DNA of 64,000 nucleotides. Source: an uncultured Bacteroidales bacterium (GTDB lineage: Bacteria > Bacteroidota > Bacteroidia > Bacteroidales > UBA932). The DNA is taken from contig CAMVKH010000004.1 of assembly GCA_947168065.1 (NCBI GenBank), positions 1-64,000 on the forward strand. The letters run 5' to 3'. The notes beneath the pieces are model-generated. The model was given only the letters and a program-made list of their open reading frames with translations, made no database searches and had not been told where the DNA came from. Made by a program: the position numbers and the translations under genes. Below, piece by piece: positions 1-64,000 of the stretch (position 1 is the first letter of the stretch; each line of letters opens with the position of its first letter).

Positions 1-7
1 TTTCCTG

Positions 8-58
8 TAACCCCTCCAGGAACCGGAGGTTCGAGATTCGGAGTGTTTGGTCTACTCA
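8..58 (+). repeat. Dispersed 3'-end structured repeat, copy 1
   Basis: One of three related blocks (others at 3199-3249 and 4261-4303). Copies 1 and 2 share the core GGAGGTTCGAGATTCGGAGT and continue alike (GTTTGRTCTACT). The AACC..CTCC stretch at the left can pair with GGAGGTT to form a small hairpin. Directly followed by a perfect palindromic terminator. Function unknown; it lies in 3' ends of transcription units. Confidence 0.6.
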
Positions 59-60
59 GC

Positions 61-90
61 AAAAGCCAGTCAATTGACTGGCTTTTCTAT
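61..90. terminator. Bidirectional rho-independent terminator
   Basis: A perfect 26-bp palindrome at 61-86 with AAAAGCCAGTC / GACTGGCTTTT arms, giving A-runs and T-runs on both sides. It can end transcription coming from the left and the minus-strand araC-type gene whose stop is at 90. Confidence 0.8.
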
Positions 91-899
91 TATAATGAGT
101 TCTTGCGATATTCGCTGGGCGTTGTGTTCATTACCCGCTTCATATATCGCGTGAGGGCAGGCTGGGAGGAAAAATGCATAGCGTCTACAATGTCAGTAAG
201 CGTGAGGCGCTGATCCGACAGGAGTTTCTGGAGTTCGTGAGCGGCGTAACTGTCAATCCAGTCCCCGGCAGGACGGCCGGTGATGGACTTGCTGATTTCG
301 GAGAGGTATTTGGGGGCAAGGCCCAGTTCCCGGGCATACCAGGCCACTTCCCGCTGCTCCCGGCAGTGCTCCTGAACGGACATCAGGAAACGGAGAAAAT
401 GGCGGGAGGTTATGTCTTCAATCTCCGCCGTCTCGATTTCCCGGGAATAAATATTCCACATGTCATAGAGGAGAATGGCCAGCAGCGAGCCGACAGTCTC
501 CTCTACGAAAAGGGTCTTCGGAACACGTATCCTCTGAAAGAACTGCTTGAAATCCGCGCCGATCATCTCCAGCTCATCCGGGGCAAGACGGAACACTGGA
601 TGCTCCTTGATGTAAATATATCCTTTCGTCGCCCAAATCATTTCAGGATTATGCCTGCTCAGGAAAGGATTGGAAATCATCAGCAGGTCTGCGTCGAAAT
701 CTTCAGAGTATGAGATCTCGGTAAACTCTGTTGTCATCTGCCAGATGAGGAAGTCCCCCGCCGTGACCTCAAATGATTTGTGGCCACAGAAAAAAGACAT
801 CTTCCCACCCTTGCAGAGAAGATGAATGTGGTAGTCTCTGTGAAAGGCATCCGGACGGACGAAATCGGCAAGGGTATTATAAATCTGGTAGTCTTGCAT
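90..899 (-). CDS. AraC-family transcriptional regulator
   Basis: A 269-residue protein. The C-terminal ~100 residues carry the two helix-turn-helix units of AraC/XylS regulators (VAWYARELGLAPKYLSEIS, then LTDIVDAMHFSSQPALTRYM) ending in the usual TPSEYRK signature. The N-terminal half is a cupin-like sensing domain of unknown ligand. The ATG at 899 (MQDYQIYN) is preferred; an upstream start would add 15 residues reaching into the control region. It faces the acetyltransferase/aldo-keto reductase/flavodoxin genes, an arrangement common in Bacteroidales where the regulator controls the divergent redox genes. That target assignment is inference from position. Confidence 0.85.
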   Translation of the reverse strand: MQDYQIYNTLADFVRPDAFHRDYHIHLLCKGGKMSFFCGHKSFEVTAGDFLIWQMTTEFTEISYSEDFDADLLMISNPFLSRHNPEMIWATKGYIYIKEHPVFRLAPDELEMIGADFKQFFQRIRVPKTLFVEETVGSLLAILLYDMWNIYSREIETAEIEDITSRHFLRFLMSVQEHCREQREVAWYARELGLAPKYLSEISKSITGRPAGDWIDSYAAHELQKLLSDQRLTLTDIVDAMHFSSQPALTRYMKRVMNTTPSEYRKNSL

Positions 900-1004
900 T
901 GCTCTTGGCTGCTTTACAAGGCAAATATACGCATTATTCCGCAAAACAGAAAAATGGGTAAATCATTCCGCATATGGGGTAACGCCCAGGTACTTGGAAC
1001 CCCT

Positions 1005-1012
1005 TACCTTTG
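1005..1012 (+). promoter_or_regulatory. Bacteroidota -7 box TACCTTTG
   Basis: Matches TAnnTTTG and lies 26 nt before the acetyltransferase ATG. No convincing -33 TTTG is seen at 19-21 nt spacing, which would fit a promoter needing an activator such as the divergent AraC protein. Confidence 0.5.
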
Positions 1013-1038
1013 CACCAGAAACAAAAAAGGCCAAAGAT

Positions 1039-1563
1039 ATGGAAGCATTCAGAGTAGATCCCAGACAAACGACCGCCGAAGAGCACGCCGAAGGTGTACG
1101 TCAGGCCCAGGTCCTTTTCAAACTCAACCACACAATGCCCTTTACGGACGAGTATTATGCCCTAGTTCGCGAACTGTTCGGTGAAGACCTCGGAGAAGGT
1201 ACAACCGTGATGTCCGGCCTGACCGGTGTATGCTTTGATAAAGTCCGCATTGGCAGAAACGTGATGATTATGAACAACTGCCTGATGATGTCCCGCGGGG
1301 GTATCACCATCGAAGACGGAGCCATGATAGCCGCCAATGTACAGCTCATCGCCAACAACCACGACCTTCAGGACAGGACCATCCTCCTTTGCAAGCCGGT
1401 GCATATCTGCCGGAACGCCTGGATAGGCGCAGGAGCGACCATCCTTCCCGGTGTGACCGTCGGTGAGAATGCTGTAGTAGCCGCAGGTGCGGTTGTAACC
1501 AAAGATGTTGCACCCGGCACTATCGTGGGCGGCAATCCTGCCAAGTTTATCAAGGATGTCTAA
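1039..1563 (+). CDS. Hexapeptide-repeat sugar O-acetyltransferase (maltose/galactoside acetyltransferase family)
   Basis: 174 residues, close to the usual 180-200 of LacA/Maa-type acetyl-CoA-dependent acetyltransferases. The left-handed beta-helix repeats begin near residue 60 ([17 protein letters not shown]) and continue through the catalytic-loop region [37 protein letters not shown] and the terminal GGNPAKFIK. The His in NNHD matches the catalytic His of the family. The start at MEAFRVDP is chosen because it follows the -7 box at normal leader distance. First gene of a likely unit with the aldo/keto reductase (11 nt gap) and flavodoxin. The acceptor sugar cannot be read from sequence. Confidence 0.82.
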
Positions 1564-1574
1564 ATCCACGTAAT

Positions 1575-2539
1575 ATGAAAACTCTCCTTGCCCTTGCGCT
1601 CATCCTGACAGCCGGATGCTCAACGCAGAACACGAAAACACCTGAAATCAATCAAAACACAACCCTTCCCATGAACCAGACAACCATCACCCTCAACAAC
1701 GGCGTCGTCATTCCCCAGTTCGGACTCGGCGTCTATTCCATCCCTGCAGGCGAGACTACTTACAATAGCGTCCTTGCTGCTCTCAAGGCCGGTTACCGGC
1801 ACATCGATACCGCACATGCTTACCAGAATGAGCGCAGCGTTGGACAGGCCGTCAAGGACACAGCGGCATTCCCCGTGAGGAGATTTGGATCACCTCCAAA
1901 CTCTGGCCCAACGAGTACGGCGAAGGAGTAACGCTCAAGCAACTGGACAAGATGCTTGCACGCCTTGGGCTCGAATACCTTGACCTTGTTTACCTGCATC
2001 AGCCTCTGGGAGACTATAATGGCGCCTGGAAGGAACTTGAGAAGGCCCTTGAGATGGGTAAGGTCCGCGCCATCGGCATCAGCGACTTCGATTTCAATGA
2101 CGAACTCTTCGAGTCCATCGTGGTTCCCGCGAAAGTCAAGCCCCAGATGTTCCAGATAGAGTGCCATCCTTACGCCCAGCGCGAGCATTGGCAGGAAATG
2201 GCAGCCAAGTACAACATCCAGATTGAAAGCTGGTTCCCGCTTGGCGGTCGTGATAGCCATGGCGAGATTCTCCGCGACCCGGTTATCAACGCCATTGCCA
2301 AAGCGCATGGCAAGTCCGCAGCCCAGGTCATCATCCGCTGGCATCTGCAGAAAGGCTTCTGCGTGGTCCCCGGCTCTTCCAATCCTGCCCATATCCAGGA
2401 GAACATCGAATCCTTCAGCTTTTCGCTTTCCGACGATGAGATGAAGCAGATTGCCGACCTGAACAAAGAGAAACGCTATTTCAATATGTCATACGAGCAG
2501 ATCAAGGCTTGGATGGGCGATTACGAACTCTGGGATTAA
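1575..2539 (+). pseudogene. Exported aldo/keto reductase broken by a 2-nt insertion
   Basis: Frame 1 (from 1575) encodes a lipoprotein signal (lipobox LTAGC) and the N-terminal AKR core: [16 protein letters not shown] and [23 protein letters not shown]. It is then derailed and stops at 1931. The second frame continues exactly as the family predicts: [31 protein letters not shown], and the NADPH-binding VVPGSSNPAHIQEN, to 2539. The break is at 1857-1863, where GACACAG stands in place of an expected GACAG: a duplicated CA dinucleotide. Repaired, the protein would be about 320 residues. An internal Met ([11 protein letters not shown]) matches the normal start of cytosolic AKRs, so the signal peptide is an addition. 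Either a recent mutation or a sequencing/assembly error. Confidence 0.8.
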
Positions 2540-2556
2540 TTCGGTATCTTTACAAC

Positions 2557-3150
2557 ATGAAACAAACTGCAAAAACAATAATTACGGTCCTGCTGGCGGT
2601 GCTTGCCGCCGGCACGGCCTGTGGACAAAACAAGAATAATATGGACAATAAAGCACTTGTCATTTTCTTCTCTCACGCAGGGGAAAACTACTCCGTAGGC
2701 AACATCGAAGTGGGCAACACCAAGATTGTGGCCGACTATATCTCCGAAATCACCGGCGCCGACCAGTTTGAAATCGTCGCCGAGAAGAACTACGACATGC
2801 CCTATATGGAACTCATCAAAGTCGCCCAGGACGAAGCCAAGGCCGGAGAACTGCCTGCCTACAAAGGCGATGTGGACGTGACGCCTTACGATGTCGTTTT
2901 CATCGGCGGTCCCATCTGGTGGGGCACCTATCCGCAGGTGATGTTCTCCTTCTTCAAGGATCATGACCTCTCCGGGAAAACTGTCATTCCGTTCACCACC
3001 CACGAAGGAAGCGGGCTTGCCTCCACCGTCCGGGATGTGAAGAAAGCCTTGCCAAAGGCAACTGTGAAAGACGGTTTTGCCATCTATGGCCATGAAGTCC
3101 GCTCCGGCAGGGCCAAAGTAGAGAAATGGCTGAAGGGATTAGGCTGGTGA
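2557..3150 (+). CDS. Exported flavodoxin
   Basis: 197 residues: a hydrophobic N-terminal signal (residues 1-22, TACGQ, possibly a non-canonical lipobox) followed by a flavodoxin_4-type fold. The FMN phosphate loop region ALVIFFSHAGENYSVGNIEVGNT, the isoalloxazine loop FIGGPIWWGTYPQV, and the PFTTHEGSGLASTV segment are recognisable. The exported location is unusual for a flavodoxin but recurrent in Bacteroidales. It starts 17 nt after the aldo/keto reductase stop, with a weak -7-like TATCTTTA just upstream, so it may be co-transcribed or have its own promoter. Probable role: one-electron carrier or FMN-dependent quinone/thiol redox outside the cytoplasmic membrane; partner unknown. Confidence 0.8.
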   Translation: MKQTAKTIITVLLAVLAAGTACGQNKNNMDNKALVIFFSHAGENYSVGNIEVGNTKIVADYISEITGADQFEIVAEKNYDMPYMELIKVAQDEAKAGELPAYKGDVDVTPYDVVFIGGPIWWGTYPQVMFSFFKDHDLSGKTVIPFTTHEGSGLASTVRDVKKALPKATVKDGFAIYGHEVRSGRAKVEKWLKGLGW

Positions 3151-3198
3151 ATTTGATTCTATCGGTGTAAAGCATCAATGAATCGCTGGATCTCCAGC

Positions 3199-3249
3199 AA
3201 CCCTTCCAGGATGCGGAGGTTCGAGATTCGGAGTGTTTGATCTACTTAG
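3199..3249 (+). repeat. Dispersed 3'-end structured repeat, copy 2
   Basis: Shares the GGAGGTTCGAGATTCGGAGT core and flanks with copy 1 (8-58), differing at a few positions (GGATGC for GGAACC, TTGATC for TTGGTC). Located about 50 bp after the flavodoxin stop and again followed directly by a hairpin terminator. Confidence 0.6.
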
Positions 3250-3250
3250 A

Positions 3251-3279
3251 AAGCACTTGCATTGCAGGTGCTTTTTTTC
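3251..3279 (+). terminator. Rho-independent terminator
   Basis: Arms AAGCACTTGC / GCAGGTGCTT with an ATT loop and a run of seven T. Ends the acetyltransferase-flavodoxin unit. Confidence 0.8.
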
Positions 3280-3295
3280 TAAATAGCCATTCCGT

Positions 3296-3358
3296 TTCTT
3301 GCCGATATCGGCAAGAATTATTATATTTGTATCGGCATAGAAGCATTAATTGCCGATA
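3296..3358 (+). promoter_or_regulatory. Fic gene promoter with two palindromic operators
   Basis: A -33 TTG at 3299-3301 and a perfect -7 box TATATTTG at 3322-3329 are separated by 20 nt. The -33 sits inside a perfect 22-bp palindrome (3296-3317, half-site TTCTTGCCGAT). A second inverted repeat, TATCGGCA (3330-3337) and TGCCGATA (3351-3358), covers the expected transcription start. Four copies of the TTGCCGATA-type half-site in 63 bp point to tight repression, plausibly by the HTH of the Fic protein itself. Confidence 0.75.
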
Positions 3359-3362
3359 GATT

Positions 3363-4244
3363 ATGGAATTCATTACCGTCAGTCAATATGCAGAATTGCA
3401 TAACCTTTCTGAACGCACTGTGCGAAACTGGTGCAGCGAAGGGAAAATGGACGGGGCTTTTCTTTCGGGAAAGACCTGGATCATTCCTGCCGACACCCCG
3501 CTGCCCAGAAAGGGGAAACGTAAGGCAAGTCCGCTCATAAAGCGGCTCAGGGAGGAAAAGGCAGGAAAAATGAGTGGTGGCATTTACCATCGGACGCAGA
3601 TTGACCTCACTTACAATTCCAACCATATCGAGGGCAGCAGGCTTACCCACGAGCAGACGCGCTATATTTTCGAAACCAACACCATCGGTATTACGGACGA
3701 AAGCGTGAATGTAGATGATATCGTTGAAACCACCAATCACTTCCGTTGTATCGACCTTATCATAGACCGAGCTGAGGAAAGGCTCACGGAATCTTTCATA
3801 AAAGAGCTGCACCGCACCCTGAAAACCGGGACATCCGATGACAGGAAAGATTGGTTTAACGTAGGTGATTATAAGAAACTTCCCAACGAGGTAGGCGGGA
3901 AGGCTACCTGCCCTCCTGAACAGGTTCATCAGAGAATGAAAGCACTTCTTGCCGCCTACAACGCCAAGAAGGAGAAATCACTGGAGGACATCATCGACCT
4001 TCATCAGAGGTTCGAACTTATCCATCCTTTCCAGGACGGAAACGGACGAGTCGGGCGTCTGGTGATGTTCAAGGAATGCCTGGCCAACGGTATCGTTCCG
4101 TTTATCATTACGGACGACCTCAAGTATTTCTACTATCGTGGCCTTCGTGAATGGGGACACATCAACGGTTATCTGACTGACACTTGCCTCACGGCCCAGG
4201 ACAACTACAAGGCACTTCTGGACTATTTTAAAATAAAGTACTGA
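3363..4244 (+). CDS. Fic-family AMPylase with N-terminal DNA-binding domain
   Basis: 293 residues. Residues 1-50 form an excisionase/MerR-like helix-turn-helix (TVSQYAELHNLSERTVRNWC, then SGKTWIIP). A class II inhibitory helix is seen at SNHIEGS (S-x3-EG), and the Fic core carries the catalytic motif HPFQDGNGRVGR, fully intact. Fic enzymes transfer AMP (or another nucleotide moiety) from NTP to a hydroxyl side chain of a target protein; the inhibitory helix Glu normally blocks ATP-gamma-phosphate. The target is not evident. The operator set directly upstream suggests the HTH autoregulates. Single-gene unit between terminators/repeats. No antitoxin gene is needed because the inhibitory segment is in cis. 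Confidence 0.9.
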   Translation: MEFITVSQYAELHNLSERTVRNWCSEGKMDGAFLSGKTWIIPADTPLPRKGKRKASPLIKRLREEKAGKMSGGIYHRTQIDLTYNSNHIEGSRLTHEQTRYIFETNTIGITDESVNVDDIVETTNHFRCIDLIIDRAEERLTESFIKELHRTLKTGTSDDRKDWFNVGDYKKLPNEVGGKATCPPEQVHQRMKALLAAYNAKKEKSLEDIIDLHQRFELIHPFQDGNGRVGRLVMFKECLANGIVPFIITDDLKYFYYRGLREWGHINGYLTDTCLTAQDNYKALLDYFKIKY

Positions 4245-4260
4245 TAAAAGACTGTATCTG

Positions 4261-4303
4261 AACCAGTCCCTCAACGAACGACAGGTTCGAGGTCCGGAGT
4301 GTA
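4261..4303 (+). repeat. Dispersed 3'-end structured repeat, divergent copy 3
   Basis: Keeps AACC, a GACAGGTTCGAGGTCCGGAGTG core and the position just after a gene stop (fic ends at 4244). More diverged than copies 1 and 2. A weaker hairpin (CTTTTGCGCC / GGGCGAAAAG, two mismatches) follows near 4340-4363. The rest of 4304-4447 holds no gene I can recognise. Confidence 0.45.
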
Positions 4304-4447
4304 GCCGACATACATTCCACATACCTGTGAGGCGGATGCTTTTGCGCCTGTTGGGCGAAAAGGGCGGTTTCAAATTTTGAATAATGAAGGAAGGTCCTTA
4401 ACTTTATACCCTGCGCAAGGACAAAGACACAGAACAGTTATATTCTA

Positions 4448-4744
4448 ATGAAAATCAGAATCACTGCCATCAGGAAGGCTTCGTATCCGGATTTGATGGA
4501 GAAATATGAGAACCCTATCGAACACACTTGCGATGTGCTGGAAGGGCAGGAATGGATTTCGATTGACGGACGGTGTCCTGAAGGGATGTGCCCTTCGGCC
4601 TGGGGCTCCATGAGGGAATTCGTCGAGGCTCTGGCCCGTGGTGAGGGAAACTTTTATGACGGATGGATGAAGAATCCGATGAGCGCCATGATCAGCTGTA
4701 ACGACGGCTTCAGACCGGTGAGTTTCTACATTGAAGTGATATGA
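4448..4744 (+). CDS. TIGR04076-family small protein
   Basis: 98 residues, starting MKIRITAIRKASYPDLM and containing the conserved Cys/Trp pattern of this family: HTCDVLEGQEW, then CPEGMCPSAWGSM, the FYDGWMKNPMSAMISCNDGFRPVSF end, and an Ile/Val strand at the C terminus. The family is widespread in anaerobes; its function is unknown. The length is that of a full family member. Starts about 200 nt after fic, so it probably belongs to its own unit with the next small membrane proteins. Confidence 0.7.
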   Translation: MKIRITAIRKASYPDLMEKYENPIEHTCDVLEGQEWISIDGRCPEGMCPSAWGSMREFVEALARGEGNFYDGWMKNPMSAMISCNDGFRPVSFYIEVI

Positions 4745-4801
4745 AGACCTGGTACTTTCTCTGAAAATAAGGTATATTTGTATAGAAAATGCGGGATTAC
4801 T

Positions 4802-5101
4802 ATGATTACACTGATTATTGTTGCAGCGATCTTCGTCATCATGGGGGTTGTCATTCTTATCGGGAAGGGTGATAATCTGATCGCAGGTTATAATACCGCG
4901 TCCCAAAAAGAAAGAGCTCAGTATAATATCAAGCGGCTCCGCGGCTTGATTGGCGGTCTGTTGATTGTGCTCGCCCCTATGTTATTCCTCCTGCTTGGGG
5001 AAACGATAGCGACAACAGGGTCTTTCGTTGCCCTTACTGTCATCCTGTGCATCATCGTGGTTATTCTTGCGAACACCTGGGCAAAGAAGAAGAGAGAATA
5101 A
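4802..5101 (+). CDS. DUF3784-family membrane protein
   Basis: 99 residues with three predicted membrane helices: residues 2-20, 44-60 and 68-90. Between the first two lies the signature segment of the family, GKGDNLIAGYNTASQKERAQYN. Start ATG 4802 (MITLIIV) is preferred over an upstream Met that would add a charged stretch before the first helix. Function unknown; the proteins occur in Gram-positive and Bacteroidota genomes near transport or stress genes. Confidence 0.75.
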   Translation: MITLIIVAAIFVIMGVVILIGKGDNLIAGYNTASQKERAQYNIKRLRGLIGGLLIVLAPMLFLLLGETIATTGSFVALTVILCIIVVILANTWAKKKRE

Positions 5102-5126
5102 ATTCTGACATCCCCTTGAATCCGAC

Positions 5127-5357
5127 ATGGTCCCTGTAAGTTCACTCATCATGATGGCCGCCAATGCCTTTCTGGGCATTGCCGTTCCTGTCTGCCTTGT
5201 TGTCTATCTGGTACGTAAGCATCGTGCCAAGCTATCTTCCATCCTCATCGGTGCCGGAACATTCATCCTCTTTGCGCTGGTTCTGGAAAGCATCCTGCAC
5301 CAACTGGTACTGAAGGGGCCGCATGGGTCTGACATTCTGGGTAAGCAGAAGCCCTAG
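5127..5357 (+). pseudogene. Truncated YhfC-type intramembrane protease remnant
   Basis: Encodes 76 residues matching the first two membrane helices of YhfC (glutamic-type intramembrane protease/CPBP superfamily): helix 1 near 5-27, helix 2 near 36-55 with the characteristic FALVLESILHQLVL. Full family members are about 250 residues with at least six more helices and the EExxR motif; none of that is present before the stop at 5357 or in other frames before the next gene at 5410. Most likely a decayed gene, less likely a small functional membrane protein. Confidence 0.6.
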
Positions 5358-5409
5358 CCGTCGCCGCTATCGGCTACAATGTTGCTAAAAAAATATGACC
5401 GCGCCTATT

Positions 5410-5883
5410 ATGGAATTCCGACAATTGAGACGATTCAAGCAGGCGGCTTCGCAGGAAGAATGCGAGGCCGTACTGGCCGCCGCGCCCCGGGGCGTTCTGG
5501 CGGTTCACGGAGAGAATGGCTATCCTTATGGACTGCCCATCAATTACGTATATGCCGACGGGAAGATCTATTTCCACTGCGCCAAGGCTGGGCACAAACT
5601 GGACGCAGTCCGTGCCAACGACAAGGTTTGCTTTACGGTGCTGTCGGAACCGGTCAAGAACCCCGGCGAATGGTGGTACTGCTTCACCAGCGTCATCTGT
5701 TTCGGACGCATTTCCGAAGTGACCGATGCTGGCGAGGCCGAGCGGCTGCTGCGGCTTCTGGGCGCCAAATATTTCCCGGAAGGATATGACCTTGAGGGAG
5801 ATATGGTGAAGAATGCGCCTAATGCGCTGGTCCTGGAACTATCGATAGACCACCTGTCGGGAAAACACGTCCGCGAAAAATAA
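5410..5883 (+). CDS. Nim-like pyridoxamine 5'-phosphate oxidase-fold flavoprotein
   Basis: 157 residues of the FMN-binding split-barrel fold. It begins MEFRQLRRFKQ, like the Nim (nitroimidazole reductase) group, and has the hallmark segments GVLAVHGENGYPYGLPINYVY, IYFHCAKAGHKLDAVRAN (the His at the FMN/cofactor site), CFTSVICFGRI and the C-terminal LELSIDHLSGK. Nim proteins can reduce 5-nitroimidazoles to amines, but most homologues are uncharacterised flavin enzymes, so resistance should not be inferred. An in-frame ATG at 5395 is an alternative start. It is convergent with xth. Confidence 0.75.
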   Translation: MEFRQLRRFKQAASQEECEAVLAAAPRGVLAVHGENGYPYGLPINYVYADGKIYFHCAKAGHKLDAVRANDKVCFTVLSEPVKNPGEWWYCFTSVICFGRISEVTDAGEAERLLRLLGAKYFPEGYDLEGDMVKNAPNALVLELSIDHLSGKHVREK

Positions 5884-5896
5884 GCGGCAATAAGGA

Positions 5897-6649
5897 TTAC
5901 GGCTGCAGGACGAGCTCGACCGGGCAATGGTCGGAGCCGAAGATCTGGTTGTGGATGTCGGTACCGGCGATGCGGGGAGCGAGGGCTTCCGAGACCAGGA
6001 AATAGTCGATGCGCCAACCCACGTTCCGTTCTCGGGCGGCCATCCGGTAGGACCACCAGGAATACTTGGCTTCTCCCGGATGGGCGTCGCGCCAGCTGTC
6101 GCGGAAGCCGGCGGCGAGCAGTTCCGTCATCTTGGCCCGCTCCTCGTCGGAAAAGCCGGCGTTGAAATGATTGGTAGCGGGATTCTTCAGGTCGATCTCC
6201 TCGTGGGCTACGTTCATGTCGCCGCAGATAATCACGCCTTTGCGCTGGGCCAGGCCGCAGACATAGGCCCGGAAGGCATCCTCCCACTGCATGCGGTAAT
6301 CCAGCCGCTTGAGGCCGTCCTGGGAATTGGGCGTATAGACATCCACCAGATAGAAATCCGGCATCTCGAGCGTCAGCACTCTCCCTTCGTGGTCGTGTTC
6401 CTCAACCCCGATGCCGCAGGTTACCGAAAGCGGCGTATGGCGGGTATAGACGGCCGTTCCGGAATAGCCTTTTTTCTCGGCATAATTCCAATAGGATTGA
6501 TAGCCCAGGAATTCCAGGTCGATCTGGCCCGCCTGCAATTTGGTCTCCTGCAAGCAGAAGAAATCGGCGTCGAGCTGCGCGAACACATCGGCGAAGCCTT
6601 TGCCGGCTACGGCCCTCAGGCCGTTGACGTTCCAACTGATGAATTTCAT
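5897..6649 (-). CDS. xth: Exodeoxyribonuclease III
   Basis: 250 residues, start MKFISWNVNGLRA at 6649. All signature blocks of the ExoIII/APE1 family are present: FCLQETK (metal-binding Glu), GYSGTAVYT, YTPNS (catalytic Tyr), ICGDMNVAHEEID (Asp/Asn), and the C-terminal SDHCPVELVL with the catalytic His. The enzyme cleaves DNA 5' of abasic sites and removes 3' blocking groups in base excision repair. A rightward extension of the frame into the next gene is not used. It lies downstream of the M28 peptidase on the same strand (32 nt gap). Confidence 0.93.
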   Translation of the reverse strand: MKFISWNVNGLRAVAGKGFADVFAQLDADFFCLQETKLQAGQIDLEFLGYQSYWNYAEKKGYSGTAVYTRHTPLSVTCGIGVEEHDHEGRVLTLEMPDFYLVDVYTPNSQDGLKRLDYRMQWEDAFRAYVCGLAQRKGVIICGDMNVAHEEIDLKNPATNHFNAGFSDEERAKMTELLAAGFRDSWRDAHPGEAKYSWWSYRMAARERNVGWRIDYFLVSEALAPRIAGTDIHNQIFGSDHCPVELVLQP

Positions 6650-6681
6650 ACGGCGAAGATACGCATAAAAACCGAGAAAGC

Positions 6682-8049
6682 TTAATGCGCCACGGAAGGA
6701 AGGCTCGGATTGCCCGACGGCGAGACGCTGCGCACAGCGAAGAAATAATTGTCCTTGCTGTAATCGCAGCGGTAGCTGGGTACCATCCGGGAAGGATCTG
6801 CCGTAACTTTGTCGAGGACGATCCATTCCGGCTGGTCGGTCTCGCGGTAAAGGATCTGGTAGGAGGCGTCGTTGTCGAGGCTTCCGTCAGCCTTGCGCAC
6901 AGGGTCCCAGGTCAGTACGGTATGATTCTCCAACTCGCGCGCATTGGCGATGCGTACGTTCCCGGGACGGGCCGGCGCCAGTGCCAGGTTCATCACCGAA
7001 GCGAGATTGATCTGGATGTTGCGGGTCAGATACGGGATGTCCACGCCGGAAATCAGGTCTCCGTAGGCAATGCCTCCTTCCGTGCGGATATCCTGATGCG
7101 TGCGGTCGTAATTCTCACAGTACTCGCTCATCCGAACGGCCGTAAAACCTTCCCGAAGGAACGAGGAATGATCCCCGCCCCTGCCGTAACGGTCGTTCCG
7201 GTAGATGAGTTTCACTTCCTGGTCGGGCACATAGGTACGGGCCGTTTCCTTGACGTAGCGGGCCAGCTGACGCGGGTCGCTGTCAACGCCGGTGCGGCTT
7301 TCCGAAAAGAGGCGGACCTTGTGGTCCTCGCGAAGCCCCGTTCCGCTTGCTTCGGCATTTCCGATCATGTCGTTGTTGATCATCGCCTCGATCGGCCAAC
7401 CTTCTGACTTCGCCCGGGCAGCCAGGAAACGGGAGCCGTCGAGGCCTTGTTCTTCACCGGAGACGAACAGGCAGCGGACGGTCTGTTCGAGCGGGATTTC
7501 AGAGAGGATGCGGACCACTTCGAGCAGGCAGGCCAGACCACTGCCGTCGTCGTTGGCACCCGGAGCAAAAGAAGTGGAGTCCATCACGTCGGCCACGCGC
7601 GTGTCGATGTGGGCCGAGAGCAGGATCTCCCGCTCGCCTTTCGTGCCGGGAATCGTCACCATCACCTCGGGTACGGTCGTTACACGGTCATACCGCCCGC
7701 CATTCCCGCCCACCGGATAATGGATCACTTCAACCTGCAGTGCCGGACGCTTGCCTTCTGCCCGTTTCGCCCAGGTCTCGCAACGATTGACGAGATAAGC
7801 AACGGCTGCACCGATTCCTTTTTCAGGACTGGACTGGTTACTCAAAGTGTGGCGGGTGTGGAAAGCCACCAGGTCTTCGATGTACAGGGCAATGCTGTCG
7901 GCACTGACGCTGAGTACCGCGTCAGCGATCCGGGAATCCACGTCTGCCGCACCAGATGCTGACGGCTCGGCCGGACGGCAGGAACAGACGGAGAGCAGGC
8001 ACACCGCAAACACGGCGGCCAGGGAGAAGGACGGACGAAGAGGTTTCAT
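6682..8049 (-). CDS. M28-family metallopeptidase lipoprotein
   Basis: 455 residues, start MKPLRPSF. The signal peptide ends in Cys-rich CLLSVCSC, so it is probably a lipoprotein. The M28 aminopeptidase domain (about 40-340) has all zinc ligands: HIDTR, GANDDGSG, the catalytic/bridging pair in GEEQGLDGS, NNDMIG and the late His in GGDHSSF. The last ~95 residues (PARPGNVRIANARELENH...) form a fibronectin III-like domain. Role: periplasmic or surface exopeptidase acting on peptides; exact substrate unknown. Divergent from the DUF389 gene. Confidence 0.85.
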   Translation of the reverse strand: MKPLRPSFSLAAVFAVCLLSVCSCRPAEPSASGAADVDSRIADAVLSVSADSIALYIEDLVAFHTRHTLSNQSSPEKGIGAAVAYLVNRCETWAKRAEGKRPALQVEVIHYPVGGNGGRYDRVTTVPEVMVTIPGTKGEREILLSAHIDTRVADVMDSTSFAPGANDDGSGLACLLEVVRILSEIPLEQTVRCLFVSGEEQGLDGSRFLAARAKSEGWPIEAMINNDMIGNAEASGTGLREDHKVRLFSESRTGVDSDPRQLARYVKETARTYVPDQEVKLIYRNDRYGRGGDHSSFLREGFTAVRMSEYCENYDRTHQDIRTEGGIAYGDLISGVDIPYLTRNIQINLASVMNLALAPARPGNVRIANARELENHTVLTWDPVRKADGSLDNDASYQILYRETDQPEWIVLDKVTADPSRMVPSYRCDYSKDNYFFAVRSVSPSGNPSLPSVAH

Positions 8050-8107
8050 GATGGAATGATTTGTGTACACGAAGATACACATAATCGGTCATTTGCCGAA
8101 TTTTTTA

Positions 8108-8115
8108 TATCTTTG
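8108..8115 (+). promoter_or_regulatory. -7 box TATCTTTG upstream of DUF389 gene
   Basis: Exact TAnnTTTG match, 9 nt before the ATG at 8125, so the mRNA leader would be very short. No clear -33 at the usual spacing. Confidence 0.45.
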
Positions 8116-8124
8116 GCGGTCACC

Positions 8125-9270
8125 ATGAATAGAATAACCCGATATCTGCGCCATATCGTCTATCTGGAAGACGATCTCGACCGGGCCGCCGCCTCGGCCA
8201 GCATCAAGAAGAACATCGCCTTCCGGGGGCCGAACGTCATCATCCTGGCCTGCGCGATCCTTATCGCCTCGGTCGGACTGAACGTCAACTCGATTCCGGT
8301 GATCATCGGCGCAATGCTCATCTCGCCGGTAATGGGGCCGATCCTGGGGTTCGGACTGGGACTTGGCACCAACGATACGGAACTGCTCAAGAACGCCGCC
8401 AAGAATTTTGCCATCATGGTGGCCATCAGCATCATCGTCGCCTCGGTTTATTTTGTGGTCACACCGCTCAGACTGAGCAACCCCACGGAACTGCTGGCCC
8501 GCACCCGGCCCACCATCTACGACGTGCTGATCGCCCTGTTCGGCGGCGTAGCCGGCATGATGGAATTTTCCCGCAAGGAACGAGGCACCGTCATTTCTGG
8601 CGTAGCCATTGCCACGGCCCTCATGCCGCCCCTTTGCACGATCGGTTTCGGCATCGCCTCCCTCAATCCCTCCTACATCTTCGGCGCCGCCTATCTTTTC
8701 CTGATCAACAGCTTTTTCATCGCCCTGTCCACCTTTCTGGTCGTCAAATTCCTGGGCTTCGAAAGCGTGGCCACCGACGATTTCCACCGCAAGCGCAACC
8801 CGCGCGTGGTAGCCGTCGTCCTGGTGCTCATGCTTGTACCCAGCATCATATCGGCCATCGGCACCATCCGGGACAACAACTTCACCACAAGCGCCGAACG
8901 CTTCATCCAGAATAACAAGACCATCGGCGCCACCTACATCTTCGACCACGACATCAACCTCAGCGGCCGCAACCCGACTCTCGACATCTACCTGGCCGGT
9001 GAAGCGCTCGACCATACGGCCAAGCAGGTCCTGCTCAAGAATGCCCTCAGCTACGGCCTCCACAGCGACCAGATCATCTTCCACGAAGAAGCCGCCGTGC
9101 AGACCATCAATAAGAACGAGCTGATCCGCGACCTGAACGAACATTATCTGAAAACCATTCAGGACCTCAACCAGACCATCACGGAGCTGCAGGTGGAACT
9201 GGCCCGCTACAAAGGGGCTGAAAAAGCCGCCGAAAAGGCGGCCGCGGACTCCGCGAAGACCAAACAATAG
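8125..9270 (+). CDS. DUF389 (TIGR00341-like) multi-pass membrane protein
   Basis: 381 residues. Five to six membrane helices in residues 25-240 contain the family motif VIIGAMLISPVMGPILGFGLGLG, the GGVAGMMEFSRKERG loop and VAIATALMPPLCTIGFG. The C-terminal third is soluble, ending in a coiled coil (about 335-381, rich in Glu/Leu/Ala/Lys). Function of the family is unsettled (suggested transport or stress role). The ATG at 8125 starts with MNRITRYLRH just before an amphipathic stretch; an upstream frame extension is not needed. Next gene aroF/aroQ follows after 9 nt, so the two are likely co-transcribed. Confidence 0.8.
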   Translation: MNRITRYLRHIVYLEDDLDRAAASASIKKNIAFRGPNVIILACAILIASVGLNVNSIPVIIGAMLISPVMGPILGFGLGLGTNDTELLKNAAKNFAIMVAISIIVASVYFVVTPLRLSNPTELLARTRPTIYDVLIALFGGVAGMMEFSRKERGTVISGVAIATALMPPLCTIGFGIASLNPSYIFGAAYLFLINSFFIALSTFLVVKFLGFESVATDDFHRKRNPRVVAVVLVLMLVPSIISAIGTIRDNNFTTSAERFIQNNKTIGATYIFDHDINLSGRNPTLDIYLAGEALDHTAKQVLLKNALSYGLHSDQIIFHEEAAVQTINKNELIRDLNEHYLKTIQDLNQTITELQVELARYKGAEKAAEKAAADSAKTKQ

Positions 9271-9279
9271 ACAATTCGC

Positions 9280-10389
9280 ATGGCAGAAAAACTGGATTTG
9301 ATACCTGCATCGGAATGGGGCTTCTTCACACCCCCCGAGCCCATGGTGATCGCGGGGCCCTGCTCCGCTGAAAGCGAGGAGCAGGTACTGGAAACGGCCC
9401 GGGGCCTGGCCTCGTTCGGCATCCACATGTTCCGCGCGGGCATCTGGAAACCCCGCACCCATCCGGGCTGTTTCGAAGGCGTGGGCAAGCGCGGCCTGAA
9501 GTGGCTCCAGAAGGTCCAGCAGGAGTGCGGGATGTTCGTCTGCACCGAAGTGGCCGGCAAGGATCACGTGGAGGCGTGCCTCCAGCACGGCATCGACATG
9601 CTCTGGATCGGCGCCCGCACCACCGCCAATCCGTTCCTGGTCCAGGAGATTGCCGACGCACTGCAGGGAACCGACATCCCCGTGCTGGTGAAGAATCCGA
9701 TCAATCCGGACCTCGACCTGTGGATCGGGGCGCTGGAGCGCCTCAGCCGCGCCGGTATCCGGAAAATGGGCGTGGTGCACCGCGGCTTCTCCGCGATGCG
9801 CTCCATCCCCTACCGCAACAATCCGGGCTGGCGCATCGCCATCGAACTGCGGTCCCGCTATCCGGAACTTCCCTTCTTCGCCGACCCTTCCCATATGGGC
9901 GGAGACCGCCGCTATATCCTGGAACTGAGCCAGCGGGCCATGGACCTGGGTCTGGACGGCCTGATGATCGAGACGCACTGCCATCCGGAATGCGCGTTGA
10001 GCGACGCGCGGCAGCAGCTCACGCCCGAAGAACTCCGTGTGATGCTGGGCGACCGCATCGTCGTACGGGAAGCCGACAGCCAGGAAGCCGACTATCGCAA
10101 GAATATCGGCCAGCTCCGGGCCCGGATCGACGTGATCGACGAGAACCTGATCGCGCTGCTCAAGGCGCGGATGGAAATCTCCCGTATGATCGGCCAGTAC
10201 AAGAAAGAGCACAACATCGCCATCCTGCAGCTCACCCGCTGGGACGAACTGATCGAGGACATGATCCGCAAGGGATGCAACGAGGGAATGGAGGAACGCT
10301 TCCTCCGGGCTGTCTTCAACGACATCCACGAAGAAAGCGTCCGCGTCCAGAACGAAGTGCTCTGGGATAAATCCGAACTTACGGAATAA
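9280..10389 (+). CDS. Bifunctional DAHP synthase / chorismate mutase (type II)
   Basis: 369 residues. Residues 1-265 are a KdsA-like (type I-beta) 3-deoxy-D-arabino-heptulosonate 7-phosphate synthase: VIAGPCSAESEEQ, FRAGIWKPRT, WIGARTT, VKNPINPD, FADPSHMGGDR and IETHCHPE. Residues 275-365 are an AroQ chorismate mutase: LRARIDVIDENLIALLKARMEISRMIGQYKKE and the late RAVFNDIHEESVR. The fusion joins the first step of the shikimate pathway to the branch-point step for Phe/Tyr and lets prephenate/chorismate control DAHP synthesis, as known in other Bacteroidota. Its last 11 bp overlap the convergent serine palmitoyltransferase gene. Confidence 0.93.
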   Translation: MAEKLDLIPASEWGFFTPPEPMVIAGPCSAESEEQVLETARGLASFGIHMFRAGIWKPRTHPGCFEGVGKRGLKWLQKVQQECGMFVCTEVAGKDHVEACLQHGIDMLWIGARTTANPFLVQEIADALQGTDIPVLVKNPINPDLDLWIGALERLSRAGIRKMGVVHRGFSAMRSIPYRNNPGWRIAIELRSRYPELPFFADPSHMGGDRRYILELSQRAMDLGLDGLMIETHCHPECALSDARQQLTPEELRVMLGDRIVVREADSQEADYRKNIGQLRARIDVIDENLIALLKARMEISRMIGQYKKEHNIAILQLTRWDELIEDMIRKGCNEGMEERFLRAVFNDIHEESVRVQNEVLWDKSELTE

Positions 10390-11572
10390 TCTCCAGTTTC
10401 CGGAAAATCTTCGTCAGCTTGTCGATGCCTTCGTCGAGCTGTTCGAAACTGTGCGTGGCCATCAGCGCGAAACGCACGATGACCGAATCCTCCGGAACGG
10501 CCGGCGGGATAACCGGCGTGATGAAGACACCTTCGTCGAGCGCCATCTTCACGGCCGTCAGGCATTTGTTCAGGTCACGGACGAAGAGCGGGATAATCGG
10601 CGACTGGGTGTGGCCGATGTCGAAGCCGCGGGCCTTGAACTCGGCGTGGGCGTGACGGGTCAGCGCCCACAAGTGCTCGAGACGTTCCGGTTCGGAGAGC
10701 ATGATGTCGATGGCCCGGCTGACCGCCGCGACATTGGCCGGCGGCATGCTGGCGCTGAAAATCAGCGAGCGGGAGTTGTGCTTGAGGAAGTTGATCACCT
10801 CATGGTCGCCGGCGATGAAGCCGCCCAGTGAACCGAACGATTTGGAGAAAGTGCCCATGATCAGATCGACCTTGTCGGTCAGACCGAAATGGTTGGCCGT
10901 ACCGCGGCCGTGGTCGCCCATCACGCCGAGACCGTGTGCATCGTCAATCATCAGCGAGGCATTGTATTTCCCGCAGAGTTCCACCAGTTGCGGAATCGGC
11001 GCGATGTCACCTTCCATCGAATAGACGCCGTCGACCACGATCAGCTTCGGGGCTTCGACCGGAGCCATCTGCATTTTCTTTTCGAGGGCCTCCACGTCGT
11101 TGTGGGGGAATTTCAGCACACGGCTGAAGGAAAGCCGGCTGCCGTCGATGATGCAGGCATGGTCGAGCGCATCGAGGAAAATATAGCCGTCCTTGAATCC
11201 CAGGCATGACACCACGCCCAGATTCACCTGGAAACCCGTGCTGTAGGTCACGGCTTCTTCCTTGCCGACCAGCGCGGCCAGTTTCTCTTCCAGGGCCAGG
11301 TGGATATCGAGGGTTCCGTTCAGGAAACGGGAGCCCGAGCAGCTGGTACCGTATTTCCGGATGGCCTCGATTGCGGCCTCCTTGAGACGGGGGTCGTCGG
11401 AAAGGCCGAGATAGGAGTTCGACCCGAACATCAGGACGTCTTTTCCAGCCATCTTGACGACCGGATCCTGGCCGGATTCAATGGGACGATAATAGGGATA
11501 GATGCCGAGCGCCTTGACTTCGTCGGCAAGGGTATATTCTGCGCAAATCTTGTTCAGCAAGCTATCTTTCAT
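10379..11572 (-). CDS. spt: Serine palmitoyltransferase (alpha-oxoamine synthase)
   Basis: 397 residues of the PLP-dependent alpha-oxoamine synthase family. Key elements: FGSNSYLGLS, YGTSCSGSRFLNGT, DDAHGLGVMG (PLP-ring Asp/His), and the Schiff-base lysine in GTFSKSFGSLGG. The N-terminal YYRPIESGQDPVV and the close overall likeness to Bacteroides enzymes favour serine palmitoyltransferase, which condenses serine and a fatty acyl-CoA/ACP to 3-ketosphinganine for sphingolipid synthesis. 2-amino-3-ketobutyrate CoA ligase (kbl) and BioF are the alternatives within the family. Monocistronic; a -7 box (TACTTTTG on the minus strand, 11596-11603) lies upstream. Confidence 0.83.
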   Translation of the reverse strand: MKDSLLNKICAEYTLADEVKALGIYPYYRPIESGQDPVVKMAGKDVLMFGSNSYLGLSDDPRLKEAAIEAIRKYGTSCSGSRFLNGTLDIHLALEEKLAALVGKEEAVTYSTGFQVNLGVVSCLGFKDGYIFLDALDHACIIDGSRLSFSRVLKFPHNDVEALEKKMQMAPVEAPKLIVVDGVYSMEGDIAPIPQLVELCGKYNASLMIDDAHGLGVMGDHGRGTANHFGLTDKVDLIMGTFSKSFGSLGGFIAGDHEVINFLKHNSRSLIFSASMPPANVAAVSRAIDIMLSEPERLEHLWALTRHAHAEFKARGFDIGHTQSPIIPLFVRDLNKCLTAVKMALDEGVFITPVIPPAVPEDSVIVRFALMATHSFEQLDEGIDKLTKIFRKLEIIP

Positions 11573-11595
11573 CTTTTTCGGATAGAATTAACTCG

Positions 11596-11603
11596 CAAAA
11601 GTA
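11596..11603 (-). promoter_or_regulatory. -7 box TACTTTTG for serine palmitoyltransferase
   Basis: Reads TACTTTTG on the minus strand, 23 nt upstream of the ATG at 11572, matching TAnnTTTG. No clear -33 element. Confidence 0.5.
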
Positions 11604-11621
11604 ACAAAAAAACGCTTTACC

Positions 11622-12182
11622 CTACTTTTTTTTCGCAGCCGCCCTCGCTGCCTTCTTTTCAGCCTTGGCCTTCTTGCGGGCCGCCGATTGGGCTTCCTGC
11701 TGATTCCGGGCCTGCTTGGTGGTGATCAGAATCACGCCGTTTGCTCCCCGGACGCCATAGATCGAGGCGGACGAATCTTTCAGGACGGAAACCGAATACA
11801 CGTCGTACGGATTGATGGATCCCAAGTCTGACTCCATCCCGTCGACCAGGACCAGCGGTGCGGTGGAAGCGTTGATGGAATTCACGCCACGGATCCGTAC
11901 GGAGGAAGGCGTATTGTCAGGGCCCACCTCAACGCCGGCCACGCGACCGCGGAGATAATCGTACATATTGGAATAGACCATCTCTTCTTCCGCGGGTTTG
12001 ACGGAGGATACGGCGTAGGAAAGCTCGCCTTTGGAGGTATTCTCGTAGCCGATGTCGATCATTTCGTCACTCGGGGAAGCGAGCGGTTCACGGGTTGCGC
12101 GCTCCGCCGTACCGCAGGCACCGGTCAGTGCCAGCGAGCAGAAGCAGAGCATCAGGGTAAATAATCTGGACCTGTACTGCAT
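11622..12182 (-). CDS. Orphan TonB-plug-domain lipoprotein
   Basis: 186 residues. Lipoprotein signal (SLALTGAC, Cys near residue 23), then a SusC-type plug domain: SNMYDYLRGRVAGVEV, SSVRIRGVNSINASTAPLVLVDGME, INPYDVYSVSVLKDSSASIYGVRGANGVILITTK. There is no 22-strand barrel after it; instead the protein ends in a Lys/Ala-rich tail (about 150-186, KKAKAEKKAARAAAKKK). Such plug-only proteins are found in Bacteroidales, but their role is not established. They could act as a decoy or regulator of TonB interactions, or be a relic of a receptor. The ATG at 12182 gives the proper signal peptide. Confidence 0.75.
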   Translation of the reverse strand: MQYRSRLFTLMLCFCSLALTGACGTAERATREPLASPSDEMIDIGYENTSKGELSYAVSSVKPAEEEMVYSNMYDYLRGRVAGVEVGPDNTPSSVRIRGVNSINASTAPLVLVDGMESDLGSINPYDVYSVSVLKDSSASIYGVRGANGVILITTKQARNQQEAQSAARKKAKAEKKAARAAAKKK

Positions 12183-12226
12183 AGCAAAATCGATTGGTGA
12201 GACATACAAAGATTGGCATAATTTTG

Positions 12227-12234
12227 TATATTTG
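12227..12234 (+). promoter_or_regulatory. -7 box TATATTTG
   Basis: Perfect TAnnTTTG 25 nt upstream of the lipoprotein ATG at 12260. Confidence 0.6.
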
Positions 12235-12259
12235 CAAGAGAAACTTTTATGTGAAGATT

Positions 12260-12826
12260 ATGCATTTCAAGACATTCAACCTGCTTGCCGTCCTTTTGGC
12301 CGTCCTGTTTCTGAGCAGCTGCGCAGACACTTCCATCAAACGGCAACTCTACGATGACTGGTGGCCCATCCATGCAACGGGCACCTTCGATGACGGCTAC
12401 TTCACCGCCTCCTGGGACAGTGACCTCGGTGCGCGCGGCGGACTGTTCATCACCTTCACCAACAAGACCGATCCGAGCCTCAAGTACGACGACGTCTGGT
12501 ATTTCGACGCCCTCTCCTTCGCCAAAGACCACAAAACCTTCCAATATATCTCCATCCGGAACCTCGACTACGAAACCAGCCGTGCCTTGAAGTATTACAT
12601 CAAGGACAAGAAAATCTACTTCGAAATCAAGAACGAGGCCGGCCGCGGCACTGGTGAGTACGGGGAAGGCAAGGACATCAAGTTCCTGGACGACGACAGG
12701 GTCCTGATCGACGGCGTCACCTACGAACGCTACGAAGCCCACGTACGGCGCCTGGCTGCAGAAAAAGATGCGACCCGACCGCTGATCACGCCCGAAGGCC
12801 GGATCCCGGTCTCCATCTATCAATAA
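12260..12826 (+). CDS. Hypothetical lipoprotein, 188 aa
   Basis: Signal peptide with lipobox LFLSSC (Cys at about 20) and a beta-rich soluble domain with many aromatic residues (DDWWPIHATGTFDDGYFTASW, DDVWYFDALSF). I do not recognise the family. The pattern (short N-terminal greeting strand, repeated W/Y/F, final YERYEAH) resembles lipocalin-like small exported proteins of Bacteroidales, but this is only impression. Own promoter and terminator, so a single-gene unit. The ATG at 12260 is the first with a signal peptide behind it. Confidence 0.7.
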   Translation: MHFKTFNLLAVLLAVLFLSSCADTSIKRQLYDDWWPIHATGTFDDGYFTASWDSDLGARGGLFITFTNKTDPSLKYDDVWYFDALSFAKDHKTFQYISIRNLDYETSRALKYYIKDKKIYFEIKNEAGRGTGEYGEGKDIKFLDDDRVLIDGVTYERYEAHVRRLAAEKDATRPLITPEGRIPVSIYQ

Positions 12827-12834
12827 AAAAAAAA

Positions 12835-12864
12835 GGCGGCTGAATTTTCAGTCGCTTTTTTTTT
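12835..12864. terminator. Bidirectional terminator
   Basis: GCGGCTGA (12836-12843) pairs with TCAGTCGC (12848-12855, one G-T), flanked by an A-run of ten and a T-run of nine. Serves the plus-strand lipoprotein gene and the minus-strand small lipoprotein gene that ends at 12887. Confidence 0.85.
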
Positions 12865-12886
12865 CGCAGTTGTTGCGAGGGGGAAA

Positions 12887-13153
12887 TTACTTCTTGTTGA
12901 TTTCCTTCTTGACTTCCTCGGCGGTTTTCTCTGCGGCATCCTTGGTGGCTTCGGCGGCCTCTTTCACGGCTTCGCCGGCTTCCTTCAGGGCGTCACCCAC
13001 TTTCTGGGCAGCCTCGTCGGAAACTTCATCAACCTTCTCAACGGATTCTTTCACGGCATCCTGCTGAGGAGCGGCTTCAGCCTTCTGCTCGTTCTTGCAG
13101 GAAGCGAAAAGACCCAGGCAAGCAATGATGCTGATGAGTGCAATCTTTTTCAT
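12887..13153 (-). CDS. Small Ala/Glu/Lys-rich helical lipoprotein
   Basis: 88 residues. Lipobox LFASC (Cys near 19), then a highly charged amphipathic helix built from 11-residue-like repeats (AGEAVKEAAEATKDAAEKTAEE) reminiscent of LEA/apolipoprotein-type helices. No enzymatic residues. Likely an outer- or inner-membrane anchored stress/periplasmic coat protein; function unknown. A -7 box TATTTTTG on the minus strand (13184-13191) lies 30 nt upstream. Confidence 0.8.
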   Translation of the reverse strand: MKKIALISIIACLGLFASCKNEQKAEAAPQQDAVKESVEKVDEVSDEAAQKVGDALKEAGEAVKEAAEATKDAAEKTAEEVKKEINKK

Positions 13154-13183
13154 AATACAGATACTTTTAGGTTATTAGCGCGG

Positions 13184-13191
13184 CAAAAATA
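13184..13191 (-). promoter_or_regulatory. -7 box TATTTTTG for small lipoprotein
   Basis: Minus-strand TATTTTTG, matching TAnnTTTG, 30 nt from the ATG at 13153. Back-to-back with the hisS promoter. Confidence 0.5.
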
Positions 13192-13223
13192 GCAACAATC
13201 CGCTCACGTTGGACAAATTATTT

Positions 13224-13231
13224 TAACTTTG
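13224..13231 (+). promoter_or_regulatory. -7 box TAACTTTG for hisS
   Basis: Matches TAnnTTTG, 21 nt before the hisS ATG at 13253. Confidence 0.55.
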
Positions 13232-13252
13232 TGAGTTCAATCCTGCACAAAC

Positions 13253-14563
13253 ATGGCACAGAAACCGTCTATTCCCAAAGGCACCAGAGATTTCGGTCCG
13301 GCCGAAATGGTGGGCCGCAACTATATTTTCAACATCGTCAGAAGCGTTTTCCGCAAATATGGCTACCAGTGCATCGAGACCCCTTCGATGGAGAATCTCA
13401 GCACGCTGCTGGGCAAATACGGCGAGGAGGGAGACAAACTCCTGTTCCGGATCCAGAACAGCGGTGAGAAAGCCGCCCTTGCACCGGAAAAAGGCCTGCG
13501 CTACGACCTGACCGTTCCTTTCGCCCGTTTCGTGGTCCAGCACCAGAACGAGATCGTCTTCCCCTTCAAGCGCTACCAGATCCAGCCGGTCTGGCGCGCC
13601 GACCGTCCGCAGAAAGGCCGCTACCGCGAGTTCTACCAGTGCGACGTCGATGTGATCGGCAGCAAGTCGCTCCTGAACGAACTGGAGCTGGTCCAGATGG
13701 TGGACGACGTTTTCGGACAGATGGGGATCCGCGTGGTCATCAAGCTCAACAACCGGAAGATCCTGGCCGGCCTGGCCGAAGTTTCGGGCCAGCCGGACAA
13801 GCTGGTCGACATCACCGTAGCCATCGACAAGATCGACAAGATCGGACTCGACGCCGTCAAGCAGGAACTTACGGAAAAAGGCCTCACCGAGCAGGCGATT
13901 GCCGTCATCGAGCCCGTCCTGACGCTCTCCGGCACGACCGCTGAGAAGCTGGCCAGGATGCGGGAGCTGCTCGCCGCCTCCGAAACCGGCCTCAAAGGCC
14001 TGGAGGAAATCGGAACGCTCTTCTCCCTGATCGACGGAGCCGGCATCAGCCAGACCGTCGAACTCGACCTTTCGCTGGCGCGCGGCCTGAACTACTATAC
14101 CGGCGCCATTTTCGAAGTCAAGGCACTCGACTTCGCCATCGGCAGCATCTGCGGCGGCGGACGCTACGACGACCTGACCGGTATCTTCGGTCTGCCCAAC
14201 ACCTCGGGCGTGGGCATCAGCTTCGGCGCCGACCGCATTTACGACGTGCTCTGCGGCCTTGATCTCTTCCCGAAAGATGCCGCGGCGGCAGCCACGGTGC
14301 TCTTCACCAATATGGGCGAACGGGAAGTGGCCTACTCGGTACCGGTAGCCGCGGCCCTGCGCAAAGCCGGCTTCGCCTGTGAGATCTATCCCGACTCGGC
14401 CCGCCTCAAGAAACAGTTCGAGTATGCCGACCGGAAGGGCATCCCCTATCTGGCCATCGTGGGCGACCAGGAAGTAGCCGAAGGCACCGTGACGCTCAAG
14501 AACCTGGCCACCGGGGAGCAGCGCCGCGTCGCCAAAGGCGACCTGGCAGCCGCCCTGTCCTAG
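13253..14563 (+). CDS. hisS: Histidyl-tRNA synthetase
   Basis: 436 residues; class II aminoacyl-tRNA synthetase charging tRNA-His. Motif 1 is near [15 protein letters not shown], motif 2 is [14 protein letters not shown], and the histidine-binding signatures are [15 protein letters not shown] and [11 protein letters not shown]. The C-terminal ~90 residues are the anticodon-binding domain ([10 protein letters not shown]...[20 protein letters not shown]). Length and order are standard. Followed after 24 nt by the C69 dipeptidase gene. Confidence 0.95.
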
Positions 14564-14587
14564 CAACAACCCAAAACCGATCATACC

Positions 14588-16240
14588 ATGAAAAAGCTGA
14601 TCCTTTCGGTCATCCTGCTCTGCTCAGCGGTGGCCTCGTTCGCCTGTACGAACCTGATCGTCGGCAAGAAAGCTTCCGCGGACGGAAGCGTGATGTGTAC
14701 CTACAACTGCGACAGCTTCGGCTTCCTCATGCCGCTGAGCTTCTCCGCTCCCGGCCGTCATGCGGAAGGCGACATGATCGCCATCCGGGGCTGGGGCCCG
14801 CAGACCGGTGAGAAACTGGTCAAGGAAGCACCTTATACCTACGGCGTCGTAGGTCTGATGAACGAGAACCAGGTAACCATTGTCGAAACCACCTGGGGCG
14901 GCCGCCGGGAGCTGGTCAACCGCGAAGGCTATTTCGACTATTTCACCCTGATGGACATCACCCTGAAGCGCAGCACGACGGCCCGCGAAGCCATCGCCGT
15001 CATCAACGAACTGGTCAGCGAATACGGCTATTCCAGCTCCGGTGAGTCGTTCGCCATCTGCGACAAGGACGAAGCCTGGATCATGGAGATCGTCGGCAAG
15101 GGCCCCGGCCGCAAGGGTGCTGTCTGGGTAGCGCTCCGCGTTCCGGACGACTGCGTCTGCGCCTATGCCAACTCGAGCCGCATCCAGCAGTTCCCCCAGG
15201 TCAGGAAAGTGGACAAGAAGAAACCTTTCTGCGAAATCGAAGGTGTCTGCATGTATGCCAAGGACGTCATCTCCCTGGCCCGCGAACTGGGACTCTACCA
15301 GGGAAGCGATGCCGATTTCAGCTTCCGCGAGGCTTACGGTCCGCTCGACTTCAGCGCCATCCGCTACTGTGAGGCACGGGTATGGAGCTTCTTCCGCCAC
15401 CACTACGATACGGCCGAAATGGATGCCTACCTGCCGTTCCTCAACGGCCATACCGATGTCTGTGACCACCTGCCGCTCTGGATCAAGCCGAAGGCCCCCA
15501 TCTCGGTCCGCGAACTGATGGACGACATGCGTGACCACTATGAAGGCACCGCCCTCGACATGACGGCCGACGTGAGCGCTGGTCCCTGGGCCTCACCCTA
15601 TCGCAATCAGCCCGTCAACTTCTTCAGCAGCGACTCCACCGCCATGTTCCGCGAGCGTCCTATCGGCTGCCAGCAGAGCGGTATGACGATGGTCTGCCAG
15701 ATGCGTTCCTGGCTGCCTGATGCCGTCGGCGGCGTAACCTATTTCAATATGGACGACGCCACGATGGTGGCCTACGTGCCGGTTTACTGCGGCATCACCC
15801 GCGTACCGGAACCGTTCCGCCGTGAGAACAACGACATCCGGGAATTCAGCACGGAAAGCGCATTCTGGATGAACAACTTCGTGGCCAACATGGTGTATCC
15901 GCGCTGGAGCGCCATGATCGGCGACCTGCGCGACGCCCAGAAAGAACTGGAGGACTACTACGCCGAGGACCAGAAATCCGTCGAAGAGCAAGCTTCGAAG
16001 ATGACCCCCGGCGAACGTGCCGCCTTCCTGACCGCCAAGACGGAAGCCTACACGGATAAGATGATGAAATGTTGGGACAAGCTGGCCAAGTTCCTCATCG
16101 TCAAGCACAACGACCAGAGCATGATGCCCAGCGAAAACGGCGTATTCGTCCGCGGCCGCGCCACTCCGCCCGCCTACGCACCCGCTTTCATCGAAGCCGT
16201 CAAGGCCCAGACCGGCGACCGCTACGTCAAACCGGAATAA
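14588..16240 (+). CDS. C69-family dipeptidase (exported Ntn hydrolase)
   Basis: 550 residues. Signal peptide 1-19 (SAVASFA) followed directly by CTNLIVGKKASADGSVMC: in family C69 (former U34) the Cys right after the signal is the N-terminal nucleophile, exposed by processing. Further family marks: ESFAICDKDEAWIMEIVG, YANSSRIQQFP and the C-terminal MMKCWDKLAKFLIVKHND. The enzyme would hydrolyse dipeptides or amino-acid amides in the periplasm or outside the cell. May be co-transcribed with hisS, though the 24-nt gap leaves room for none or weak coupling. A 57-nt gap without a clear terminator separates it from the convergent flavoprotein gene. Confidence 0.88.
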   Translation: MKKLILSVILLCSAVASFACTNLIVGKKASADGSVMCTYNCDSFGFLMPLSFSAPGRHAEGDMIAIRGWGPQTGEKLVKEAPYTYGVVGLMNENQVTIVETTWGGRRELVNREGYFDYFTLMDITLKRSTTAREAIAVINELVSEYGYSSSGESFAICDKDEAWIMEIVGKGPGRKGAVWVALRVPDDCVCAYANSSRIQQFPQVRKVDKKKPFCEIEGVCMYAKDVISLARELGLYQGSDADFSFREAYGPLDFSAIRYCEARVWSFFRHHYDTAEMDAYLPFLNGHTDVCDHLPLWIKPKAPISVRELMDDMRDHYEGTALDMTADVSAGPWASPYRNQPVNFFSSDSTAMFRERPIGCQQSGMTMVCQMRSWLPDAVGGVTYFNMDDATMVAYVPVYCGITRVPEPFRRENNDIREFSTESAFWMNNFVANMVYPRWSAMIGDLRDAQKELEDYYAEDQKSVEEQASKMTPGERAAFLTAKTEAYTDKMMKCWDKLAKFLIVKHNDQSMMPSENGVFVRGRATPPAYAPAFIEAVKAQTGDRYVKPE

Positions 16241-16297
16241 GCCCTCTTCCAGCTATTTGACGAGGGTGATCGGCGGGGAGACCTTCTTCCCATTGAG

Positions 16298-17680
16298 TCA
16301 CGGACGGAGGTAAGCGTCGATGGCAGCGGCGGCGCGGCGGCCGGCGCCCATGGCCAGGATGACCGTGGCGGCGCCGGTGACGGCGTCGCCGCCGGCGAAG
16401 ACGCCAGGGCGGCTGGTCGCGCCGGACTCGTCGGCCACGATGCAGCCGTGGCGCTCCGTTTCAAGACCTTTCGTTGTTTTGGCTATCAGCGGGTTGGGCG
16501 ACGTTCCAAGGGCCATGATCACCGCATCGACGGGGATTTCAAATTCGGAATCCTTGATCGGAATCGGACTGCGACGGCCGCTGGCGTCGGGCTCACCCAG
16601 TTCCATCTGGATGCAGCGCAAGGCGTTTACCCAGCCTTTCTCGTCACCCAGGATCTCGACGGGATTGGTCAACATCCGGAAAACGATGCCCTCTTCCAAC
16701 GCATGATGCACTTCTTCGGCGCGGGCCGGAAGTTCCTTCTCCGTACGGCGGTAGACGATGGTCACCTGCGATCCCAAACGCAGGGCCGTGCGTGCCGCGT
16801 CCATGGCGACGTTGCCGCCACCGACCACGGCGACCCGCTTCCCGACGAAGATCGGTGTATCGCTCGAAGGATCGAAAGCCCGCATCAGATTGCTCCGCGT
16901 CAGGAACTCGTTGGCCGAAAAAACGCCGTTCAGGCTCTCGCCGGGGATACCCATGAAACGGGGCAATCCGGCTCCGGATCCGACAAAGACCGCCTTGAAT
17001 CCCTCACGGTCGAACAACTCGTCGATGGTGATCGTACGACCCACCACCACATTGGTTTCGATTTTTACGCCGAGGGCCCGGACGCTGTCGATCTCCGGCT
17101 CCACGACCCGCTGCTTCGGCAGACGGAATTCGGGAATACCATACTGAAGCACGCCACCGGGTTTATGGAGCACCTCGAAAATCGTGACGTCGTAGCCCAA
17201 CTTCGCCAGATCGCTGGCGCAGGCGAGCCCGGACGGGCCACTGCCCACGATTGCCACCTTGATGCCGTTGGCCGGCGCCTTTTCCACAGGAACACCGCCT
17301 TGGGCCCGGCTCCAGTCGGCCACGAAACGCTCCAGCTTGCCGATGGCGACCGGCTCACCTTTGACGCCCAGGATGCAGCTGCCTTCGCATTGCGTTTCCT
17401 GCGGACAGACACGCCCGCAGACGGCAGGGAGCGAGCTGTCGCGCGCAATTACCCGCGCCGCTTCCTGGAAAGCGCCGGCACGGACCTGCGCGATGAATTC
17501 CGGAATCCGGATACCTACCGGGCAATGCTGCACGCAACGCGGATTGCGGCAATTCAGGCAGCGGGAAGCTTCCAGCAGCGCCTCTTCTTCATTGTAGCCG
17601 TAGCAAACTTCTTCGAAATTGCCGGCCCGGACCTTCGGGTCCTGTTCCCGCACGGGAACACGTCCTGTCTTCTCTGCCAT
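16298..17680 (-). CDS. NADPH-dependent oxidoreductase subunit (GltD-like; NfnB/SudA type)
   Basis: 460 residues. N-terminal cysteine clusters CLNCRNPRCVQHCP and CGRVCPQETQCEGSC bind 4Fe-4S centres; then FAD (VGSGPSGLACASDLAKLGYDVTIFE) and NADPH (VVGGGNVAMDAARTALRLG) Rossmann motifs, and the end GVFAGGDAVTGAATVILAMGAGRRAA. Annotated often as glutamate synthase small chain, but with the adjacent DHOD-like subunit it matches NfnAB/SudBA: NADH-dependent reduced ferredoxin:NADP oxidoreductase (or sulfide dehydrogenase). The start at 17680 is set by GGGAGGA 7 nt upstream, which lies within the end of the upstream gene (2 nt between stop and ATG). Confidence 0.88.
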   Translation of the reverse strand: MAEKTGRVPVREQDPKVRAGNFEEVCYGYNEEEALLEASRCLNCRNPRCVQHCPVGIRIPEFIAQVRAGAFQEAARVIARDSSLPAVCGRVCPQETQCEGSCILGVKGEPVAIGKLERFVADWSRAQGGVPVEKAPANGIKVAIVGSGPSGLACASDLAKLGYDVTIFEVLHKPGGVLQYGIPEFRLPKQRVVEPEIDSVRALGVKIETNVVVGRTITIDELFDREGFKAVFVGSGAGLPRFMGIPGESLNGVFSANEFLTRSNLMRAFDPSSDTPIFVGKRVAVVGGGNVAMDAARTALRLGSQVTIVYRRTEKELPARAEEVHHALEEGIVFRMLTNPVEILGDEKGWVNALRCIQMELGEPDASGRRSPIPIKDSEFEIPVDAVIMALGTSPNPLIAKTTKGLETERHGCIVADESGATSRPGVFAGGDAVTGAATVILAMGAGRRAAAAIDAYLRP

Positions 17681-17682
17681 CT

Positions 17683-18534
17683 TCAGTTCCTCCCGATTTT
17701 GCATTTGTGATCGGCCTCCTGTTCCTGCGGCCGGTAGATCGTCTGACGGCGCAGGGCCTCGTCGAAGTCCACCTGATAAGCGTCGAATTCAGGTCCTTCG
17801 ACGCAGGCGAACCGTACTTTCCCGCCTACGGTGATGCGGCAGCATCCACACATTCCGGTGCCATCGACCATCAGCGTATTGAGACTGACTGTCAATGGAA
17901 TACCCGACTCCCGCAGGGTCAGCGCCACGAACTTCATCATAATCATCGGACCGATGGCGACCGCCTGGTCGTAATGCTGTCCTTCGGCCAGCAGGAGCTT
18001 GACTTTTTCCGTCACCAGGCCGTGATGCCCTTCCGAGCCGTCATCCGTACAGACATACAGATTGTCACAGACCGCCGACATCTCCTCGCGCAAGATCAAC
18101 AAATCCGCCGTCTTGGCACCGACAACCACATCGACGTATGCACCCCGCTCATGCAGGTACTTGGCTTGCGGATAGACGGGCGCCGTACCCAAGCCGCCGG
18201 CTACAAACAAGTAGCGGCTGCCTTTCAAGGCTCCGTCAGGCAGCTCTACGAAATCGGACGGGCAGCCCAGCGGGCCCACCACGTCGGTGAAACAATCGCC
18301 TTCTTCCAGGGCACAGATCAGGCGGCTCGAGGCGCCGACGATCTGGGTCACGATGGTGACCGTCCCCTGTTTCCTGTCATAGTCGCAGATGGTCAGGGGA
18401 ATCCTTTCTCCTTCCTCCCGTGCCCGCACGATCAGGAACTGGCCCGGCTGTGCTGAAGCAGCCAGGCGGGGAGCCTCGACGTCCATCAGGCAGATGGTCG
18501 GCGTCAGCATGGCTTTACGGGTAATCTTATACAT
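17683..18534 (-). CDS. DHOD-like FAD/[2Fe-2S] subunit (NfnA/SudB type)
   Basis: 283 residues, start MYKITRKAML. FAD-binding GQFLIVRAREEGERIPLTICDYD, NAD-binding VAGGLGTAPVYPQAKYL, and near the C terminus the [2Fe-2S] cluster motif GMCGCCRITVGGKVRFACVEGPEFD. This is the electron-transfer partner of the GltD-like subunit that follows; together they exchange electrons among NADH, NADPH and ferredoxin in anaerobes. Its start overlaps the end of mgtC by 8 bp. The tail (EQEADHKCKIGRN) contains the ribosome-binding site of the next gene, suggesting translational coupling. Confidence 0.87.
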   Translation of the reverse strand: MYKITRKAMLTPTICLMDVEAPRLAASAQPGQFLIVRAREEGERIPLTICDYDRKQGTVTIVTQIVGASSRLICALEEGDCFTDVVGPLGCPSDFVELPDGALKGSRYLFVAGGLGTAPVYPQAKYLHERGAYVDVVVGAKTADLLILREEMSAVCDNLYVCTDDGSEGHHGLVTEKVKLLLAEGQHYDQAVAIGPMIMMKFVALTLRESGIPLTVSLNTLMVDGTGMCGCCRITVGGKVRFACVEGPEFDAYQVDFDEALRRQTIYRPQEQEADHKCKIGRN

Positions 18535-18994
18535 TGTCTGTTGTCTGGTCTTGTGACTGTTGCTTGGCTTTCCTGTCCCGGCGGCGTCGCACACGCAGCA
18601 CCAGATAGACCACCAGGGCGGCCAGCAGTGCCTCCACGCGCAAGCCGATTCCGACCAGCACGCCGAGCGCAGCGACCGTCCAGACAAGGATGGCAGTCGT
18701 CAGGTTGAAAATGTCTTTCTCTCCTTTCTTGAAGATGATGCCCGCTCCGATGAAGCCCACGCCCGTGACGATCTGCGCGATGACACGGCTGTGGTCGATT
18801 CCGCAGCGAAGCGAAGCGTAGGCGAACAGATAGGAGCCGATGATCAGGATGATGGTCGACCGTTCCCCCATCGTCTTGCCCGCCTCGTGTCGCTCGCGTC
18901 CCACCACATAGCCGATGAGCAGCACGAGCACCATGTCGATGCTGAAGGTGAGCAGGTTCGAAAAATCGAAGAAATTCTTAAGGAAGTCTGTCAA
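18527..18994 (-). CDS. MgtC/SapB-family membrane protein
   Basis: 155 residues with four to five membrane helices and the family signature GYVVGRERHEAGKTMGERSTIILIIGSYLFA, then VIAQIVTGVGFIGAGIIFKKG and the LTTAILVWTVAALGVLVGIG helices. The acidic/basic tail after residue 135 is soluble. The family is linked to Mg2+ limitation, phosphate/ATP homeostasis and virulence in other bacteria; role here unknown. The only start that keeps the first helix is TTG at 18994; an ATG 20 codons later is possible. Both neighbours overlap it (17 bp with the GH9-CE4 gene, 8 bp with the flavoprotein gene). Confidence 0.83.
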   Translation of the reverse strand: MTDFLKNFFDFSNLLTFSIDMVLVLLIGYVVGRERHEAGKTMGERSTIILIIGSYLFAYASLRCGIDHSRVIAQIVTGVGFIGAGIIFKKGEKDIFNLTTAILVWTVAALGVLVGIGLRVEALLAALVVYLVLRVRRRRDRKAKQQSQDQTTDNV

Positions 18995-21479
18995 AGCGGT
19001 ACCCTTTCTTCTTTAGATAACGGATGATCTCGTCGAGCCGGTTGTAGAGGCGCTCGCTGTCCGGACGGTCGGGATGGATGCCCGGATGGATGAGCAGCAA
19101 AGCGCCGTCCAGTCCCTTCTCCTTTTCGAACTTCCAGAGTCCGTCGATAAGCGTCTGCGCCTTCTTGTAATTCGGCATATCCGGCGTCGTGTAGTCGGCG
19201 GGCGTGCCGATGCCCGGCGTGTAGTTGACCACGCGGACACCCATCGATTCGAGGATCCCCACGCTGAACGCGTTGTAATGTTCATACGGAGGCAGGAACC
19301 AGCGTGCGTCTTCGCGATTCACGCCGAACTTCGCCAGTTCGGCATAGTTGGCCTTCAGGTCGCTGATGATGCTGTCGGCGCTCATCAGATTGGGCCGCTC
19401 GGCGCCCCAGTCACAATAGAGCACATGCTTGTCCGAATGACCGCCCACGTAGTGGCCTTCATCCACGAGGCGGCGGACCACATCCTGGTTGGGTTTGTAT
19501 CGCAGACAGTTGCCGGTCAAGAAGAAATTGCCTTTGATTTTCCGCTTCTTCAGTGTCTGGAGGATCTTCTCCGCACCGTTGAAGTTCTCGTCGGCCGTGA
19601 AGCACAGATAGACGACCTTCTTGTCGGGATTCACGCGGACAATCGTGCCGTAGCGGTCTTTCTCGCAGTTGTACTGGTGACCCTCCTGCTCCAGCTGCGC
19701 GAAATACCAGGTCAGGCCGGCCGTGCCGTCCATCGTGGGTTCGTTGCTGGCATAGTCGCCGATATCGTCGTGATAGACGGCGATACCGTTGTTCAGCGCC
19801 TCGAAATCGTCGGGGCGGGTCAGCGCAGCGCCGGCCCGCTCCAGGAAGAGCGTATTGTAGATCGGGCCGTCGATCAGACCGCCAAGCGGCAGGTCGCCAT
19901 TGACCTTCACGTAAGAGGAGTGCGGGTCGGTGGGATAATCGTAGCCCGGCATTTCAGCCGCAGGCCAGCCGCAGATCATCGAAGTGCCCCATGGGTTGCA
20001 GCCGAAGAGCCAGTCGCGCAGCGCCGCTTCCATCTCGCGGAACGAAGCGTCGCCCGTGGCCATCTCATAGAGACGGGCCTGCGTCACGGCAGCGGAAGTC
20101 AGGTTATTGGAGCACCACAGATACGGTACGCCGTGCATGAACGGGTCGTCGCCCGCCCTGTCGCGCAAATCCTGCAGGCCCTGACGCATATAGCCGGCGA
20201 ACTCGGCGCTGACGGCCTCATCGTCGCTCGTTGCCAGGAGCCAGTGGCCCAGATTGATGAAAGGATACCACTGATAGTGATGATACTCCTTGCCGGGGCC
20301 GCGGCCGCGCTCCATCCAGGGCGAAACGGGTTCCAGTTCGCCCCAATAGGCGGCCTTCTGCTTCCAGTCCCCGCCTTTGCCAAGGGCGTACTGCGTAGCC
20401 GCCGCCAGTTCGACGTCGTCCACCCAGGTGTCTTCTTCATAGAAATAGGGCGAAATCACGCACGCGGTCTGGGTATTGCCGGGAAATTCCAGGGCGAAAT
20501 CCCAGGCATCCTGTACTTTACCTTCGATCTTGGCTGCAAACTCGGGATACCATTTGCGGATGACATCCGCACCCAGCGCAAAGGTCGAGGCGAACTTGCC
20601 GGCCGCCGAAGAGACGCCGGTTGTCCGGTTGACCTTCTTTCCGGCAATCTGCGGCTTGCCCGTGACAAAGTACACGGGACGGCCCTTACCCGGGCCGTAG
20701 CCATAATCCACCGAATCGAGATACGGCAGCCGCATACCGGCGTGGTCACGGTCGTCGGCGATCTGGTAGTACATCTCGCGCGGCGCCGGGTTCATCTTGT
20801 CGAGCCAGTCGAGACCCCATTTCACCTCGTCGAGGATGTCGGGGATGCCGTTGGCACCCGGACGGCCGGTCGCGTCATAGCAGTCGTGGAATACAGACTT
20901 GTCTTCCGTATATTTCCAGGCGAAGGCCATGTGATAGATCGACGTGGAGGTCGTGGTCATATACTGGAGGTAGTCGGTGGCATCGTGCCAGCCGCCCGTC
21001 ACGTCGATATGCTCGCCCGTCCGGGTGGGATGGTACACGATATAGCCGTCATCCTGATGGCAGAGGTGGTCGTTGTAGGGATTGTCGCCGCAGCGCTGCT
21101 GGCGCATATAGGTCAGCAGGAAATCGGCTGCGGAGTCATAGACGTCCGCACCGATGCGGAAGACCGGCGAAGTCGCTCCGTCGCAAACGATGTAATAGGA
21201 GCCGGGCGTCTGAAGCCTGGAAAAATCGAGCCGCCAGGCACTGGCAAGTGCCCATTTCGAGGCGTCCGCGGCACGGCCCTGCCCCTTGAGGACAGGTTCG
21301 TCGGTGAGGGCGTCACGGACTTCAAAAGCACCCGTCGTAGCGGCATCCTGCGAAATGGCCACCGCAACTTTCAGATCATCGGGCAGATAGCCCGACAGGT
21401 TGACACGCACCCAGGTCTCCTCCGCACGGAGCGGCAGGAAGGCCAGGAAAGAAACAAGCAGAAGGAACAGTCTTTTCAT
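18978..21479 (-). CDS. Glycoside hydrolase family 9 fused to CE4-type deacetylase
   Basis: 833 residues. Signal peptide 1-19; cellulase N-terminal Ig-like domain about 20-110 (VRVNLSGYLPDDLKVAVAIS); GH9 (alpha/alpha)6 catalytic domain about 115-610 with GGWHDATDY at 162-170 (DAGD-type motif holding the catalytic base Asp) and the general acid Glu580 in YASNEPTMDGTAG. Residues 620-833 form a NodB/CE4 polysaccharide deacetylase: TADEN at 628-632 replaces the usual TFDDG (first Asp kept, second is Glu), metal ligands HSDKH at 681-685, PPY segment, and LLIHPG at 796-800. GH9 enzymes are beta-1,4-glucanases or exo-glucosaminidases. The linked deacetylase makes an amino-sugar or acetylated beta-glucan substrate attractive, but that is inference. 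Confidence 0.87.
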   Translation of the reverse strand: MKRLFLLLVSFLAFLPLRAEETWVRVNLSGYLPDDLKVAVAISQDAATTGAFEVRDALTDEPVLKGQGRAADASKWALASAWRLDFSRLQTPGSYYIVCDGATSPVFRIGADVYDSAADFLLTYMRQQRCGDNPYNDHLCHQDDGYIVYHPTRTGEHIDVTGGWHDATDYLQYMTTTSTSIYHMAFAWKYTEDKSVFHDCYDATGRPGANGIPDILDEVKWGLDWLDKMNPAPREMYYQIADDRDHAGMRLPYLDSVDYGYGPGKGRPVYFVTGKPQIAGKKVNRTTGVSSAAGKFASTFALGADVIRKWYPEFAAKIEGKVQDAWDFALEFPGNTQTACVISPYFYEEDTWVDDVELAAATQYALGKGGDWKQKAAYWGELEPVSPWMERGRGPGKEYHHYQWYPFINLGHWLLATSDDEAVSAEFAGYMRQGLQDLRDRAGDDPFMHGVPYLWCSNNLTSAAVTQARLYEMATGDASFREMEAALRDWLFGCNPWGTSMICGWPAAEMPGYDYPTDPHSSYVKVNGDLPLGGLIDGPIYNTLFLERAGAALTRPDDFEALNNGIAVYHDDIGDYASNEPTMDGTAGLTWYFAQLEQEGHQYNCEKDRYGTIVRVNPDKKVVYLCFTADENFNGAEKILQTLKKRKIKGNFFLTGNCLRYKPNQDVVRRLVDEGHYVGGHSDKHVLYCDWGAERPNLMSADSIISDLKANYAELAKFGVNREDARWFLPPYEHYNAFSVGILESMGVRVVNYTPGIGTPADYTTPDMPNYKKAQTLIDGLWKFEKEKGLDGALLLIHPGIHPDRPDSERLYNRLDEIIRYLKKKGYRFDRLP

Positions 21480-21494
21480 TTATTATTATCAATC

Positions 21495-22835
21495 CTATTT
21501 AGGCATTTGGGCGCCATAGCCCGGAACAGCGCCGAAGAGCTTCAGCGCATCCTCCACGGGATAGTGGTTGGCGAACATCGTGACCTTCGACTGCATCGTG
21601 CCGGTCATGTTCATGCCCATCGCCTGCCGGAAGGTATTGTTGGAAGAATTCGGGTCGTAGGACAGTTTCTCTGAATAGGTCGCTCCGAGGAAGCCTTTCA
21701 GGTAAGCCTGGTTGATCTTGCCCTGGAAAATGGCCGGATCGGTGACTTCCTTGTTGTCGTCCGCTTCGGCCAGCTGTTCCACATCGTCGAAGTCCTTCAC
21801 GTTGACGCGCAGGAACATGCCTCCGCCGGGAAGGGTGAGGTCCGCCTGCCGGTTCAGGAAGAAGAGCGTGTTCTCACATGTGGTTACACGTTCCGCCTCC
21901 TTGGAGGCCGGGCTGTCCACGTGGGTGCGGTCGAGACCGGCGAAGACGCTGCAGCCGATGATGTTGTGGTCCAGATAGCTGTCCATCTTGGGCAGATAAC
22001 GGTAGCCGTAACCCATGTCGCTGAGGTCTTTCAGGCGCGACCAAGTGAAGAGGACGGTGTTGTTGGTGAAGTACGTCTTGCTGTTCATCGCGGCCGAGGC
22101 GCCCCGCAGTTCGACAGCCGCCATGCGGATGTTGACGAAGATGCAGTTGTCCACGATGATCTTCGTGGCGAAGGTCGATCCGAGCAGGCCGAAGTTCGGT
22201 CCGTTGAGGAATGCGCAGTTGCGGATCGTCACGTCGCATTTCGAACCGGTGTTGATATAGACGATGGCCGTCTCGGTCGTATAGACCTGGGCTTCCGGAA
22301 CACCCGGAGCGCCGACACCCGACGAGCCGATAGGCTGCATCATGGCCGTCTCAACGCCCTCCGGCTTGCCTTCCCCGCGCGGGTTGTAAGCAATCGAGTT
22401 GCCGCGGTCCATGATCAGGCCGTCCAGTTCGACCAGCGTACCGGTCTGCATGACGTTGATCTGGATCGTCCCCTGCCCCTGCGCCGAACCGTTGGAGGTG
22501 GCGGAGGGCTGGATGTAGGTGCGGTGGCCCAGGACATCCCGCTCGGAGAAGTCGGCCGACCAGCCGCCAATGATCGATACACCCTTGTTGATCTTGATAT
22601 TACCGGAATTCAGCAATCCGTAATAATTGCCTTCGGCGACGTTGATCACGTCGCCCGTAGCGGCCATGTCGATGGCCTTCTGGATGTTCTTGACAGGATT
22701 ACCCTTCGAACCGTCGTTGCGGTTCGAACCGGTGGCCTGGCTTACGTACCAGGTCTTGCCCCGGTTCTGGGCGCCGGCCGGCAGCACCATGAGCAGTGCT
22801 GCAATCGCCAGCAATGTGATTCTCAAGTGTTTCAT
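21495..22835 (-). CDS. Exported right-handed parallel beta-helix protein
   Basis: 446 residues, signal peptide 1-21 (VLPAGAQ). TWYVSQATGSNRNDGSKGNPVKNIQKAIDMAATGDVINVAEGNYYG is the classic opening of Pel-/DUF1565-like beta-helix proteins, followed by repeats such as VSIIGGWSADF, VELDGLIMDRGNS, VTIRNCAFLNGPNFGL and KIIVDNCIFVNIRMAAVELRGA. No catalytic residues can be assigned; such proteins are polysaccharide lyases/hydrolases or surface binding scaffolds. It is the middle gene of sppA-this-GH9 (gaps of 7 and 15 nt), so a role in the same polysaccharide process is reasonable. Confidence 0.78.
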   Translation of the reverse strand: MKHLRITLLAIAALLMVLPAGAQNRGKTWYVSQATGSNRNDGSKGNPVKNIQKAIDMAATGDVINVAEGNYYGLLNSGNIKINKGVSIIGGWSADFSERDVLGHRTYIQPSATSNGSAQGQGTIQINVMQTGTLVELDGLIMDRGNSIAYNPRGEGKPEGVETAMMQPIGSSGVGAPGVPEAQVYTTETAIVYINTGSKCDVTIRNCAFLNGPNFGLLGSTFATKIIVDNCIFVNIRMAAVELRGASAAMNSKTYFTNNTVLFTWSRLKDLSDMGYGYRYLPKMDSYLDHNIIGCSVFAGLDRTHVDSPASKEAERVTTCENTLFFLNRQADLTLPGGGMFLRVNVKDFDDVEQLAEADDNKEVTDPAIFQGKINQAYLKGFLGATYSEKLSYDPNSSNNTFRQAMGMNMTGTMQSKVTMFANHYPVEDALKLFGAVPGYGAQMPK

Positions 22836-22842
22836 GACGCCG

Positions 22843-24612
22843 TTATTTAAGGTTGAACGTAATTTCAGGCATACGTGCGGCAATTTCCGGGCCATCCAGG
22901 CCAAGGAGCCAGCCGGCCGTTCGCTCCGCCACACCGACGGCATCGGTGCGGATATCCTGCTCCGTACCGGTTTCATTCATCGAAGACAGGAGCTGGTTGT
23001 ACATCGGGACGACAGCGGGATACGTTACGAGCCGGTAGTTTTCCAGCGAAGCCATCGAGGCGGCGTAGCGGATGGCGTCGGTCAGGCCGCCGAGTTCGTC
23101 GACCAGGCCGATCTTGATGGCGTCGCCGCCGGCCCAGACACGGCCCTGCGCAATCTCGTCGACCGCTTCGGTCGTCAGACCGCGGCCGGCCGCCACGCGG
23201 CTGACGAAGTCTTCGTACGTGGCGTCGATCCGCTTCTGCATCATCGCCTCTTCCTCAGGATCGAGCGGCGACATACCCGTGGCCAGCGCTCCATGCTTGT
23301 GCGTGGATACTTCATATACGTTCAGGTGCACGTTCTTCCTGAGAGCCTTGCCGAAGCTCGGAATCAGGCCGAAGACACCGATCGAGCCGGTGAGCGTGCT
23401 CTTGTCGGAGAAGATCTTGTCGGCACCGCAGCTGATCCAGTAGCCGCCCGATGCGGCATAGCCGCCGTAGCTGGCAACCACAGGCTTGCACTCCTTGAGC
23501 AGCGCGATTTCCCGCTCGATGGCGGCGGAAGCCTGGACGCTGCCGCCCGGGCTGTTGACGCGGAAGACCACGGCCTTGACGGAGGAATCCTGCCGTACCT
23601 TGGCGATCTCTTTCGCGAAGTTGTTGCCGATGTTGCCGTTGCCGTGGTCGTCCATCACGATCTCGCCGTCCGCATAGATCACGGCAATCTTCTCCTTGGC
23701 CCGCAGGTTCGACTTGACCCGTGCAGCGGCATAGTCTTTCAGGGATACGTATTTCAGGTCCTTGGCCTTTTTCACGTCGCACAGCGTGCAGAAGTAGTCG
23801 CGCACCTGGTCGTCGTACCAGAGTTCGTCGACCAGCCCCTTTTCCTTGGCTGTTTCAGCGTTGCTGATGGAAAGGTTGTCGATCCACTCGTTGAACTGCT
23901 CCGCGGTGAAATCGCGCGAAGAGGCAATTGCATCGGCCATCATGCCCCAGATCGTGCCGAGCATCGTCTCGTACTGCTCCTTGTTCTCCTGGCTCGGCTC
24001 GCTCTTGATGTAGGGTTCGCCAGCCGACTTGTATTTGCCGTGCCGGATGAGCTGGATGTCGATGCCCAGCTGGTCGATCAGATCCTTGTAGTACATCATT
24101 TGCGAGCTCATACCGTTTATCATGACGTCACCGTAGGCATTGAGGATCACCTTGTCGGCCACCGAAGCCATGAAATAGTTCCCGGCCGACAGGCCCTGGC
24201 TGTAGGAGACGACGGGCTTGCCGCACTCGCGGAAACGGGCCAGCGCGGCGCGGAACTCTTCGGCAACGGCGATATCCATGTTCATGTCATCTGCCTTGAG
24301 ATACACGAATTTGACCTGGGGATCCTCCGCCGCGGCGTCAAGCGCCCGGATGGCGTCGAGCAGCGAAAGGCCGCTGCTCATGCTCGCACTGCCGGCCAGA
24401 GGGTTGAAACTGAATGACTCCTTGCCCTGTTCCTGAATGGACTGCCGGAGATCGATTTTGAGAATGGCATTCCGGGGAACGGAAGGCTGCTCCTCTTTTC
24501 CGAGCGATGAGACAAGCGAGCCGATGAGTCCGAAAAAGATCAGGTTGACCAGGAGGAAGGCGATGATCGTGCCGAGGCACCCGCCGAAAACGACTTTCCA
24601 GAAAGGTTTCAT
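22843..24612 (-). CDS. sppA: Signal peptide peptidase SppA, 67K type
   Basis: 589 residues; one N-terminal membrane helix (about 8-32) and a tandem duplicated S49 fold typical of long SppA. The catalytic Lys is in RHGKYKSAGEPY and the nucleophile Ser in GYAASGGYW; FRVNSPGGSVQAS is the oxyanion region. The enzyme degrades cleaved signal peptides within the cytoplasmic membrane. First gene of the sppA/beta-helix/GH9 group; a minus-strand -7 box TATATTTG lies at 24649-24656. Confidence 0.93.
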   Translation of the reverse strand: MKPFWKVVFGGCLGTIIAFLLVNLIFFGLIGSLVSSLGKEEQPSVPRNAILKIDLRQSIQEQGKESFSFNPLAGSASMSSGLSLLDAIRALDAAAEDPQVKFVYLKADDMNMDIAVAEEFRAALARFRECGKPVVSYSQGLSAGNYFMASVADKVILNAYGDVMINGMSSQMMYYKDLIDQLGIDIQLIRHGKYKSAGEPYIKSEPSQENKEQYETMLGTIWGMMADAIASSRDFTAEQFNEWIDNLSISNAETAKEKGLVDELWYDDQVRDYFCTLCDVKKAKDLKYVSLKDYAAARVKSNLRAKEKIAVIYADGEIVMDDHGNGNIGNNFAKEIAKVRQDSSVKAVVFRVNSPGGSVQASAAIEREIALLKECKPVVASYGGYAASGGYWISCGADKIFSDKSTLTGSIGVFGLIPSFGKALRKNVHLNVYEVSTHKHGALATGMSPLDPEEEAMMQKRIDATYEDFVSRVAAGRGLTTEAVDEIAQGRVWAGGDAIKIGLVDELGGLTDAIRYAASMASLENYRLVTYPAVVPMYNQLLSSMNETGTEQDIRTDAVGVAERTAGWLLGLDGPEIAARMPEITFNLK

Positions 24613-24644
24613 ATCCTAATAAATAATGATTTGCCACATTGTGG

Positions 24645-24676
24645 TTTGCAAATATACGCATTAATCTTTATTTTTG
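24645..24676. promoter_or_regulatory. Overlapping divergent promoters of sppA and the His-rich gene
   Basis: Plus strand: TTTG (24645-24648), 20 nt, TATTTTTG (24669-24676). The start point would fall at about the ATG 24682, so the plus transcript may be leaderless. Minus strand: TATATTTG at 24649-24656 for sppA. The two -7/-33 elements overlap, so expression may be mutually exclusive. Confidence 0.5.
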
Positions 24677-24681
24677 CACGG

Positions 24682-25095
24682 ATGAAACGCGTCTCCAGAG
24701 CCCCTCTCTGCCTGTTGATGGCCGCAGCCTATGTATTCGCTTATATGGGCTTCGGCATCCACGTCTGCCACGATGACGGCAGCCGGCATTTCGTATGGCT
24801 CATCGGCGACGTCTCCTGCGAGGCCATCCATCACCACAGCCACGAGGCCGACCACGACCACCATCACGACGGCCACTGCTGCTCGACCGAGGTATTCGTC
24901 GTAACCGACGCCCAGGACAGCGACAACGGCGCCGACCGCCTGGCCGGTACGCCCGACTCCGGCCTCCCCGCCATCGTGGAAACCCCCTGCTTCGCGGCAA
25001 CGCTACCGGCCGGCGTGCTCCCTGTCCTCATCAGTGACACCCCGCCGCCCATAGCGCCACCATCCCTTCCCCTCCTTTCTGTCTGGTTGGTTTGA
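24682..25095 (+). CDS. His/Cys-rich exported protein (HYC_CC_PP-like)
   Basis: 137 residues. Hydrophobic N terminus (7-27), then a metal-binding-looking stretch: HVCHDD, CEAIHHHSHEADHDHHHDGHCCST, a PCF and a Pro-rich end (TPPPIAPPS) before a short hydrophobic tail. The order H-x-C, CC, PP matches the small Bacteroidota family named HYC_CC_PP, which sits next to TonB receptors and HMA proteins. Likely binds copper, zinc or nickel outside the cytoplasm. Followed after 67 nt by the TonB receptor and then an HMA protein, forming one module. Confidence 0.7.
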   Translation: MKRVSRAPLCLLMAAAYVFAYMGFGIHVCHDDGSRHFVWLIGDVSCEAIHHHSHEADHDHHHDGHCCSTEVFVVTDAQDSDNGADRLAGTPDSGLPAIVETPCFAATLPAGVLPVLISDTPPPIAPPSLPLLSVWLV

Positions 25096-25162
25096 GCGGT
25101 ACGTCATTTCCGGCTTGACCGGGAATCTTATGCACGTATCCCATCCACCAAACAGAAACTTC

Positions 25163-27484
25163 ATGAAAAGAATACTCATTATCATTCCCCTGTGCCTGAC
25201 CGCATTCCCGGCCTTTGCACAGACGCTGCACGGAAGCGTCTTCTATAAGAATCCCAACGGAAAGACCGAACCGCTTCCCTTCGCCCAGGTCTATCACATG
25301 GAGAAGGCCCGTCTGATCGAGACCGATGCCAACGGCCAGTTCTCCCTCAATCTGACCGACCGCGCCACGCTGGTAGCCACTTACGTGGGCTACACCCGCG
25401 ACACCGTCGTGGTGGAGCCCGGCACGGCTGAAGCCAAATTCTATCTGAGCGGTGAGAACGACCTCGATGAATCGAAGGTCACCGCCATGCAGTCCACCCT
25501 GCCCAAGATGAAGAGCATCAAGACCGAAGTCATCACGGCAGCCGGCCTGTGCAAAATGGCCTGCTGCGCCCTGGCCGAGAGTTTCGAAAACTCCGCCAGC
25601 GTCACGGTCGGCTACGCCGATGCCGTGACCGGCGCCCGGCAGATCAAACTCCTCGGCCTCTCCGGCACCTACACCCAGATGCTCGACGAGAACCGGCCCG
25701 TGATGCGCGGCATCGCCGCTCCCTTCGGGATGTCGTTCGTCCCCGGACAGTGGCTGGAGAGCATCCAGATCGCCAAAGGTCCCTCTTCCGTAATCAACGG
25801 CCTGGAAGCCATCACCGGCCAGATCAACATGGAGCACCGCAAGCCCACCGACGAGACGCCGCTCTTCATCCAGCTCTACGGCAGTTCGGACGCCATGTTC
25901 GAGGGCAACATCGCCTCGGCCATCCAGTTCAACGAGAAGTGGAGCGTAATCAACATGGCCCACGTGGGCGGCACCGCCTCGAAGATGGACCACAACCAGG
26001 ACGGCTTCCGCGACGAGCCGGAAGACCTGCAGCTGAACTTCACCAGCCGCTGGCTCTATTACGCCCCGAGCGGTATGCAGATCCGCTTCGGCGGCCGCTT
26101 TATCAACGACGACCGCCTCGGCGGCCAGATGAACGCCACCAAAGACAACACCGTCAACATACGGAACGGGATCTGGGGCTCCAACATCAAGAACCGCGGC
26201 ATCAACGGCTACTTCAAGATCGGTGTGCCCCTCAACGAGGAGAACACCGCCAACATCGCACTGGTGGCGGATTTCAACCATCACGAATTCGATGCCTTCT
26301 TCGGCATGAAAGAGTATGACGCCAGACAGAATTCCGCTTTTGCCAATCTGATCTACCAGAACGAAATCAACGAGACCCACAAGGTTGAATTTGGAGCCAC
26401 CTGGCAGTTCGACGATCTCAACCAGGTGTACGGACAGTATCAGGATCCGCTGTCTTCATACCATAATCCCCGGGAAGACTTCAGCCGCCGCGAGAATGCC
26501 ATTTCGGGATTTGCCGAATACACCCTCACGCCCGGTGACAGCTTCACGTTCGTGGGCGGCCTGAATCTGCAATACAATTCCCTCCACGGCTGGCTCTTCG
26601 CACCCCGCGCCAACGTCCGCTGGGCGCCGGCCGACTGGGTGACGCTGCGTGCCCTGGGCGGCCGCGGCTACCGCACCGCCAACATCTTTACCGACAATCT
26701 CGGCATCTTCTCGACCGGAAAGGATTTCTTTGCACCGGATATGCAGTTGAGCGACCTCGACCTGCTGGAGGACGCCTGGACCTGGGGCGGCAACGTGACC
26801 TTCTACCTGCCCTTCGGCGCGGAGGACACCGACACTTACCTGAGTTTCGACTACTTCCGCAACGATTTCAACCGGCAGGTGATCGTCGACCCGGAGACCT
26901 CCTCTCCCCTCGGCATCGCTTTCTACAATCTCGACGGAAAATCCTACACCAATACCTATCAAGTGGATTTCTCCGTCAACCCGCTGGAGCGCTTCAACAT
27001 AACCGCAACCTTCCGCTACACCGACGCAAAGGTGACGCTGCGCGACAAGGGCCTGGTGGAACGCCCGATGACCAGTCGCTACAAAGGCGTGCTCAACATG
27101 CAGTACGCCACGGCCATGAGCAAATGGACCTTCGACTTCACCGCCCAGATCAACGGCCCGATGCGCCTGCCGAAGTATGCCGCCCAGGTCTGGGAGATGG
27201 AGACCTCCCCGGTCTTTCCGATGCTCTATGCCCAGATCACCCGCAAGTTCAAAGGCATCGACGTCTATGCCGGCGTAGAAAACATCCTGGGCTTCCGTCA
27301 GCACGACGCCATCATCTGCGCCGACCATCCTTTCAGTCCCAACTACAATGTATGGCTTGACGGGGCATCAACCGGTATCTACCGGATGCCTACGGCCAGC
27401 GAGGTTTTCGACGCCAGCAACGTCTGGGGTCCCCTGATGGGCACCAAATTCTACCTCGGCCTCCGTTATACTTTATGGAAATAA
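25163..27484 (+). CDS. TonB-dependent receptor, metal-associated type
   Basis: 773 residues, signal peptide 1-20 (FPAFAQ). N-terminal carboxypeptidase-regulatory-like domain (about 22-110: GSVFYKNPNGK...LTDRATLVATYVGYTRDTVVV), plug about 125-240 (VGYADAVTGARQIKLLGLSGTYTQMLDE, IQIAKGPSSVINGLEAITGQINME), then the beta-barrel to the aromatic-rich end YLGLRYTLWK. A Cys-rich LCKMACCALAESFE just before the plug (family form usually CCNLSESFE) marks a receptor type that co-occurs with HMA proteins. Imports a metal or metallophore; copper is the best guess. ATG 25163 gives a clean signal peptide. Confidence 0.88.
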   Translation: MKRILIIIPLCLTAFPAFAQTLHGSVFYKNPNGKTEPLPFAQVYHMEKARLIETDANGQFSLNLTDRATLVATYVGYTRDTVVVEPGTAEAKFYLSGENDLDESKVTAMQSTLPKMKSIKTEVITAAGLCKMACCALAESFENSASVTVGYADAVTGARQIKLLGLSGTYTQMLDENRPVMRGIAAPFGMSFVPGQWLESIQIAKGPSSVINGLEAITGQINMEHRKPTDETPLFIQLYGSSDAMFEGNIASAIQFNEKWSVINMAHVGGTASKMDHNQDGFRDEPEDLQLNFTSRWLYYAPSGMQIRFGGRFINDDRLGGQMNATKDNTVNIRNGIWGSNIKNRGINGYFKIGVPLNEENTANIALVADFNHHEFDAFFGMKEYDARQNSAFANLIYQNEINETHKVEFGATWQFDDLNQVYGQYQDPLSSYHNPREDFSRRENAISGFAEYTLTPGDSFTFVGGLNLQYNSLHGWLFAPRANVRWAPADWVTLRALGGRGYRTANIFTDNLGIFSTGKDFFAPDMQLSDLDLLEDAWTWGGNVTFYLPFGAEDTDTYLSFDYFRNDFNRQVIVDPETSSPLGIAFYNLDGKSYTNTYQVDFSVNPLERFNITATFRYTDAKVTLRDKGLVERPMTSRYKGVLNMQYATAMSKWTFDFTAQINGPMRLPKYAAQVWEMETSPVFPMLYAQITRKFKGIDVYAGVENILGFRQHDAIICADHPFSPNYNVWLDGASTGIYRMPTASEVFDASNVWGPLMGTKFYLGLRYTLWK

Positions 27485-27513
27485 AACAGTCTAATCTTTA
27501 AAACCCTTTCGAT

Positions 27514-27849
27514 ATGAAACGCCTTTTCACCCTCCTGATGGCCCTGCTGCTCGTCGCCGGCACCGCCACCACCGCCCTGGCACAGGACAAGAAACAGAAG
27601 AAGAACGCCAACATCCAGGAAGTGACCTTCGTCACCACCATCGACTGCAAGAACTGCGTCAAGAAAGTCGAAGCCAACCTCCCTTATGAGAAAGGCATCA
27701 AGGACATGAAGGTCAACCTCGACGACCGCACCGTCTGGATTAAGTACGACGCCGCCAAGACCGACAAGGAAAAACTGGCCGCCGCCATCGTCAAACTCGG
27801 CTACGAAGCCGAAGAAGTCCTTCCCGAGGAGCCACAAACCAAGAAATAA
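27514..27849 (+). CDS. Exported heavy-metal-associated (HMA) domain protein
   Basis: 111 residues: signal peptide 1-23 (TTALAQ), Lys-rich linker, then a single ferredoxin-like HMA domain (35-100) with metal site TIDCKNCVKKVEANLPYEKGIKDMKV, i.e. CxxC. The usual MTC start is changed to TIDC, as is common in exported Bacteroidota HMA proteins. Binds Cu(I) or another soft metal in the periplasm and probably exchanges it with the receptor module upstream (29 nt gap). Ends with a Glu/Lys tail. Confidence 0.85.
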   Translation: MKRLFTLLMALLLVAGTATTALAQDKKQKKNANIQEVTFVTTIDCKNCVKKVEANLPYEKGIKDMKVNLDDRTVWIKYDAAKTDKEKLAAAIVKLGYEAEEVLPEEPQTKK

Positions 27850-27876
27850 CCAGCCCCCGGCCCCCACTCTCATTCT

Positions 27877-28005
27877 TTTGCCGCGACGACACTCTGAGCA
27901 TTCTCACATTGTCGTCGCGTCGCATTTTCGGCCATTTTCGCCCCAAACCCGGCCGCGACGACACCGTGAACCACCCCACAGCGTCGTCGCGTCGAAACTG
28001 GCTCA
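27877..28005. repeat. CGCGACGAC double-hairpin repeat, copy A
   Basis: Two inverted repeats in tandem: CGCGACGAC (27882-27890) with GTCGTCGCG (27911-27919), and CGCGACGAC (27954-27962) with CGTCGTCGCG (27982-27991). Lies between the HMA gene and the first beta-barrel gene (tail to tail), where it can act as a bidirectional terminator. The upstream CCACAGAATG hairpin found in other copies is missing here. Confidence 0.75.
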
Positions 28006-28674
28006 GCTTAAAAAAGGAAGCCGTATCGTAGCGTTATGGCGGGAGTGAAGACGTTCTGTCCTTGAACGTCGGTTCTGGTAGAATAAGATGGAGTGTCAGG
28101 TGTTCCACTATCTGTTGTGACGCGGTTCACGATGGCGCTTTGCTGCAATAGAAGGCCGAGCGACAAGGCGCTTCTTCTTCCTATTCTCCAGCCCAGTTGG
28201 GGCTCAACAAAGAACCCATTATAGCAAGGTTTCTTCTTACCGCCAGGTATCCAGTTGGCGCTGTAATAAGACAATACACCTATTGAATAGCCGGCATCCA
28301 AATTGGCGAATAGTTTCTCTTTACCATATCCAAAACGCAGGAATAGGGGGACATCCTGTTCGTTGCAGAAAGACCGGCTCTTGTTTCCATTATTGGTAAT
28401 ATACTGAAGGCAGGGCTTGGAGATGCGCATTCCCGCCCCAGCGCCAAAATTGAAACCTCTCCCAAGATCATATTGTGCAACAAACTCCGGGGTAATGGTG
28501 AAGAGGGGGCCCTTCCCGATACCGGCTCCGGCAGCAACTTCCACTGAATAAGAAAAGCGGTTTTGTGCCAAAAGCGCAAAGGAGATCAGGCTAAGAACGA
28601 GAATGGAAGTAATCTTCTTCATCGGTAAAAATAATTGGTAATCAATTATATAAGGCCAACGGGATAATTATGTA
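27951..28674. repeat. 720-bp direct duplication, unit 1 (beta-barrel gene)
   Basis: Matches 35946-36669 at constant offset 7995 with only scattered differences outside the coding region; both encoded 204-residue proteins are identical. Covers the right half of hairpin repeat A, the whole barrel gene and the last ten codons of the following lipoprotein gene. Confidence 0.9.
28008..28622 (-). CDS. Outer-membrane beta-barrel protein, copy 1
   Basis: 204 residues: signal peptide 1-19 (SFALLAQ), then alternating beta strands with aromatic girdles (FSYSVEVAAGAG, YDLGRGFNFGAGAGMRI, VPLFLRFGYG, PALSLGLLLQQSA) and a C-terminal Phe strand ending RYGFLF, the recognition signal for BAM. Predicted eight-stranded OmpA/OmpW-like barrel of the 'outer membrane beta-barrel' type; function unknown. 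It ends 2 nt after hairpin repeat A and starts 20 nt downstream of the next gene's stop, so is the last gene of a minus-strand unit with the two genes to its right. An identical protein is encoded at 36003-36617. Confidence 0.8.
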   Translation of the reverse strand: MKKITSILVLSLISFALLAQNRFSYSVEVAAGAGIGKGPLFTITPEFVAQYDLGRGFNFGAGAGMRISKPCLQYITNNGNKSRSFCNEQDVPLFLRFGYGKEKLFANLDAGYSIGVLSYYSANWIPGGKKKPCYNGFFVEPQLGWRIGRRSALSLGLLLQQSAIVNRVTTDSGTPDTPSYSTRTDVQGQNVFTPAITLRYGFLF

Positions 28675-29499
28675 TTCTGGCGCTGGATTATCCATTTGTA
28701 TTGTACTCAGAGCATCCTTAACCTTTTGCAAGTATTTGGAACACTCATCCGGGATCGGCGTGTCGGAAGATGGGATGCGTGAAACAACTTCCAGAGAATG
28801 AAGCCGTGCATTGTATAACACGATTGCCCTGACAGGGCGTTCCGTTTGAACCAGTATCTTGTCCAGCACACTTTTTCCGTTTGCTACAACATAACCCGTA
28901 TCCGTTGCTAATGAACCGTGTTCCTTTTGTACGGCGACAATACAGGAGTCTATCGCACCATAATCAAATTGGTTTCGAAACAGATATCTGCCAGCTTTGT
29001 TAAATGCCGCCGTACGGAAACCCTCCCAGAAACCTGGTTCATCCAAAAGGTACTTCTCATAATGCTCAAAACGGTAGAATTGACTGCCCTTGACAATGCT
29101 GCCCGTCGGATGACTGAAATCATGCACGAGGATGAAAGCAGAATCTTTATAAAACAGGGACTCTATTTTATTCGGAGCAAATTTTTTCAAGATGTCAGTA
29201 CCCGTGAAGAATTCCAGTTCAGAAAACTCCTCTGGTACATTCTGTTTATAATCCTCCAAAAAGGAATAGAACTCAGCATAATCATCAGGTAGCGAGTAGT
29301 GGGTTTGGCGATAATAATCCAAAAGCCCCGTCAGCAATGTATTAATTTCGCTGTTTCTAACCTTGTCTTCAAAACGGCCCGGTTGGGTGTGACAACAAGA
29401 AGTCGCCAAAAGCATGATGAGAAACAGAAGCTGCAACAGTCTTCCCTTCCACAAGCAACACTTGGTCTTGCCATTTCTATCAGATATTATCTCATCCAT
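28642..29499 (-). CDS. Hypothetical lipoprotein, paralogue of the 30364-31257 protein
   Basis: 285 residues. N-terminal signal preceded by a basic stretch, lipobox region LLATSCC. The body has no domain I know. It shares a layout with the protein at 30364-31257: a helix with LLDYYRQTHYSLPDDYAEFYSFLEDYKQNVP (there NAYYAMPSDYDEFMSFIKEYKKRDP), SIVKGSQFYRFE (there SVIGTPFYWLE), and GRYLFRNQFDYGAIDSCI (there GKYLFDSEFHYRRFEETI). So the island carries a diverged duplicate pair. Its ATG overlaps the stop region of the membrane-protein gene upstream by 13 nt, indicating one operon. Confidence 0.7.
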   Translation of the reverse strand: MDEIISDRNGKTKCCLWKGRLLQLLFLIMLLATSCCHTQPGRFEDKVRNSEINTLLTGLLDYYRQTHYSLPDDYAEFYSFLEDYKQNVPEEFSELEFFTGTDILKKFAPNKIESLFYKDSAFILVHDFSHPTGSIVKGSQFYRFEHYEKYLLDEPGFWEGFRTAAFNKAGRYLFRNQFDYGAIDSCIVAVQKEHGSLATDTGYVVANGKSVLDKILVQTERPVRAIVLYNARLHSLEVVSRIPSSDTPIPDECSKYLQKVKDALSTIQMDNPAPEYIIIPLALYN

Positions 29500-30254
29500 C
29501 CCTGAACCCGATATATTTTTTCAGTTAATTTCGTTTCTTTCCCGGTAGCGGCTTCTCTATGCCAAACCTCTATCCTTGCGGCATAATAGTCACCCCAGTC
29601 TCCTTCATATATGGTGAACCTTTTCTTTTTTACATATTGCTTGAATTCCTCGGACTTCTCTATCGGAACTTTGGAACATTCCGAAATATTGGACTTCTTG
29701 TCCACCATGTTTTCAGATAAAGGCTCGTTTTGGGTGATCTCATAACACCTGAGGAATATGACGCCTTTCGCCAGGCCCGTATAGTAAAAGTCATATTGAT
29801 ATATTCCTCCCTCGAATTTTCCCTCCCATATTTGGAGATATGTGTTCCTGTCAAGGCTATCCACTGTGGCTTCCTCCAGGACATTCTGATAAGTTCTGTC
29901 CTGTTGATTGTTCAAAGGAATATTATACTCTATTCCCTCGGGTATTGTATGATCTCGGCCAAACCCGTCCGGACCATTCATTGCACCAATCATTGATATC
30001 GGCCCTGTCACCACAAGAACGCCTATTGACATAGCGACAGACAGAAGTACTGTTTTCCCTCTTTTGTCCCTGATCAGGAAGACCCATGAAGCAACCAGGG
30101 CGACGATAACTAACAGGAGAACTATCGAAAAGATTTCTTCGACAAACGATGGGGCGAAGAAGAAACAGATGCTAAGGATCAGCAAGCATGCTCCCATATA
30201 CAATGGCAATGTCCACCAATTATCCGTCAGATATTGTCTTATCGTTTGGAACAT
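29487..30254 (-). CDS. Membrane protein with C-terminal extracytoplasmic domain
   Basis: 255 residues. Three membrane helices (about 13-34, 38-60, 68-90), then a 165-residue soluble region with alternating aromatic strands (YLQIWEGKFEGGIYQYDFYYTG, YYAARIEVWHREAATGKETKLTEKIYRVQGW). I do not recognise the family. It is the first gene of the three-gene minus-strand unit with a lipoprotein and a beta-barrel protein, suggesting the three products may form an envelope-spanning complex; this is inference from operon structure only. Confidence 0.65.
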   Translation of the reverse strand: MFQTIRQYLTDNWWTLPLYMGACLLILSICFFFAPSFVEEIFSIVLLLVIVALVASWVFLIRDKRGKTVLLSVAMSIGVLVVTGPISMIGAMNGPDGFGRDHTIPEGIEYNIPLNNQQDRTYQNVLEEATVDSLDRNTYLQIWEGKFEGGIYQYDFYYTGLAKGVIFLRCYEITQNEPLSENMVDKKSNISECSKVPIEKSEEFKQYVKKKRFTIYEGDWGDYYAARIEVWHREAATGKETKLTEKIYRVQGWMR

Positions 30255-30304
30255 ACCTTCCTAATTTGCTGCATACAAAGTTAGTAAACAATTCAGATGA
30301 ATAA

Positions 30305-30372
30305 TCGTGGCCGCCTTCCCCTTTCTTTTGTCTCGAAACTAAAATCAGATGGTCGCCTTTTTCTCATTGCCA
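30305..30372. repeat. Degenerate hairpin-repeat tail
   Basis: Contains a GTGGCCGCC start and TCTCGAAACTAAAATC followed by ATGGTCGCCTTTTTCTCATTGC, matching the end of repeat copy D and what follows it at 42084-42122. A truncated relic; both loci lie at the 3' end of a minus-strand lipoprotein gene. Confidence 0.45.
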
Positions 30373-31257
30373 TTCAATCTTTATCGTTTTCGTCGAGTCT
30401 TTGAAACAATACCAATTAAGCCCCATTGTAATTCTTTCCACATCAGGGTTTTCCTCAAATACCTTCTTCAGGACAGAGACTGTTTCATCCATGTACTCTT
30501 TACACAGATTCGGCAAAGAGTCTTTGACGGGCTGATAAGTCAAATCGTTCGCATCGAAGATAAACAAACTGTCTGTCGAAGCCGTTCGGCTCAACAATTC
30601 AACAGAATCAGTAGTACGTGAGAAAGAAACGATAGAAAGATACGGCATTTGCCTTATTTGAGGGCCCTCAGGAAAACCGGTATAAAAATAACCTTCATGC
30701 GTGATTCGACAGGTGTACTGGGAAGAAATGCTATCGATCGTTTCCTCGAATCGTCGATAATGAAATTCTGAATCAAAGAGATATTTGCCCTTTTTGTCAT
30801 AAGCAGATGGGGAAAACCAGCTATCGTAATCTAATCTGTTTGGGTACCTTGGGTACCATTTATCCGGATTTTCCAGCCAATAAAACGGGGTGCCAATCAC
30901 AGAACTCCCAACGTGATAGTCAGGTAGATAAAAAAAGACAGAATCCTGATAAGCGGCAAAGAGAAGATTGCTCTTTGAAATCGTTTTGATAATATCATAT
31001 CCCTCTCTTCGCTCCCATTCATAGAAAAAAGGATCTCTTTTCTTATATTCTTTGATAAAGGACATGAACTCATCATAATCAGAGGGCATTGCATAATATG
31101 CATTGACATAGAATTTAAGAAACCGATTAATGGGAACAAACTCGTCGACATAATTCTCAATGGCCAATAACCGAATACGTTCCTTATCTCTCGTTTCATT
31201 TTTACATGATGACCAGAACGGCAGAAGCAGAAGTATGATGACGATTATCTTTTTCAT
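30364..31257 (-). CDS. Hypothetical lipoprotein, paralogue of the 28642-29499 protein
   Basis: 297 residues; lipobox LPFWSSC (Cys about 18). Rich in Tyr, Phe and charged residues, with the shared blocks described for its paralogue: NAYYAMPSDYDEFMSFIKEYKKRDP at about 50-75, SSVIGTPFYWLENPDKW at about 118-135, KGKYLFDSEFHYRRFEE at about 155-172, and a final QPVKDSLPNLCKEYMDETVSVLKKVFEENPD helix. Function unknown. The gene is monocistronic, bounded on its upstream side by a pseudogene fragment at 31310-31396. Confidence 0.7.
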   Translation of the reverse strand: MKKIIVIILLLLPFWSSCKNETRDKERIRLLAIENYVDEFVPINRFLKFYVNAYYAMPSDYDEFMSFIKEYKKRDPFFYEWERREGYDIIKTISKSNLLFAAYQDSVFFYLPDYHVGSSVIGTPFYWLENPDKWYPRYPNRLDYDSWFSPSAYDKKGKYLFDSEFHYRRFEETIDSISSQYTCRITHEGYFYTGFPEGPQIRQMPYLSIVSFSRTTDSVELLSRTASTDSLFIFDANDLTYQPVKDSLPNLCKEYMDETVSVLKKVFEENPDVERITMGLNWYCFKDSTKTIKIEWQ

Positions 31258-31309
31258 TGTTTTTGAGAATATTGATTAACCTGAACCTGGCGGCCACAGA
31301 ATGAAGATA

Positions 31310-31396
31310 TCATTTTACTTCCAAGATGACGGAATGCTTATTCCTAACGAATATAAAAAGAAAACCGAAAACAATTATAAAAAAGCGGTCATTCAT
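31310..31396 (-). pseudogene. 5'-end remnant of a lipoprotein gene like 42115-42678
   Basis: On the minus strand this encodes MNDRFFIIVFGFLFIFV, nearly the signal peptide of the intact gene at 42678 (MTDRCFLIVFGFLFILV), and the DNA match also covers its upstream region (to about 31440, cf. 42630-42710). After 17 codons it runs into CGGCCACAGAATGAAG-type repeat sequence and stops. The remaining 31397-31499 shows nothing else. A gene cut by repeat-linked recombination. Confidence 0.7.
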
Positions 31397-31499
31397 ATTG
31401 TTTACTGGTTAGAAATAATCATTACAGAGCTCATCTACATCCTTCGACAACAAGTTAGTCCATTTCATGAACGAGCCTTTCAAGTTAGCATTAGCATTA

Positions 31500-31949
31500 C
31501 TACTGAAAATCTACCCTTATTACCTTTTTACAGAAGACATTGACAGGAACTCCATCCTTTTTCCCGCACGACCAGTTTTGCAACGTTGACAAAGATTTTA
31601 TACATGCATTCTCTAGCGGGGTTAATTCATCGTTCATCTTTCCTTCTATTTCCGGGTTCACCAATCTGCCCTTTTTATCAATAATAAACTTGACAAGTAC
31701 AGATGTTTGCAGGCTGTCATTCGGTGAATAGTTATACTGAAGACCTTTGTTAAAGTCTGTTATATAATCAATTTCCCCGTTTTTATAAACAGGCATCTCT
31801 TCAACTAGCAGATAAACAGTATCACATAATACAGGATCATAATAAAAAGTCTTGGAATCATCCCTATTTCTTCCACAAGAAAAGAGGATAATTAAGCAAT
31901 TACAAAGAATAAAGACACTATAGACTATGAACCGTTGACGACGAAGCAT
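31500..31949 (-). CDS. Lipoprotein with TonB C-terminal-like domain
   Basis: 149 residues. Signal peptide with lipobox LIILFSC (Cys about 25). The rest resembles the TonB_C fold of energy transducers: MPVYKNGEIDYITDFNKGLQYNY, VLVKFIIDKKGRLVNPEI, an A-x-K-x-L helix LENACIKSLSTLQNWSCGKKDGVPVNVFCKKVIRVDF. It lacks the N-terminal membrane helix and Pro-rich spacer that real TonB proteins need, so it probably does not transduce energy; lipid-anchored TonB_C proteins are frequent in Bacteroidota with unknown function. Confidence 0.75.
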   Translation of the reverse strand: MLRRQRFIVYSVFILCNCLIILFSCGRNRDDSKTFYYDPVLCDTVYLLVEEMPVYKNGEIDYITDFNKGLQYNYSPNDSLQTSVLVKFIIDKKGRLVNPEIEGKMNDELTPLENACIKSLSTLQNWSCGKKDGVPVNVFCKKVIRVDFQ

Positions 31950-32064
31950 AAAGTGAGCAGATGCTTAATACCTTACAAATATACTCAATAAACGCGGTAG
32001 AGGCAAGCGTTAGGACACAAACAACGATGTCGGTCACAATGCTCTACCACTTATTCAGCTATCA

Positions 32065-32229
32065 ATGCCTTCTTTTGAATCTCATATCTTTATACCACAA
32101 ACAGCGTTTATTGAGGCGAATCATTTCATTAATTGGCGTATAATAGAAAATATCGAAGTTGATGGGCTGTGGGAAGGATATGAAAAAGAGGTTACTATTC
32201 CTATCAGACACCCGATAGGTAGTGTTTGA
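32065..32229 (+). CDS. Small duplicated ORF, 54 aa (possible gene fragment)
   Basis: Encodes MPSFESHIFIPQTAFIEANH... ending TIPIRHPIGSV. An identical stretch occurs at 35649-35809 without a start codon. No signal peptide or known domain. The shape (Trp/Ile-rich strands, abrupt start) suggests the 3' end of a larger lost gene carried along in the repeat rather than a real small protein. The preceding 31950-32064 shows no gene. Confidence 0.3.
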   Translation: MPSFESHIFIPQTAFIEANHFINWRIIENIEVDGLWEGYEKEVTIPIRHPIGSV

Positions 32230-32384
32230 GTGCGACCACAGAATGAAGATTCAGAGGCTGGTGTCCATTCTGTGGCCGCATCCTGCCTTCTTTTGCCGCG
32301 ACGACATGCTGAGTGCTCCTACATTGTCGTCGCGTAGCAATTTCGGGCATTTTCACCCCGAACACGGCCGCGACGACATCGTGA
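32069..32384. repeat. 315-bp direct duplication, unit 1
   Basis: Matches 35649-35964 at constant offset 3580 with a single visible difference (T/G at 32335). Contains the 54-codon ORF, the CCACAGAATG hairpin and the left part of the CGCGACGAC element. Confidence 0.9.
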
Positions 32385-32418
32385 GCCAATCCACAGTGTC
32401 GTCGCGTCGAAACTGGAT
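32236..32418. repeat. Composite triple-hairpin repeat, copy B
   Basis: Hairpin 1: CCACAGAATG (32236-32245) with CATTCTGTGG (32266-32275). A constant linker (CCGCATCCTGCCTTCTTTTG) leads to hairpin 2, CGCGACGACA with TGTCGTCGCG (about 32298-32334), and hairpin 3, CGCGACGACA with TGTCGTCGCG (about 32370-32406). Lies between the 54-codon ORF and a convergent small membrane-protein gene. Confidence 0.8.
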
Positions 32419-32448
32419 CAGCGCATGCTGCCCGTCGCTGCAGCGCCA

Positions 32449-32763
32449 TTATTTGTTCTCACTCACTATCCATTCGCGAAAGAATGGATCCTCCATATTA
32501 CGAATATTTTCGTTACGACTTTTTTCGTAATGCGAATGAATAATGGCCATAGAATGATAATTAACCCGGCACTTTGAGTCTATCGTACCCATTACGACCT
32601 GCGTTGGTCCATGATTAATCAAATTATTGATATATAATTGATTGAGCACTGCCCATATAATTACAATCCCTACTAGTATTATTCCAACGTAGTTGCTTGA
32701 AAAATGATGTTTTGTGTCACCACTCTCTTGTTTGCGTTTACTGGTTTTTTGCTTTTTTGCCAT
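32449..32763 (-). CDS. Small single-pass membrane protein
   Basis: 104 residues: a Lys/Ser-rich cytoplasmic N terminus (KKQKTSKRKQESGDTK), one membrane helix (about 24-44, YVGIILVGIVIIWAVLNQLYI) and a 60-residue outside domain with His/Ser/Asn residues (CRVNYHSMAIIHSHYEKSRNEN). Family not recognised. Follows the same direction as its neighbours. Between it and the next gene (32764-32944) there is only a degenerate repeat with the CATCCTATGGCCGC motif. Confidence 0.6.
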   Translation of the reverse strand: MAKKQKTSKRKQESGDTKHHFSSNYVGIILVGIVIIWAVLNQLYINNLINHGPTQVVMGTIDSKCRVNYHSMAIIHSHYEKSRNENIRNMEDPFFREWIVSENK

Positions 32764-32944
32764 AGAAATACTGGTTATGGTCTCATCCTATTCACAATAA
32801 AGATAATTATCAACCTTGCGGTCACAGACTGGGCACCAGCCACGAATCTTCATCCTATGGCCGCTGGTCTCCGTCATAAATGCTCAATACACAAAGAACA
32901 AAACTGCCCTTCCGGTACCACGCTAGCCCCTGTTATTCTTTCAG

Positions 32945-33582
32945 CTAAAAAAGATTCAACGATTGCTTTGGAATAAAAATATGGATACACGATTCTATAT
33001 GATATATACTACGAAGTTCGTTTGTCTTTAGAACCAGCTTGGTCGGTATATATTTGTCCTGATGTTTCAAGTAATCTTCTGTATTCTTGATAACTAGATT
33101 GTCACCTTTGTTATCACTTTTGTTATAAATATACTTTGACTGCTTGAAGTCAATTCCAGCGTTATGAATATTGATCATGGGAATGAACAGTACATAATAC
33201 ATATCCGGCTGATTAACAAGTTGGATAGGCTTTAACAAGTACTCCGACCGATTGATCACCTGTCTCTCTAATATCGCCTTAACCCTTTCACTTATACATG
33301 CAATCATTCCGGGACGATTGTAATAGACATCCATGAAATCCAAAGGCCTTTTATAATCAAGTTCTCCTATCAGCGGGTCAGGGTAGCGCTCCAGGATTAC
33401 GGGTATCTTATCAAAATACTCATGAAATGATTCTCCCCTTCCGCATACAATAGCTTCTTCAACTCATCAAGAAACCCCGGCGTTAAAATCCTAACAGACT
33501 GAGGATGAGTCCTTCCCTTGAGATACTTTTCTTCCCAAGACACTTCGATTATTTGGTACTGGTTTACCTTATTCGAACTCAT
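32945..33582 (-). pseudogene. Imm11-like protein gene, frameshifted in a G-run
   Basis: Two minus-strand frames make one protein of about 211 residues. The first (33582 down to 33397) runs MSSNKVNQYQIIEV...LDELKKLLYAEG; at a GGGG tract near 33437-33440 the frame is lost. Adding one G restores ESFHEYFDKIPVILERYPDPLIGELDYKRPLDFMDVYYNRPGM and joins the second frame, which ends at 32945. The restored C-terminal half (RPGMIACISERVKAILERQ...YYVLFIPMINIHNAGIDFKQS) resembles the Imm11/DUF1629 group, known as immunity proteins of polymorphic toxins. Its ATG overlaps the TGA of the upstream gene (ATGA). Family call tentative; frameshift well supported. Confidence 0.6.
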
Positions 33583-34925
33583 TTCTTTGACCTGATCTTT
33601 GAAAATGGGGTTACTCGATACTTCTTGAATCTGGTCGGATCATTGTCCGAAAACACATATCTTACATATGGCTTTCCGTCATTGATCACAGCGTCAGGCC
33701 TTATCGGCAAAACAGGGAGGACGATGGTATCAACTTGATTGAAAGCCTGCAAGGTGTTGATTGTTTGCTCAGACAAGGATTTGGTGGCGTTGTCCCAATA
33801 AAACAACTTACCCTCATATTCAAAAACAATTGTCGGGAAAGCCGAATAATTAATGACGACATTTGAATCATCCGCCCAAATCGACGGATGTTCCGAACTC
33901 CATTCAGATATGACTATTACGTTTTGAGACGTCAAGGTGTCATAATAGAAAACCGTATCATTGTCCTCGTCTATCCTAAATGTTACCGTGTTCCCTTTCG
34001 GTTCTATCTGGAGGCATGGTTTGTTGTCTTCCCCTATGATTATTATCTCTTTTGAAGGGTCGCCTTCCGAAGCAATCACGGCAAACAAATCATTGTCACG
34101 CAAAAGTCTTTTTTCCTTATGGACGAAATCATTTATGGCCGTGAAGTATGACTCATCTTCGAAGATTTCGGGTATCTTGTGAAGATAGATTCCATTCAAG
34201 TCATCGGACGTATAGATCGCATTATGAGCTTTTGCCTCGATTGCTACGATTTCTGTCGGGGAGATCTGGAGACCTTTAATGCCCAGATTCGGAGCCACGG
34301 CAATTCCCAGGAGCGTATCTGCCGGAAAAACCGGAATCAAATCGAAGTTATAGGAACGAAAGACTTTTAACTTGTTGTTTGACCGAACTTTCGAGTTGTC
34401 CTTGATAGGACTGATTATTTTGAAGGTCGAGTCATTCCTGGATGCGTAGATCAGGTAATACGATTCCTTTTTTTGTATTCTTATGATTCTATACTCGGCC
34501 GTATTACCCACATGGGCGACCCGGTCCGAGCAAGAGAATAGTAGAAGAAATAATAAACCGAGTATCATCATTTTTCCGACCATCCCCTTCCAGTCTGAAA
34601 TAGCGACTCCGTCGTCATTGAGATGAGCCCCCACTGCTTCAGACCAGTATGTCACAAAAACCTCAGGATTGGTTTTTTGTAGTTCATTCTGGATAATAGC
34701 CCTGAGTCTCAACCCTTCTTTATCAAGATCTATTACGGCTCCTTTGCGAAGCTGTCTGCGGTATTCCTTAAAACCATTATATTTGGAAAGCCTATATCTT
34801 TCTAACCAAGCCGCTAACTCTTCCCTTGTTTGCTGCGTAAGAGAAAGCGTCCGGATGTCGATAGGCATCCCGTCAAGATGGAACAACCCTGTCCCTGACA
34901 ATTGTCCGTCCAGCTGGATATACAT
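33579..34925 (-). CDS. Composite protein: small cytosolic-type domain joined to a lipoprotein-like domain
   Basis: 448 residues from ATG 34925. Residues 1-112 (MYIQLDGQLSGTGLFHLDG...WSEAVGAHLNDDGVAISDW) look like a self-contained small protein with no signal peptide. At about residue 118 a second Met cluster starts a perfect lipoprotein signal, MMILGLLFLLLFSC, followed by about 315 residues of beta-rich exported-type sequence (YRIIRIQKKESYYLIYASRND...). The C terminus is basic (RFKKYRVTPFSKIRSKK). No stop separates the parts, so either two genes fused by an in-frame deletion, or translation restarts at the internal ATG. Function unknown; overlaps the Imm11-like pseudogene by 4 nt, as toxin-immunity or operon partners do. 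Confidence 0.55.
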   Translation of the reverse strand: MYIQLDGQLSGTGLFHLDGMPIDIRTLSLTQQTREELAAWLERYRLSKYNGFKEYRRQLRKGAVIDLDKEGLRLRAIIQNELQKTNPEVFVTYWSEAVGAHLNDDGVAISDWKGMVGKMMILGLLFLLLFSCSDRVAHVGNTAEYRIIRIQKKESYYLIYASRNDSTFKIISPIKDNSKVRSNNKLKVFRSYNFDLIPVFPADTLLGIAVAPNLGIKGLQISPTEIVAIEAKAHNAIYTSDDLNGIYLHKIPEIFEDESYFTAINDFVHKEKRLLRDNDLFAVIASEGDPSKEIIIIGEDNKPCLQIEPKGNTVTFRIDEDNDTVFYYDTLTSQNVIVISEWSSEHPSIWADDSNVVINYSAFPTIVFEYEGKLFYWDNATKSLSEQTINTLQAFNQVDTIVLPVLPIRPDAVINDGKPYVRYVFSDNDPTRFKKYRVTPFSKIRSKK

Positions 34926-34959
34926 TTCAAGCACTGATTATTTCCACTTCTCAAAGATA

Positions 34960-35619
34960 TCAAAAAGATGGAGAAGAGGCAAACACTTTCTTGCTGGCCC
35001 TCAGTCTTATCAGCAACAACGGACCAGGTGTTATGCCCTGTTCCCTGAATGATTTCGTCGTTACCCTCAGCGGTTCAATACTTCTGTGAATAATGGTCGT
35101 ATCTTGATTCAGATACTCCCAATTTGGAACGACATGAAAAGAATTATGCCATGTTTCAAATTCGACGATAACATAGGGATAGCGGGGAAGTACCCTTAAG
35201 TAGTCATACTTATCTATCACTTCTTTAATCAAATCATTATCTTCGATAAATAATTCGTCATCTATTGTTGCTGATTTCATCCGGCGGCATAAAGAAGTGT
35301 CTCCGGTCACTTTGAAAGATTCAACGCCTAATACAATTGAATCATTGGAAATGAATATATCCGGAGTTTCATGCGTCTTATTAATCCATATAACCGGACC
35401 ATTGATTCGATCAAGCGGTCCTTCAATTTCCTGCAAATCTTTGGAAAGATAAAAGGCTTTGTACTTTTCCCCAGTAATATCTACCATTCTGGCATACCAT
35501 TCCGTAGACGGAATCATGAAAATACCATCATAGCTATATTGATCGTCAGCGCTATATCTTGAGAAGCATCCGGAAGTCAATACTACGCACACTAGAAATA
35601 ACAAAAACTTCTTTGTCAT
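34960..35619 (-). CDS. Hypothetical lipoprotein, 219 aa
   Basis: Signal peptide with a canonical lipobox VLTSGC (Cys at 18), then a soluble domain of alternating short strands (YDGIFMIPSTEWYARMVDITGEKYKAFYLSKD, PYVIVEFETWHNSFHVVPNWEYLN). Family not recognised. First gene of a minus-strand set with the composite protein and the Imm11-like pseudogene (34-nt gap, then 4-nt overlap), so the three are probably one operon. Upstream (35620-36002) there is no intact gene: it holds the second copy of the 54-codon segment and repeat copy C. Confidence 0.7.
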   Translation of the reverse strand: MTKKFLLFLVCVVLTSGCFSRYSADDQYSYDGIFMIPSTEWYARMVDITGEKYKAFYLSKDLQEIEGPLDRINGPVIWINKTHETPDIFISNDSIVLGVESFKVTGDTSLCRRMKSATIDDELFIEDNDLIKEVIDKYDYLRVLPRYPYVIVEFETWHNSFHVVPNWEYLNQDTTIIHRSIEPLRVTTKSFREQGITPGPLLLIRLRASKKVFASSPSF

Positions 35620-35648
35620 ATTTGTCTTTCTTTTTCAGCCATCAGTTT

Positions 35649-36002
35649 CTTCTTTTGAATCTCATATCTTTATACCACAAACAGCGTTTATTGAGGCGAA
35701 TCATTTCATTAATTGGCGTATAATAGAAAATATCGAAGTTGATGGGCTGTGGGAAGGATATGAAAAAGAGGTTACTATTCCTATCAGACACCCGATAGGT
35801 AGTGTTTGAGTGCGACCACAGAATGAAGATTCAGAGGCTGGTGTCCATTCTGTGGCCGCATCCTGCCTTCTTTTGCCGCGACGACATGCTGAGTGCTCCT
35901 ACATTGTCGTCGCGGAGCAATTTCGGGCATTTTCACCCCGAACACGGCCGCGACGACATCGTGAACCACCCCACAGCGTCGTCGCGTCGAAACTGGCTCA
36001 GC
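35649..36002. repeat. Composite hairpin repeat copy C with duplicated left flank (mosaic)
   Basis: The left 315 bp (35649-35964) copy 32069-32384; the right end from about 35946 copies 27951 onward. CCACAGAATG hairpin at 35816-35855, first CGCGACGAC hairpin near 35878-35914, second near 35949-35986 with the A-type loop (GTGAACCACCCCACAG) instead of the B-type loop. The changeover falls inside the repeat. The 54-codon segment here lacks its start codon. Confidence 0.85.
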
Positions 36003-36669
36003 TTAAAAAAGGAAGCCGTATCGTAGCGTTATGGCGGGAGTGAAGACGTTCTGTCCTTGAACGTCGGTTCTGGTAGAATAAGATGGAGTGTCAGGTGTTC
36101 CACTATCTGTTGTGACGCGGTTCACGATGGCGCTTTGCTGCAATAGAAGGCCGAGCGACAAGGCGCTTCTTCTTCCTATTCTCCAGCCCAGTTGGGGCTC
36201 AACAAAGAACCCATTATAGCAAGGTTTCTTCTTACCGCCAGGTATCCAGTTGGCGCTGTAATAAGACAATACACCTATTGAATAGCCGGCATCCAAATTG
36301 GCGAATAGTTTCTCTTTACCATATCCAAAACGCAGGAATAGGGGGACATCCTGTTCGTTGCAGAAAGACCGGCTCTTGTTTCCATTATTGGTAATATACT
36401 GAAGGCAGGGCTTGGAGATGCGCATTCCCGCCCCAGCGCCAAAATTGAAACCTCTCCCAAGATCATATTGTGCAACAAACTCCGGGGTAATGGTGAAGAG
36501 GGGGCCCTTCCCGATACCGGCTCCGGCAGCAACTTCCACTGAATAAGAAAAGCGGTTTTGTGCCAAAAGCGCAAAGGAGATCAGGCTAAGAACGAGAATG
36601 GAAGTAATCTTCTTCATCGGTAAAAACAATTGGTAATCATTTATATAAGACCAACGGGATAATTATGTA
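35946..36669. repeat. 720-bp direct duplication, unit 2
   Basis: Copy of 27951-28674 (offset 7995). Includes the whole beta-barrel gene, and beyond its start the last ten codons (YIIIPLVLYK on the minus strand, 36640-36669) of the neighbouring lipoprotein gene, here without the rest of that gene. That truncated tail marks the end of the duplicated segment. Confidence 0.9.
36003..36617 (-). CDS. Outer-membrane beta-barrel protein, copy 2
   Basis: Identical in all 204 residues to the protein at 28008-28622: signal peptide, alternating aromatic strands and terminal RYGFLF. Start at ATG 36617, the same MKKITSILV as copy 1; an in-frame upstream Met would add four residues. Unlike copy 1 it is not preceded by its lipoprotein partner, only by that gene's last ten codons, so its promoter must come from new upstream sequence (36670-36726, which shows no clear -7 box). 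Perfect protein identity with a few flanking differences points to a recent duplication or gene conversion. Confidence 0.8.
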   Translation of the reverse strand: MKKITSILVLSLISFALLAQNRFSYSVEVAAGAGIGKGPLFTITPEFVAQYDLGRGFNFGAGAGMRISKPCLQYITNNGNKSRSFCNEQDVPLFLRFGYGKEKLFANLDAGYSIGVLSYYSANWIPGGKKKPCYNGFFVEPQLGWRIGRRSALSLGLLLQQSAIVNRVTTDSGTPDTPSYSTRTDVQGQNVFTPAITLRYGFLF

Positions 36670-36726
36670 GATAGAAACCACAACGGAACAACGATTCATC
36701 ATCTGATCATTTATAGTTTTCTCAGG

Positions 36727-37326
36727 CTAAATAAACCCGTCAAACGGCGTCAATTCATTGGCGAAAGTAAGGTTAATGACATCGCCCGCCTTGGAAATGA
36801 TGACGATATCTATGTCTGTTTCTTCCGGATCAATGGCGGACAGTTGATACGAATTGATCCGTACCTCCTTAATCAGGTCATGCCCGTTTTCGTACTTGCC
36901 TTGATTCATGGGGATTATCAAATTGCTGCCGAGCCCCAGCGATTCGTCGAGTCCCAGAATACATATTCTATCAATCTGCTGACCCGGTTTCGTGTACTCG
37001 ACACCGTTATGAAAGAAACCATCAATCCAAGCCAAAGGTTCCGCTTCTCCCAGATTGTATCCCTGAGGATATTTTTCACGGTAGAAATGACTGTATTGGG
37101 CTGATCCCTCCTTGATGTCGGGGATACCGCCACCCATAAACGCGGATCCAATGGAAATAATCATCGTTCCTTTTTTAGACAATAGCTTTGAATCTACCAT
37201 GGACTGTTTGGCAGGCTTGATGACGAGGGCATTCCGATTGCCTCTATTGATATTGTACGTTTCGCACCCACTCAGGCATACTACCAGAAGGAGCGAAGAA
37301 AGGATAATATGGATATTTTTTCTCAT
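36727..37326 (-). CDS. Hypothetical lipoprotein, 199 aa
   Basis: Lipobox CLSGC (Cys at about 21) after a typical signal. The soluble part has a conserved-looking GTMIISIGSAFMGGGIPDIKEG strand-loop, AWIDGFFHNGVEY, and ends INLTFANELTPFDGFI. Family unknown. Its upstream region (37344-37380, AAAGATGCACAAG... on the plus strand) is similar to that of two other island lipoprotein genes (at 41092 and 48887), suggesting shared control. Confidence 0.7.
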   Translation of the reverse strand: MRKNIHIILSSLLLVVCLSGCETYNINRGNRNALVIKPAKQSMVDSKLLSKKGTMIISIGSAFMGGGIPDIKEGSAQYSHFYREKYPQGYNLGEAEPLAWIDGFFHNGVEYTKPGQQIDRICILGLDESLGLGSNLIIPMNQGKYENGHDLIKEVRINSYQLSAIDPEETDIDIVIISKAGDVINLTFANELTPFDGFI

Positions 37327-37383
37327 AGTGTTTATAAGTGTTTGATATAAAGATGCACAAGTATTACCAAATTTGCGTAAGTG

Positions 37384-38207
37384 TCAGCGGAAAAAGCGGA
37401 GGTATTGTTCCTTGTTCAGGGAGGATGAATTCTGGATGCTTTCCTTCAGACGGGACTTGCGGGCATACGTGGCTGGGATCGACGGGATTTGGAAGGCCGC
37501 CTTCAAGATGCTGGCATCAAAACCCGCAAAAACGAAACTCACGAAATGATAGTCGGACTCCGCTTCATCGGGAAAATCGGCTCGATAATGTACCATTACG
37601 TCATCAAACAGTTCATTCAGACGACGTTCCAGCAGTATTTGCCCTTCCTTGTCTCCCGACAGGCGGGCAATCGCATTCGTCGCTTCATAATACACATTCT
37701 CGCGAACATCAAGGATATCATTGTTGCCAGGATGATAGTACGCCTTGTACAGCTGACCCCACTCCCGGAAAGACGATTGCAGATGCATGGTATACTCCCG
37801 TTGCAGCTGCGCCTGTTGGACATTCATCTCGGCCACTTTGTCGGAAAGAGCCGTAACCGCCTCCTGAAGGGAGGCATTCTCCTGCTCGAGCTCCAGGCTT
37901 TTCTCGCGGTCCTGTTCATGTTTACGCTTAACCTGAAGAATTGCAACAATCGCTGCTGTCAACAGAAGCAATACCACAAAGCCCCAGATCAGCCAGTGAT
38001 TGACCAGCTTGCGCCGGGCTGCTGTTTCTGACTCCCGGTTCACTTCCTCCAAGAAGTCTTTTTGGGCTTTGATGGCAGACTGTCTGAAAGCTTTCTTAAC
38101 GTTTTCATTTTGGATGTCAGATGCCGCCTTTTGAAGAAGAAATGCAGATAAATAATCTCCCGAATAGGCATCGGCCATGCTTTTCCAGTAGTCATAAACA
38201 TATAATT
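37384..38207 (-). pseudogene. C-terminal half of TPR membrane sensor gene, cut by IS insertion
   Basis: Reads YVYDYWKSMADAYSGDYLSAFLLQK at the break, then one membrane helix (HWLIWGFVVLLLLTAAIVAIL), a Gln/Glu/Leu coiled coil (LELEQENASLQEAVTALSDKVAEMN) and a C-terminal helical domain (FREWGQLYKAYYHPGNNDILDVRENVYYEATNAIARLSGD) typical of Bacteroidales TPR-TM-coiled-coil regulators. An internal ATG at 38178 could still give a 264-residue membrane fragment. The N-terminal half is at 39690-40568; removing the IS and one ATAATT copy rejoins the frame exactly (SSQLYVYDYWKS), giving about 565 residues. Confidence 0.9.
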
Positions 38208-39689
38208 CAATAGTTCGTTAACTTTTTCCCAGGCCTAAGCGGCTCTGGATGTAAATAAAACCAGTTCTTTGAAAAGTTTGTCAATAACTTGTGGGTTCGG
38301 TCGCAGACCGGACACGCAAATAAATCGCTCAAGCATGTAGGCGTTATGGATCATCGACTTGCAGGAAGATACAGAAAACGTAACTCCGAGGTTCTTGCAG
38401 GCGGCCTTAGCCAGGTTGATACTGGCGAAGGAAGCGTTGAAGTGGAACTCCAGTCTCCGAAGGTCTCTGGCCTGACAGTCGTTGAGCCCGGCGTAAGATT
38501 TGGCATCGCGAAAGCAGAACTCCAGCTGGAAACGCGTTCTGTAGCAGTTGATTACATCACGGGTGGTCATGGACTCGTCCGTGCTGAAGTAGATTTGCCA
38601 CTTGTCCATCGAGTCCTCATCCGGATACCAGATGGCAACCTTAATGAAGCGTTTGAGGGACTTCGAATAGGCCTTGAGGCCAAACAGACGCCCCTTGTCC
38701 ACGTGGAGTTCAACGCAGCGGGTAGGGTCAAGGTTGGCAAAGTCAATCTTGCCGTCGTACCATCTGGGATGGCCCCGCTTGCCGCTGGGCTTTTCCGTTG
38801 TGGGATACCACAGGGCGGCATCGTTCCGCATGCGGCTGACCACGTGAAAGCCCTCGTCCAAAAGCGGCAGAACAAAGGTCTGCTTGGCAAAGAAGGCATC
38901 CGCGACAAGAAGTTTGGATATGGCCTGAAGCCTGTCCTTCATGGATATCAGGAGTTCCCGATACCAGTCGACCAGGTTGTAGTCCATCTCCTCAAGGGTC
39001 TTGGCGTTGGGTGTCTGAAGGGCACCTAGAGCCATGCAATCGTGATTCTCAACGTCAATCAGGCCAATGCCCAGCAGTTCGAGGCCTCTCTTGGGACCTC
39101 CGGCAGCTCCAGACCAGAACTTTCCGAACCACGGAGTCTTGTTTCCCACCTTGGGGATAAAGCTCGGGTCCACCGCTATGGCTCTGAACTTTCCCGTACA
39201 CACCTTGTTCGCAAGGAAGAGGTTGAACGCGAACCAGTCAAAGTCATCCCGGGTGAAGGTGTTCCGGTAGGTCTGTTCTGCGAACTCGCCATACCGGCCC
39301 ATCTGCAGGAAATTGATCTTATCAGGTATCGCCATGAAGAGTTTTAGGGTATCGATGATTACTTTCTCGAAAGGTTTGCCTAAATTTGCTACTGATTTGA
39401 GGGCTTCAATGACCTCGGATTGGTATTGCGTAAGTGCGTTTGCGTTATTCATAACTTAAAGCGTAGGATACTCTAAGTTACTAATAATCAGCGACTTATG
39501 CAATACTTTTCTGCTTTGTTTTCGGCGCTTTACGCATCCTCTTTTTCGGAGTATTTGCACCCATTCTCAGCAGCCTTCTGAGCGGTCGTTATTGACAGTG
39601 TTTTCAATGAACTTTTGTTGTTAAACTGTATGTTTTCGTTTAGTCCGCCGCCTTGCGGCTCCTAAACATAAAATTTACCGAAGTATTGA
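38208..39689. mobile_element. Complete IS4-like insertion sequence, 1482 bp
   Basis: Left end CAATAGTTCGTTAACTTTTT (38208-38227) and right end, read inward on the minus strand, CAATACTTCGGTAAATTTTA (39670-39689): 20-bp terminal inverted repeats with 4 mismatches. Flanked by a 6-bp direct repeat ATAATT (38202-38207 and 39690-39695). One transposase on the minus strand and about 235 bp of non-coding right end. The element interrupts a TPR gene whose frame is restored by its precise removal. Confidence 0.92.
38235..39452 (-). CDS. IS4-family DDE transposase
   Basis: 405 residues. Catalytic core: first Asp in AIAVDPSF, second in LLVADAFFAK, and the IS4 YREK signature YRTRFQLEFCFRDAK (Y-x2-R-x3-E-x6-K) with the catalytic Glu. 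All are intact, so the element may be active. The N-terminal 90 residues form a helical DNA-binding part. The gene fills most of the element and ends 27 bp from its left inverted repeat. Confidence 0.9.
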   Translation of the reverse strand: MNNANALTQYQSEVIEALKSVANLGKPFEKVIIDTLKLFMAIPDKINFLQMGRYGEFAEQTYRNTFTRDDFDWFAFNLFLANKVCTGKFRAIAVDPSFIPKVGNKTPWFGKFWSGAAGGPKRGLELLGIGLIDVENHDCMALGALQTPNAKTLEEMDYNLVDWYRELLISMKDRLQAISKLLVADAFFAKQTFVLPLLDEGFHVVSRMRNDAALWYPTTEKPSGKRGHPRWYDGKIDFANLDPTRCVELHVDKGRLFGLKAYSKSLKRFIKVAIWYPDEDSMDKWQIYFSTDESMTTRDVINCYRTRFQLEFCFRDAKSYAGLNDCQARDLRRLEFHFNASFASINLAKAACKNLGVTFSVSSCKSMIHNAYMLERFICVSGLRPNPQVIDKLFKELVLFTSRAA

Positions 39690-40568
39690 TAATTGGGAAC
39701 TGTTTTTATTATTTTCAAGTTGTCGGAAAAGTTGTTCAGCTCGTTTTGTGTTCCCAATTCGCATCAATGCGTAGGCATAAGCACCCCAGAGATTTCTGTT
39801 TTTTAAGGAACCCGTAGAAGAGAGGGCCTCTTCGAAAAGACGAATAGCCATTTCATAATCTTTATCTTGCGTCACACAACTCAGTGCGTAACTACTCAGA
39901 AGATCGGACCGAAGATTGGGATGAACTTGACTGCCATCTATCAATAAACAGAATAAGGAATCTGCTTCTGCATTCATTCCCAGATCATAATATTCATGTG
40001 CGATACCGAGAAGAGCCGCATTCGCATTCAGCGTGTCTTTTGATTCTACAAAAAGGGAATAGGCTCGCTCTGAGTATTTGAGCGCCTCTTCATGAAGATG
40101 CGCTTGACTGTAAATAGAGGCTAAAGACTGGAAAATCAGTCCCTTGAAATAAAAGTCATCAGATCTTTCTGCATATCGTTCCGCCTTCATGAAAGAAATA
40201 CTTGCCTCCGGGCGATCCCCAGCGTTCTGTTGAATCCTTCCCAGATAATACCAAGCCTTCGCTCGGCGGATGCCAGATGGATGCCGGTCATAGTATTCCA
40301 CCGCCGGCATCACCACATTCACATCGGTCGTGTCGATCCAGTTCTTGTCGAGGGCCATGGCGTGGAGCAGCGCGTAGTGGGCGCGGAGGCTGCGGGTGGT
40401 GAGCGTCGTCGTGTCGATGGCCCGGATGGTGGCCAGGGCGCTGTCGGGACGCTGTTGGATGTATGTTTCTACGTCATTGAGTATCGCCGCAGCGTTGCGA
40501 CTTGCGCAGGAGGCGAGCAAAAGAGCAGCCACCGAAATCGATATGAGAGATAAATAATGACGGAGCAT
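39690..40568 (-). pseudogene. N-terminal half of TPR membrane sensor gene, cut by IS insertion
   Basis: Begins with a lipoprotein-like signal (LLLASC, Cys about 20), then TPR repeats from about residue 25 to 290 (AKAWYYLGRIQQNAGDRPEASISFMKAERYA; FKGLIFQSLASIYSQAHLHEEALKYSERAY). The reading frame runs into the IS and stops four codons later (SILR). Intact relatives are 550-600-residue proteins with TPRs outside, one membrane helix, and a coiled coil inside, thought to be envelope sensors or regulators. The truncated 297-residue lipoprotein may still be made. Confidence 0.9.
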
Positions 40569-40598
40569 AACATTTTAAACGCAGGAGCATTTCAAGTT

Positions 40599-41069
40599 TT
40601 AATCCGCCTTCTGCGTAATAGAAAACCAGCCGAAACCTGAAGGATGAGAGAGAGTATCTGATATTGCCGCAGCTATTACCGGGCGTGTCATTCCGGTCTC
40701 ATTTTTCGTAAACAGGAAAGTATAGCGAACCTCTCGATCGCTGATTCTTTTCCTACCCTCGTAACTAACGAATGGGGCATCGAAGTTTATAGTTTCGAAG
40801 AAGAAATCATTCAGAATACGATTGCTTGGGGTTCCGTTAACCAGTGTATCAAGATAATAAGCCGTCACTTCAACAATCCCGCCTTCTTTACCGATGGAAA
40901 TGCTACGCTTTGGAGAAACAAAAATGGTTTCTAGCGTAGCTCCTTGACGTACGAAGTATGTAGTGTCAACCGTCTTAAACACCAATTCTCGGTCTTCTTC
41001 TCGGTTTTCAATCTCTGAACAATCGCACAGTAACAAGGCAAACAGAAGGAATACAATTATTTTTTTCAT
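40599..41069 (-). CDS. Small lipoprotein of a BACON-like paralogue pair
   Basis: 156 residues; lipobox LLLCDC (Cys 17). An Ig-like domain with VSPKRSISIGKEGGIVEVTAYYLDT, then FLFTKNETGMTRPVIAAAISDT and terminal GFGWFSITQKAD. The protein at 48887-49333 has the same architecture (IVFHIGAEGGALRIVAYYPET, then FRIENNTTGKPIVSGAYVVDS, GHFVIMQSAE), so they are paralogues. The xxxG-x-EGG-x-V start and terminal strand resemble BACON domains (carbohydrate/mucin-associated Ig folds), an impression rather than a firm call. 22 nt separate it from the next lipoprotein gene upstream (41092), so likely co-transcribed. Confidence 0.7.
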   Translation of the reverse strand: MKKIIVFLLFALLLCDCSEIENREEDRELVFKTVDTTYFVRQGATLETIFVSPKRSISIGKEGGIVEVTAYYLDTLVNGTPSNRILNDFFFETINFDAPFVSYEGRKRISDREVRYTFLFTKNETGMTRPVIAAAISDTLSHPSGFGWFSITQKAD

Positions 41070-41091
41070 ACCCTTTAAATTGCTTTCTTTA

Positions 41092-41634
41092 TTAATTTCT
41101 TACCTCCATCGAACGAGCCTTGAAAACGAGGCGCGCACCATTGTCAGCTTCGAAGCGGATAGTCCAGTTGCCGGTGAGTTTATCGCCGTTGCAGAGATGA
41201 GAATCATAACCGAAGGGGTACATGTCCCTTCTCAGTCTTGTATCAAAATAGAACTTCCCGGACTGGCCCTGGGAGCCCACATAATCTACCCCGCGATAGG
41301 TTTTTGTACACACAACCCTACCCGGGAAACCTTTGGCAGAAAAGACCACCTGATTCTTGCTGACCTTGCACGGCATCTTGTCAAAAGTAAACCGGACACG
41401 GACACTTTCAAGACCGTCGAATTGTTCACCGTCTACTGCCGTCCAAAAATTCAGGGCGGCCGTAACCTCGGAAGCCGAGGACGAGTTAAGCGTAAGAACC
41501 CCTTCCGTGGAGAACACGAAATCCTCATAAGTATTCTCCGCTACATCCCAACGCGGAATATCTATTTCCTGACACGCCACGGCTCCCATAAGAAGCGCCA
41601 GCGACAGTAAAACGAGGAATAATATCCTTTTCAT
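41092..41634 (-). CDS. Hypothetical lipoprotein, 180 aa
   Basis: Signal with lipobox MGAVAC (Cys about 21); a beta-rich body (VRVRFTFDKMPCKVSKNQVVFSAKGFPGRVV, GNWTIRFEADNGARLVFKARSMEV). The layout of strands and the final basic ending are reminiscent of the lipoprotein at 46781-47338 (RLTFSARSTVHIFF, PVRVDLKLDNGDRIKLLFNHV), so the two may be distant relatives. Family unknown. Its promoter region is in the 260-bp repeat shared with the gene at 48887. Forms a unit with the BACON-like lipoprotein downstream. Confidence 0.7.
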   Translation of the reverse strand: MKRILFLVLLSLALLMGAVACQEIDIPRWDVAENTYEDFVFSTEGVLTLNSSSASEVTAALNFWTAVDGEQFDGLESVRVRFTFDKMPCKVSKNQVVFSAKGFPGRVVCTKTYRGVDYVGSQGQSGKFYFDTRLRRDMYPFGYDSHLCNGDKLTGNWTIRFEADNGARLVFKARSMEVRN

Positions 41635-41659
41635 AATGACAAATTATTTAATGCGTGTG

Positions 41660-41930
41660 TTTGATACAAAGATGCGCAAAGATTGCCAGATGTTGCGTTT
41701 CCGGGCTGTAGATTTATCTTACAAAGCGGGTTTTAGGTAATTATTGTAGTATACTGATAATTATGCGGTTACGGAGCAGCGGACCGGCGTGTAAGAAAAT
41801 AAATCTTACACGGCAAAATCGAGGACTCGACAATTAACCCGTAAGCGGCTGACTATCATACAATTAATAAATAATCGCCTTTCGGCCTTCTAATACGGGC
41901 TTGTAAGGTATTTCCACAGAATGAAAAATG
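41660..41930. repeat. 260-bp upstream repeat, copy 1
   Basis: Matches 49382-49651. The left part (AAAGATGCGCAAAGATTGCC..., promoter side of the 41092 gene) is similar; from GTAAGAAAAT at about 41791 to 41927 the two are almost identical. Inside are a short inverted repeat TGTAAGA-N7-TCTTACA and a right end that runs into the CCACAGAATG hairpin. No coding capacity seen in 41635-42114. Confidence 0.8.
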
Positions 41931-42092
41931 TGGCTGGATTGCCATTCTGTGGCCGCATCCTGCCTTCTTTTGCCGCGACGACATGCTGAGTGCTCCTACA
42001 TTGTCGTCGCGTAGCAATTTCGGGCATTTTCACCCCGAACACGGCCGCGACGACATCGTGAGCCAATCCACAGTGTCGTCGCGTCGAAACTA
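41914..42092. repeat. Composite triple-hairpin repeat, copy D
   Basis: CCACAGAATG (41914-41923) with CATTCTGTGG (41943-41952), the same linker as copy B, then the two CGCGACGAC / GTCGTCGCG hairpins, closely matching copy B (loops ATGCTGAGTGCTCCTACATT and ATCGTGAGCCAATCCACAG). Sits just past the 3' end of the lipoprotein gene at 42115. Confidence 0.8.
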
Positions 42093-42114
42093 GAAGCAAA
42101 TGGTCGCCGTTTTC

Positions 42115-42678
42115 TCATTGCTCTTTACTCTTTGACGTTTTCTTGGAGTAAAGATACCATCCATTCCCCATTGGACAAAAATAAGCATCATTGATGAATC
42201 CATCAGGTCTAATCCTCTTTAGAATTATAAAATTCTTCCCTTCTAATCTCACATCGTATTCTGTTACTTGAACTAATTGTAATCCAGTATTTGTTATGAA
42301 ATATGCGAGTTGACAAAAAACAGCATAATCCGCTTCAGGATAGCATTGATCCCATACCCCTGAAATCTTAAGATCATTTAATGAATAATAACTATTCTTA
42401 TGTGATCCTTCTACGGAAGGAGCTACTACTACAATAGAATCTTTTTTAAAAAAGAGAATTTTGTCAAATGTGTCTCCATGTTCATAACACGCTAAATAAT
42501 ATCCTGCACCTTCCCGATAAGAAACACTCCAATCAATCCAATCCGTAAAGGGATAGGACCCATAATCTGCAATAATCTGTCTTTCATCAGGTTCTCTTCT
42601 TTGCCCAGAATGGTTACAACCAGAAACGACAAGAATAAAAAGAAAACCGAAAACAATTAAAAAACAGCGGTCAGTCAT
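42115..42678 (-). CDS. Hypothetical lipoprotein, 187 aa
   Basis: Signal with lipobox VVSGC (Cys about 21), then a soluble domain (YGSYPFTDWIDWSVSYREGAGYYLACYEHGDTFDKILFFKKDSIVVVAPS) with no known family. A truncated copy of its first 17 codons and upstream region lies at 31310-31440. It is followed upstream by a membrane protein gene after 12 nt, and that by an ATPase gene with no gap, so the three form one operon. Confidence 0.7.
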   Translation of the reverse strand: MTDRCFLIVFGFLFILVVSGCNHSGQRREPDERQIIADYGSYPFTDWIDWSVSYREGAGYYLACYEHGDTFDKILFFKKDSIVVVAPSVEGSHKNSYYSLNDLKISGVWDQCYPEADYAVFCQLAYFITNTGLQLVQVTEYDVRLEGKNFIILKRIRPDGFINDAYFCPMGNGWYLYSKKTSKSKEQ

Positions 42679-42690
42679 ATTGTTTACTGG

Positions 42691-43137
42691 TTAGAAATAA
42701 TCATTATTTCCTTTTAAAATCAATTTCACGGAGAGCACAGCTAACCATATAATGCTCAAATCCATACTCAAAACAGATACCAGGTTTCTTGTCATTAGCC
42801 ACTGACTGTCTCCCGAACTGAATGTCATGGTAGCAAAAAGGGAAACTATAATCAGGGGATAAATACCCAATATCGCCAAGCATAAGTAGACAACAGCAAC
42901 GCTTTTTTCCGCCTTACTGGGGTTGAAATGAATGCGGATCAAACGACAGATACAGGTAGCCAACGCTGATAACAGACTGACAAATATAAACAGTCCCAGA
43001 ACGCATTCAACGAAATCAAAGGGGCGGCCAAAGAGATCTTTAGCCAAATCCCATGCAAAACCTCCGGCAAAAAAGAAACAGACCAGACCGATGATCAGGA
43101 CACAAACGATATCAAGGAATTTTTGTCGAGTCTTCAT
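42691..43137 (-). CDS. Four-helix membrane protein
   Basis: 148 residues with four membrane helices (about 9-28, 43-62, 78-102, 118-142) and no long loops. Family not recognised. Its ATG directly follows the TAA of the ATPase gene (TAAATG), indicating translational coupling. With the ATPase and the lipoprotein it makes a cytoplasm-membrane-outer-membrane set. Confidence 0.6.
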   Translation of the reverse strand: MKTRQKFLDIVCVLIIGLVCFFFAGGFAWDLAKDLFGRPFDFVECVLGLFIFVSLLSALATCICRLIRIHFNPSKAEKSVAVVYLCLAILGIYPLIIVSLFATMTFSSGDSQWLMTRNLVSVLSMDLSIIWLAVLSVKLILKGNNDYF

Positions 43138-44268
43138 TTATCGATTCATTTCCAAATATCGAGACAGAAAAACATTATAAACTGAATACGACGTACCGTC
43201 ATCGGTAGTCGTTACCAGCACCAGTTCTTTGTCCATCAGTGCCTTTATGTTTCTCAATGCGGTCGGGCCGGAAGAGATCTTGTACTTGGACAGGAAAGCG
43301 GAGGAGGTAATTTGCGAGACGCTTCCTTCCTTGGCAAGAGCTTCCAGCATTTTCCATTGGGAGCGGGTAACCAGCCGGCGGATTTCCTGAAAACGGTCTC
43401 GTTCAGAATCAAGGATGGACTGGATGGCGGTCACTATATCATTCCGGACGATGACATTTCCGGAAAGGGAGAACACTTCATTACACAACCGTTGCGTATA
43501 GTAAGTATGGTCTTTCGTCCATTCGATGATAAAGCTGATGGAATCATCGTCGATGGTCTTTCCCGCTGATTCGAATTTCTCCTTGATGAAAGCCGAATAA
43601 ACTGGAACAGGCAACTTGGAAAGATAGGAGAAAGAAGTACTCTCGTAGAAGGGCTTCTTGGCATTCGTAAACATATCGGTCATCGTATGCTTCTTGCTTC
43701 CGCAATAGATGAAACGGACATTATGCAGATGCTGGATATGCTTCCTGAGAACCGCTTCCATATTGACATCGTTGTATTCCCTGATTTGCTGGAACTCGTC
43801 TATGGCCAACACGACTTTCTGCGGATAACGCTCAAGATAGTCCATTACTTCTTTGAGCGTACTCTGCTTTTGACTGTCGTCAGCGAAAGTAAACGATACT
43901 TGGGGAGAACCGGTCAGCGGGTCGATGCCAAGCAGGGGACGGACACTCTTCAATGTCTTGAAAAAAGCCGTGATCTTCTGTTGTTTTTCGAGCTTGCTGA
44001 CAACGGCATCTGAGATGACCTTGATGAACTCCTCCAAAGAAAGGGTGTCGCTGATGTCGCAATAGATGGTTTCATAGGGCAGTTTTCTCGCCATCATCTC
44101 GTCAAATACCCGAAATATGAGACCGGTCTTTCCCAACCTTCGGGGAGAGATGAGCGTGGTGTTCCGCCCGTTAGTAATATTGCGGATGATTTCCTCCGTT
44201 TCTTTCTCTCTGTCGCAGAAGTATGCCTTTGATTGATAAGGCTCCAGGATAAAGGGGTTTTCAAGCAT
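43138..44268 (-). CDS. AAA (archaeal-type/STAND-like) ATPase with winged-helix C terminus
   Basis: 376 residues from ATG 44268; a GTG two codons upstream is also possible. N-terminal NPFILEPYQSKAYFCDREKE, Walker A in ISPRRLGKTGLI (about 41-50), Walker B in VVLAIDEFQQI, a sensor-like FIYCGSKK, and a C-terminal winged helix (QWKMLEALAKEGSVSQITS...SKYKISSGPTALRNIKALMDKELV). This is the family of ATPases widespread in Bacteroidota, usually genomically mobile and of unknown role (suggested NTP-driven regulators or defence). Two tandem 14-bp units upstream (44295-44322) may be its operator. First gene of the three-gene unit. Confidence 0.82.
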   Translation of the reverse strand: MLENPFILEPYQSKAYFCDREKETEEIIRNITNGRNTTLISPRRLGKTGLIFRVFDEMMARKLPYETIYCDISDTLSLEEFIKVISDAVVSKLEKQQKITAFFKTLKSVRPLLGIDPLTGSPQVSFTFADDSQKQSTLKEVMDYLERYPQKVVLAIDEFQQIREYNDVNMEAVLRKHIQHLHNVRFIYCGSKKHTMTDMFTNAKKPFYESTSFSYLSKLPVPVYSAFIKEKFESAGKTIDDDSISFIIEWTKDHTYYTQRLCNEVFSLSGNVIVRNDIVTAIQSILDSERDRFQEIRRLVTRSQWKMLEALAKEGSVSQITSSAFLSKYKISSGPTALRNIKALMDKELVLVTTTDDGTSYSVYNVFLSRYLEMNR

Positions 44269-44294
44269 AGCCACGTCTTTTCCGCAAAGATAAT

Positions 44295-44322
44295 TAACAA
44301 AATGTTAATAACAAAATGTTAA
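44295..44322. promoter_or_regulatory. Tandem 14-bp repeats upstream of the ATPase gene
   Basis: TAACAAAATGTTAA at 44295-44308 and again at 44309-44322, perfect and adjacent; each unit is itself nearly palindromic (TTAACA...TGTTAA). Located 27 nt upstream of the ATPase start, where a repressor or the ATPase's winged helix could bind. Confidence 0.55.
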
Positions 44323-44348
44323 TTGCTTTTTTACGCTCAATAAGATTT

Positions 44349-44445
44349 GCTCCCGTGCGGGCACTAAAAGGGGCCCTGATGTGCCCGGGCAGTGAAAATC
44401 GGGGCACTCGGGCACGGAAACCGGCCCTGACGTGCCCGGTCAGCC
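44349..44445. other. GC-rich inverted-repeat region (GTGCCCGG motifs)
   Basis: Several copies of GGGCAC and GTGCCCGG in both orientations (GTGCGGGCAC, GATGTGCCCGGGCAG, GGGCACTCGGGCACGG, GACGTGCCCGGTCAG) in an otherwise AT-rich spot between divergent genes. Can fold into alternative hairpins. Purpose unknown; terminator or binding sites are possible. Confidence 0.4.
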
Positions 44446-44456
44446 AGACTTTTCAC

Positions 44457-44464
44457 TATCTTTA
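44457..44464 (+). promoter_or_regulatory. -7-like box TATCTTTA for DUF4304 gene
   Basis: One mismatch from TAnnTTTG, 38 nt before the ATG at 44503. Confidence 0.4.
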
Positions 44465-44502
44465 CATATCATAACAGAAAGTAACCATCAACAAATGCAG
44501 TA

Positions 44503-45141
44503 ATGGGCGTACTGATCAAAGACTTCTTGTCCCACAAGTTGAGGCCGGTGTTAAAGCAACGTGGGTATGTTAAAAAGGGGAACTCTTTCTTACGTGAGAA
44601 TGGTGAGATGATCTATATCATCAACATACAGGGAAGCAGCTTGTTCTCCTGGGAAGGGAAAGAGACTTTTTATGTCAACGTCGGGATTGTATCCACAAGC
44701 GTTGAGCGGGCCGTCGGCCACGTTTGCTCAATCAAGGAAACAAGTCCGTCCAATCTTCTTTTCTCTCAGGTCTTTTTTAGGGCCCAAGATTTATTGCCTC
44801 TTGAAAACCATGAGTATACCATCGATGTAATTGACAATTTCGACAATACTGACAAATGCCTGGAAGACATCATTCAAGTCGATGAGAGATTCAATCAGAT
44901 CAAGTGTGTCGAAGACCTTTACGATTTATTGTTTAAAAGTCTCGGAAGCCAATCCAGGTGGAAACCCACCTATATGAGGTATTGGGCGATGACGGGAGAT
45001 TGGCAACGATTTGACCGTATCTATGAGGAGACTTCGCATTTTTGCAAGGCGAACAGAATAGAAACATCTTTTATGAAAGAGCTTGAATCTCTTTGTCATG
45101 AATACGGTCATAAACCCGTGGCCATTTCAAACGCCGGTTAA
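44503..45141 (+). CDS. DUF4304-domain protein
   Basis: 212 residues, no signal peptide, so cytosolic. The N-terminal half follows the DUF4304 pattern: FLSHKLRPVLKQRGYVKKGNSFLRENGEMIYIINIQGSSLFSWEGKETFYVNVGIV. The C-terminal half (SRWKPTYMRYWAMTGDWQRF...) is helical. DUF4304 proteins occur in many bacteria next to toxins, polymorphic toxin cassettes or other orphan immunity genes; direct function unproven. One of only two plus-strand genes in the island's right half; the other follows after 17 nt. Confidence 0.78.
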   Translation: MGVLIKDFLSHKLRPVLKQRGYVKKGNSFLRENGEMIYIINIQGSSLFSWEGKETFYVNVGIVSTSVERAVGHVCSIKETSPSNLLFSQVFFRAQDLLPLENHEYTIDVIDNFDNTDKCLEDIIQVDERFNQIKCVEDLYDLLFKSLGSQSRWKPTYMRYWAMTGDWQRFDRIYEETSHFCKANRIETSFMKELESLCHEYGHKPVAISNAG

Positions 45142-45158
45142 AATGATAATTGTAGTGC

Positions 45159-45686
45159 ATGATGGAAAAAGATGAAATTGTTTTCAAGAATGAGAAACTC
45201 ACATGGTATCTGACATGTCTGCTCACAGTCGGATGCCTGGTCGCGGGTTATGTGTGGAAAGATTTCACAATTCTTATACTCCTTCTTTTTCTTATATATG
45301 AGTGCTTTGTAAAGTACCGACATTTAAAAAGGCGGATTATCCTGACAGAAAAAGGCTTCACAGATGAAAACGGTTCTTTCTATGCATGGGATAGCATAGA
45401 CCACTGTTATTTCAGCAAGGCATACATTGGTGCTCGTATTCTTGTCATTGTGTTTAAGGACAAGGATACACCAAATGCGCAGGTTGGCCTTGGCAACTTC
45501 AACATCAAAAAAAGCGAATTTGAGGAAATCGTCGACCGCCTTTCTGGGAGAAACCTTATGCGTTATGCCGATGAAGACATGTCGGTAGATAAAGAAAAGG
45601 AAAAGTCACAAATCAAAGGCGCACTCATAGGCTTGTTAATTTGCCTGATTATTTCCGCATTGATATTGTTATTCAGAAGTTTATGA
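45159..45686 (+). CDS. Membrane protein with C-terminal helix (PH-like domain)
   Basis: 175 residues. Two membrane helices near the N terminus (about 14-32 and 36-50), a middle soluble domain with the look of a bacterial PH/YcxB-like fold (IILTEKGFTDENGSFYAWDSIDHCYFSKAYIGARILVIVFKDKD), and one C-terminal membrane helix (about 152-172). Start could be either of two adjacent ATGs (45159, 45162). Likely co-transcribed with the DUF4304 gene; the pair resembles immunity or accessory pairs. Family not certain. Confidence 0.65.
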   Translation: MMEKDEIVFKNEKLTWYLTCLLTVGCLVAGYVWKDFTILILLLFLIYECFVKYRHLKRRIILTEKGFTDENGSFYAWDSIDHCYFSKAYIGARILVIVFKDKDTPNAQVGLGNFNIKKSEFEEIVDRLSGRNLMRYADEDMSVDKEKEKSQIKGALIGLLICLIISALILLFRSL

Positions 45687-45739
45687 TGTTTGCCGCTCCG
45701 AGACACTTCGATAGTCTGTTCTACAATTCTTATCTTTCC

Positions 45740-46624
45740 CTAAGATTCATCTAAAGCCCAGCAGTGGGAGTCCAAATCAAACCAGAGTTCATCGCCAACC
45801 TGCATATAAAACCTATTCGGTGTATTGATGGCAAATTGGCCGAAGTTCCGTTCGAGATCGCCATCGGTATCGGGTTTGATGTCCCCGTCAAAGATGATGA
45901 TGCCGTGTGGCGATATCGTAGATAGCAACTTGACCTTTATCCGTTGTTGGCCAAAGTCAATGTCCGTTATTATTCCTTTTGGCAACGCGTCACAATTATC
46001 GGCAGATAACCAGATGTCTTGCTCTTCAGCCGTTGAGCAACCATAGGGATATTGAAAATACACAAGGCCTCCTTTACGGATTCCTTCTTCTTTAAGTTCT
46101 CGTCGTGTCTCAGATATTCCCTTTCTCATTCTCCACCATTCCTTATGGAAATACTTGGTTATCCCCTTCATACGAATAACTTCGACTCCATAGTTTTCTC
46201 CATTGTCGAGGTCGAAATCTTCCTCCACAGGATACACCATCCCTTTGATTTTCTTCTTGTAAAAAGCCTTGAGAATCTCGTGTGACATAGCGTCGGGATG
46301 ATTGACCTGTTTGTCGCGGAAGTACCTTTGGAGACGAGAACCGCCCCATAATCCCCAGTTGTTTCTCATCCACATCCCTATTCCCATATGGGCCATGGCA
46401 GTAAAATCCTCCAATGAAAGGGAATCGGCAACATATCGTTTATCTTCTGCACTCAGGATGACATCCAGAGAATCGATCGCTTCGTCAATGTCTTTAGGAA
46501 TATAGATCCCGTCAATTCTCTCAACGAGATATCGATAGTCACGCTCGTATGAGACCTTCTTCTGCGCCGCTGATGAAGTGCATAGAAGAAGTGTCAAAAA
46601 TAGCAAGAACAGTATTTTTTTCAT
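45740..46624 (-). CDS. Exported DUF6794-domain protein
   Basis: 294 residues: signal peptide 1-20 (CTSSAAQ), then the DUF6794 domain (about 38-125: IYIPKDIDEAIDSLDVIL...LEDFTAMAHMGIGMWMRNNWGLWGGSRL...HPDAMSHEILKAFYKK), a pattern of unknown function widespread in Bacteroidota and some Proteobacteria. The rest is a beta-rich region (GGLVYFQYPYGCSTAEEQDIWLS...). Probably periplasmic or outer membrane. It shares its 110-bp upstream region with the beta-barrel gene at 48122. Confidence 0.75.
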   Translation of the reverse strand: MKKILFLLFLTLLLCTSSAAQKKVSYERDYRYLVERIDGIYIPKDIDEAIDSLDVILSAEDKRYVADSLSLEDFTAMAHMGIGMWMRNNWGLWGGSRLQRYFRDKQVNHPDAMSHEILKAFYKKKIKGMVYPVEEDFDLDNGENYGVEVIRMKGITKYFHKEWWRMRKGISETRRELKEEGIRKGGLVYFQYPYGCSTAEEQDIWLSADNCDALPKGIITDIDFGQQRIKVKLLSTISPHGIIIFDGDIKPDTDGDLERNFGQFAINTPNRFYMQVGDELWFDLDSHCWALDES

Positions 46625-46735
46625 AGGGACTATTGTGTTTCATTCATTCTATGGAGTTCAACCTCTTGATAAACAATGACTTCCTGAAAACAGCCCTCCT
46701 CTCACAAAGGTGGGCTGTTTCTCGCATTTGGCTGA
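46625..46735. repeat. 110-bp repeat with hairpin, copy 1
   Basis: Similar to 48728-48832 (GGAGTTCAAC.TCTTGATAAACAATGACTTCCT...). Contains ACAGCCC (46690-46696) pairing with GGGCTGT (46712-46718), a likely terminator for the minus-strand gene to its right and leader of the gene to its left. Nothing else coding in 46625-46780. Confidence 0.7.
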
Positions 46736-46780
46736 ATATCACCCGCTTACGATCCACGCCACCTTCTGTTAAGTACTTCC

Positions 46781-47338
46781 TTACCGCCTTCTAGTATAAA
46801 AAACGTTGCCTGAAATGACATGATTGAACAGCAGCTTTATCCTGTCACCATTATCCAATTTCAAATCCACCCGAACAGGACCTGGGGACACATCCTCTGT
46901 CAAATGAGCAGATCCTCTGAAATGAGCTTTGGCAATTTGGTGCGAAAAAATGTATGTATAATCTCTACTTACGATTGATATGAAAAAAATATGAACGGTA
47001 GATCGGGCAGAAAAGGTCAATCGATTGTTTTCGATTTTACAAGCATCTTTCGGAATGCCCAACAAGATACCATAATCTCCAGAATCTCTCCTTTCGTTGG
47101 CGGATATCAAACAGGATAATTCAACTAACTCTTCCCCTGAAGCATAGGAATGAAGAATGTCCGGATAGTATTCAGAAAAGAAACAGCTGTCGCTGAAATG
47201 AAGATCACAAGCGGCATCTTCTTTAAAATACATGCCGGAAACAGCCGTCTCCTCCTCTTGTAATTCAAAAACACTGCAAGAAGACAAGGCCAGCAATAAG
47301 ATCTGCATCACCAGGATGCACAATGGTTGTTTTTTCAT
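46781..47338 (-). CDS. Hypothetical lipoprotein, 185 aa
   Basis: Lipobox LALSSC (Cys about 20). The body has two Cys-containing stretches (KEDAACDLHFSDSCFFSEYYPD; LSCLISANERRDSGDYG) and a strand-rich C terminus (PVRVDLKLDNGDRIKLLFNHVISGNVFYTRRR). Family unknown; possible distant relation to the lipoprotein at 41092. Forms a unit with the beta-barrel gene to its right, whose stop is at 47364 (25 nt gap). Confidence 0.65.
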   Translation of the reverse strand: MKKQPLCILVMQILLLALSSCSVFELQEEETAVSGMYFKEDAACDLHFSDSCFFSEYYPDILHSYASGEELVELSCLISANERRDSGDYGILLGIPKDACKIENNRLTFSARSTVHIFFISIVSRDYTYIFSHQIAKAHFRGSAHLTEDVSPGPVRVDLKLDNGDRIKLLFNHVISGNVFYTRRR

Positions 47339-47363
47339 CTCTGAAGGTTTATTGTCCAGGTGT

Positions 47364-48056
47364 CTAGAAATGGAAGCCGCAAGTGAAGGAGATGCGATCC
47401 AGATAAGTGGGGATTCGTGTCGGGCTGTCCGTGTATTGTGGGTAAGGAATGCGAATGTTGCGGACGCCGAGGTTGGCTTCGAGGCCCCACTGCCAGTGTT
47501 TGCCGGCCCGGAAGGTAATGCTTGACTGGACGGCGTAGTCGAAATGGTAGAATTTATCCTTGCCGTTCAACGGGTCGCCGGGATCGGCATCGATGTAGTA
47601 AGGACTTTGATAAAAGATATAGGAAACATCAGGACCTAGGCCGAAAATGATGCCGACGCCACCTGCGTCAAGATGATATCGAAGGGAACAGAAAGCGTCC
47701 AGGCTGCCCAGCAAGTCAACGTCTCCGCCGATGGAACCAATTAACCAGAGGCTCTGCACGTCACCGCGGAGGCCGGCACCGGGCATCAATGACCAGGGAC
47801 CGCCAAGCTGGATGTCGAGGCCGTAAGAGATTCTAGAGGATGAACTCAGATAGTACAGGAGATATGAGGGAATGGATTTGGGGTTGTTCCGGACATACTT
47901 AAAGAGTTCTTTAACTTGGCCAAGCCTGCTTCCGCCCGTTTCGACAAACATGCCCTGGCTGAACTGGATGTTGCTTTCAACGCCTTTACCGTTCTGTGCA
48001 AATATAACCCCCGTCGCGAGAAAAAAGACAAAGAGGACAATAAGGATTCGTTTCAT
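47364..48056 (-). CDS. Outer-membrane beta-barrel protein, 230 aa
   Basis: Start MKRILIVLFVF at 48056; signal peptide ends TGVIFAQ. Then alternating strands (LGQVKELFKY..., ISYGLDIQLGGPWSLMPGAGLRGDV, LLGSLDAFCSLRYHLDAGG, SSITFRAGKHWQWGLEANLGVRNI) and the terminal Phe signature FTCGFHF. Predicted small barrel of the OprW/OmpW-like class, with loops rich in Asp/Gly/Tyr (IDADPGDPLNGKDKFYHFD). Function unknown. Related in type, not in sequence, to the duplicated barrel at 28008. Confidence 0.75.
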   Translation of the reverse strand: MKRILIVLFVFFLATGVIFAQNGKGVESNIQFSQGMFVETGGSRLGQVKELFKYVRNNPKSIPSYLLYYLSSSSRISYGLDIQLGGPWSLMPGAGLRGDVQSLWLIGSIGGDVDLLGSLDAFCSLRYHLDAGGVGIIFGLGPDVSYIFYQSPYYIDADPGDPLNGKDKFYHFDYAVQSSITFRAGKHWQWGLEANLGVRNIRIPYPQYTDSPTRIPTYLDRISFTCGFHF

Positions 48057-48121
48057 GATGCTCAATATGTGATGTATATTCTAGATGCAGTTGACCCATA
48101 AAACGTTGCGTCATAGGTTAA

Positions 48122-48727
48122 TCAGAACGTGAATCCGAGCCGGATGAAAAGGGAGTGATGGATGGAGGTCGTCAGCAATTCCTTGCCATTGGACATATGG
48201 ATCGCTTCTGAAAAAGCAGGATCCCAATAGCTTTTCAACGACCGCTCATAGCCGATTTTCAATGCAATGAAACGCAATTTCATCGAGAGGCCGGCTTGCC
48301 AGCCGAACAATGTGGGACAGATGGCCGAGTCGATCTGTTCATCGCTTGTGGTCTCGCGGATGATGTAGATTGGTACCTTATCACCCTGATTGTCGGCAAC
48401 CCTGATACCGAAGCACGGTCCGGTAAAAGCCGAAACACGAAATCCTTTTGGCGTATCAATGAAACGATAGCCCACATTCCCTTCGATCTGCGCATAATTT
48501 ACACGCGCATCTGCTCCTTTCGTATTAAATCCGACACCTCCCGTAAAATCCCATCGAGACATGGGAAAGGTATAGTCCACTCCGGCATTCGCGAGACGCC
48601 ACTGGTAGAATAGTTGCGGGTCATTTGTATTGCCCGAATAATTGATACCATACCAGACAGTCCAGCGCTGCGCTGCCGCTGGTGAGACAACGCTTATCAA
48701 TAATAGCAAGAATAGTATTTTTTTCAT
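48122..48727 (-). CDS. Outer-membrane beta-barrel protein, 201 aa
   Basis: Start MKKILFLLLLISVVSPAAAQ at 48727. Barrel strands WTVWYGINYSGNTND, YTFPMSRWDFTGGVGFNTKGAD, YRFIDTPKGFRVSAFTGPCFGIRV, LSMKLRFIALKIGYERSL and terminal RLGFTF. Outer membrane beta-barrel domain type; function unknown. The signal peptide and leader resemble those of the DUF6794 gene (45740), with which it shares an upstream repeat. Confidence 0.75.
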   Translation of the reverse strand: MKKILFLLLLISVVSPAAAQRWTVWYGINYSGNTNDPQLFYQWRLANAGVDYTFPMSRWDFTGGVGFNTKGADARVNYAQIEGNVGYRFIDTPKGFRVSAFTGPCFGIRVADNQGDKVPIYIIRETTSDEQIDSAICPTLFGWQAGLSMKLRFIALKIGYERSLKSYWDPAFSEAIHMSNGKELLTTSIHHSLFIRLGFTF

Positions 48728-48832
48728 AGGGACTATCGTTAAATTCATTCCGTGGAGTTCAACATCTTGATAAACAATGACTTCCTAAAATCAGCCCTCC
48801 TCTCACAAAGGTGGGCTGTTTCTTGTTATTAG
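48728..48832. repeat. 110-bp repeat with hairpin, copy 2
   Basis: Second copy of 46625-46735. CAGCCC (48792-48797) pairs with GGGCTG (48813-48818). It lies between two minus-strand genes and may end transcription of the one to its right. Confidence 0.7.
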
Positions 48833-48886
48833 TTAATAATCAGCTGTTTAATCACCATGTTATTTTCATGAAGTTAAATCAGATTA

Positions 48887-49333
48887 TTATTCTGCAGATT
48901 GCATTATCACAAAATGACCAGCCGCATTCGAATTGTATGAATCAACCACATACGCTCCGCTCACAATAGGCTTTCCCGTTGTATTGTTTTCAATCCTGAA
49001 AGAATAAACTGATTGTAACTCTGATTTTTTCGTCCTCGTAAAATTGAAGTGCTCGCCAGGGACCAAATACGAAGTATCCACTATGTCATCAAGCCTCTTC
49101 AGGCCCAGTGTCTCAGGGTAATATGCGACAATTCTCAACGCTCCTCCCTCCGCTCCAATATGAAATACTATTTGATTATGCAATGTTTCCCCCTCCAAAG
49201 AAAAAGATATGGGGATAACTTGAGGGATACCCCCCATTGTTGTCACTCCATTGCTATCACTCTCCACTTCACAAGAGGAACAACCGGAAAAAAGAAACAG
49301 AGATCCTAACAATAATGTGATTACGTATTTCAT
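48887..49333 (-). CDS. Small lipoprotein of a BACON-like paralogue pair
   Basis: 148 residues; lipobox LFSGC (Cys about 17), then CEVESDSNGVTTMGG and an Ig-like domain with HIGAEGGALRIVAYYPETLG and NTTGKPIVSGAYVVDSYNSNAAGHFVIM. Paralogue of the protein at 40599-41069 by shared blocks. The start is ATG 49333; the longer frame would add a non-signal stretch. Its upstream region is the second copy of the 260-bp repeat. Confidence 0.7.
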   Translation of the reverse strand: MKYVITLLLGSLFLFSGCSSCEVESDSNGVTTMGGIPQVIPISFSLEGETLHNQIVFHIGAEGGALRIVAYYPETLGLKRLDDIVDTSYLVPGEHFNFTRTKKSELQSVYSFRIENNTTGKPIVSGAYVVDSYNSNAAGHFVIMQSAE

Positions 49334-49381
49334 GACTATTGTTTTCGTTTTAATAAGTTTTAAGATGTGCGTGACGTGTTT

Positions 49382-49651
49382 TCTGTTGTAAAGATGCACA
49401 AAGATTGACAGATGTTGCGTTTCCGAGCTGCAAATTCATCTTACAAAGCGGGTTTTTGGTGATTTTATAACTCACTGATAATCATGTAATTACAGAGTGG
49501 CAGGACAGCATGTAAGAAAATTAATCTTACACGGCAAAATCGAGGACTCGACAATTAACCCGTAAGCGGCTGACTATCATACAATTAATAAATAATCGCC
49601 TTTCGGCCTTCTAATACGGGCTTGTAAGGTATTTCCACAGAATGAAAATCC
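49382..49651. repeat. 260-bp upstream repeat, copy 2
   Basis: Matches 41660-41930; near-identical from AATCTTACACGGCAAAATCG to GTATTTCCACAGAATGAAAA. Holds the promoter side of the 48887 gene on the minus strand and ends in the CCACAGAATG hairpin. No gene is seen in 49334-49783. Confidence 0.8.
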
Positions 49652-49755
49652 AGCCTCAATTTCCATTCTGTGGCCGGAAATCGCTTGCATTTGCCCGATT
49701 CGGGGCCACAGAATGGATTCTGGCCCCGAATCTTCATTCTATGGCCGTGCCGCCG
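49635..49755. repeat. Hairpin cluster at the island's right edge
   Basis: CCACAGAATG (49635-49644) with CATTCTGTGG (49664-49673), then TTCGGGGCCA (49699-49708) with TGGCCCCGAA (49721-49730), and an overlapping GGCCACAGAATG / CATTCTATGGCC pair. The CGCGACGAC part seen in the other copies is absent. Marks the boundary between island and core genes. Confidence 0.7.
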
Positions 49756-49783
49756 GCCGGGCAGACCCGGAACAGACAATCAG

Positions 49784-51157
49784 CTAGGCGGGCAGCAGGG
49801 AGATGGCGGCGACCCTGCGTGTAGCTGGGGTAATTTTGAAGCGGTCGTCGATGCGGCGGCCGGCGATGGCGACGATGATTTCGTCGCCATTTTCGTTGGT
49901 GGTGGTGACGACCACTTCGCGGCGTTTCTGCTCCACGTCGAGCTTGAGGTCGATAAAGAAGTCGCTGAGGAGTTTGGTGCCGCGGTGCATGCCGAAGGGG
50001 CGGAAGCGGTCTCCTTCGCGCGGGGCGCGGGCGGCGAGGGGGAGGCGGACCTTGTCGGCGTCGATGAAAAGGACGTCGTCGGGTTTCTGTTTCGGGTCGA
50101 AGCCCGGCGTTACGGTGAATGTGCGGACGTCAAGGCGGAACGTCAGGTCGTCCGGGGCGGCGGCGGCCAAGGGATAGACGCGCAGTTCATTGCGGTCCTT
50201 GACCAGGCGATGGGTCGGCGAGAGGAATTCCTTACCGCTCAGGGCTTCCAGCGAGCGCTCGATCTGGTCGAGCTGGTCGGGGTTGAAGCCGTAGCCTTCC
50301 AGCAGTCGGTAGAGCCACCAGCCTGTCTGCCCTTTGCGCACCAAGGCGGGGATGTCGATGGCCAGCACGGCGTCCTGCCCGTGGCTGACGCTGTCGCGGG
50401 AGACGCTGTCGCGGCAGAGGCCGTCGCGGCCCTCGGCAAAAACATGGTCGAGCAGTTGCTCCATCTGGCCGAAGTGCCGCATTTCCCTGCGGAAGGTCAC
50501 GAGGAACGAGGGATTGATCCTGGCCAGTTCGGGGAACACTTCGTGCCGGATGCGGTTGCGAGGGATGGAGATGTCGGCATTGGTCGCGTCGATGCGGAAT
50601 TCGACGCCGGCGCGGACGGCATGGGCTTCGATCTCGCGGCGGGAGAAGTTCAGCAGGGGGCGGATCAGCGTCACGTCTTCCGCGCCTGGCAGCGGGACGG
50701 ATGCCCGGATGCCGGACATTCCGCGCATGCCCGTGCCACGCAGCAAGTGCAGCAGCAGCGTCTCGGCACTGTCGTCGAGGTTGTGGGCCACGGCCAGGTG
50801 CGTGAAGCCCTGTTCGCGGCACAGCTGCGCGAACCAGCTGTAGCGCAGTTCGCGCGCCGCCATTTCCACGGACAGGCCGTGGTCGGCGGCATACGCGGCG
50901 GCATCGGCTTCCTGCCGGAAGAACGGCACGTCGTGTGCGCCGCACCACGCAGCCACCAGGGCCTCATCGCCGTCGCTGTCGGCACCCCGCAGCTGAAAAT
51001 TGACGTGCGCCACGGCCAGGGGAAGCCGCAGCGCACTGTGGAGGAAAAGGTCCGCCATCGTCATCGAATCGACGCCGCCGCTCACGGCCAGCAGCACCCG
51101 GGCATCCGGGCATCCGTCCGTAAGCTGCGCCAACGCGCTGTCGAAGCGGTCCTGCAT
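49784..51157 (-). CDS. tilS: tRNA(Ile)-lysidine synthase
   Basis: 457 residues from ATG 51157. N-terminal PP-loop ATP-binding motif LLAVSGGVDSMTM; HVNFQLRGADSDGDEALV, HNLDDSAETLLLHLLRGTGMRGMSGI and RIDATNADISIPRNRIRHEVFPEL are family signatures. The C-terminal domain (about 340-450) fits the TilS tRNA-binding domain (GDRFRPFGMHRGTKLLSDFFIDLKL...). Converts the wobble cytidine of tRNA-Ile(CAU) to lysidine, an essential modification. Its end faces the hairpin cluster that borders the island. Confidence 0.93.
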   Translation of the reverse strand: MQDRFDSALAQLTDGCPDARVLLAVSGGVDSMTMADLFLHSALRLPLAVAHVNFQLRGADSDGDEALVAAWCGAHDVPFFRQEADAAAYAADHGLSVEMAARELRYSWFAQLCREQGFTHLAVAHNLDDSAETLLLHLLRGTGMRGMSGIRASVPLPGAEDVTLIRPLLNFSRREIEAHAVRAGVEFRIDATNADISIPRNRIRHEVFPELARINPSFLVTFRREMRHFGQMEQLLDHVFAEGRDGLCRDSVSRDSVSHGQDAVLAIDIPALVRKGQTGWWLYRLLEGYGFNPDQLDQIERSLEALSGKEFLSPTHRLVKDRNELRVYPLAAAAPDDLTFRLDVRTFTVTPGFDPKQKPDDVLFIDADKVRLPLAARAPREGDRFRPFGMHRGTKLLSDFFIDLKLDVEQKRREVVVTTTNENGDEIIVAIAGRRIDDRFKITPATRRVAAISLLPA

Positions 51158-51163
51158 CAAAAA

Positions 51164-52069
51164 CTATTTCTTCTTCTCGCCGAAGGTGTAGGTGAATCCG
51201 ATGGAGAAGAGCTCCTTGAACTGGATGCCCTTGCCGTCGTAGTACTCGTCCTTCGTACCCTTGCGGAGCTTCGGGACCAGCACATTGTCGTCGTAGATCA
51301 TGTTGGTGCGGAGCGTCACCGAGAAGAACTTCGTGATCTTGGCTTCGGCGTTGACATCCCAGAGCACCTTGATGTTCTGCGGTTTGTTGAGATAGTCGGA
51401 GAAGAGGACCAGCGAAGTGCCCACCTTGAAATCCTGCACCTCCAGTTTGGCGTCCACCTTCAGCTGGGCACCGAGTTCAAACCGGGCGAACTGGTCTTCG
51501 GCATTGCCGTAACGAGCACGGAGCTCCTGGGGTTTGACCATCGTCACCTTGCCTGTCAGAGGCGCAAAGTTGATGGCCACGTTCTTGGCCGGTGTATAGT
51601 CGATACCAAGACCTAGCGAAGTATAGGCAGGGGCGAAGAAATCCGACACCAGCTCGACATCGCCTTTATAGCCCGGCGCGAACTGGGTCCGGAAGTTGAA
51701 GACGGCCGAAAGATAGAACTTCTCGGCGGCCTTGTAGCCCAGCTTGCTGTCGAAAATCAGCCGGTCGTCACTCTTCTTGAAACCGGTCTCGAAGCTCTCG
51801 ATGAAGCCGTAACCGGCCTGCAATTCATTGGCCCAAAGGATCTTTCCCTTGGTCAGGTTGGCATATAGGTCGGCATAGGTATTGAGGGTCAGCTGCCCGG
51901 CGCCACCCGCCGCCCACTGCATCAGGGACAGCTGGGAGAAACCGATGGTCGTGGCGATTCCCTTGTTCCATTCCGCCTTGGGTGCTTCTTCCGCGGCAGG
52001 AGCCGCTTCCTGGGCAAAGAGGGAAAGGGTGGCAAAAATGGCGCAAACGGCCAGGAATAGTCTTTTCAT
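51164..52069 (-). CDS. DUF3078-family outer-membrane protein
   Basis: 301 residues: signal peptide 1-19 (LSLFAQ), Glu/Ala-rich linker, then a DUF3078 barrel. Recognisable: WNKGIATTIGFSQLSLMQWAAGGAGQLTLNTYADLYANLTKGKILWANELQAGYGF, FFAPAYTSLGLGIDYTPA and terminal GFTYTFGEKKK. Bacteroidota-specific outer-membrane family without known function. Sits between tilS and proS on the same strand, with a 6-nt gap to tilS. Confidence 0.87.
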   Translation of the reverse strand: MKRLFLAVCAIFATLSLFAQEAAPAAEEAPKAEWNKGIATTIGFSQLSLMQWAAGGAGQLTLNTYADLYANLTKGKILWANELQAGYGFIESFETGFKKSDDRLIFDSKLGYKAAEKFYLSAVFNFRTQFAPGYKGDVELVSDFFAPAYTSLGLGIDYTPAKNVAINFAPLTGKVTMVKPQELRARYGNAEDQFARFELGAQLKVDAKLEVQDFKVGTSLVLFSDYLNKPQNIKVLWDVNAEAKITKFFSVTLRTNMIYDDNVLVPKLRKGTKDEYYDGKGIQFKELFSIGFTYTFGEKKK

Positions 52070-52080
52070 GATATGTCAGA

Positions 52081-53571
52081 TTAATAAGCTCTTGCAAAAA
52101 TGACCCTGCGCTGCGAAGGCTTGCCGCTGTAGACGCACTTGCCTTCTTCCTCGCACACGCACGAGTCGATGGGGATGCAGCGGATCGTAGCCTTGGTCAG
52201 GTCCTTGATCTTCTCTTCGGTTTCGGGCGTGCCGTCCCAGTGGCAGAGCAGGAAGCCGCCCTTTTCGATCTCGACCAGGAACTCTTCCCAGGTATCGACC
52301 TTTCGGATATTCGCATCGCGGAAGGCCAGTGCCTTGGCGTACAGGTTCTTCTGGATTTCGTCCATCAGGGCGGCCACGTGGTCGGCGAGGCCTTCCTGCG
52401 GGATATTTTCCTTGGTGGAGGTGTCGCGGCGGGCCAGCTCCACGTGGCCGCCTTCGAGGTCGCGCGGACCGATGACCACGCGCACCGGCACACCCTTGAG
52501 CTCCCATTCTGCGAACTTGAAGCCCGGGCGGAGATTGTCGCGGTCGTCGATCTTGACGCTCAACCCCTTAGCTTCGAATTCGGCCTTGAGTTCCTGCATC
52601 CGCGCCAGGATCGCCTCCCGCTCCTCGTCTTTCTTGTAGATCGGCACCATCACGACCTGGATCGGAGCGAGGGCCGGTGGCAGCACGAGACCGTTGTTGT
52701 CGCTGTGGCACATGATCAGGGCGCCCATCAGGCGGGTCGATACGCCCCACGAGGTGGCCCACACGTACTCGAGCTTGCCTTCCTTGTTGGCGAACTGCAC
52801 GTCGAAGGCCTTGGCGAAATTCTGGCCCAGGAAGTGCGAGGTGCCGGCCTGCAGGGCCTTGCCGTCCTGCATCATGGCTTCGATGCTGTAGGTATCCAGG
52901 GCGCCGGCAAAGCGCTCGGTCTCGGACTTATGGCCGATGATCACGGGCATCGCCATGAACTCGCGGGCAAACTTCGCATACACGTTCACCATCTTCTGCG
53001 CTTCGGCCACGGCCTCGTCGTAGGTTGCGTGGGCCGTATGGCCTTCCTGCCAGAGGAATTCGGCCGTGCGGAGGAACAGGCGCGTGCGCATCTCCCAGCG
53101 TACCACGTTGGCCCACTGGTTGCACAGGATCGGCAGGTCGCGCCACGACTTGATCCAGTTTTTATAGGTGTTCCAGATGATGGTCTCGGAAGTGGGACGG
53201 ACGATGAGTTCCTCTTCGAGTTTGGCGTCGGGATCGACCACCACGCCCTTGCCGTCCGGCGCCACCTTGAGGCGATGGTGCGTCACCACAGCGCACTCCT
53301 TGGCGAAGCCCTCCACGTGCTCGGCCTCGCGGCTGAGGAACGATTTGGGGATGAACAGCGGGAAATAGGCGTTCACGTGGCCCGTCTCCTTGAACATCCG
53401 GTCGAGCTCATGCTGCATCTTTTCCCAGATGGCGTAGCCATAGGGTTTGATGACCATGCAGCCGCGCACGGCGGACTGCTCGGCCAAATCGGCCTTTACC
53501 ACCAGATTGTTGTACCACTGTGAATAATTGTCTTCCCGGTTCGTGACCTCCTTGTTCGAAACCTCTGCCAT
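52081..53571 (-). CDS. proS: Prolyl-tRNA synthetase, archaeal/eukaryotic type
   Basis: 496 residues, start [32 protein letters not shown]. Class II core with [48 protein letters not shown] and the GGVS-type region replaced by [13 protein letters not shown]. The C-terminal anticodon-binding and zinc-like domain ends with [26 protein letters not shown], i.e. with the terminal aromatic/Tyr carboxylate typical of ProRS type 3. This shorter, eukaryote-like form replaces the long bacterial ProRS in Bacteroidota. Twelve nt upstream of the DUF3078 gene. Confidence 0.93.
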
Positions 53572-53597
53572 AACTTTTTTATTGGTATAAAAATTGA

Positions 53598-53605
53598 TAT
53601 ATTTG
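53598..53605 (+). promoter_or_regulatory. -7 box TATATTTG for the Trp/Tyr-rich lipoprotein
   Basis: Exact TAnnTTTG; about 83 nt before ATG 53688, giving a normal leader. Confidence 0.5.
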
Positions 53606-53676
53606 CGTAAATTAAACGTCGGGCCCTGTTTGGTGTCCAATACGTGAAGCGCAAAAATACAAAAATAAACTTACAC

Positions 53677-53683
53677 AGGAGGT
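53677..53683 (+). promoter_or_regulatory. Unusually strong Shine-Dalgarno AGGAGGT
   Basis: Full complement to the 16S tail, 4 nt before ATG 53688. Bacteroidota mRNAs rarely carry a strong SD, so this gene may be very highly or differently translated. Confidence 0.5.
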
Positions 53684-53687
53684 AAAA

Positions 53688-54647
53688 ATGAAAAACAAAC
53701 GATTCGGATTCCTCGTAATCCTTGCTTTTGCGGCACTTGCCAGCTCTTGTGGTACGTCGGGGTACTACTCCTCATCGGTGTACGACGACGGGATTTATTA
53801 TCGCCCTACTGCCCAGTCACGCGCCAAGATGGTCGCCGAGCAGCAGGCCCAGCGTGAACAGCAGCGGCAGCGTCAATACGATCAATATCTTGCAAAAGAC
53901 GAGGACGGAAATCTCTACGTGGTGACGGAACTTCTGGACGGCGAGACCTATGAATCGCGGCTCCACAAGTTCGACAGTCCCTGGTACACCAACTCCATCT
54001 GGTACGGTGGCTGGTACTCTCCCTGGTACAATCCCTGGTGGTACTCCTACCCTTACTACGGCAACAGCTGGACCTGGGGCTACGCCTGGCTCGACAGCTA
54101 CTACGGATGGGGCTATCCCTATTATTACGGACGCTACAACCCGTATTACTACAGCTGGGGCGGCTGGTATGATCCCTGGTACTGGGGCGCCGGCTACGCA
54201 GGCTGGTACGGTCTCGAACGCTGGGCCTACCGGTATGGTCCCCGCGACTACTGGTATCACCACGGTCACGTAGGTCCGGGTCCGGGCCCCAGCAAGCACG
54301 GACACAACGTAGTCTACACCCCGCGCAACAGCGCAACCGGCAGCGGCATGTACCGCACTACCGGAACCTCGGGAAGCCGTGGCATGTACTCCACCCGTCG
54401 CACCAGTTCCGGCGGTACCGTGAGCACCCGCACCTCTACTGGAACGGTCCGCAGCAATACCGGCAGCAGGCCTACCCGTACCGGCGCCAGCGGCGGTGGC
54501 AGCTACTCCCGCTCGAGCGGTGGCTATAGCGGCAGCACCGGCGGCGGCTACAGTGGCTCGAGCAGCTCCGGCGGCTTCAGCGGCGGATCTTCCGGCGGCG
54601 GACGCAGCGTGAGCGGCGGCAGCCACAGCGGCGGCGGCAGACGCTAA
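53688..54647 (+). CDS. Low-complexity lipoprotein rich in Tyr/Trp/Gly and Ser/Gly/Thr
   Basis: 319 residues. Lipobox LASSC (Cys about 21), a Gln/Arg coiled segment (about 48-70, QQAQREQQRQRQYDQYL), then a 100-residue Trp/Tyr/Gly stretch (SPWYTNSIWYGGWYSPWYNP...) and a Gly/Ser/Arg/Thr tail (about 225-319, SGGYSGSTGGGYSGSSSSGG). Resembles the prokaryotic 'vitellogenin-like' lipoproteins of Bacteroidales; function unknown, perhaps an adhesive or extracellular-matrix component. Possible unit with the OmpP1 gene downstream (36 nt). Confidence 0.75.
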   Translation: MKNKRFGFLVILAFAALASSCGTSGYYSSSVYDDGIYYRPTAQSRAKMVAEQQAQREQQRQRQYDQYLAKDEDGNLYVVTELLDGETYESRLHKFDSPWYTNSIWYGGWYSPWYNPWWYSYPYYGNSWTWGYAWLDSYYGWGYPYYYGRYNPYYYSWGGWYDPWYWGAGYAGWYGLERWAYRYGPRDYWYHHGHVGPGPGPSKHGHNVVYTPRNSATGSGMYRTTGTSGSRGMYSTRRTSSGGTVSTRTSTGTVRSNTGSRPTRTGASGGGSYSRSSGGYSGSTGGGYSGSSSSGGFSGGSSGGGRSVSGGSHSGGGRR

Positions 54648-54683
54648 CCCATTCCCACAACCCTCTTAAAATTTGAACAAGCC

Positions 54684-56237
54684 ATGAAAAAGATAGCAAC
54701 GCTCTTCCTGTCCTTGTGCCTGGCGGCCGGTCTCTTCGCACAGACCGCGAACGACGCCCTCGGCATCGCACAGGAATATACTGAAGGTACCGCACGCTCG
54801 ATGGCCATGGGTAATGCCTTCACAGCTCTTGGCGGCGATCTGGGCGCCATCGGCATCAACCCGGCCAGCTCCGGCGTGATGCGCTACTCGCAGCTCACCT
54901 TCACGCCTTCGATAACCACGACCCAGCACAACACGGACTACCTGGGCAGAAGCGCCTCGACGAGGAATACCGGGATGACCATCTCAAACTTCGGCACCGT
55001 GCTGAGCTTCGATACCGGACGCTACGACGGCCTGCTGAACTACAACTTCGGCTTCGTATACAACAAGTCGAACAGTTTCCGTTCGGCCCTGCGCGCCGAA
55101 GGTACGACCGACAACTCCTCGATGCTGAGTTCCATCGCCGCCGGCCTGGAAGGCATCGAATGGGAGACGATCGACCTGGAGAAGACCAGCAATCCCTACA
55201 CTTCCACCTATGCCTCCTGGCCCGGCATCCTGGCCTGGAACACCTACGTGCTGGCGCCGCTGTCCTTCCTGGGCGGCAAGTACGCCGACGTGAATGATTC
55301 CTACATGGCATCGACGGAAAACTACAACGAGCTCACCGACGAACTGAGCATCGGCGGTCCCCTCAACCAGCGTTTCAACCGCAAGACCCGCGGCAGCAAC
55401 GAGGAATACGCCCTGAACTTCGGCGGCAACTTCTCCGACTTCCTCTATTTCGGCATCAACGTGGACTTCCACACCATCAGCCAGACCACGGAAGAATACT
55501 ATGAGGAGAAAGCCCAGAACCCGGACCACTTCCAGGACGGTTTCGTCTCGATGGACAACAGCTTCTGGCTCCACACGGCAGGAAGCGGCGTCAACTTCAA
55601 GTTCGGCGCCATCGTCACGCCGTTCGCCGGCTTGCGCCTCGGCGCCACGGTGACCTCGCCGACCTGGTACAACCTCACCGACGAGTGGGACTACACGATG
55701 AACACCGCCTTCAACAACGGCAACACCTACACGGAATACTCCCCGACAGGCACCTATTCCTACAAGATCAAGACCCCGATGCGCTGGAGCGTAGGCGCCG
55801 CCTACACTTTCTGGAACAGGGGCCTGATCAGCGTGGACTATGAGGGCGTGAACTATGCGGGCACCCGCATCAGCGAGATCCGCGGCGGCGAAGGCAACTA
55901 CACCCAGGAAAACCGCTACATCGAGCAGACCTTCACCAACGCGCATATCATCCGGGTTGGCGCCGAGATCCGCGCCACCGACTGGCTCTCGCTCCGCGGT
56001 GGTTTCCAGAACTACTCGCCGGCCGTCAAGGGAGGCGCCAGCCGCAAGGCCTACAGCGCCGGCCTGGGCTTCAACATCAGCCCGACCTTCTCGGTCGACC
56101 TTGCCTGGAGCCGTCTCGCCGGCACGACCGACACCTTCCAGCTCTACGACGACTACTCCAGCGCCGTGACGGTTCCCACGGGCACCGACTGGCACAGCAT
56201 GAGCAAAGCCGTCTGCACGCTGGCGATCAAATTCTGA
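54684..56237 (+). CDS. OmpP1/FadL/TodX-family outer-membrane transport protein
   Basis: 517 residues: signal peptide 1-19 (AAGLFAQ), N-terminal hatch NDALGIAQEYTEGTARSMAMGNAFTALGGDLGAIGINPASSGVMRYSQLTFTPS, the NPA motif being a family hallmark, and long-chain fatty-acid transporter-type barrel strands to the C-terminal KAVCTLAIKF. In Bacteroidota often annotated as hemin receptor/Toluene-transport-like; cargo hydrophobic, exact substrate unknown. Its last 11 bp overlap the convergent wbqC-type gene. Confidence 0.88.
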   Translation: MKKIATLFLSLCLAAGLFAQTANDALGIAQEYTEGTARSMAMGNAFTALGGDLGAIGINPASSGVMRYSQLTFTPSITTTQHNTDYLGRSASTRNTGMTISNFGTVLSFDTGRYDGLLNYNFGFVYNKSNSFRSALRAEGTTDNSSMLSSIAAGLEGIEWETIDLEKTSNPYTSTYASWPGILAWNTYVLAPLSFLGGKYADVNDSYMASTENYNELTDELSIGGPLNQRFNRKTRGSNEEYALNFGGNFSDFLYFGINVDFHTISQTTEEYYEEKAQNPDHFQDGFVSMDNSFWLHTAGSGVNFKFGAIVTPFAGLRLGATVTSPTWYNLTDEWDYTMNTAFNNGNTYTEYSPTGTYSYKIKTPMRWSVGAAYTFWNRGLISVDYEGVNYAGTRISEIRGGEGNYTQENRYIEQTFTNAHIIRVGAEIRATDWLSLRGGFQNYSPAVKGGASRKAYSAGLGFNISPTFSVDLAWSRLAGTTDTFQLYDDYSSAVTVPTGTDWHSMSKAVCTLAIKF

Positions 56238-56904
56238 GAAAAGCACCGGCGCCGGGGCCTTCGGCCGACAGCAGGTCGATGACCGACAAGTCCGCAACGA
56301 AACCGGCACCCGGTTCCCGGTTCACGAAAACCTGATAATAAGCCTGCTCGCAACCATATTCCGCGAGCAGGCTTCTTCCTTTGTATTTGGGCTGGATGAC
56401 ACTCCGGCCATCGAAGAGATGCCCGGCCGGGGCCGGAGATGACACCGTTCCGTAATCCTTGACGAAAGACTCCGTCAGGGAAACGGGGGTGGAAAGGCCG
56501 AGGAGTTCCAGCAGCTTTTGCAACAGCTTCCCATTCAGGTCGAAGAGAAAGGCCGGCTTGCTTTCCAGGATGGGGACCAGTTCATCGGCATAGTAATCGT
56601 AGAAAGCAGAAGCATTATAGGCGGCTTCCAGGGCGCGGATATGGTGCTGGAGCCAGGGTTCGCTGTAATCGATGCGGATGTCACGGATGGGGCGGCTGCG
56701 GCGCTCCTCCTTTATCACCGGGATGGAAAGGTCCTCGGGACCAGCCGCCGAGAAGATCCGGCAGCGGCTGCGCCACGACTGCTTCTGATAGGCCTCGTGC
56801 TGCTCGATGAGCACCCGGTCGCTGTGGGCGATGGCAAAGAAATACGATACCGGCGGCAGATAAGCCGTCGTCAGTATGCTGCAGGAGAAGTGCGGAGCCG
56901 TCAT
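56227..56904 (-). CDS. WbqC-family protein
   Basis: 225 residues. The N-terminal TAYLPPVSYFFAIAHSDRVLIEQHEAYQKQSWRSRCRIFSAAGPEDLSIPV is the WbqC family hallmark, followed by DIRIDYSEPWLQHHIRALEAAYNASAFYDYYADEL and the terminal FDGRSVIQPKYKGRSLLAEYGCEQAYYQVFVNREP. Cytosolic; thought to act in nucleotide-sugar or O-antigen/lipid modification, but biochemistry is open. Its ATG overlaps the last codons of lpxA by 4 nt (ATGA type), making it the last gene of the lpxD-lpxC-lpxA-wbqC set. Confidence 0.85.
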   Translation of the reverse strand: MTAPHFSCSILTTAYLPPVSYFFAIAHSDRVLIEQHEAYQKQSWRSRCRIFSAAGPEDLSIPVIKEERRSRPIRDIRIDYSEPWLQHHIRALEAAYNASAFYDYYADELVPILESKPAFLFDLNGKLLQKLLELLGLSTPVSLTESFVKDYGTVSSPAPAGHLFDGRSVIQPKYKGRSLLAEYGCEQAYYQVFVNREPGAGFVADLSVIDLLSAEGPGAGAFLRI

Positions 56905-57662
56905 CGGACAATGCCCCGCTTGGAAGACTCGATGAAGTGCAGGATCTTGTTGCGATGGTTGCTTTCCTCGAACAGTTCGCTCACCTGACGGCAGGCATCC
57001 GACACGTTCAACCCGCTGTTGTAAATCAACTTGTAGATGGCGCTGATTTCGTTGATGGTCTCGATCGGGAAATTGCGGCGGCGCAGGCCGATCAGGTTGA
57101 CGCCCTCAAAGATGGCCGGATTGCGACCGGTAATCGCATAGGGCGGGACATCTTTCGTAACCCCCGAAGCACCGCCCAGCATGGCGTGTTCGCCGATGTG
57201 GGAGAACTGGTGCACCATCGTTCCACCGCCGACGACAGCCCAGTCGTCGACGTCCACTTCACCGGCAAAGCCGGAGAAGCTCGAGAAGACGCAATGGTCG
57301 CCGATGCGGCAGTCGTGGGCGATATGCACATACGACATGATCAGGCAGTCGGAGCCGACACGGGTCAGAAGTTTACCGCTGGCTTCCGTGCCCCGGTTGA
57401 TGGTGGCGCATTCCCGGATGGTGGTGCGGTCGCCCACCTCGACCCAGGTCTCTTCGCCATGGAACTTCAGGTCCTGGGGAATGGCGCCGATCACGGCGCC
57501 GGGGAAGACCCTGCAGCCCCGTCCCAGCCGGACATAGTCGAAAATGGTCACGTTGGGGCCGATCCAGCAGTCGTCGCCGATCTCCACGTGTTCGGCGATG
57601 GTCGTAAAGGGAGAGATCGTCACACCCCGGCCGATACGGGCCCCGGGATGGACATTGGTCAT
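56901..57662 (-). CDS. lpxA: UDP-GlcNAc O-acyltransferase LpxA
   Basis: 253 residues from ATG 57662 (MTNVHPGARIGRGVTISPF); in-frame ATGs at 57674/57677 would add 4-5 residues. Hexapeptide left-handed beta-helix (AVIGAIPQDLKFHGEETWVEVGDRTTIRECATINRGT), active-site His in VHIAHDCRIGDHCVFSS, and helical C terminus (NFPIETINEISAIYKLIYNSGLNVSDACRQV). First acylation step of lipid A: acyl-ACP to the 3-OH of UDP-GlcNAc. One nt after lpxC stop. Confidence 0.93.
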   Translation of the reverse strand: MTNVHPGARIGRGVTISPFTTIAEHVEIGDDCWIGPNVTIFDYVRLGRGCRVFPGAVIGAIPQDLKFHGEETWVEVGDRTTIRECATINRGTEASGKLLTRVGSDCLIMSYVHIAHDCRIGDHCVFSSFSGFAGEVDVDDWAVVGGGTMVHQFSHIGEHAMLGGASGVTKDVPPYAITGRNPAIFEGVNLIGLRRRNFPIETINEISAIYKLIYNSGLNVSDACRQVSELFEESNHRNKILHFIESSKRGIVR

Positions 57663-57663
57663 G

Positions 57664-58506
57664 TTATCGTTCATCATACAAATCCAAGAAACGTTTGAGT
57701 GCCTGGGTATTGACACGGTGGCCCGGCTTGTAGGCCGTTACCTTCCCCTGAATGAGACGGCCGGCCAGGCAGAAATCGCCGAGCAGGTCGAGGAGCTTGT
57801 GCCGGGCAAGTTCGTTTTCAAAATATGGTTTCTTTCCGCCCAGATAGCCTTTCGGTTCGTCGACTACCAGCGCATTGTCGAGCGTCCCGCCTTTGATCAA
57901 TCCCAGCTTGAGCAGGAATTCGACTTCCTGGAAGAAGCAGAAAGTCCGGCACGGAGCTATCTCCCGGGCATAGTTGTCGCCAGCCGTGAAGCCGGCTTGT
58001 TGAATGCCGACGACTTCTGAGCGGTAATCGATGGTTACTTCGAACGAAGGCGCAGCGGCGGGCTCAATGGTGATGCAGGAGTCGCTGCGTGTATCTTCAT
58101 AGACGAAAGGCTCCTTCACAACCAGGACATCGCGCGGAACTTCCTGTTCCAAGAGTCCCACGGAGAGAAAGGCTTCGGCATAGGGCTTGGCACTGCCGTC
58201 AAGGATGGGCAGTTCCGGCGCATCGAGCTCCACGCGTGCATTATCCACGCCCATCCCGTAAAGTGCCGAGAGCAGATGCTCCGCCGTAACGACTTTCACG
58301 CCCTTGCCGGCGAGCGAGGTACTGCGGCGCGTCTGGCTCACATACGCTACGCGGGCCGGCAGCAGGGCGTCATGGCCCAGGTCGGTCCGGTGGAAAAGGA
58401 TGCCCGTACCTGCAGGCGCCGGCAGGACCTGCATCGTGACGGGTTTTCCGCCGTGAAGGCCTTTGCCCGAAAAAGAACAGGGAGCTTGTAGGGTATGCTG
58501 GTTCAT
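57664..58506 (-). CDS. lpxC: UDP-3-O-acyl-GlcNAc deacetylase LpxC, not fused to FabZ
   Basis: 280 residues. Zinc site: EHLLSALYGMGVDNARVELDAPELPILDGS (His), RHKLLDLLGDF (His and Asp); GHRVNTQALKRF near the C terminus carries the conserved His. The protein ends at FLDLYDER. In most Bacteroidota LpxC continues into FabZ (hydroxyacyl-ACP dehydratase) to about 460 residues; here the chain stops and lpxA starts one nt later, with no FabZ-like sequence (no HFPxxPVxPGV motif) in the space. Commits UDP-GlcNAc to lipid A. Second gene of the lpx operon. Confidence 0.93.
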   Translation of the reverse strand: MNQHTLQAPCSFSGKGLHGGKPVTMQVLPAPAGTGILFHRTDLGHDALLPARVAYVSQTRRSTSLAGKGVKVVTAEHLLSALYGMGVDNARVELDAPELPILDGSAKPYAEAFLSVGLLEQEVPRDVLVVKEPFVYEDTRSDSCITIEPAAAPSFEVTIDYRSEVVGIQQAGFTAGDNYAREIAPCRTFCFFQEVEFLLKLGLIKGGTLDNALVVDEPKGYLGGKKPYFENELARHKLLDLLGDFCLAGRLIQGKVTAYKPGHRVNTQALKRFLDLYDER

Positions 58507-58521
58507 CCTTTCTAAAAAAAC

Positions 58522-59478
58522 TTATTGATCCGTGCCGCTCCGCTTGAAATGTGCGTAGGCACGCATATAGGTGCGATAATCCAGTGCGGGATAGCCCATC
58601 AGTTTCCGGCCGCTGGTGCGCACGTCGCCGATGATGCCGCTCTGGCCTGCCAGGACCGTTTTGTCGGCCACCGAGACGTGGCCGGCAATGCCGGACTGGC
58701 CGCCGATCGTACAGTTCGCACCCACCTTGGCCGATCCGGCGATGCCGCTCAGGGCCGCCATCACGGTATCGTGCCCCACTTCGACATTGTGGGCCACCTG
58801 GCAGAGGTTGTCGATCTTGACGCCCTTGCGCACGATGGTAGAGCCCATTGTGGCGCGGTCGACCGTCGCGTTGGCGCCGATCTCCACGTCGTCTTCGAGC
58901 ACCACGTTGCCCAGCTGGGGAATCTTGCGATAGCTGCCGTCTTCCTGCGGAGCGAAGCCGAAGCCGTCGGCGCCGATCACCACTCCGGGGTGCAGGATGC
59001 ATCCGTCCCCGATCACGCAGTCGTGGCCGATGCGCACGCCCGGATAGAGGATACAGTTCTTCCCTACTTTCACGCGGGGGCCCAGATAGACCTGCGGGTA
59101 GATATATGTGCCCTTCCCTATCTTTGCGGAAAAGGCGATGGAGCGACGCAGGGAAAGCCTGGCAAAGAGCCGGTTACCGCGCTTGCGCGCAGCGCGCATC
59201 CGGTTGAAGAAGTCGAGCAGGACGGATACCGCCACATAGGCGTCGTTCACCCGGATAAGCGTGGCGGGTACCGCTTTTTTGGGTTCGAAAGACTTGTTGA
59301 CCAGCAGGACGCTGGCTTTCGTATCGTAGATGTAATGCTCGTATTTGGGATTGGCCAGGAAACAGACATCTCCCCGCCGTGCCTGTTCGATGCGGGCCGG
59401 GCCCGTGACCACGGTCGCGGGGTCGCCCACAATCTCGCCGCCGAGAAGGTCTGCCAGTGTTTGCGCGCTTATTTCCAT
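58522..59478 (-). CDS. lpxD: UDP-3-O-(3-hydroxyacyl)glucosamine N-acyltransferase
   Basis: 318 residues, start MEISAQTLADLLGGEIVG at ATG 59478. The N-terminal uridine-binding domain (about 1-110) is followed by hexapeptide beta-helix repeats (GKGTYIYPQVYLGPRVKVGKNCILYPGVRIGHDCVIGDG) and the catalytic His in CQVAHNVEVGHD. C-terminal helix ...RKLMGYPALDYRTYMRAYAHFKRS. Acts after LpxC by adding the N-linked acyl chain. First gene of the minus-strand lipid A operon, with a divergent promoter region shared with rimP. Confidence 0.93.
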   Translation of the reverse strand: MEISAQTLADLLGGEIVGDPATVVTGPARIEQARRGDVCFLANPKYEHYIYDTKASVLLVNKSFEPKKAVPATLIRVNDAYVAVSVLLDFFNRMRAARKRGNRLFARLSLRRSIAFSAKIGKGTYIYPQVYLGPRVKVGKNCILYPGVRIGHDCVIGDGCILHPGVVIGADGFGFAPQEDGSYRKIPQLGNVVLEDDVEIGANATVDRATMGSTIVRKGVKIDNLCQVAHNVEVGHDTVMAALSGIAGSAKVGANCTIGGQSGIAGHVSVADKTVLAGQSGIIGDVRTSGRKLMGYPALDYRTYMRAYAHFKRSGTDQ

Positions 59479-59487
59479 ACTGTACTG

Positions 59488-59545
59488 CAAAAATAGAACT
59501 TTTAGCGCAAAAAATTTGCCATTTAATCTGATATTGCTAAATTTG
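59488..59545. promoter_or_regulatory. Divergent promoters of lpxD operon and rimP-nusA-infB
   Basis: Plus strand: TTTG (59515-59518), 19 nt, TAAATTTG (59538-59545), an excellent Bacteroidota promoter, about 53 nt upstream of rimP. Minus strand: TATTTTTG at 59488-59495, 10 nt from the lpxD ATG. Confidence 0.7.
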
Positions 59546-59597
59546 CGGCGATTTGAGGGGACGCGAGGTCTCCTTTTTTTATGCAACTTAAGTCACT

Positions 59598-59828
59598 ATG
59601 ATCCTCAAACAGACCATCGAAGCCCTCGCACAGGAACACCTGCAGGGTACGGAGCTCTCCCTGGTGGAAGTCTCCGTCAGTGAAGACAACGACATCGAAG
59701 TGATCATCACCCGCGAAGGCGGCGGCGTGTCGATCGACGACTGCGTGGCGCTGAGCCGCTTCATCGAATCGCGCCTCGACCGCGACAAGGAAGATTTCTC
59801 GCTGATGGTAGGATCGGCCGGCATCTAG
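59598..59828 (+). CDS. rimP: RimP-like protein, N-terminal domain only
   Basis: 76 residues. Matches the N-terminal domain of ribosome maturation factor RimP (TELSLVEVSVSEDNDIEVIITREGG, VSIDDCVALSRFIESRLDRDKEDFSLMVGSAGI) and stops (TAG) right after the conserved VGSAGI, where normal RimP (about 155 residues) continues into the SH3-like C-terminal domain. Only 33 nt separate the stop from nusA, so the C-domain DNA is absent, not frameshifted. RimP helps assemble the 30S subunit. Location before nusA-infB is conserved. ATG 59598 follows a strong promoter. Confidence 0.85.
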   Translation: MILKQTIEALAQEHLQGTELSLVEVSVSEDNDIEVIITREGGGVSIDDCVALSRFIESRLDRDKEDFSLMVGSAGI

Positions 59829-59861
59829 GACAGACGAACAAGAATAAAAAAACGATATACA

Positions 59862-61100
59862 ATGGAAGTCAATCTGATCAGCACATTCGCTGAATTCAAG
59901 GAACTCAAGAACATCGATCGTCCCACGCTGATGAGCGTGCTGGAAGACATCTTCCGCACCCAGCTCGCCCGCATGTACGGCGATGCCGACAATTTCGATA
60001 TCATCATCAACATCGACAAGGGAGACATCTCCATCATCCGCAACCGGAAGGTCGTCGAGACCGTCGAGGATCCCAACAAGGAGATCTCGCTCGAAGAGGT
60101 CCAGAAGATCGACGACTCCTACGAGATCGGCGAGGAGTATCCCGAAGAGGTCCCGATGTCGAGCTTCGGCCGTCGCGGCATCCTCAACCTGCGGCAGAAC
60201 CTTTCCAGCCGCATCACCGACATCGAGAAAGGCAATCTCTACAAGAAATACGTGGACAAGGTGGGCGACATCCTGGTGGGTGAAGTCTATCAGGCCTGGA
60301 AGAAGGAAGTGCTGGTGATGGACGAAGACGGCAACGAGCTGGTCCTGCCCAAGAGCGAGCAGATCCCTTCAGATTTCTTCCGCAAGGGCGACACCGTCAA
60401 GGCCGTCATCCTCAGCGTGGAGATGCGCAACAGTTCACCGGTGATCACGCTTTCGCGCACTTCGAACCTCTTCCTCGAAAGACTCTTCGAACAGGAGGTC
60501 CCTGAAATCTTCGACGGCTTGATCACCATCAAGAAGGTGGTCCGCATGCCCGGTGAGCGCGCCAAAGTGGCTGTGGAGTCCTACGACGAGCGCATCGACC
60601 CGGTCGGCGCCTGCGTCGGCGTGAAAGGCTCGCGTATCCACGGCATCGTCCGCGAACTGCGCAACGAAAACATCGACATCATCAACTGGACGACCAATAC
60701 CCAGCTGCTGGTCCAGCGTGCGCTTTCGCCGGCCAAGATCTCGTCGATCCGCATCGACGAAGAGAGCAAGAGCATCCACATCGACCTGGAAGCCAGCGAA
60801 CTGGCTCTGGCCATCGGTCGTGGCGGCAGCAACATCCTGCTGGCCGAACAGCTCTCGGGCTACAAGATCGACGTCTACCGCCTGGGCGACCAGCAGCAGG
60901 AAGACGAAGAAGACGTGCTGCTCGACGACTTCGCCGACGAAATCGACGACTGGATCATCGAGTCCCTCAAGAAGATCGGCTGCGACACGGCCAAGAGCGT
61001 GCTCGCCCTTTCGACCGAGGAGGTGATGCAGCGCGCCGACCTCGAAGAGGAGACCGTCCAGGATGTGCAGCGCATCCTCAGGGCAGAGTTCGAAAACTAA
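59862..61100 (+). CDS. nusA: Transcription termination/antitermination factor NusA
   Basis: 412 residues. N-terminal RNA-polymerase-binding domain (1-140), S1 domain (KVGDILVGEVYQAWKKEVLVM), two KH domains (AVESYDERIDPVGACVGVKGSRI; ALAIGRGGSNILLAEQLSGYKIDV) and a short C-terminal helical acidic repeat (about 350-412). Moderately short because it lacks long C-terminal AR repeats, as usual in Bacteroidota. Elongation/termination factor; co-transcribed with rimP and infB. Confidence 0.95.
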   Translation: MEVNLISTFAEFKELKNIDRPTLMSVLEDIFRTQLARMYGDADNFDIIINIDKGDISIIRNRKVVETVEDPNKEISLEEVQKIDDSYEIGEEYPEEVPMSSFGRRGILNLRQNLSSRITDIEKGNLYKKYVDKVGDILVGEVYQAWKKEVLVMDEDGNELVLPKSEQIPSDFFRKGDTVKAVILSVEMRNSSPVITLSRTSNLFLERLFEQEVPEIFDGLITIKKVVRMPGERAKVAVESYDERIDPVGACVGVKGSRIHGIVRELRNENIDIINWTTNTQLLVQRALSPAKISSIRIDEESKSIHIDLEASELALAIGRGGSNILLAEQLSGYKIDVYRLGDQQQEDEEDVLLDDFADEIDDWIIESLKKIGCDTAKSVLALSTEEVMQRADLEEETVQDVQRILRAEFEN

Positions 61101-61125
61101 AAAAACATAAACGGGAGAAGCAAGT

Positions 61126-63912
61126 ATGGCAGAAGGAACAATCAGAATCAACAAAGTACTCAAGGATTTCAACATCGGTCTTTCGACCCTGACCGACTTT
61201 CTCAAGAAGAAGGGCATCCAGGACGAGCTGACGCTCACCTCGAAGATCTCGGAAGATGTCTTCGCGATGGTCGCCAAGGAGTTCGGCAAGGAGCAGCTCA
61301 TCAAGGAGCAGTCGCGCAAAGTAGCCATCAAAGTCAAGGAAATCACCGAGATGGAGAACAGCCGCACCGCCGTCGAGGAAGAAGAGCCGGTCAAGGAAGT
61401 CATCATCAAGACCAACGTGTTCACGGAGCAGAAGAAGGTGGAGACTCCCGCACCGGAAGCCGCTCCCAAGCCCGTCGTCGAGAAGCCGGCCAAGACCGAG
61501 CCGGAAGAGAAGGTTCCTTCCCAGCCCAAGGGCGATCTGAAGATCGTCGGTCACATCGACCTGACGCCCAAGAAGAAAGCTCAGCCCGAAGCCCCGAAGA
61601 AAGAGGTTCCCGAAAAGAAAGCCGAAGAGCCGAAGGCTGCAGCACCGGCACCTGCCGTCAAGCCGCAGCCTGTCACACCCAAGCCCAAGGAAGAGAAACC
61701 CGAGAAGCACGAAGATCGTCCCGTGGTGGAACACATCGAGACGCGCGTCGAAAAGCTCGCCGGTCCCAAGACCGTGGGTGTGATCGACCTGTCCCAGTTC
61801 GAGAAGAAGCCTTCCTCCTCCGAACACGGCAAGAAAGACAAGAACAAGCGCGAACGCATCCACAAAGGTGCCTCCAAGGTCGATATCAGCAATCCGAAGA
61901 ACAGCGTGCCTGCACGTTCCGGCGCCAAGGACAGCACCGCCAAGGAAAGCGCCCGCGGCAAGGGGGCCAAGAAGGGTGACCGTTTCAAGGCCGTCCGTCC
62001 CGAATTCGACAGCGACGAGATCCAGAAGCAGATCAAGGAGACTTACGCCCGCATGACCGAAGGTCACGGCAAGACCAAGACCTCGAAGCACCGCCGCGAG
62101 AAACGCGAAGAGATATCCCAGAAGATGCAGGAAGAGCAGGAGCGCCAGGAACTCACCAGTAACGTGCTCAAGGTTACGGAATTCGTGACCGTCAACGAAC
62201 TGGCCATCCTGATGAACAACACCCCGGTGACCAAGGTCATCGAGGCCTGTATGAACCTCGGTCTGATGGTGTCCATCAACCAGCGTCTCGACGCCGAAGC
62301 CCTCGTGCTGGTGGCCGAAGAGTTCGGCTACAAGATCGAATTCGTCACCGCCGAGATCCAGGGCGCCATCGCCCAGGAGGAAGACAAGGAGGAGGACCTC
62401 CTTCCGCGTCCGCCGATCGTCACCGTGATGGGTCACGTCGACCACGGTAAGACCTCGCTGCTCGACTACATCCGCAAGACCAACGTGATCGCCGGCGAGG
62501 CCGGTGGTATCACGCAGCACATCGGCGCCTACAACGTCGCCCTCCCCGACGGTCGTCACATCACCTTCCTCGATACCCCGGGTCACGAGGCCTTCACGGC
62601 CATGCGTGCCCGCGGCGCCAAGGTCACCGACCTGGCCATCATCATCATCGCGGCCGACGACGCCGTGATGCCGCAGACCGTCGAGGCCATCAACCATGCC
62701 CAGGCAGCCGGCGTCCCGATGATCTTCGCCATCAACAAGATCGACAAACCGGGCGCCAACCCTGAGAAGATCAAGGAGCAGCTTGCCAACATGAACATCC
62801 TGGTGGAAGACTGGGGCGGTAAGTACCAGTGCCAGGAAATTGCGGCCAAGAAGGGTATCAACGTAGAGGAACTCCTCGAAAAAGTCCTGCTCGAAGCCGA
62901 CCTGCTCGAACTCAAGGCCAATCCCAACAAACTGGCCGTGGGCAACATCATCGAATCGTCGCTCGACAAGGGCCGCGGCTATCTGGCCACGGTACTCGTG
63001 CAGAGCGGTACGCTCCACGTGGGCGATCCCATCGTGGCCGGCTGTTTCGCGGGCCGCGTGAAGGCCATGTTCAACGAGCGTGGCCAGCGCCTCAAGGAAG
63101 CAGGCCCTTCCACCCCGGTCTCCGTACTCGGTCTGAATGGCGCGCCGACTGCCGGCGACACCCTCAACGCCATGGAAGACGAGAAGGAAGCCCGCGACGT
63201 GGCCAACAAGCGCGAACAGCTGATCCGCATCCAGGGCATCAAGACGCAGACCCACATCACCCTCGAGGAGATCGGCCGACGTATCGCCCTGGGCAACTTC
63301 CAGGAACTGAACATCATCGTCAAGGCCGACGTGGACGGTTCCATCGAGGCCCTCTCCGATTCGCTCATCAAACTCTCGACCGAAGAGATCCACGTCAATG
63401 TGATCCACAAGGCCGTGGGTGCCATCTCCGAGTCGGACGTCCTGCTGGCCGTGGCCTCCAACGCCATCATCATCGGCTTCCAGGTACGCCCGATGCCCAA
63501 CGCCCGCAAACTGGCCGAAAAAGAGCAGATCGAAATCCGTCTCTACTCGGTCATCTACGACGCCATCGAAGAGGTCAAGAGCGGTATCGAAGGCATGCTC
63601 GCTCCTGAGGAGAAAGAGGAGATCACCGCCAATGCGGAAGTGCTCGAAACCTTCAAGATCTCGAAGGTCGGTACCATCGCCGGCTGTATGGTCCGCGACG
63701 GCAAGCTGACGCGCAGCGCGAAGGTTCGCGTCATCCGCGACGGCATCGTGGTCTACACCGGTACGCTGGGCTCGCTCAAGCGCATGAAGGACGATGTGAA
63801 GGAAGTCGCCGCCGGCTTCGACTGCGGTCTGAGCGTGGACGGCTTCAACGACATCAAGATCGGCGATATGATCGAGGCCTACCAGATTGTCGAAATCAAA
63901 CGCAAACTGTAA
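61126..63912 (+). CDS. infB: Translation initiation factor IF-2
   Basis: 928 residues. IF2_N domain at the start ([24 protein letters not shown]), a long Lys/Glu/Pro-rich linker (about 90-330), a second IF2_N-type domain near 345-400 and the GTPase: G1 GHVDHGKT (about 435), G3 DTPGHE, G4 NKID, then domains II-IV ([61 protein letters not shown]) to the final EIKRKL. Delivers initiator fMet-tRNA. Start ATG 61126 preceded by GGGAGAAG. Confidence 0.96.
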
Positions 63913-63927
63913 CAAACCTTTACCGCA

Positions 63928-64000
63928 ATGGATCCGCTGCTGGCCATATCCCCCGTCGACGGCCGCTACGCCGGCAAGACGGCGGAACTTTCTGCCTTCT
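63928..64000 (+). CDS. purB: Adenylosuccinate lyase, 5' end only (cut by window edge)
   Basis: MDPLLAISPVDGRYAGKTAEL is the unmistakable start of PurB (SPVDGRYxxK in all bacteria). Catalyses fumarate release in AMP and IMP synthesis. Begins 15 nt after infB stop, so may be in the same operon. The rest lies outside the window. Confidence 0.88.
   Translation, partial: MDPLLAISPVDGRYAGKTAELSAF

Follow-up and report, generated by a model that had tools for sequence, protein, structure and literature searches.

At positions 35649 to 36669 of the window (the whole stretch of 64,000 nucleotides that was analysed, from an uncultured Bacteroidales genome here called G000), two sequences that also occur separately in the same stretch are joined within a palindromic repeat. 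This locus raises the question of how the joint arose, and of whether such repeats move the genes that lie between them.

Structure of the mosaic and its repeat

The window contains four copies, A to D, of a double-hairpin element, and the joint lies in copy C (Table 1). Base-by-base comparison bore out the two sources named in the first-pass annotation: the left part (35649-35964) is a copy of 32069-32384 at an offset of 3580, with 315 of 316 bases matching and the sole mismatch at 35915, and the right part (35946-36669) is a copy of 27951-28674 at an offset of 7995, with 720 of 724 bases matching and mismatches at 35959, 36627, 36640 and 36650. Chance is excluded for both matches because of their lengths (316 and 724 bases). 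Outside the mosaic the identity falls to background, except for a weak similarity to the left flank of B that extends to about 35630. The flanks kept by C, that of B on the left and that of A on the right, measure only ~220 bp and ~675 bp, respectively, and unrelated genes lie beyond them.

The changeover had been placed in the CGCGACGAC arm common to A and B. It was found just past this arm, in loop bases 35960-35964 (CGTGA, the left half of loop 2 of C): C still carries the T of B at 35959, and 35965 is the first position at which it has the base of A instead. A changeover in the arm itself is possible only if the T at 35959 is an independent mutation. The linker of C, described earlier as B-type, is so except at 35915, where C has G, the family consensus, and T stands in the compared copies of B and D (two from G000 and two from its relative G036, Bacteroidales UBA3290 of the same genus). 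Either the left parent was therefore not exactly the present-day B, or C has mutated.

The genes beside A and C, first annotated as identical, encode the same 204-residue protein, which matched neither Pfam (up to E 1) nor NCBIfam and has no solved relative. The last ten codons and stop of the neighbour gene (28642-28674, 33 bases) are likewise present a second time, at 36637-36669, where two bases differ. Downstream from 27965, the three differences between A and C are confined to the last 43 of 710 bases (p about 2e-4 for an even spread), and there are none over 27965-28631.

The element is ~125 bp long, with a pair of 38 bp palindromes spaced at 72 bp and outer ends that are inverted relative to each other, as seen in the four window copies and in others of the genome. 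By inspection, each hairpin has a stem of 9-11 bp, a loop of ~20 bases and a conserved foot (TTTTGCC / GGCAAAA). Terminal inverted repeats of the kind expected of a MITE are present (TTTTGCCGCGACGAC / GTCGTCGCGGCAAAA), and an alignment of 20 copies contains palindromic doublets in inverted orientation between genes, as in RAYT-associated REP/REPIN sequences. By inspection, no unpaired GTAG-type head was seen at the hairpin foot, nor the unpaired CGTC head, 8-9 bp stem and 4-5 base loop of CGTC-type REPs. The elements of A and B are identical at 107 of 125 positions and have no exact shared run above 19 bases; at the switch itself the shared runs measure 14 and 5 bases. The end of A in this genome is GCGTCGAAAC, like that of B, and the end of A in G036 is GCGGCAAAAC, like the family consensus. 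Among the 20 copies, loop types are variously combined (type 1 with 0, 8 and 14; type 0 with 1, 2 and 11), in a grouping that has an arbitrary cut-off and no null model and includes some orthologous pairs. Model matches occur on both strands; of 10 elements, 7 are free of overlap with any crude ORF, and 7 have the 3' end of a crude ORF within 35 bp. An intrinsic terminator was considered and rejected, the outer ends continuing with A on both strands (by inspection only), and no Rfam family reached its gathering score within the window.

Two other repeated sequences were noted in the window. At 30322-30340, TTTCTTTTGTCTCGAAACT resembles both element ends without the middle and adjoins sequence 82% like the right flank of D (G036). 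A second hairpin repeat, CCACAGAATG...CATTCTGTGG, lies at 32236-32275, 35816-35855, 41914-41952, 49635-49673 and 49706-49744; its arms gave 16 matches with at most one mismatch in the window, compared with 4.06 expected.

Table 1. Positions of the mosaic, the element copies and the associated genes in the window
Feature	Position	Strand	Remarks
Left part of mosaic	35649..35964	+	Copy of 32069-32384, 1 mismatch
Changeover interval	35960..35964	+	Last B-specific base 35959, first A-specific base 35965
Right part of mosaic	35965..36669	+	Copy of 27970-28674, 3 mismatches, all in last 43 bases
Copy A	27875..27999	+	Hairpins 27882-27919 and 27954-27991
Copy B	32290..32414	+	Hairpins 32297-32334 and 32369-32406
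Copy C, hybrid B-left/A-right	35870..35994	+	Hairpins 35877-35914 and 35949-35986
Copy D, B-type	41967..42091	+	Hairpins 41974-42011 and 42046-42083; 124/125 identical to B
Gene next to A	28008..28622	-	204 aa; putative beta-barrel in the first-pass annotation
Duplicate gene next to C	36003..36617	-	Same 204-aa protein; listed ORF 36003-36629 starts at an earlier TTG
Neighbour gene	28642..29499	-	Last ten codons recur at 36637-36669
B-D segment absent at the orthologous place in G036	32417..41914	+	One B-left/D-right element there

Distribution of the element and change in its stems

A covariance model built from 20 copies, 10 each from G000 and G036, listed 14 places in G000 (28 matches with both strands counted) and matched 16 of the 40 genomes of the genus, its own included, at E up to 0.001. 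In a search of 295 genomes drawn from the order, run with stricter filters than the genus search and with at most 11 candidates scored per genome, an 18-copy model matched only the window's own genome (E up to 1e-6). Among the genomes compared, the repeat family is found in only one genus. An exact pattern search of the named-genome collection gave five stretches, in the Bacteroidales MAGs UBA3290 and Tb.RUG.407. Viral contigs had no exact-pattern match to the element and plasmids and phages no blastn match, and a phage or plasmid origin was rejected on these searches.

Copies were inspected from 11 of the 16 matching genomes. The stems differ in some species, with e.g. CGACAGGA instead of CGACGACA; both hairpins are usually changed, but only one is in G001 and in one copy from G024. 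Between species the stem changes are compensating: in 18 copies from 11 genomes, 12 of 22 pairs were changed on both sides, and the 55 cells compare with an average of 19.4 in shuffles, a control that is generous since the sequences are related. Within the G000 and G036 copies there was no covariation beyond shuffles (86.0% paired, shuffled mean 86.0), and an RNA-level constraint within these copies was rejected, the compensation being between species only. The largest number of model hits in the 40 genus genomes was that of G011 (53 counting both strands), in which both copies inspected have CGACAGGA-type stems.

Rearrangements at the element in a related genome

Contig C29 of G036 aligns with the window in long blocks at 96-99.5% identity, with A and its gene present once; the other end of the neighbour gene (from 29096) lies on this contig, and a second copy of 28634-29414 is found on contig C5 (97.4% over 781 bases). 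The clearest difference concerns B and D. Where G000 has B, ~9.5 kb and D, G036 has one element, at 29051, which is a clear hybrid with B to its left (3.3 kb block, 99.5%) and D to its right (2.4 kb block, 99.1%). Since the B and D elements are identical at 124 of 125 positions, homologous recombination fits this hybrid, as a deletion or as insertion of a circle, and the direction may be either way. The end of contig C23 holds two pieces 90-94% identical to 40015-40481 and 41089-41596, which may be paralogues; the rest of the missing segment was absent from G036 among the matches listed.

A further element of G036, at 25725, is flanked on the left by sequence like that beside D (98% over 60 bases, 83% over 290) and on the right by 24 bases that match the flank of B with one mismatch, beyond which the sequence joins the middle of gene 28642-29499 at ATGCTGCCCGTCG, common to both sequences in G000. 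Past 100 bases the left flank departs from that of D, and the element is therefore no clean reciprocal product; from its sequence it may be called D-like/B-like.

The statement of the first-pass annotation that the mosaic shows the repeats to shuffle the genes of the island goes beyond what C alone can show, and its support comes from the added genome comparison. Structural differences lay within 105 bp of an element in 8 of 12 cases across five compared stretches, for which the crude chance is 6.5e-8 against all positions and 0.0015 against intergenic positions, in stretches chosen for holding elements, with a crude gene map and with no countable difference in the C12 stretch. With three C3 differences left out, 5 of 9 were near an element (p 0.034 against intergenic positions). 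Within the window, two of the five structural differences from G036 involve an element and three do not. These values are read as indicating that recombination at elements is common, among other causes of variation.

Several further features of the loci compared were recorded. The segment absent from G036 contains a lone IS701/IS4-like DDE transposase (38235-39452), above the Pfam cut-offs and below those of NCBIfam, at which no terminal repeats like the element were seen. Elements also bound a second locus, which has an ABC transporter gene (L070:12456-16925 and L097:6559-13539); here the two genomes have a 3.4 kb segment in opposite orientations, matching at 74.6%. In G036, several elements (L099, L100, L103, L104 and L105) lie next to a different dispersed repeat (TTTTTGACTCGATAG and kin; by inspection). 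A defence island was considered and rejected; among 10 proteins, only two weak PDC-S01 matches were obtained, both for 43138-44274.

Origin of the hybrid copy and relation to known repeats

Recombination between repeats A and B, as first proposed, agrees with the B-left/A-right structure of C, with the B-left/D-right element of G036 and with the varied loop combinations among the 20 copies; a simple crossover is insufficient. As in a duplication joint, the hybrid repeat C is flanked by distal-copy sequence on its left and proximal-copy sequence on its right, yet the A-B segment (~4.3 kb) is not whole on both sides. Exact runs of 19 bases or fewer are short for ordinary homologous recombination. 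With flanks this short and no longer A/B run, unequal crossing-over in its simple form cannot by itself account for C. Either trimming or the insertion of a fragment is needed as well to explain ~220 and ~675 bp in place of whole copies, and the shortness of the shared runs makes palindrome-helped short-homology joining a live alternative.

The simplest account is recombination between copies, either homologous or through joining helped by the palindromes, and C is probably a trimmed joint of a duplication or circle. The island holds direct copies of the 125 bp REP/REPIN-like double palindrome, and recombination between these would duplicate, delete or excise the intervening genes and leave hybrid elements. 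We infer that C would be the B-left/A-right joint from a tandemly duplicated, or circularised, A-B segment, and that later deletion, or insertion of a fragment only, would have left the ~220 bp flank of B and the ~675 bp flank of A with the duplicated gene. For B and D ordinary homologous recombination would suffice; for A and B, joining by short homology helped by the palindromes would be as likely as homologous recombination. Subsequent gene conversion between C and A could explain both the zero differences over 27965-28631 and the B-like TCG end of A.

An assembly chimera or collapse at the C junction is improbable. The genome is a 77% complete assembly in 17 contigs, the identical stretch exceeds 660 bp, and the C junction was not found when, as first suggested, relatives were searched for it (the other 39 genomes of the genus, with no more than 13 candidates scored in each). 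Nevertheless, C has private bases (35915, 36627, 36640) and at 36650 carries A, as does the separate neighbour-gene copy on C5 of G036, whereas copy A has G, which speaks against a chimera; at 36640 the C5 copy agrees with copy A and not with C. A clear hybrid of the same kind is furthermore present in G036, another assembly. Template switching or short-homology joining could instead have brought a copied fragment into C with no duplication or circle, consistent with the 14 and 5 exact bases common to A and B around the switch, the short flanks at both edges of C, the G036 element flank that meets mid-gene at a 13-base stretch also in the flank of B, and the patchy end of A between genomes. 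The B-left/A-right order, expected from a duplication or circle, would in that case have arisen by coincidence, and this origin is considered quite unlikely.

Exchange driven by a site-specific recombinase or transposase, in which a protein would recognise the hairpins (compare integron attC sites or REP/RAYT) and move units of element plus gene, is also unlikely. It would fit the compensating stem changes between species, an element length near 125 bp throughout, the nearby ORF 3' ends (from crude ORFs) and the short homology at the A/B joint. On the other hand, the one resolved crossover lies in shared sequence, and a joined-flank search gave no exact empty site for three elements. Of 40 end-sequence hits in G000 and G036, 37 were in listed double elements (the others being G000:C5:64747, G036:C12:94397 and G036:C35:64696), with nine hits for the reversed-pattern control. 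A link to RAYTs was not supported, since no element lay alongside any of 26 Y1_Tnp loci in 10 genomes; five weak matches only (E 0.27 to 2.5) were obtained with one model of the element, R1, in incomplete genomes, with flanks of ~1.5 kb and with 3 of the 26 loci below the Pfam cut-off. A more far-reaching scheme, a genus-restricted and still active REPIN-like shuffling module lacking a RAYT, in which a stem-recognising protein would promote the excision and rejoining of gene and element together as circles and so rebuild fast-changing gene islands in the manner of integrons, would be very improbable.

The favoured account, recombination between element copies, has known counterparts. Joints of REP-mediated duplications were reportedly described by Shyamala, Schneider and Ames in 1990. 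REP clusters are hot spots of rearrangement (PMC11708052). As in the present case, a hybrid palindromic repeat stands at the duplication joint, and duplication or deletion takes place between dispersed copies. The present joints differ in phylum and repeat family, in their short duplicated flanks, and in that the hybrids are fixed differences between genomes. With REPIN/BIME doublets of REPs (PMC3116915), the element has in common an inverted palindrome doublet as its unit, a position between genes and mosaic copies; it differs in that its halves are palindromes of ~38 bp with loops of ~20 bases, at a fixed spacing of 72 bp. It also differs in having tens of copies at most among the matches listed and no adjacent RAYT found. 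CGTC-tagged REPs are described as occurring in Bacteroidetes among others, mostly as dimers without a dedicated transposase, with an 8-9 bp stem, a 4-5 base loop and an unpaired CGTC head (PMC3733652), whereas the element has a long loop and no CGTC head was seen. The doublet form and the species-dependent stems are shared with REPs; by analogy, the element may work like a REPIN or BIME, and it is not classed as one.

Repeat-driven joints are known in other bacteria, and the novelty here is modest; in the open literature, on the terms tried, the element was not described. The locus is a case, resolved to the base, in which palindromic repeats of uncultured Bacteroidales serve as joints of rearrangement, and a relative has a second hybrid. 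The present description also adds a family of double hairpins with compensating stem changes between species and no transposase found beside the element. If an enzyme drives the exchange, this would be a new and testable way of moving genes; if not, it would be an ordinary consequence of repeated DNA.
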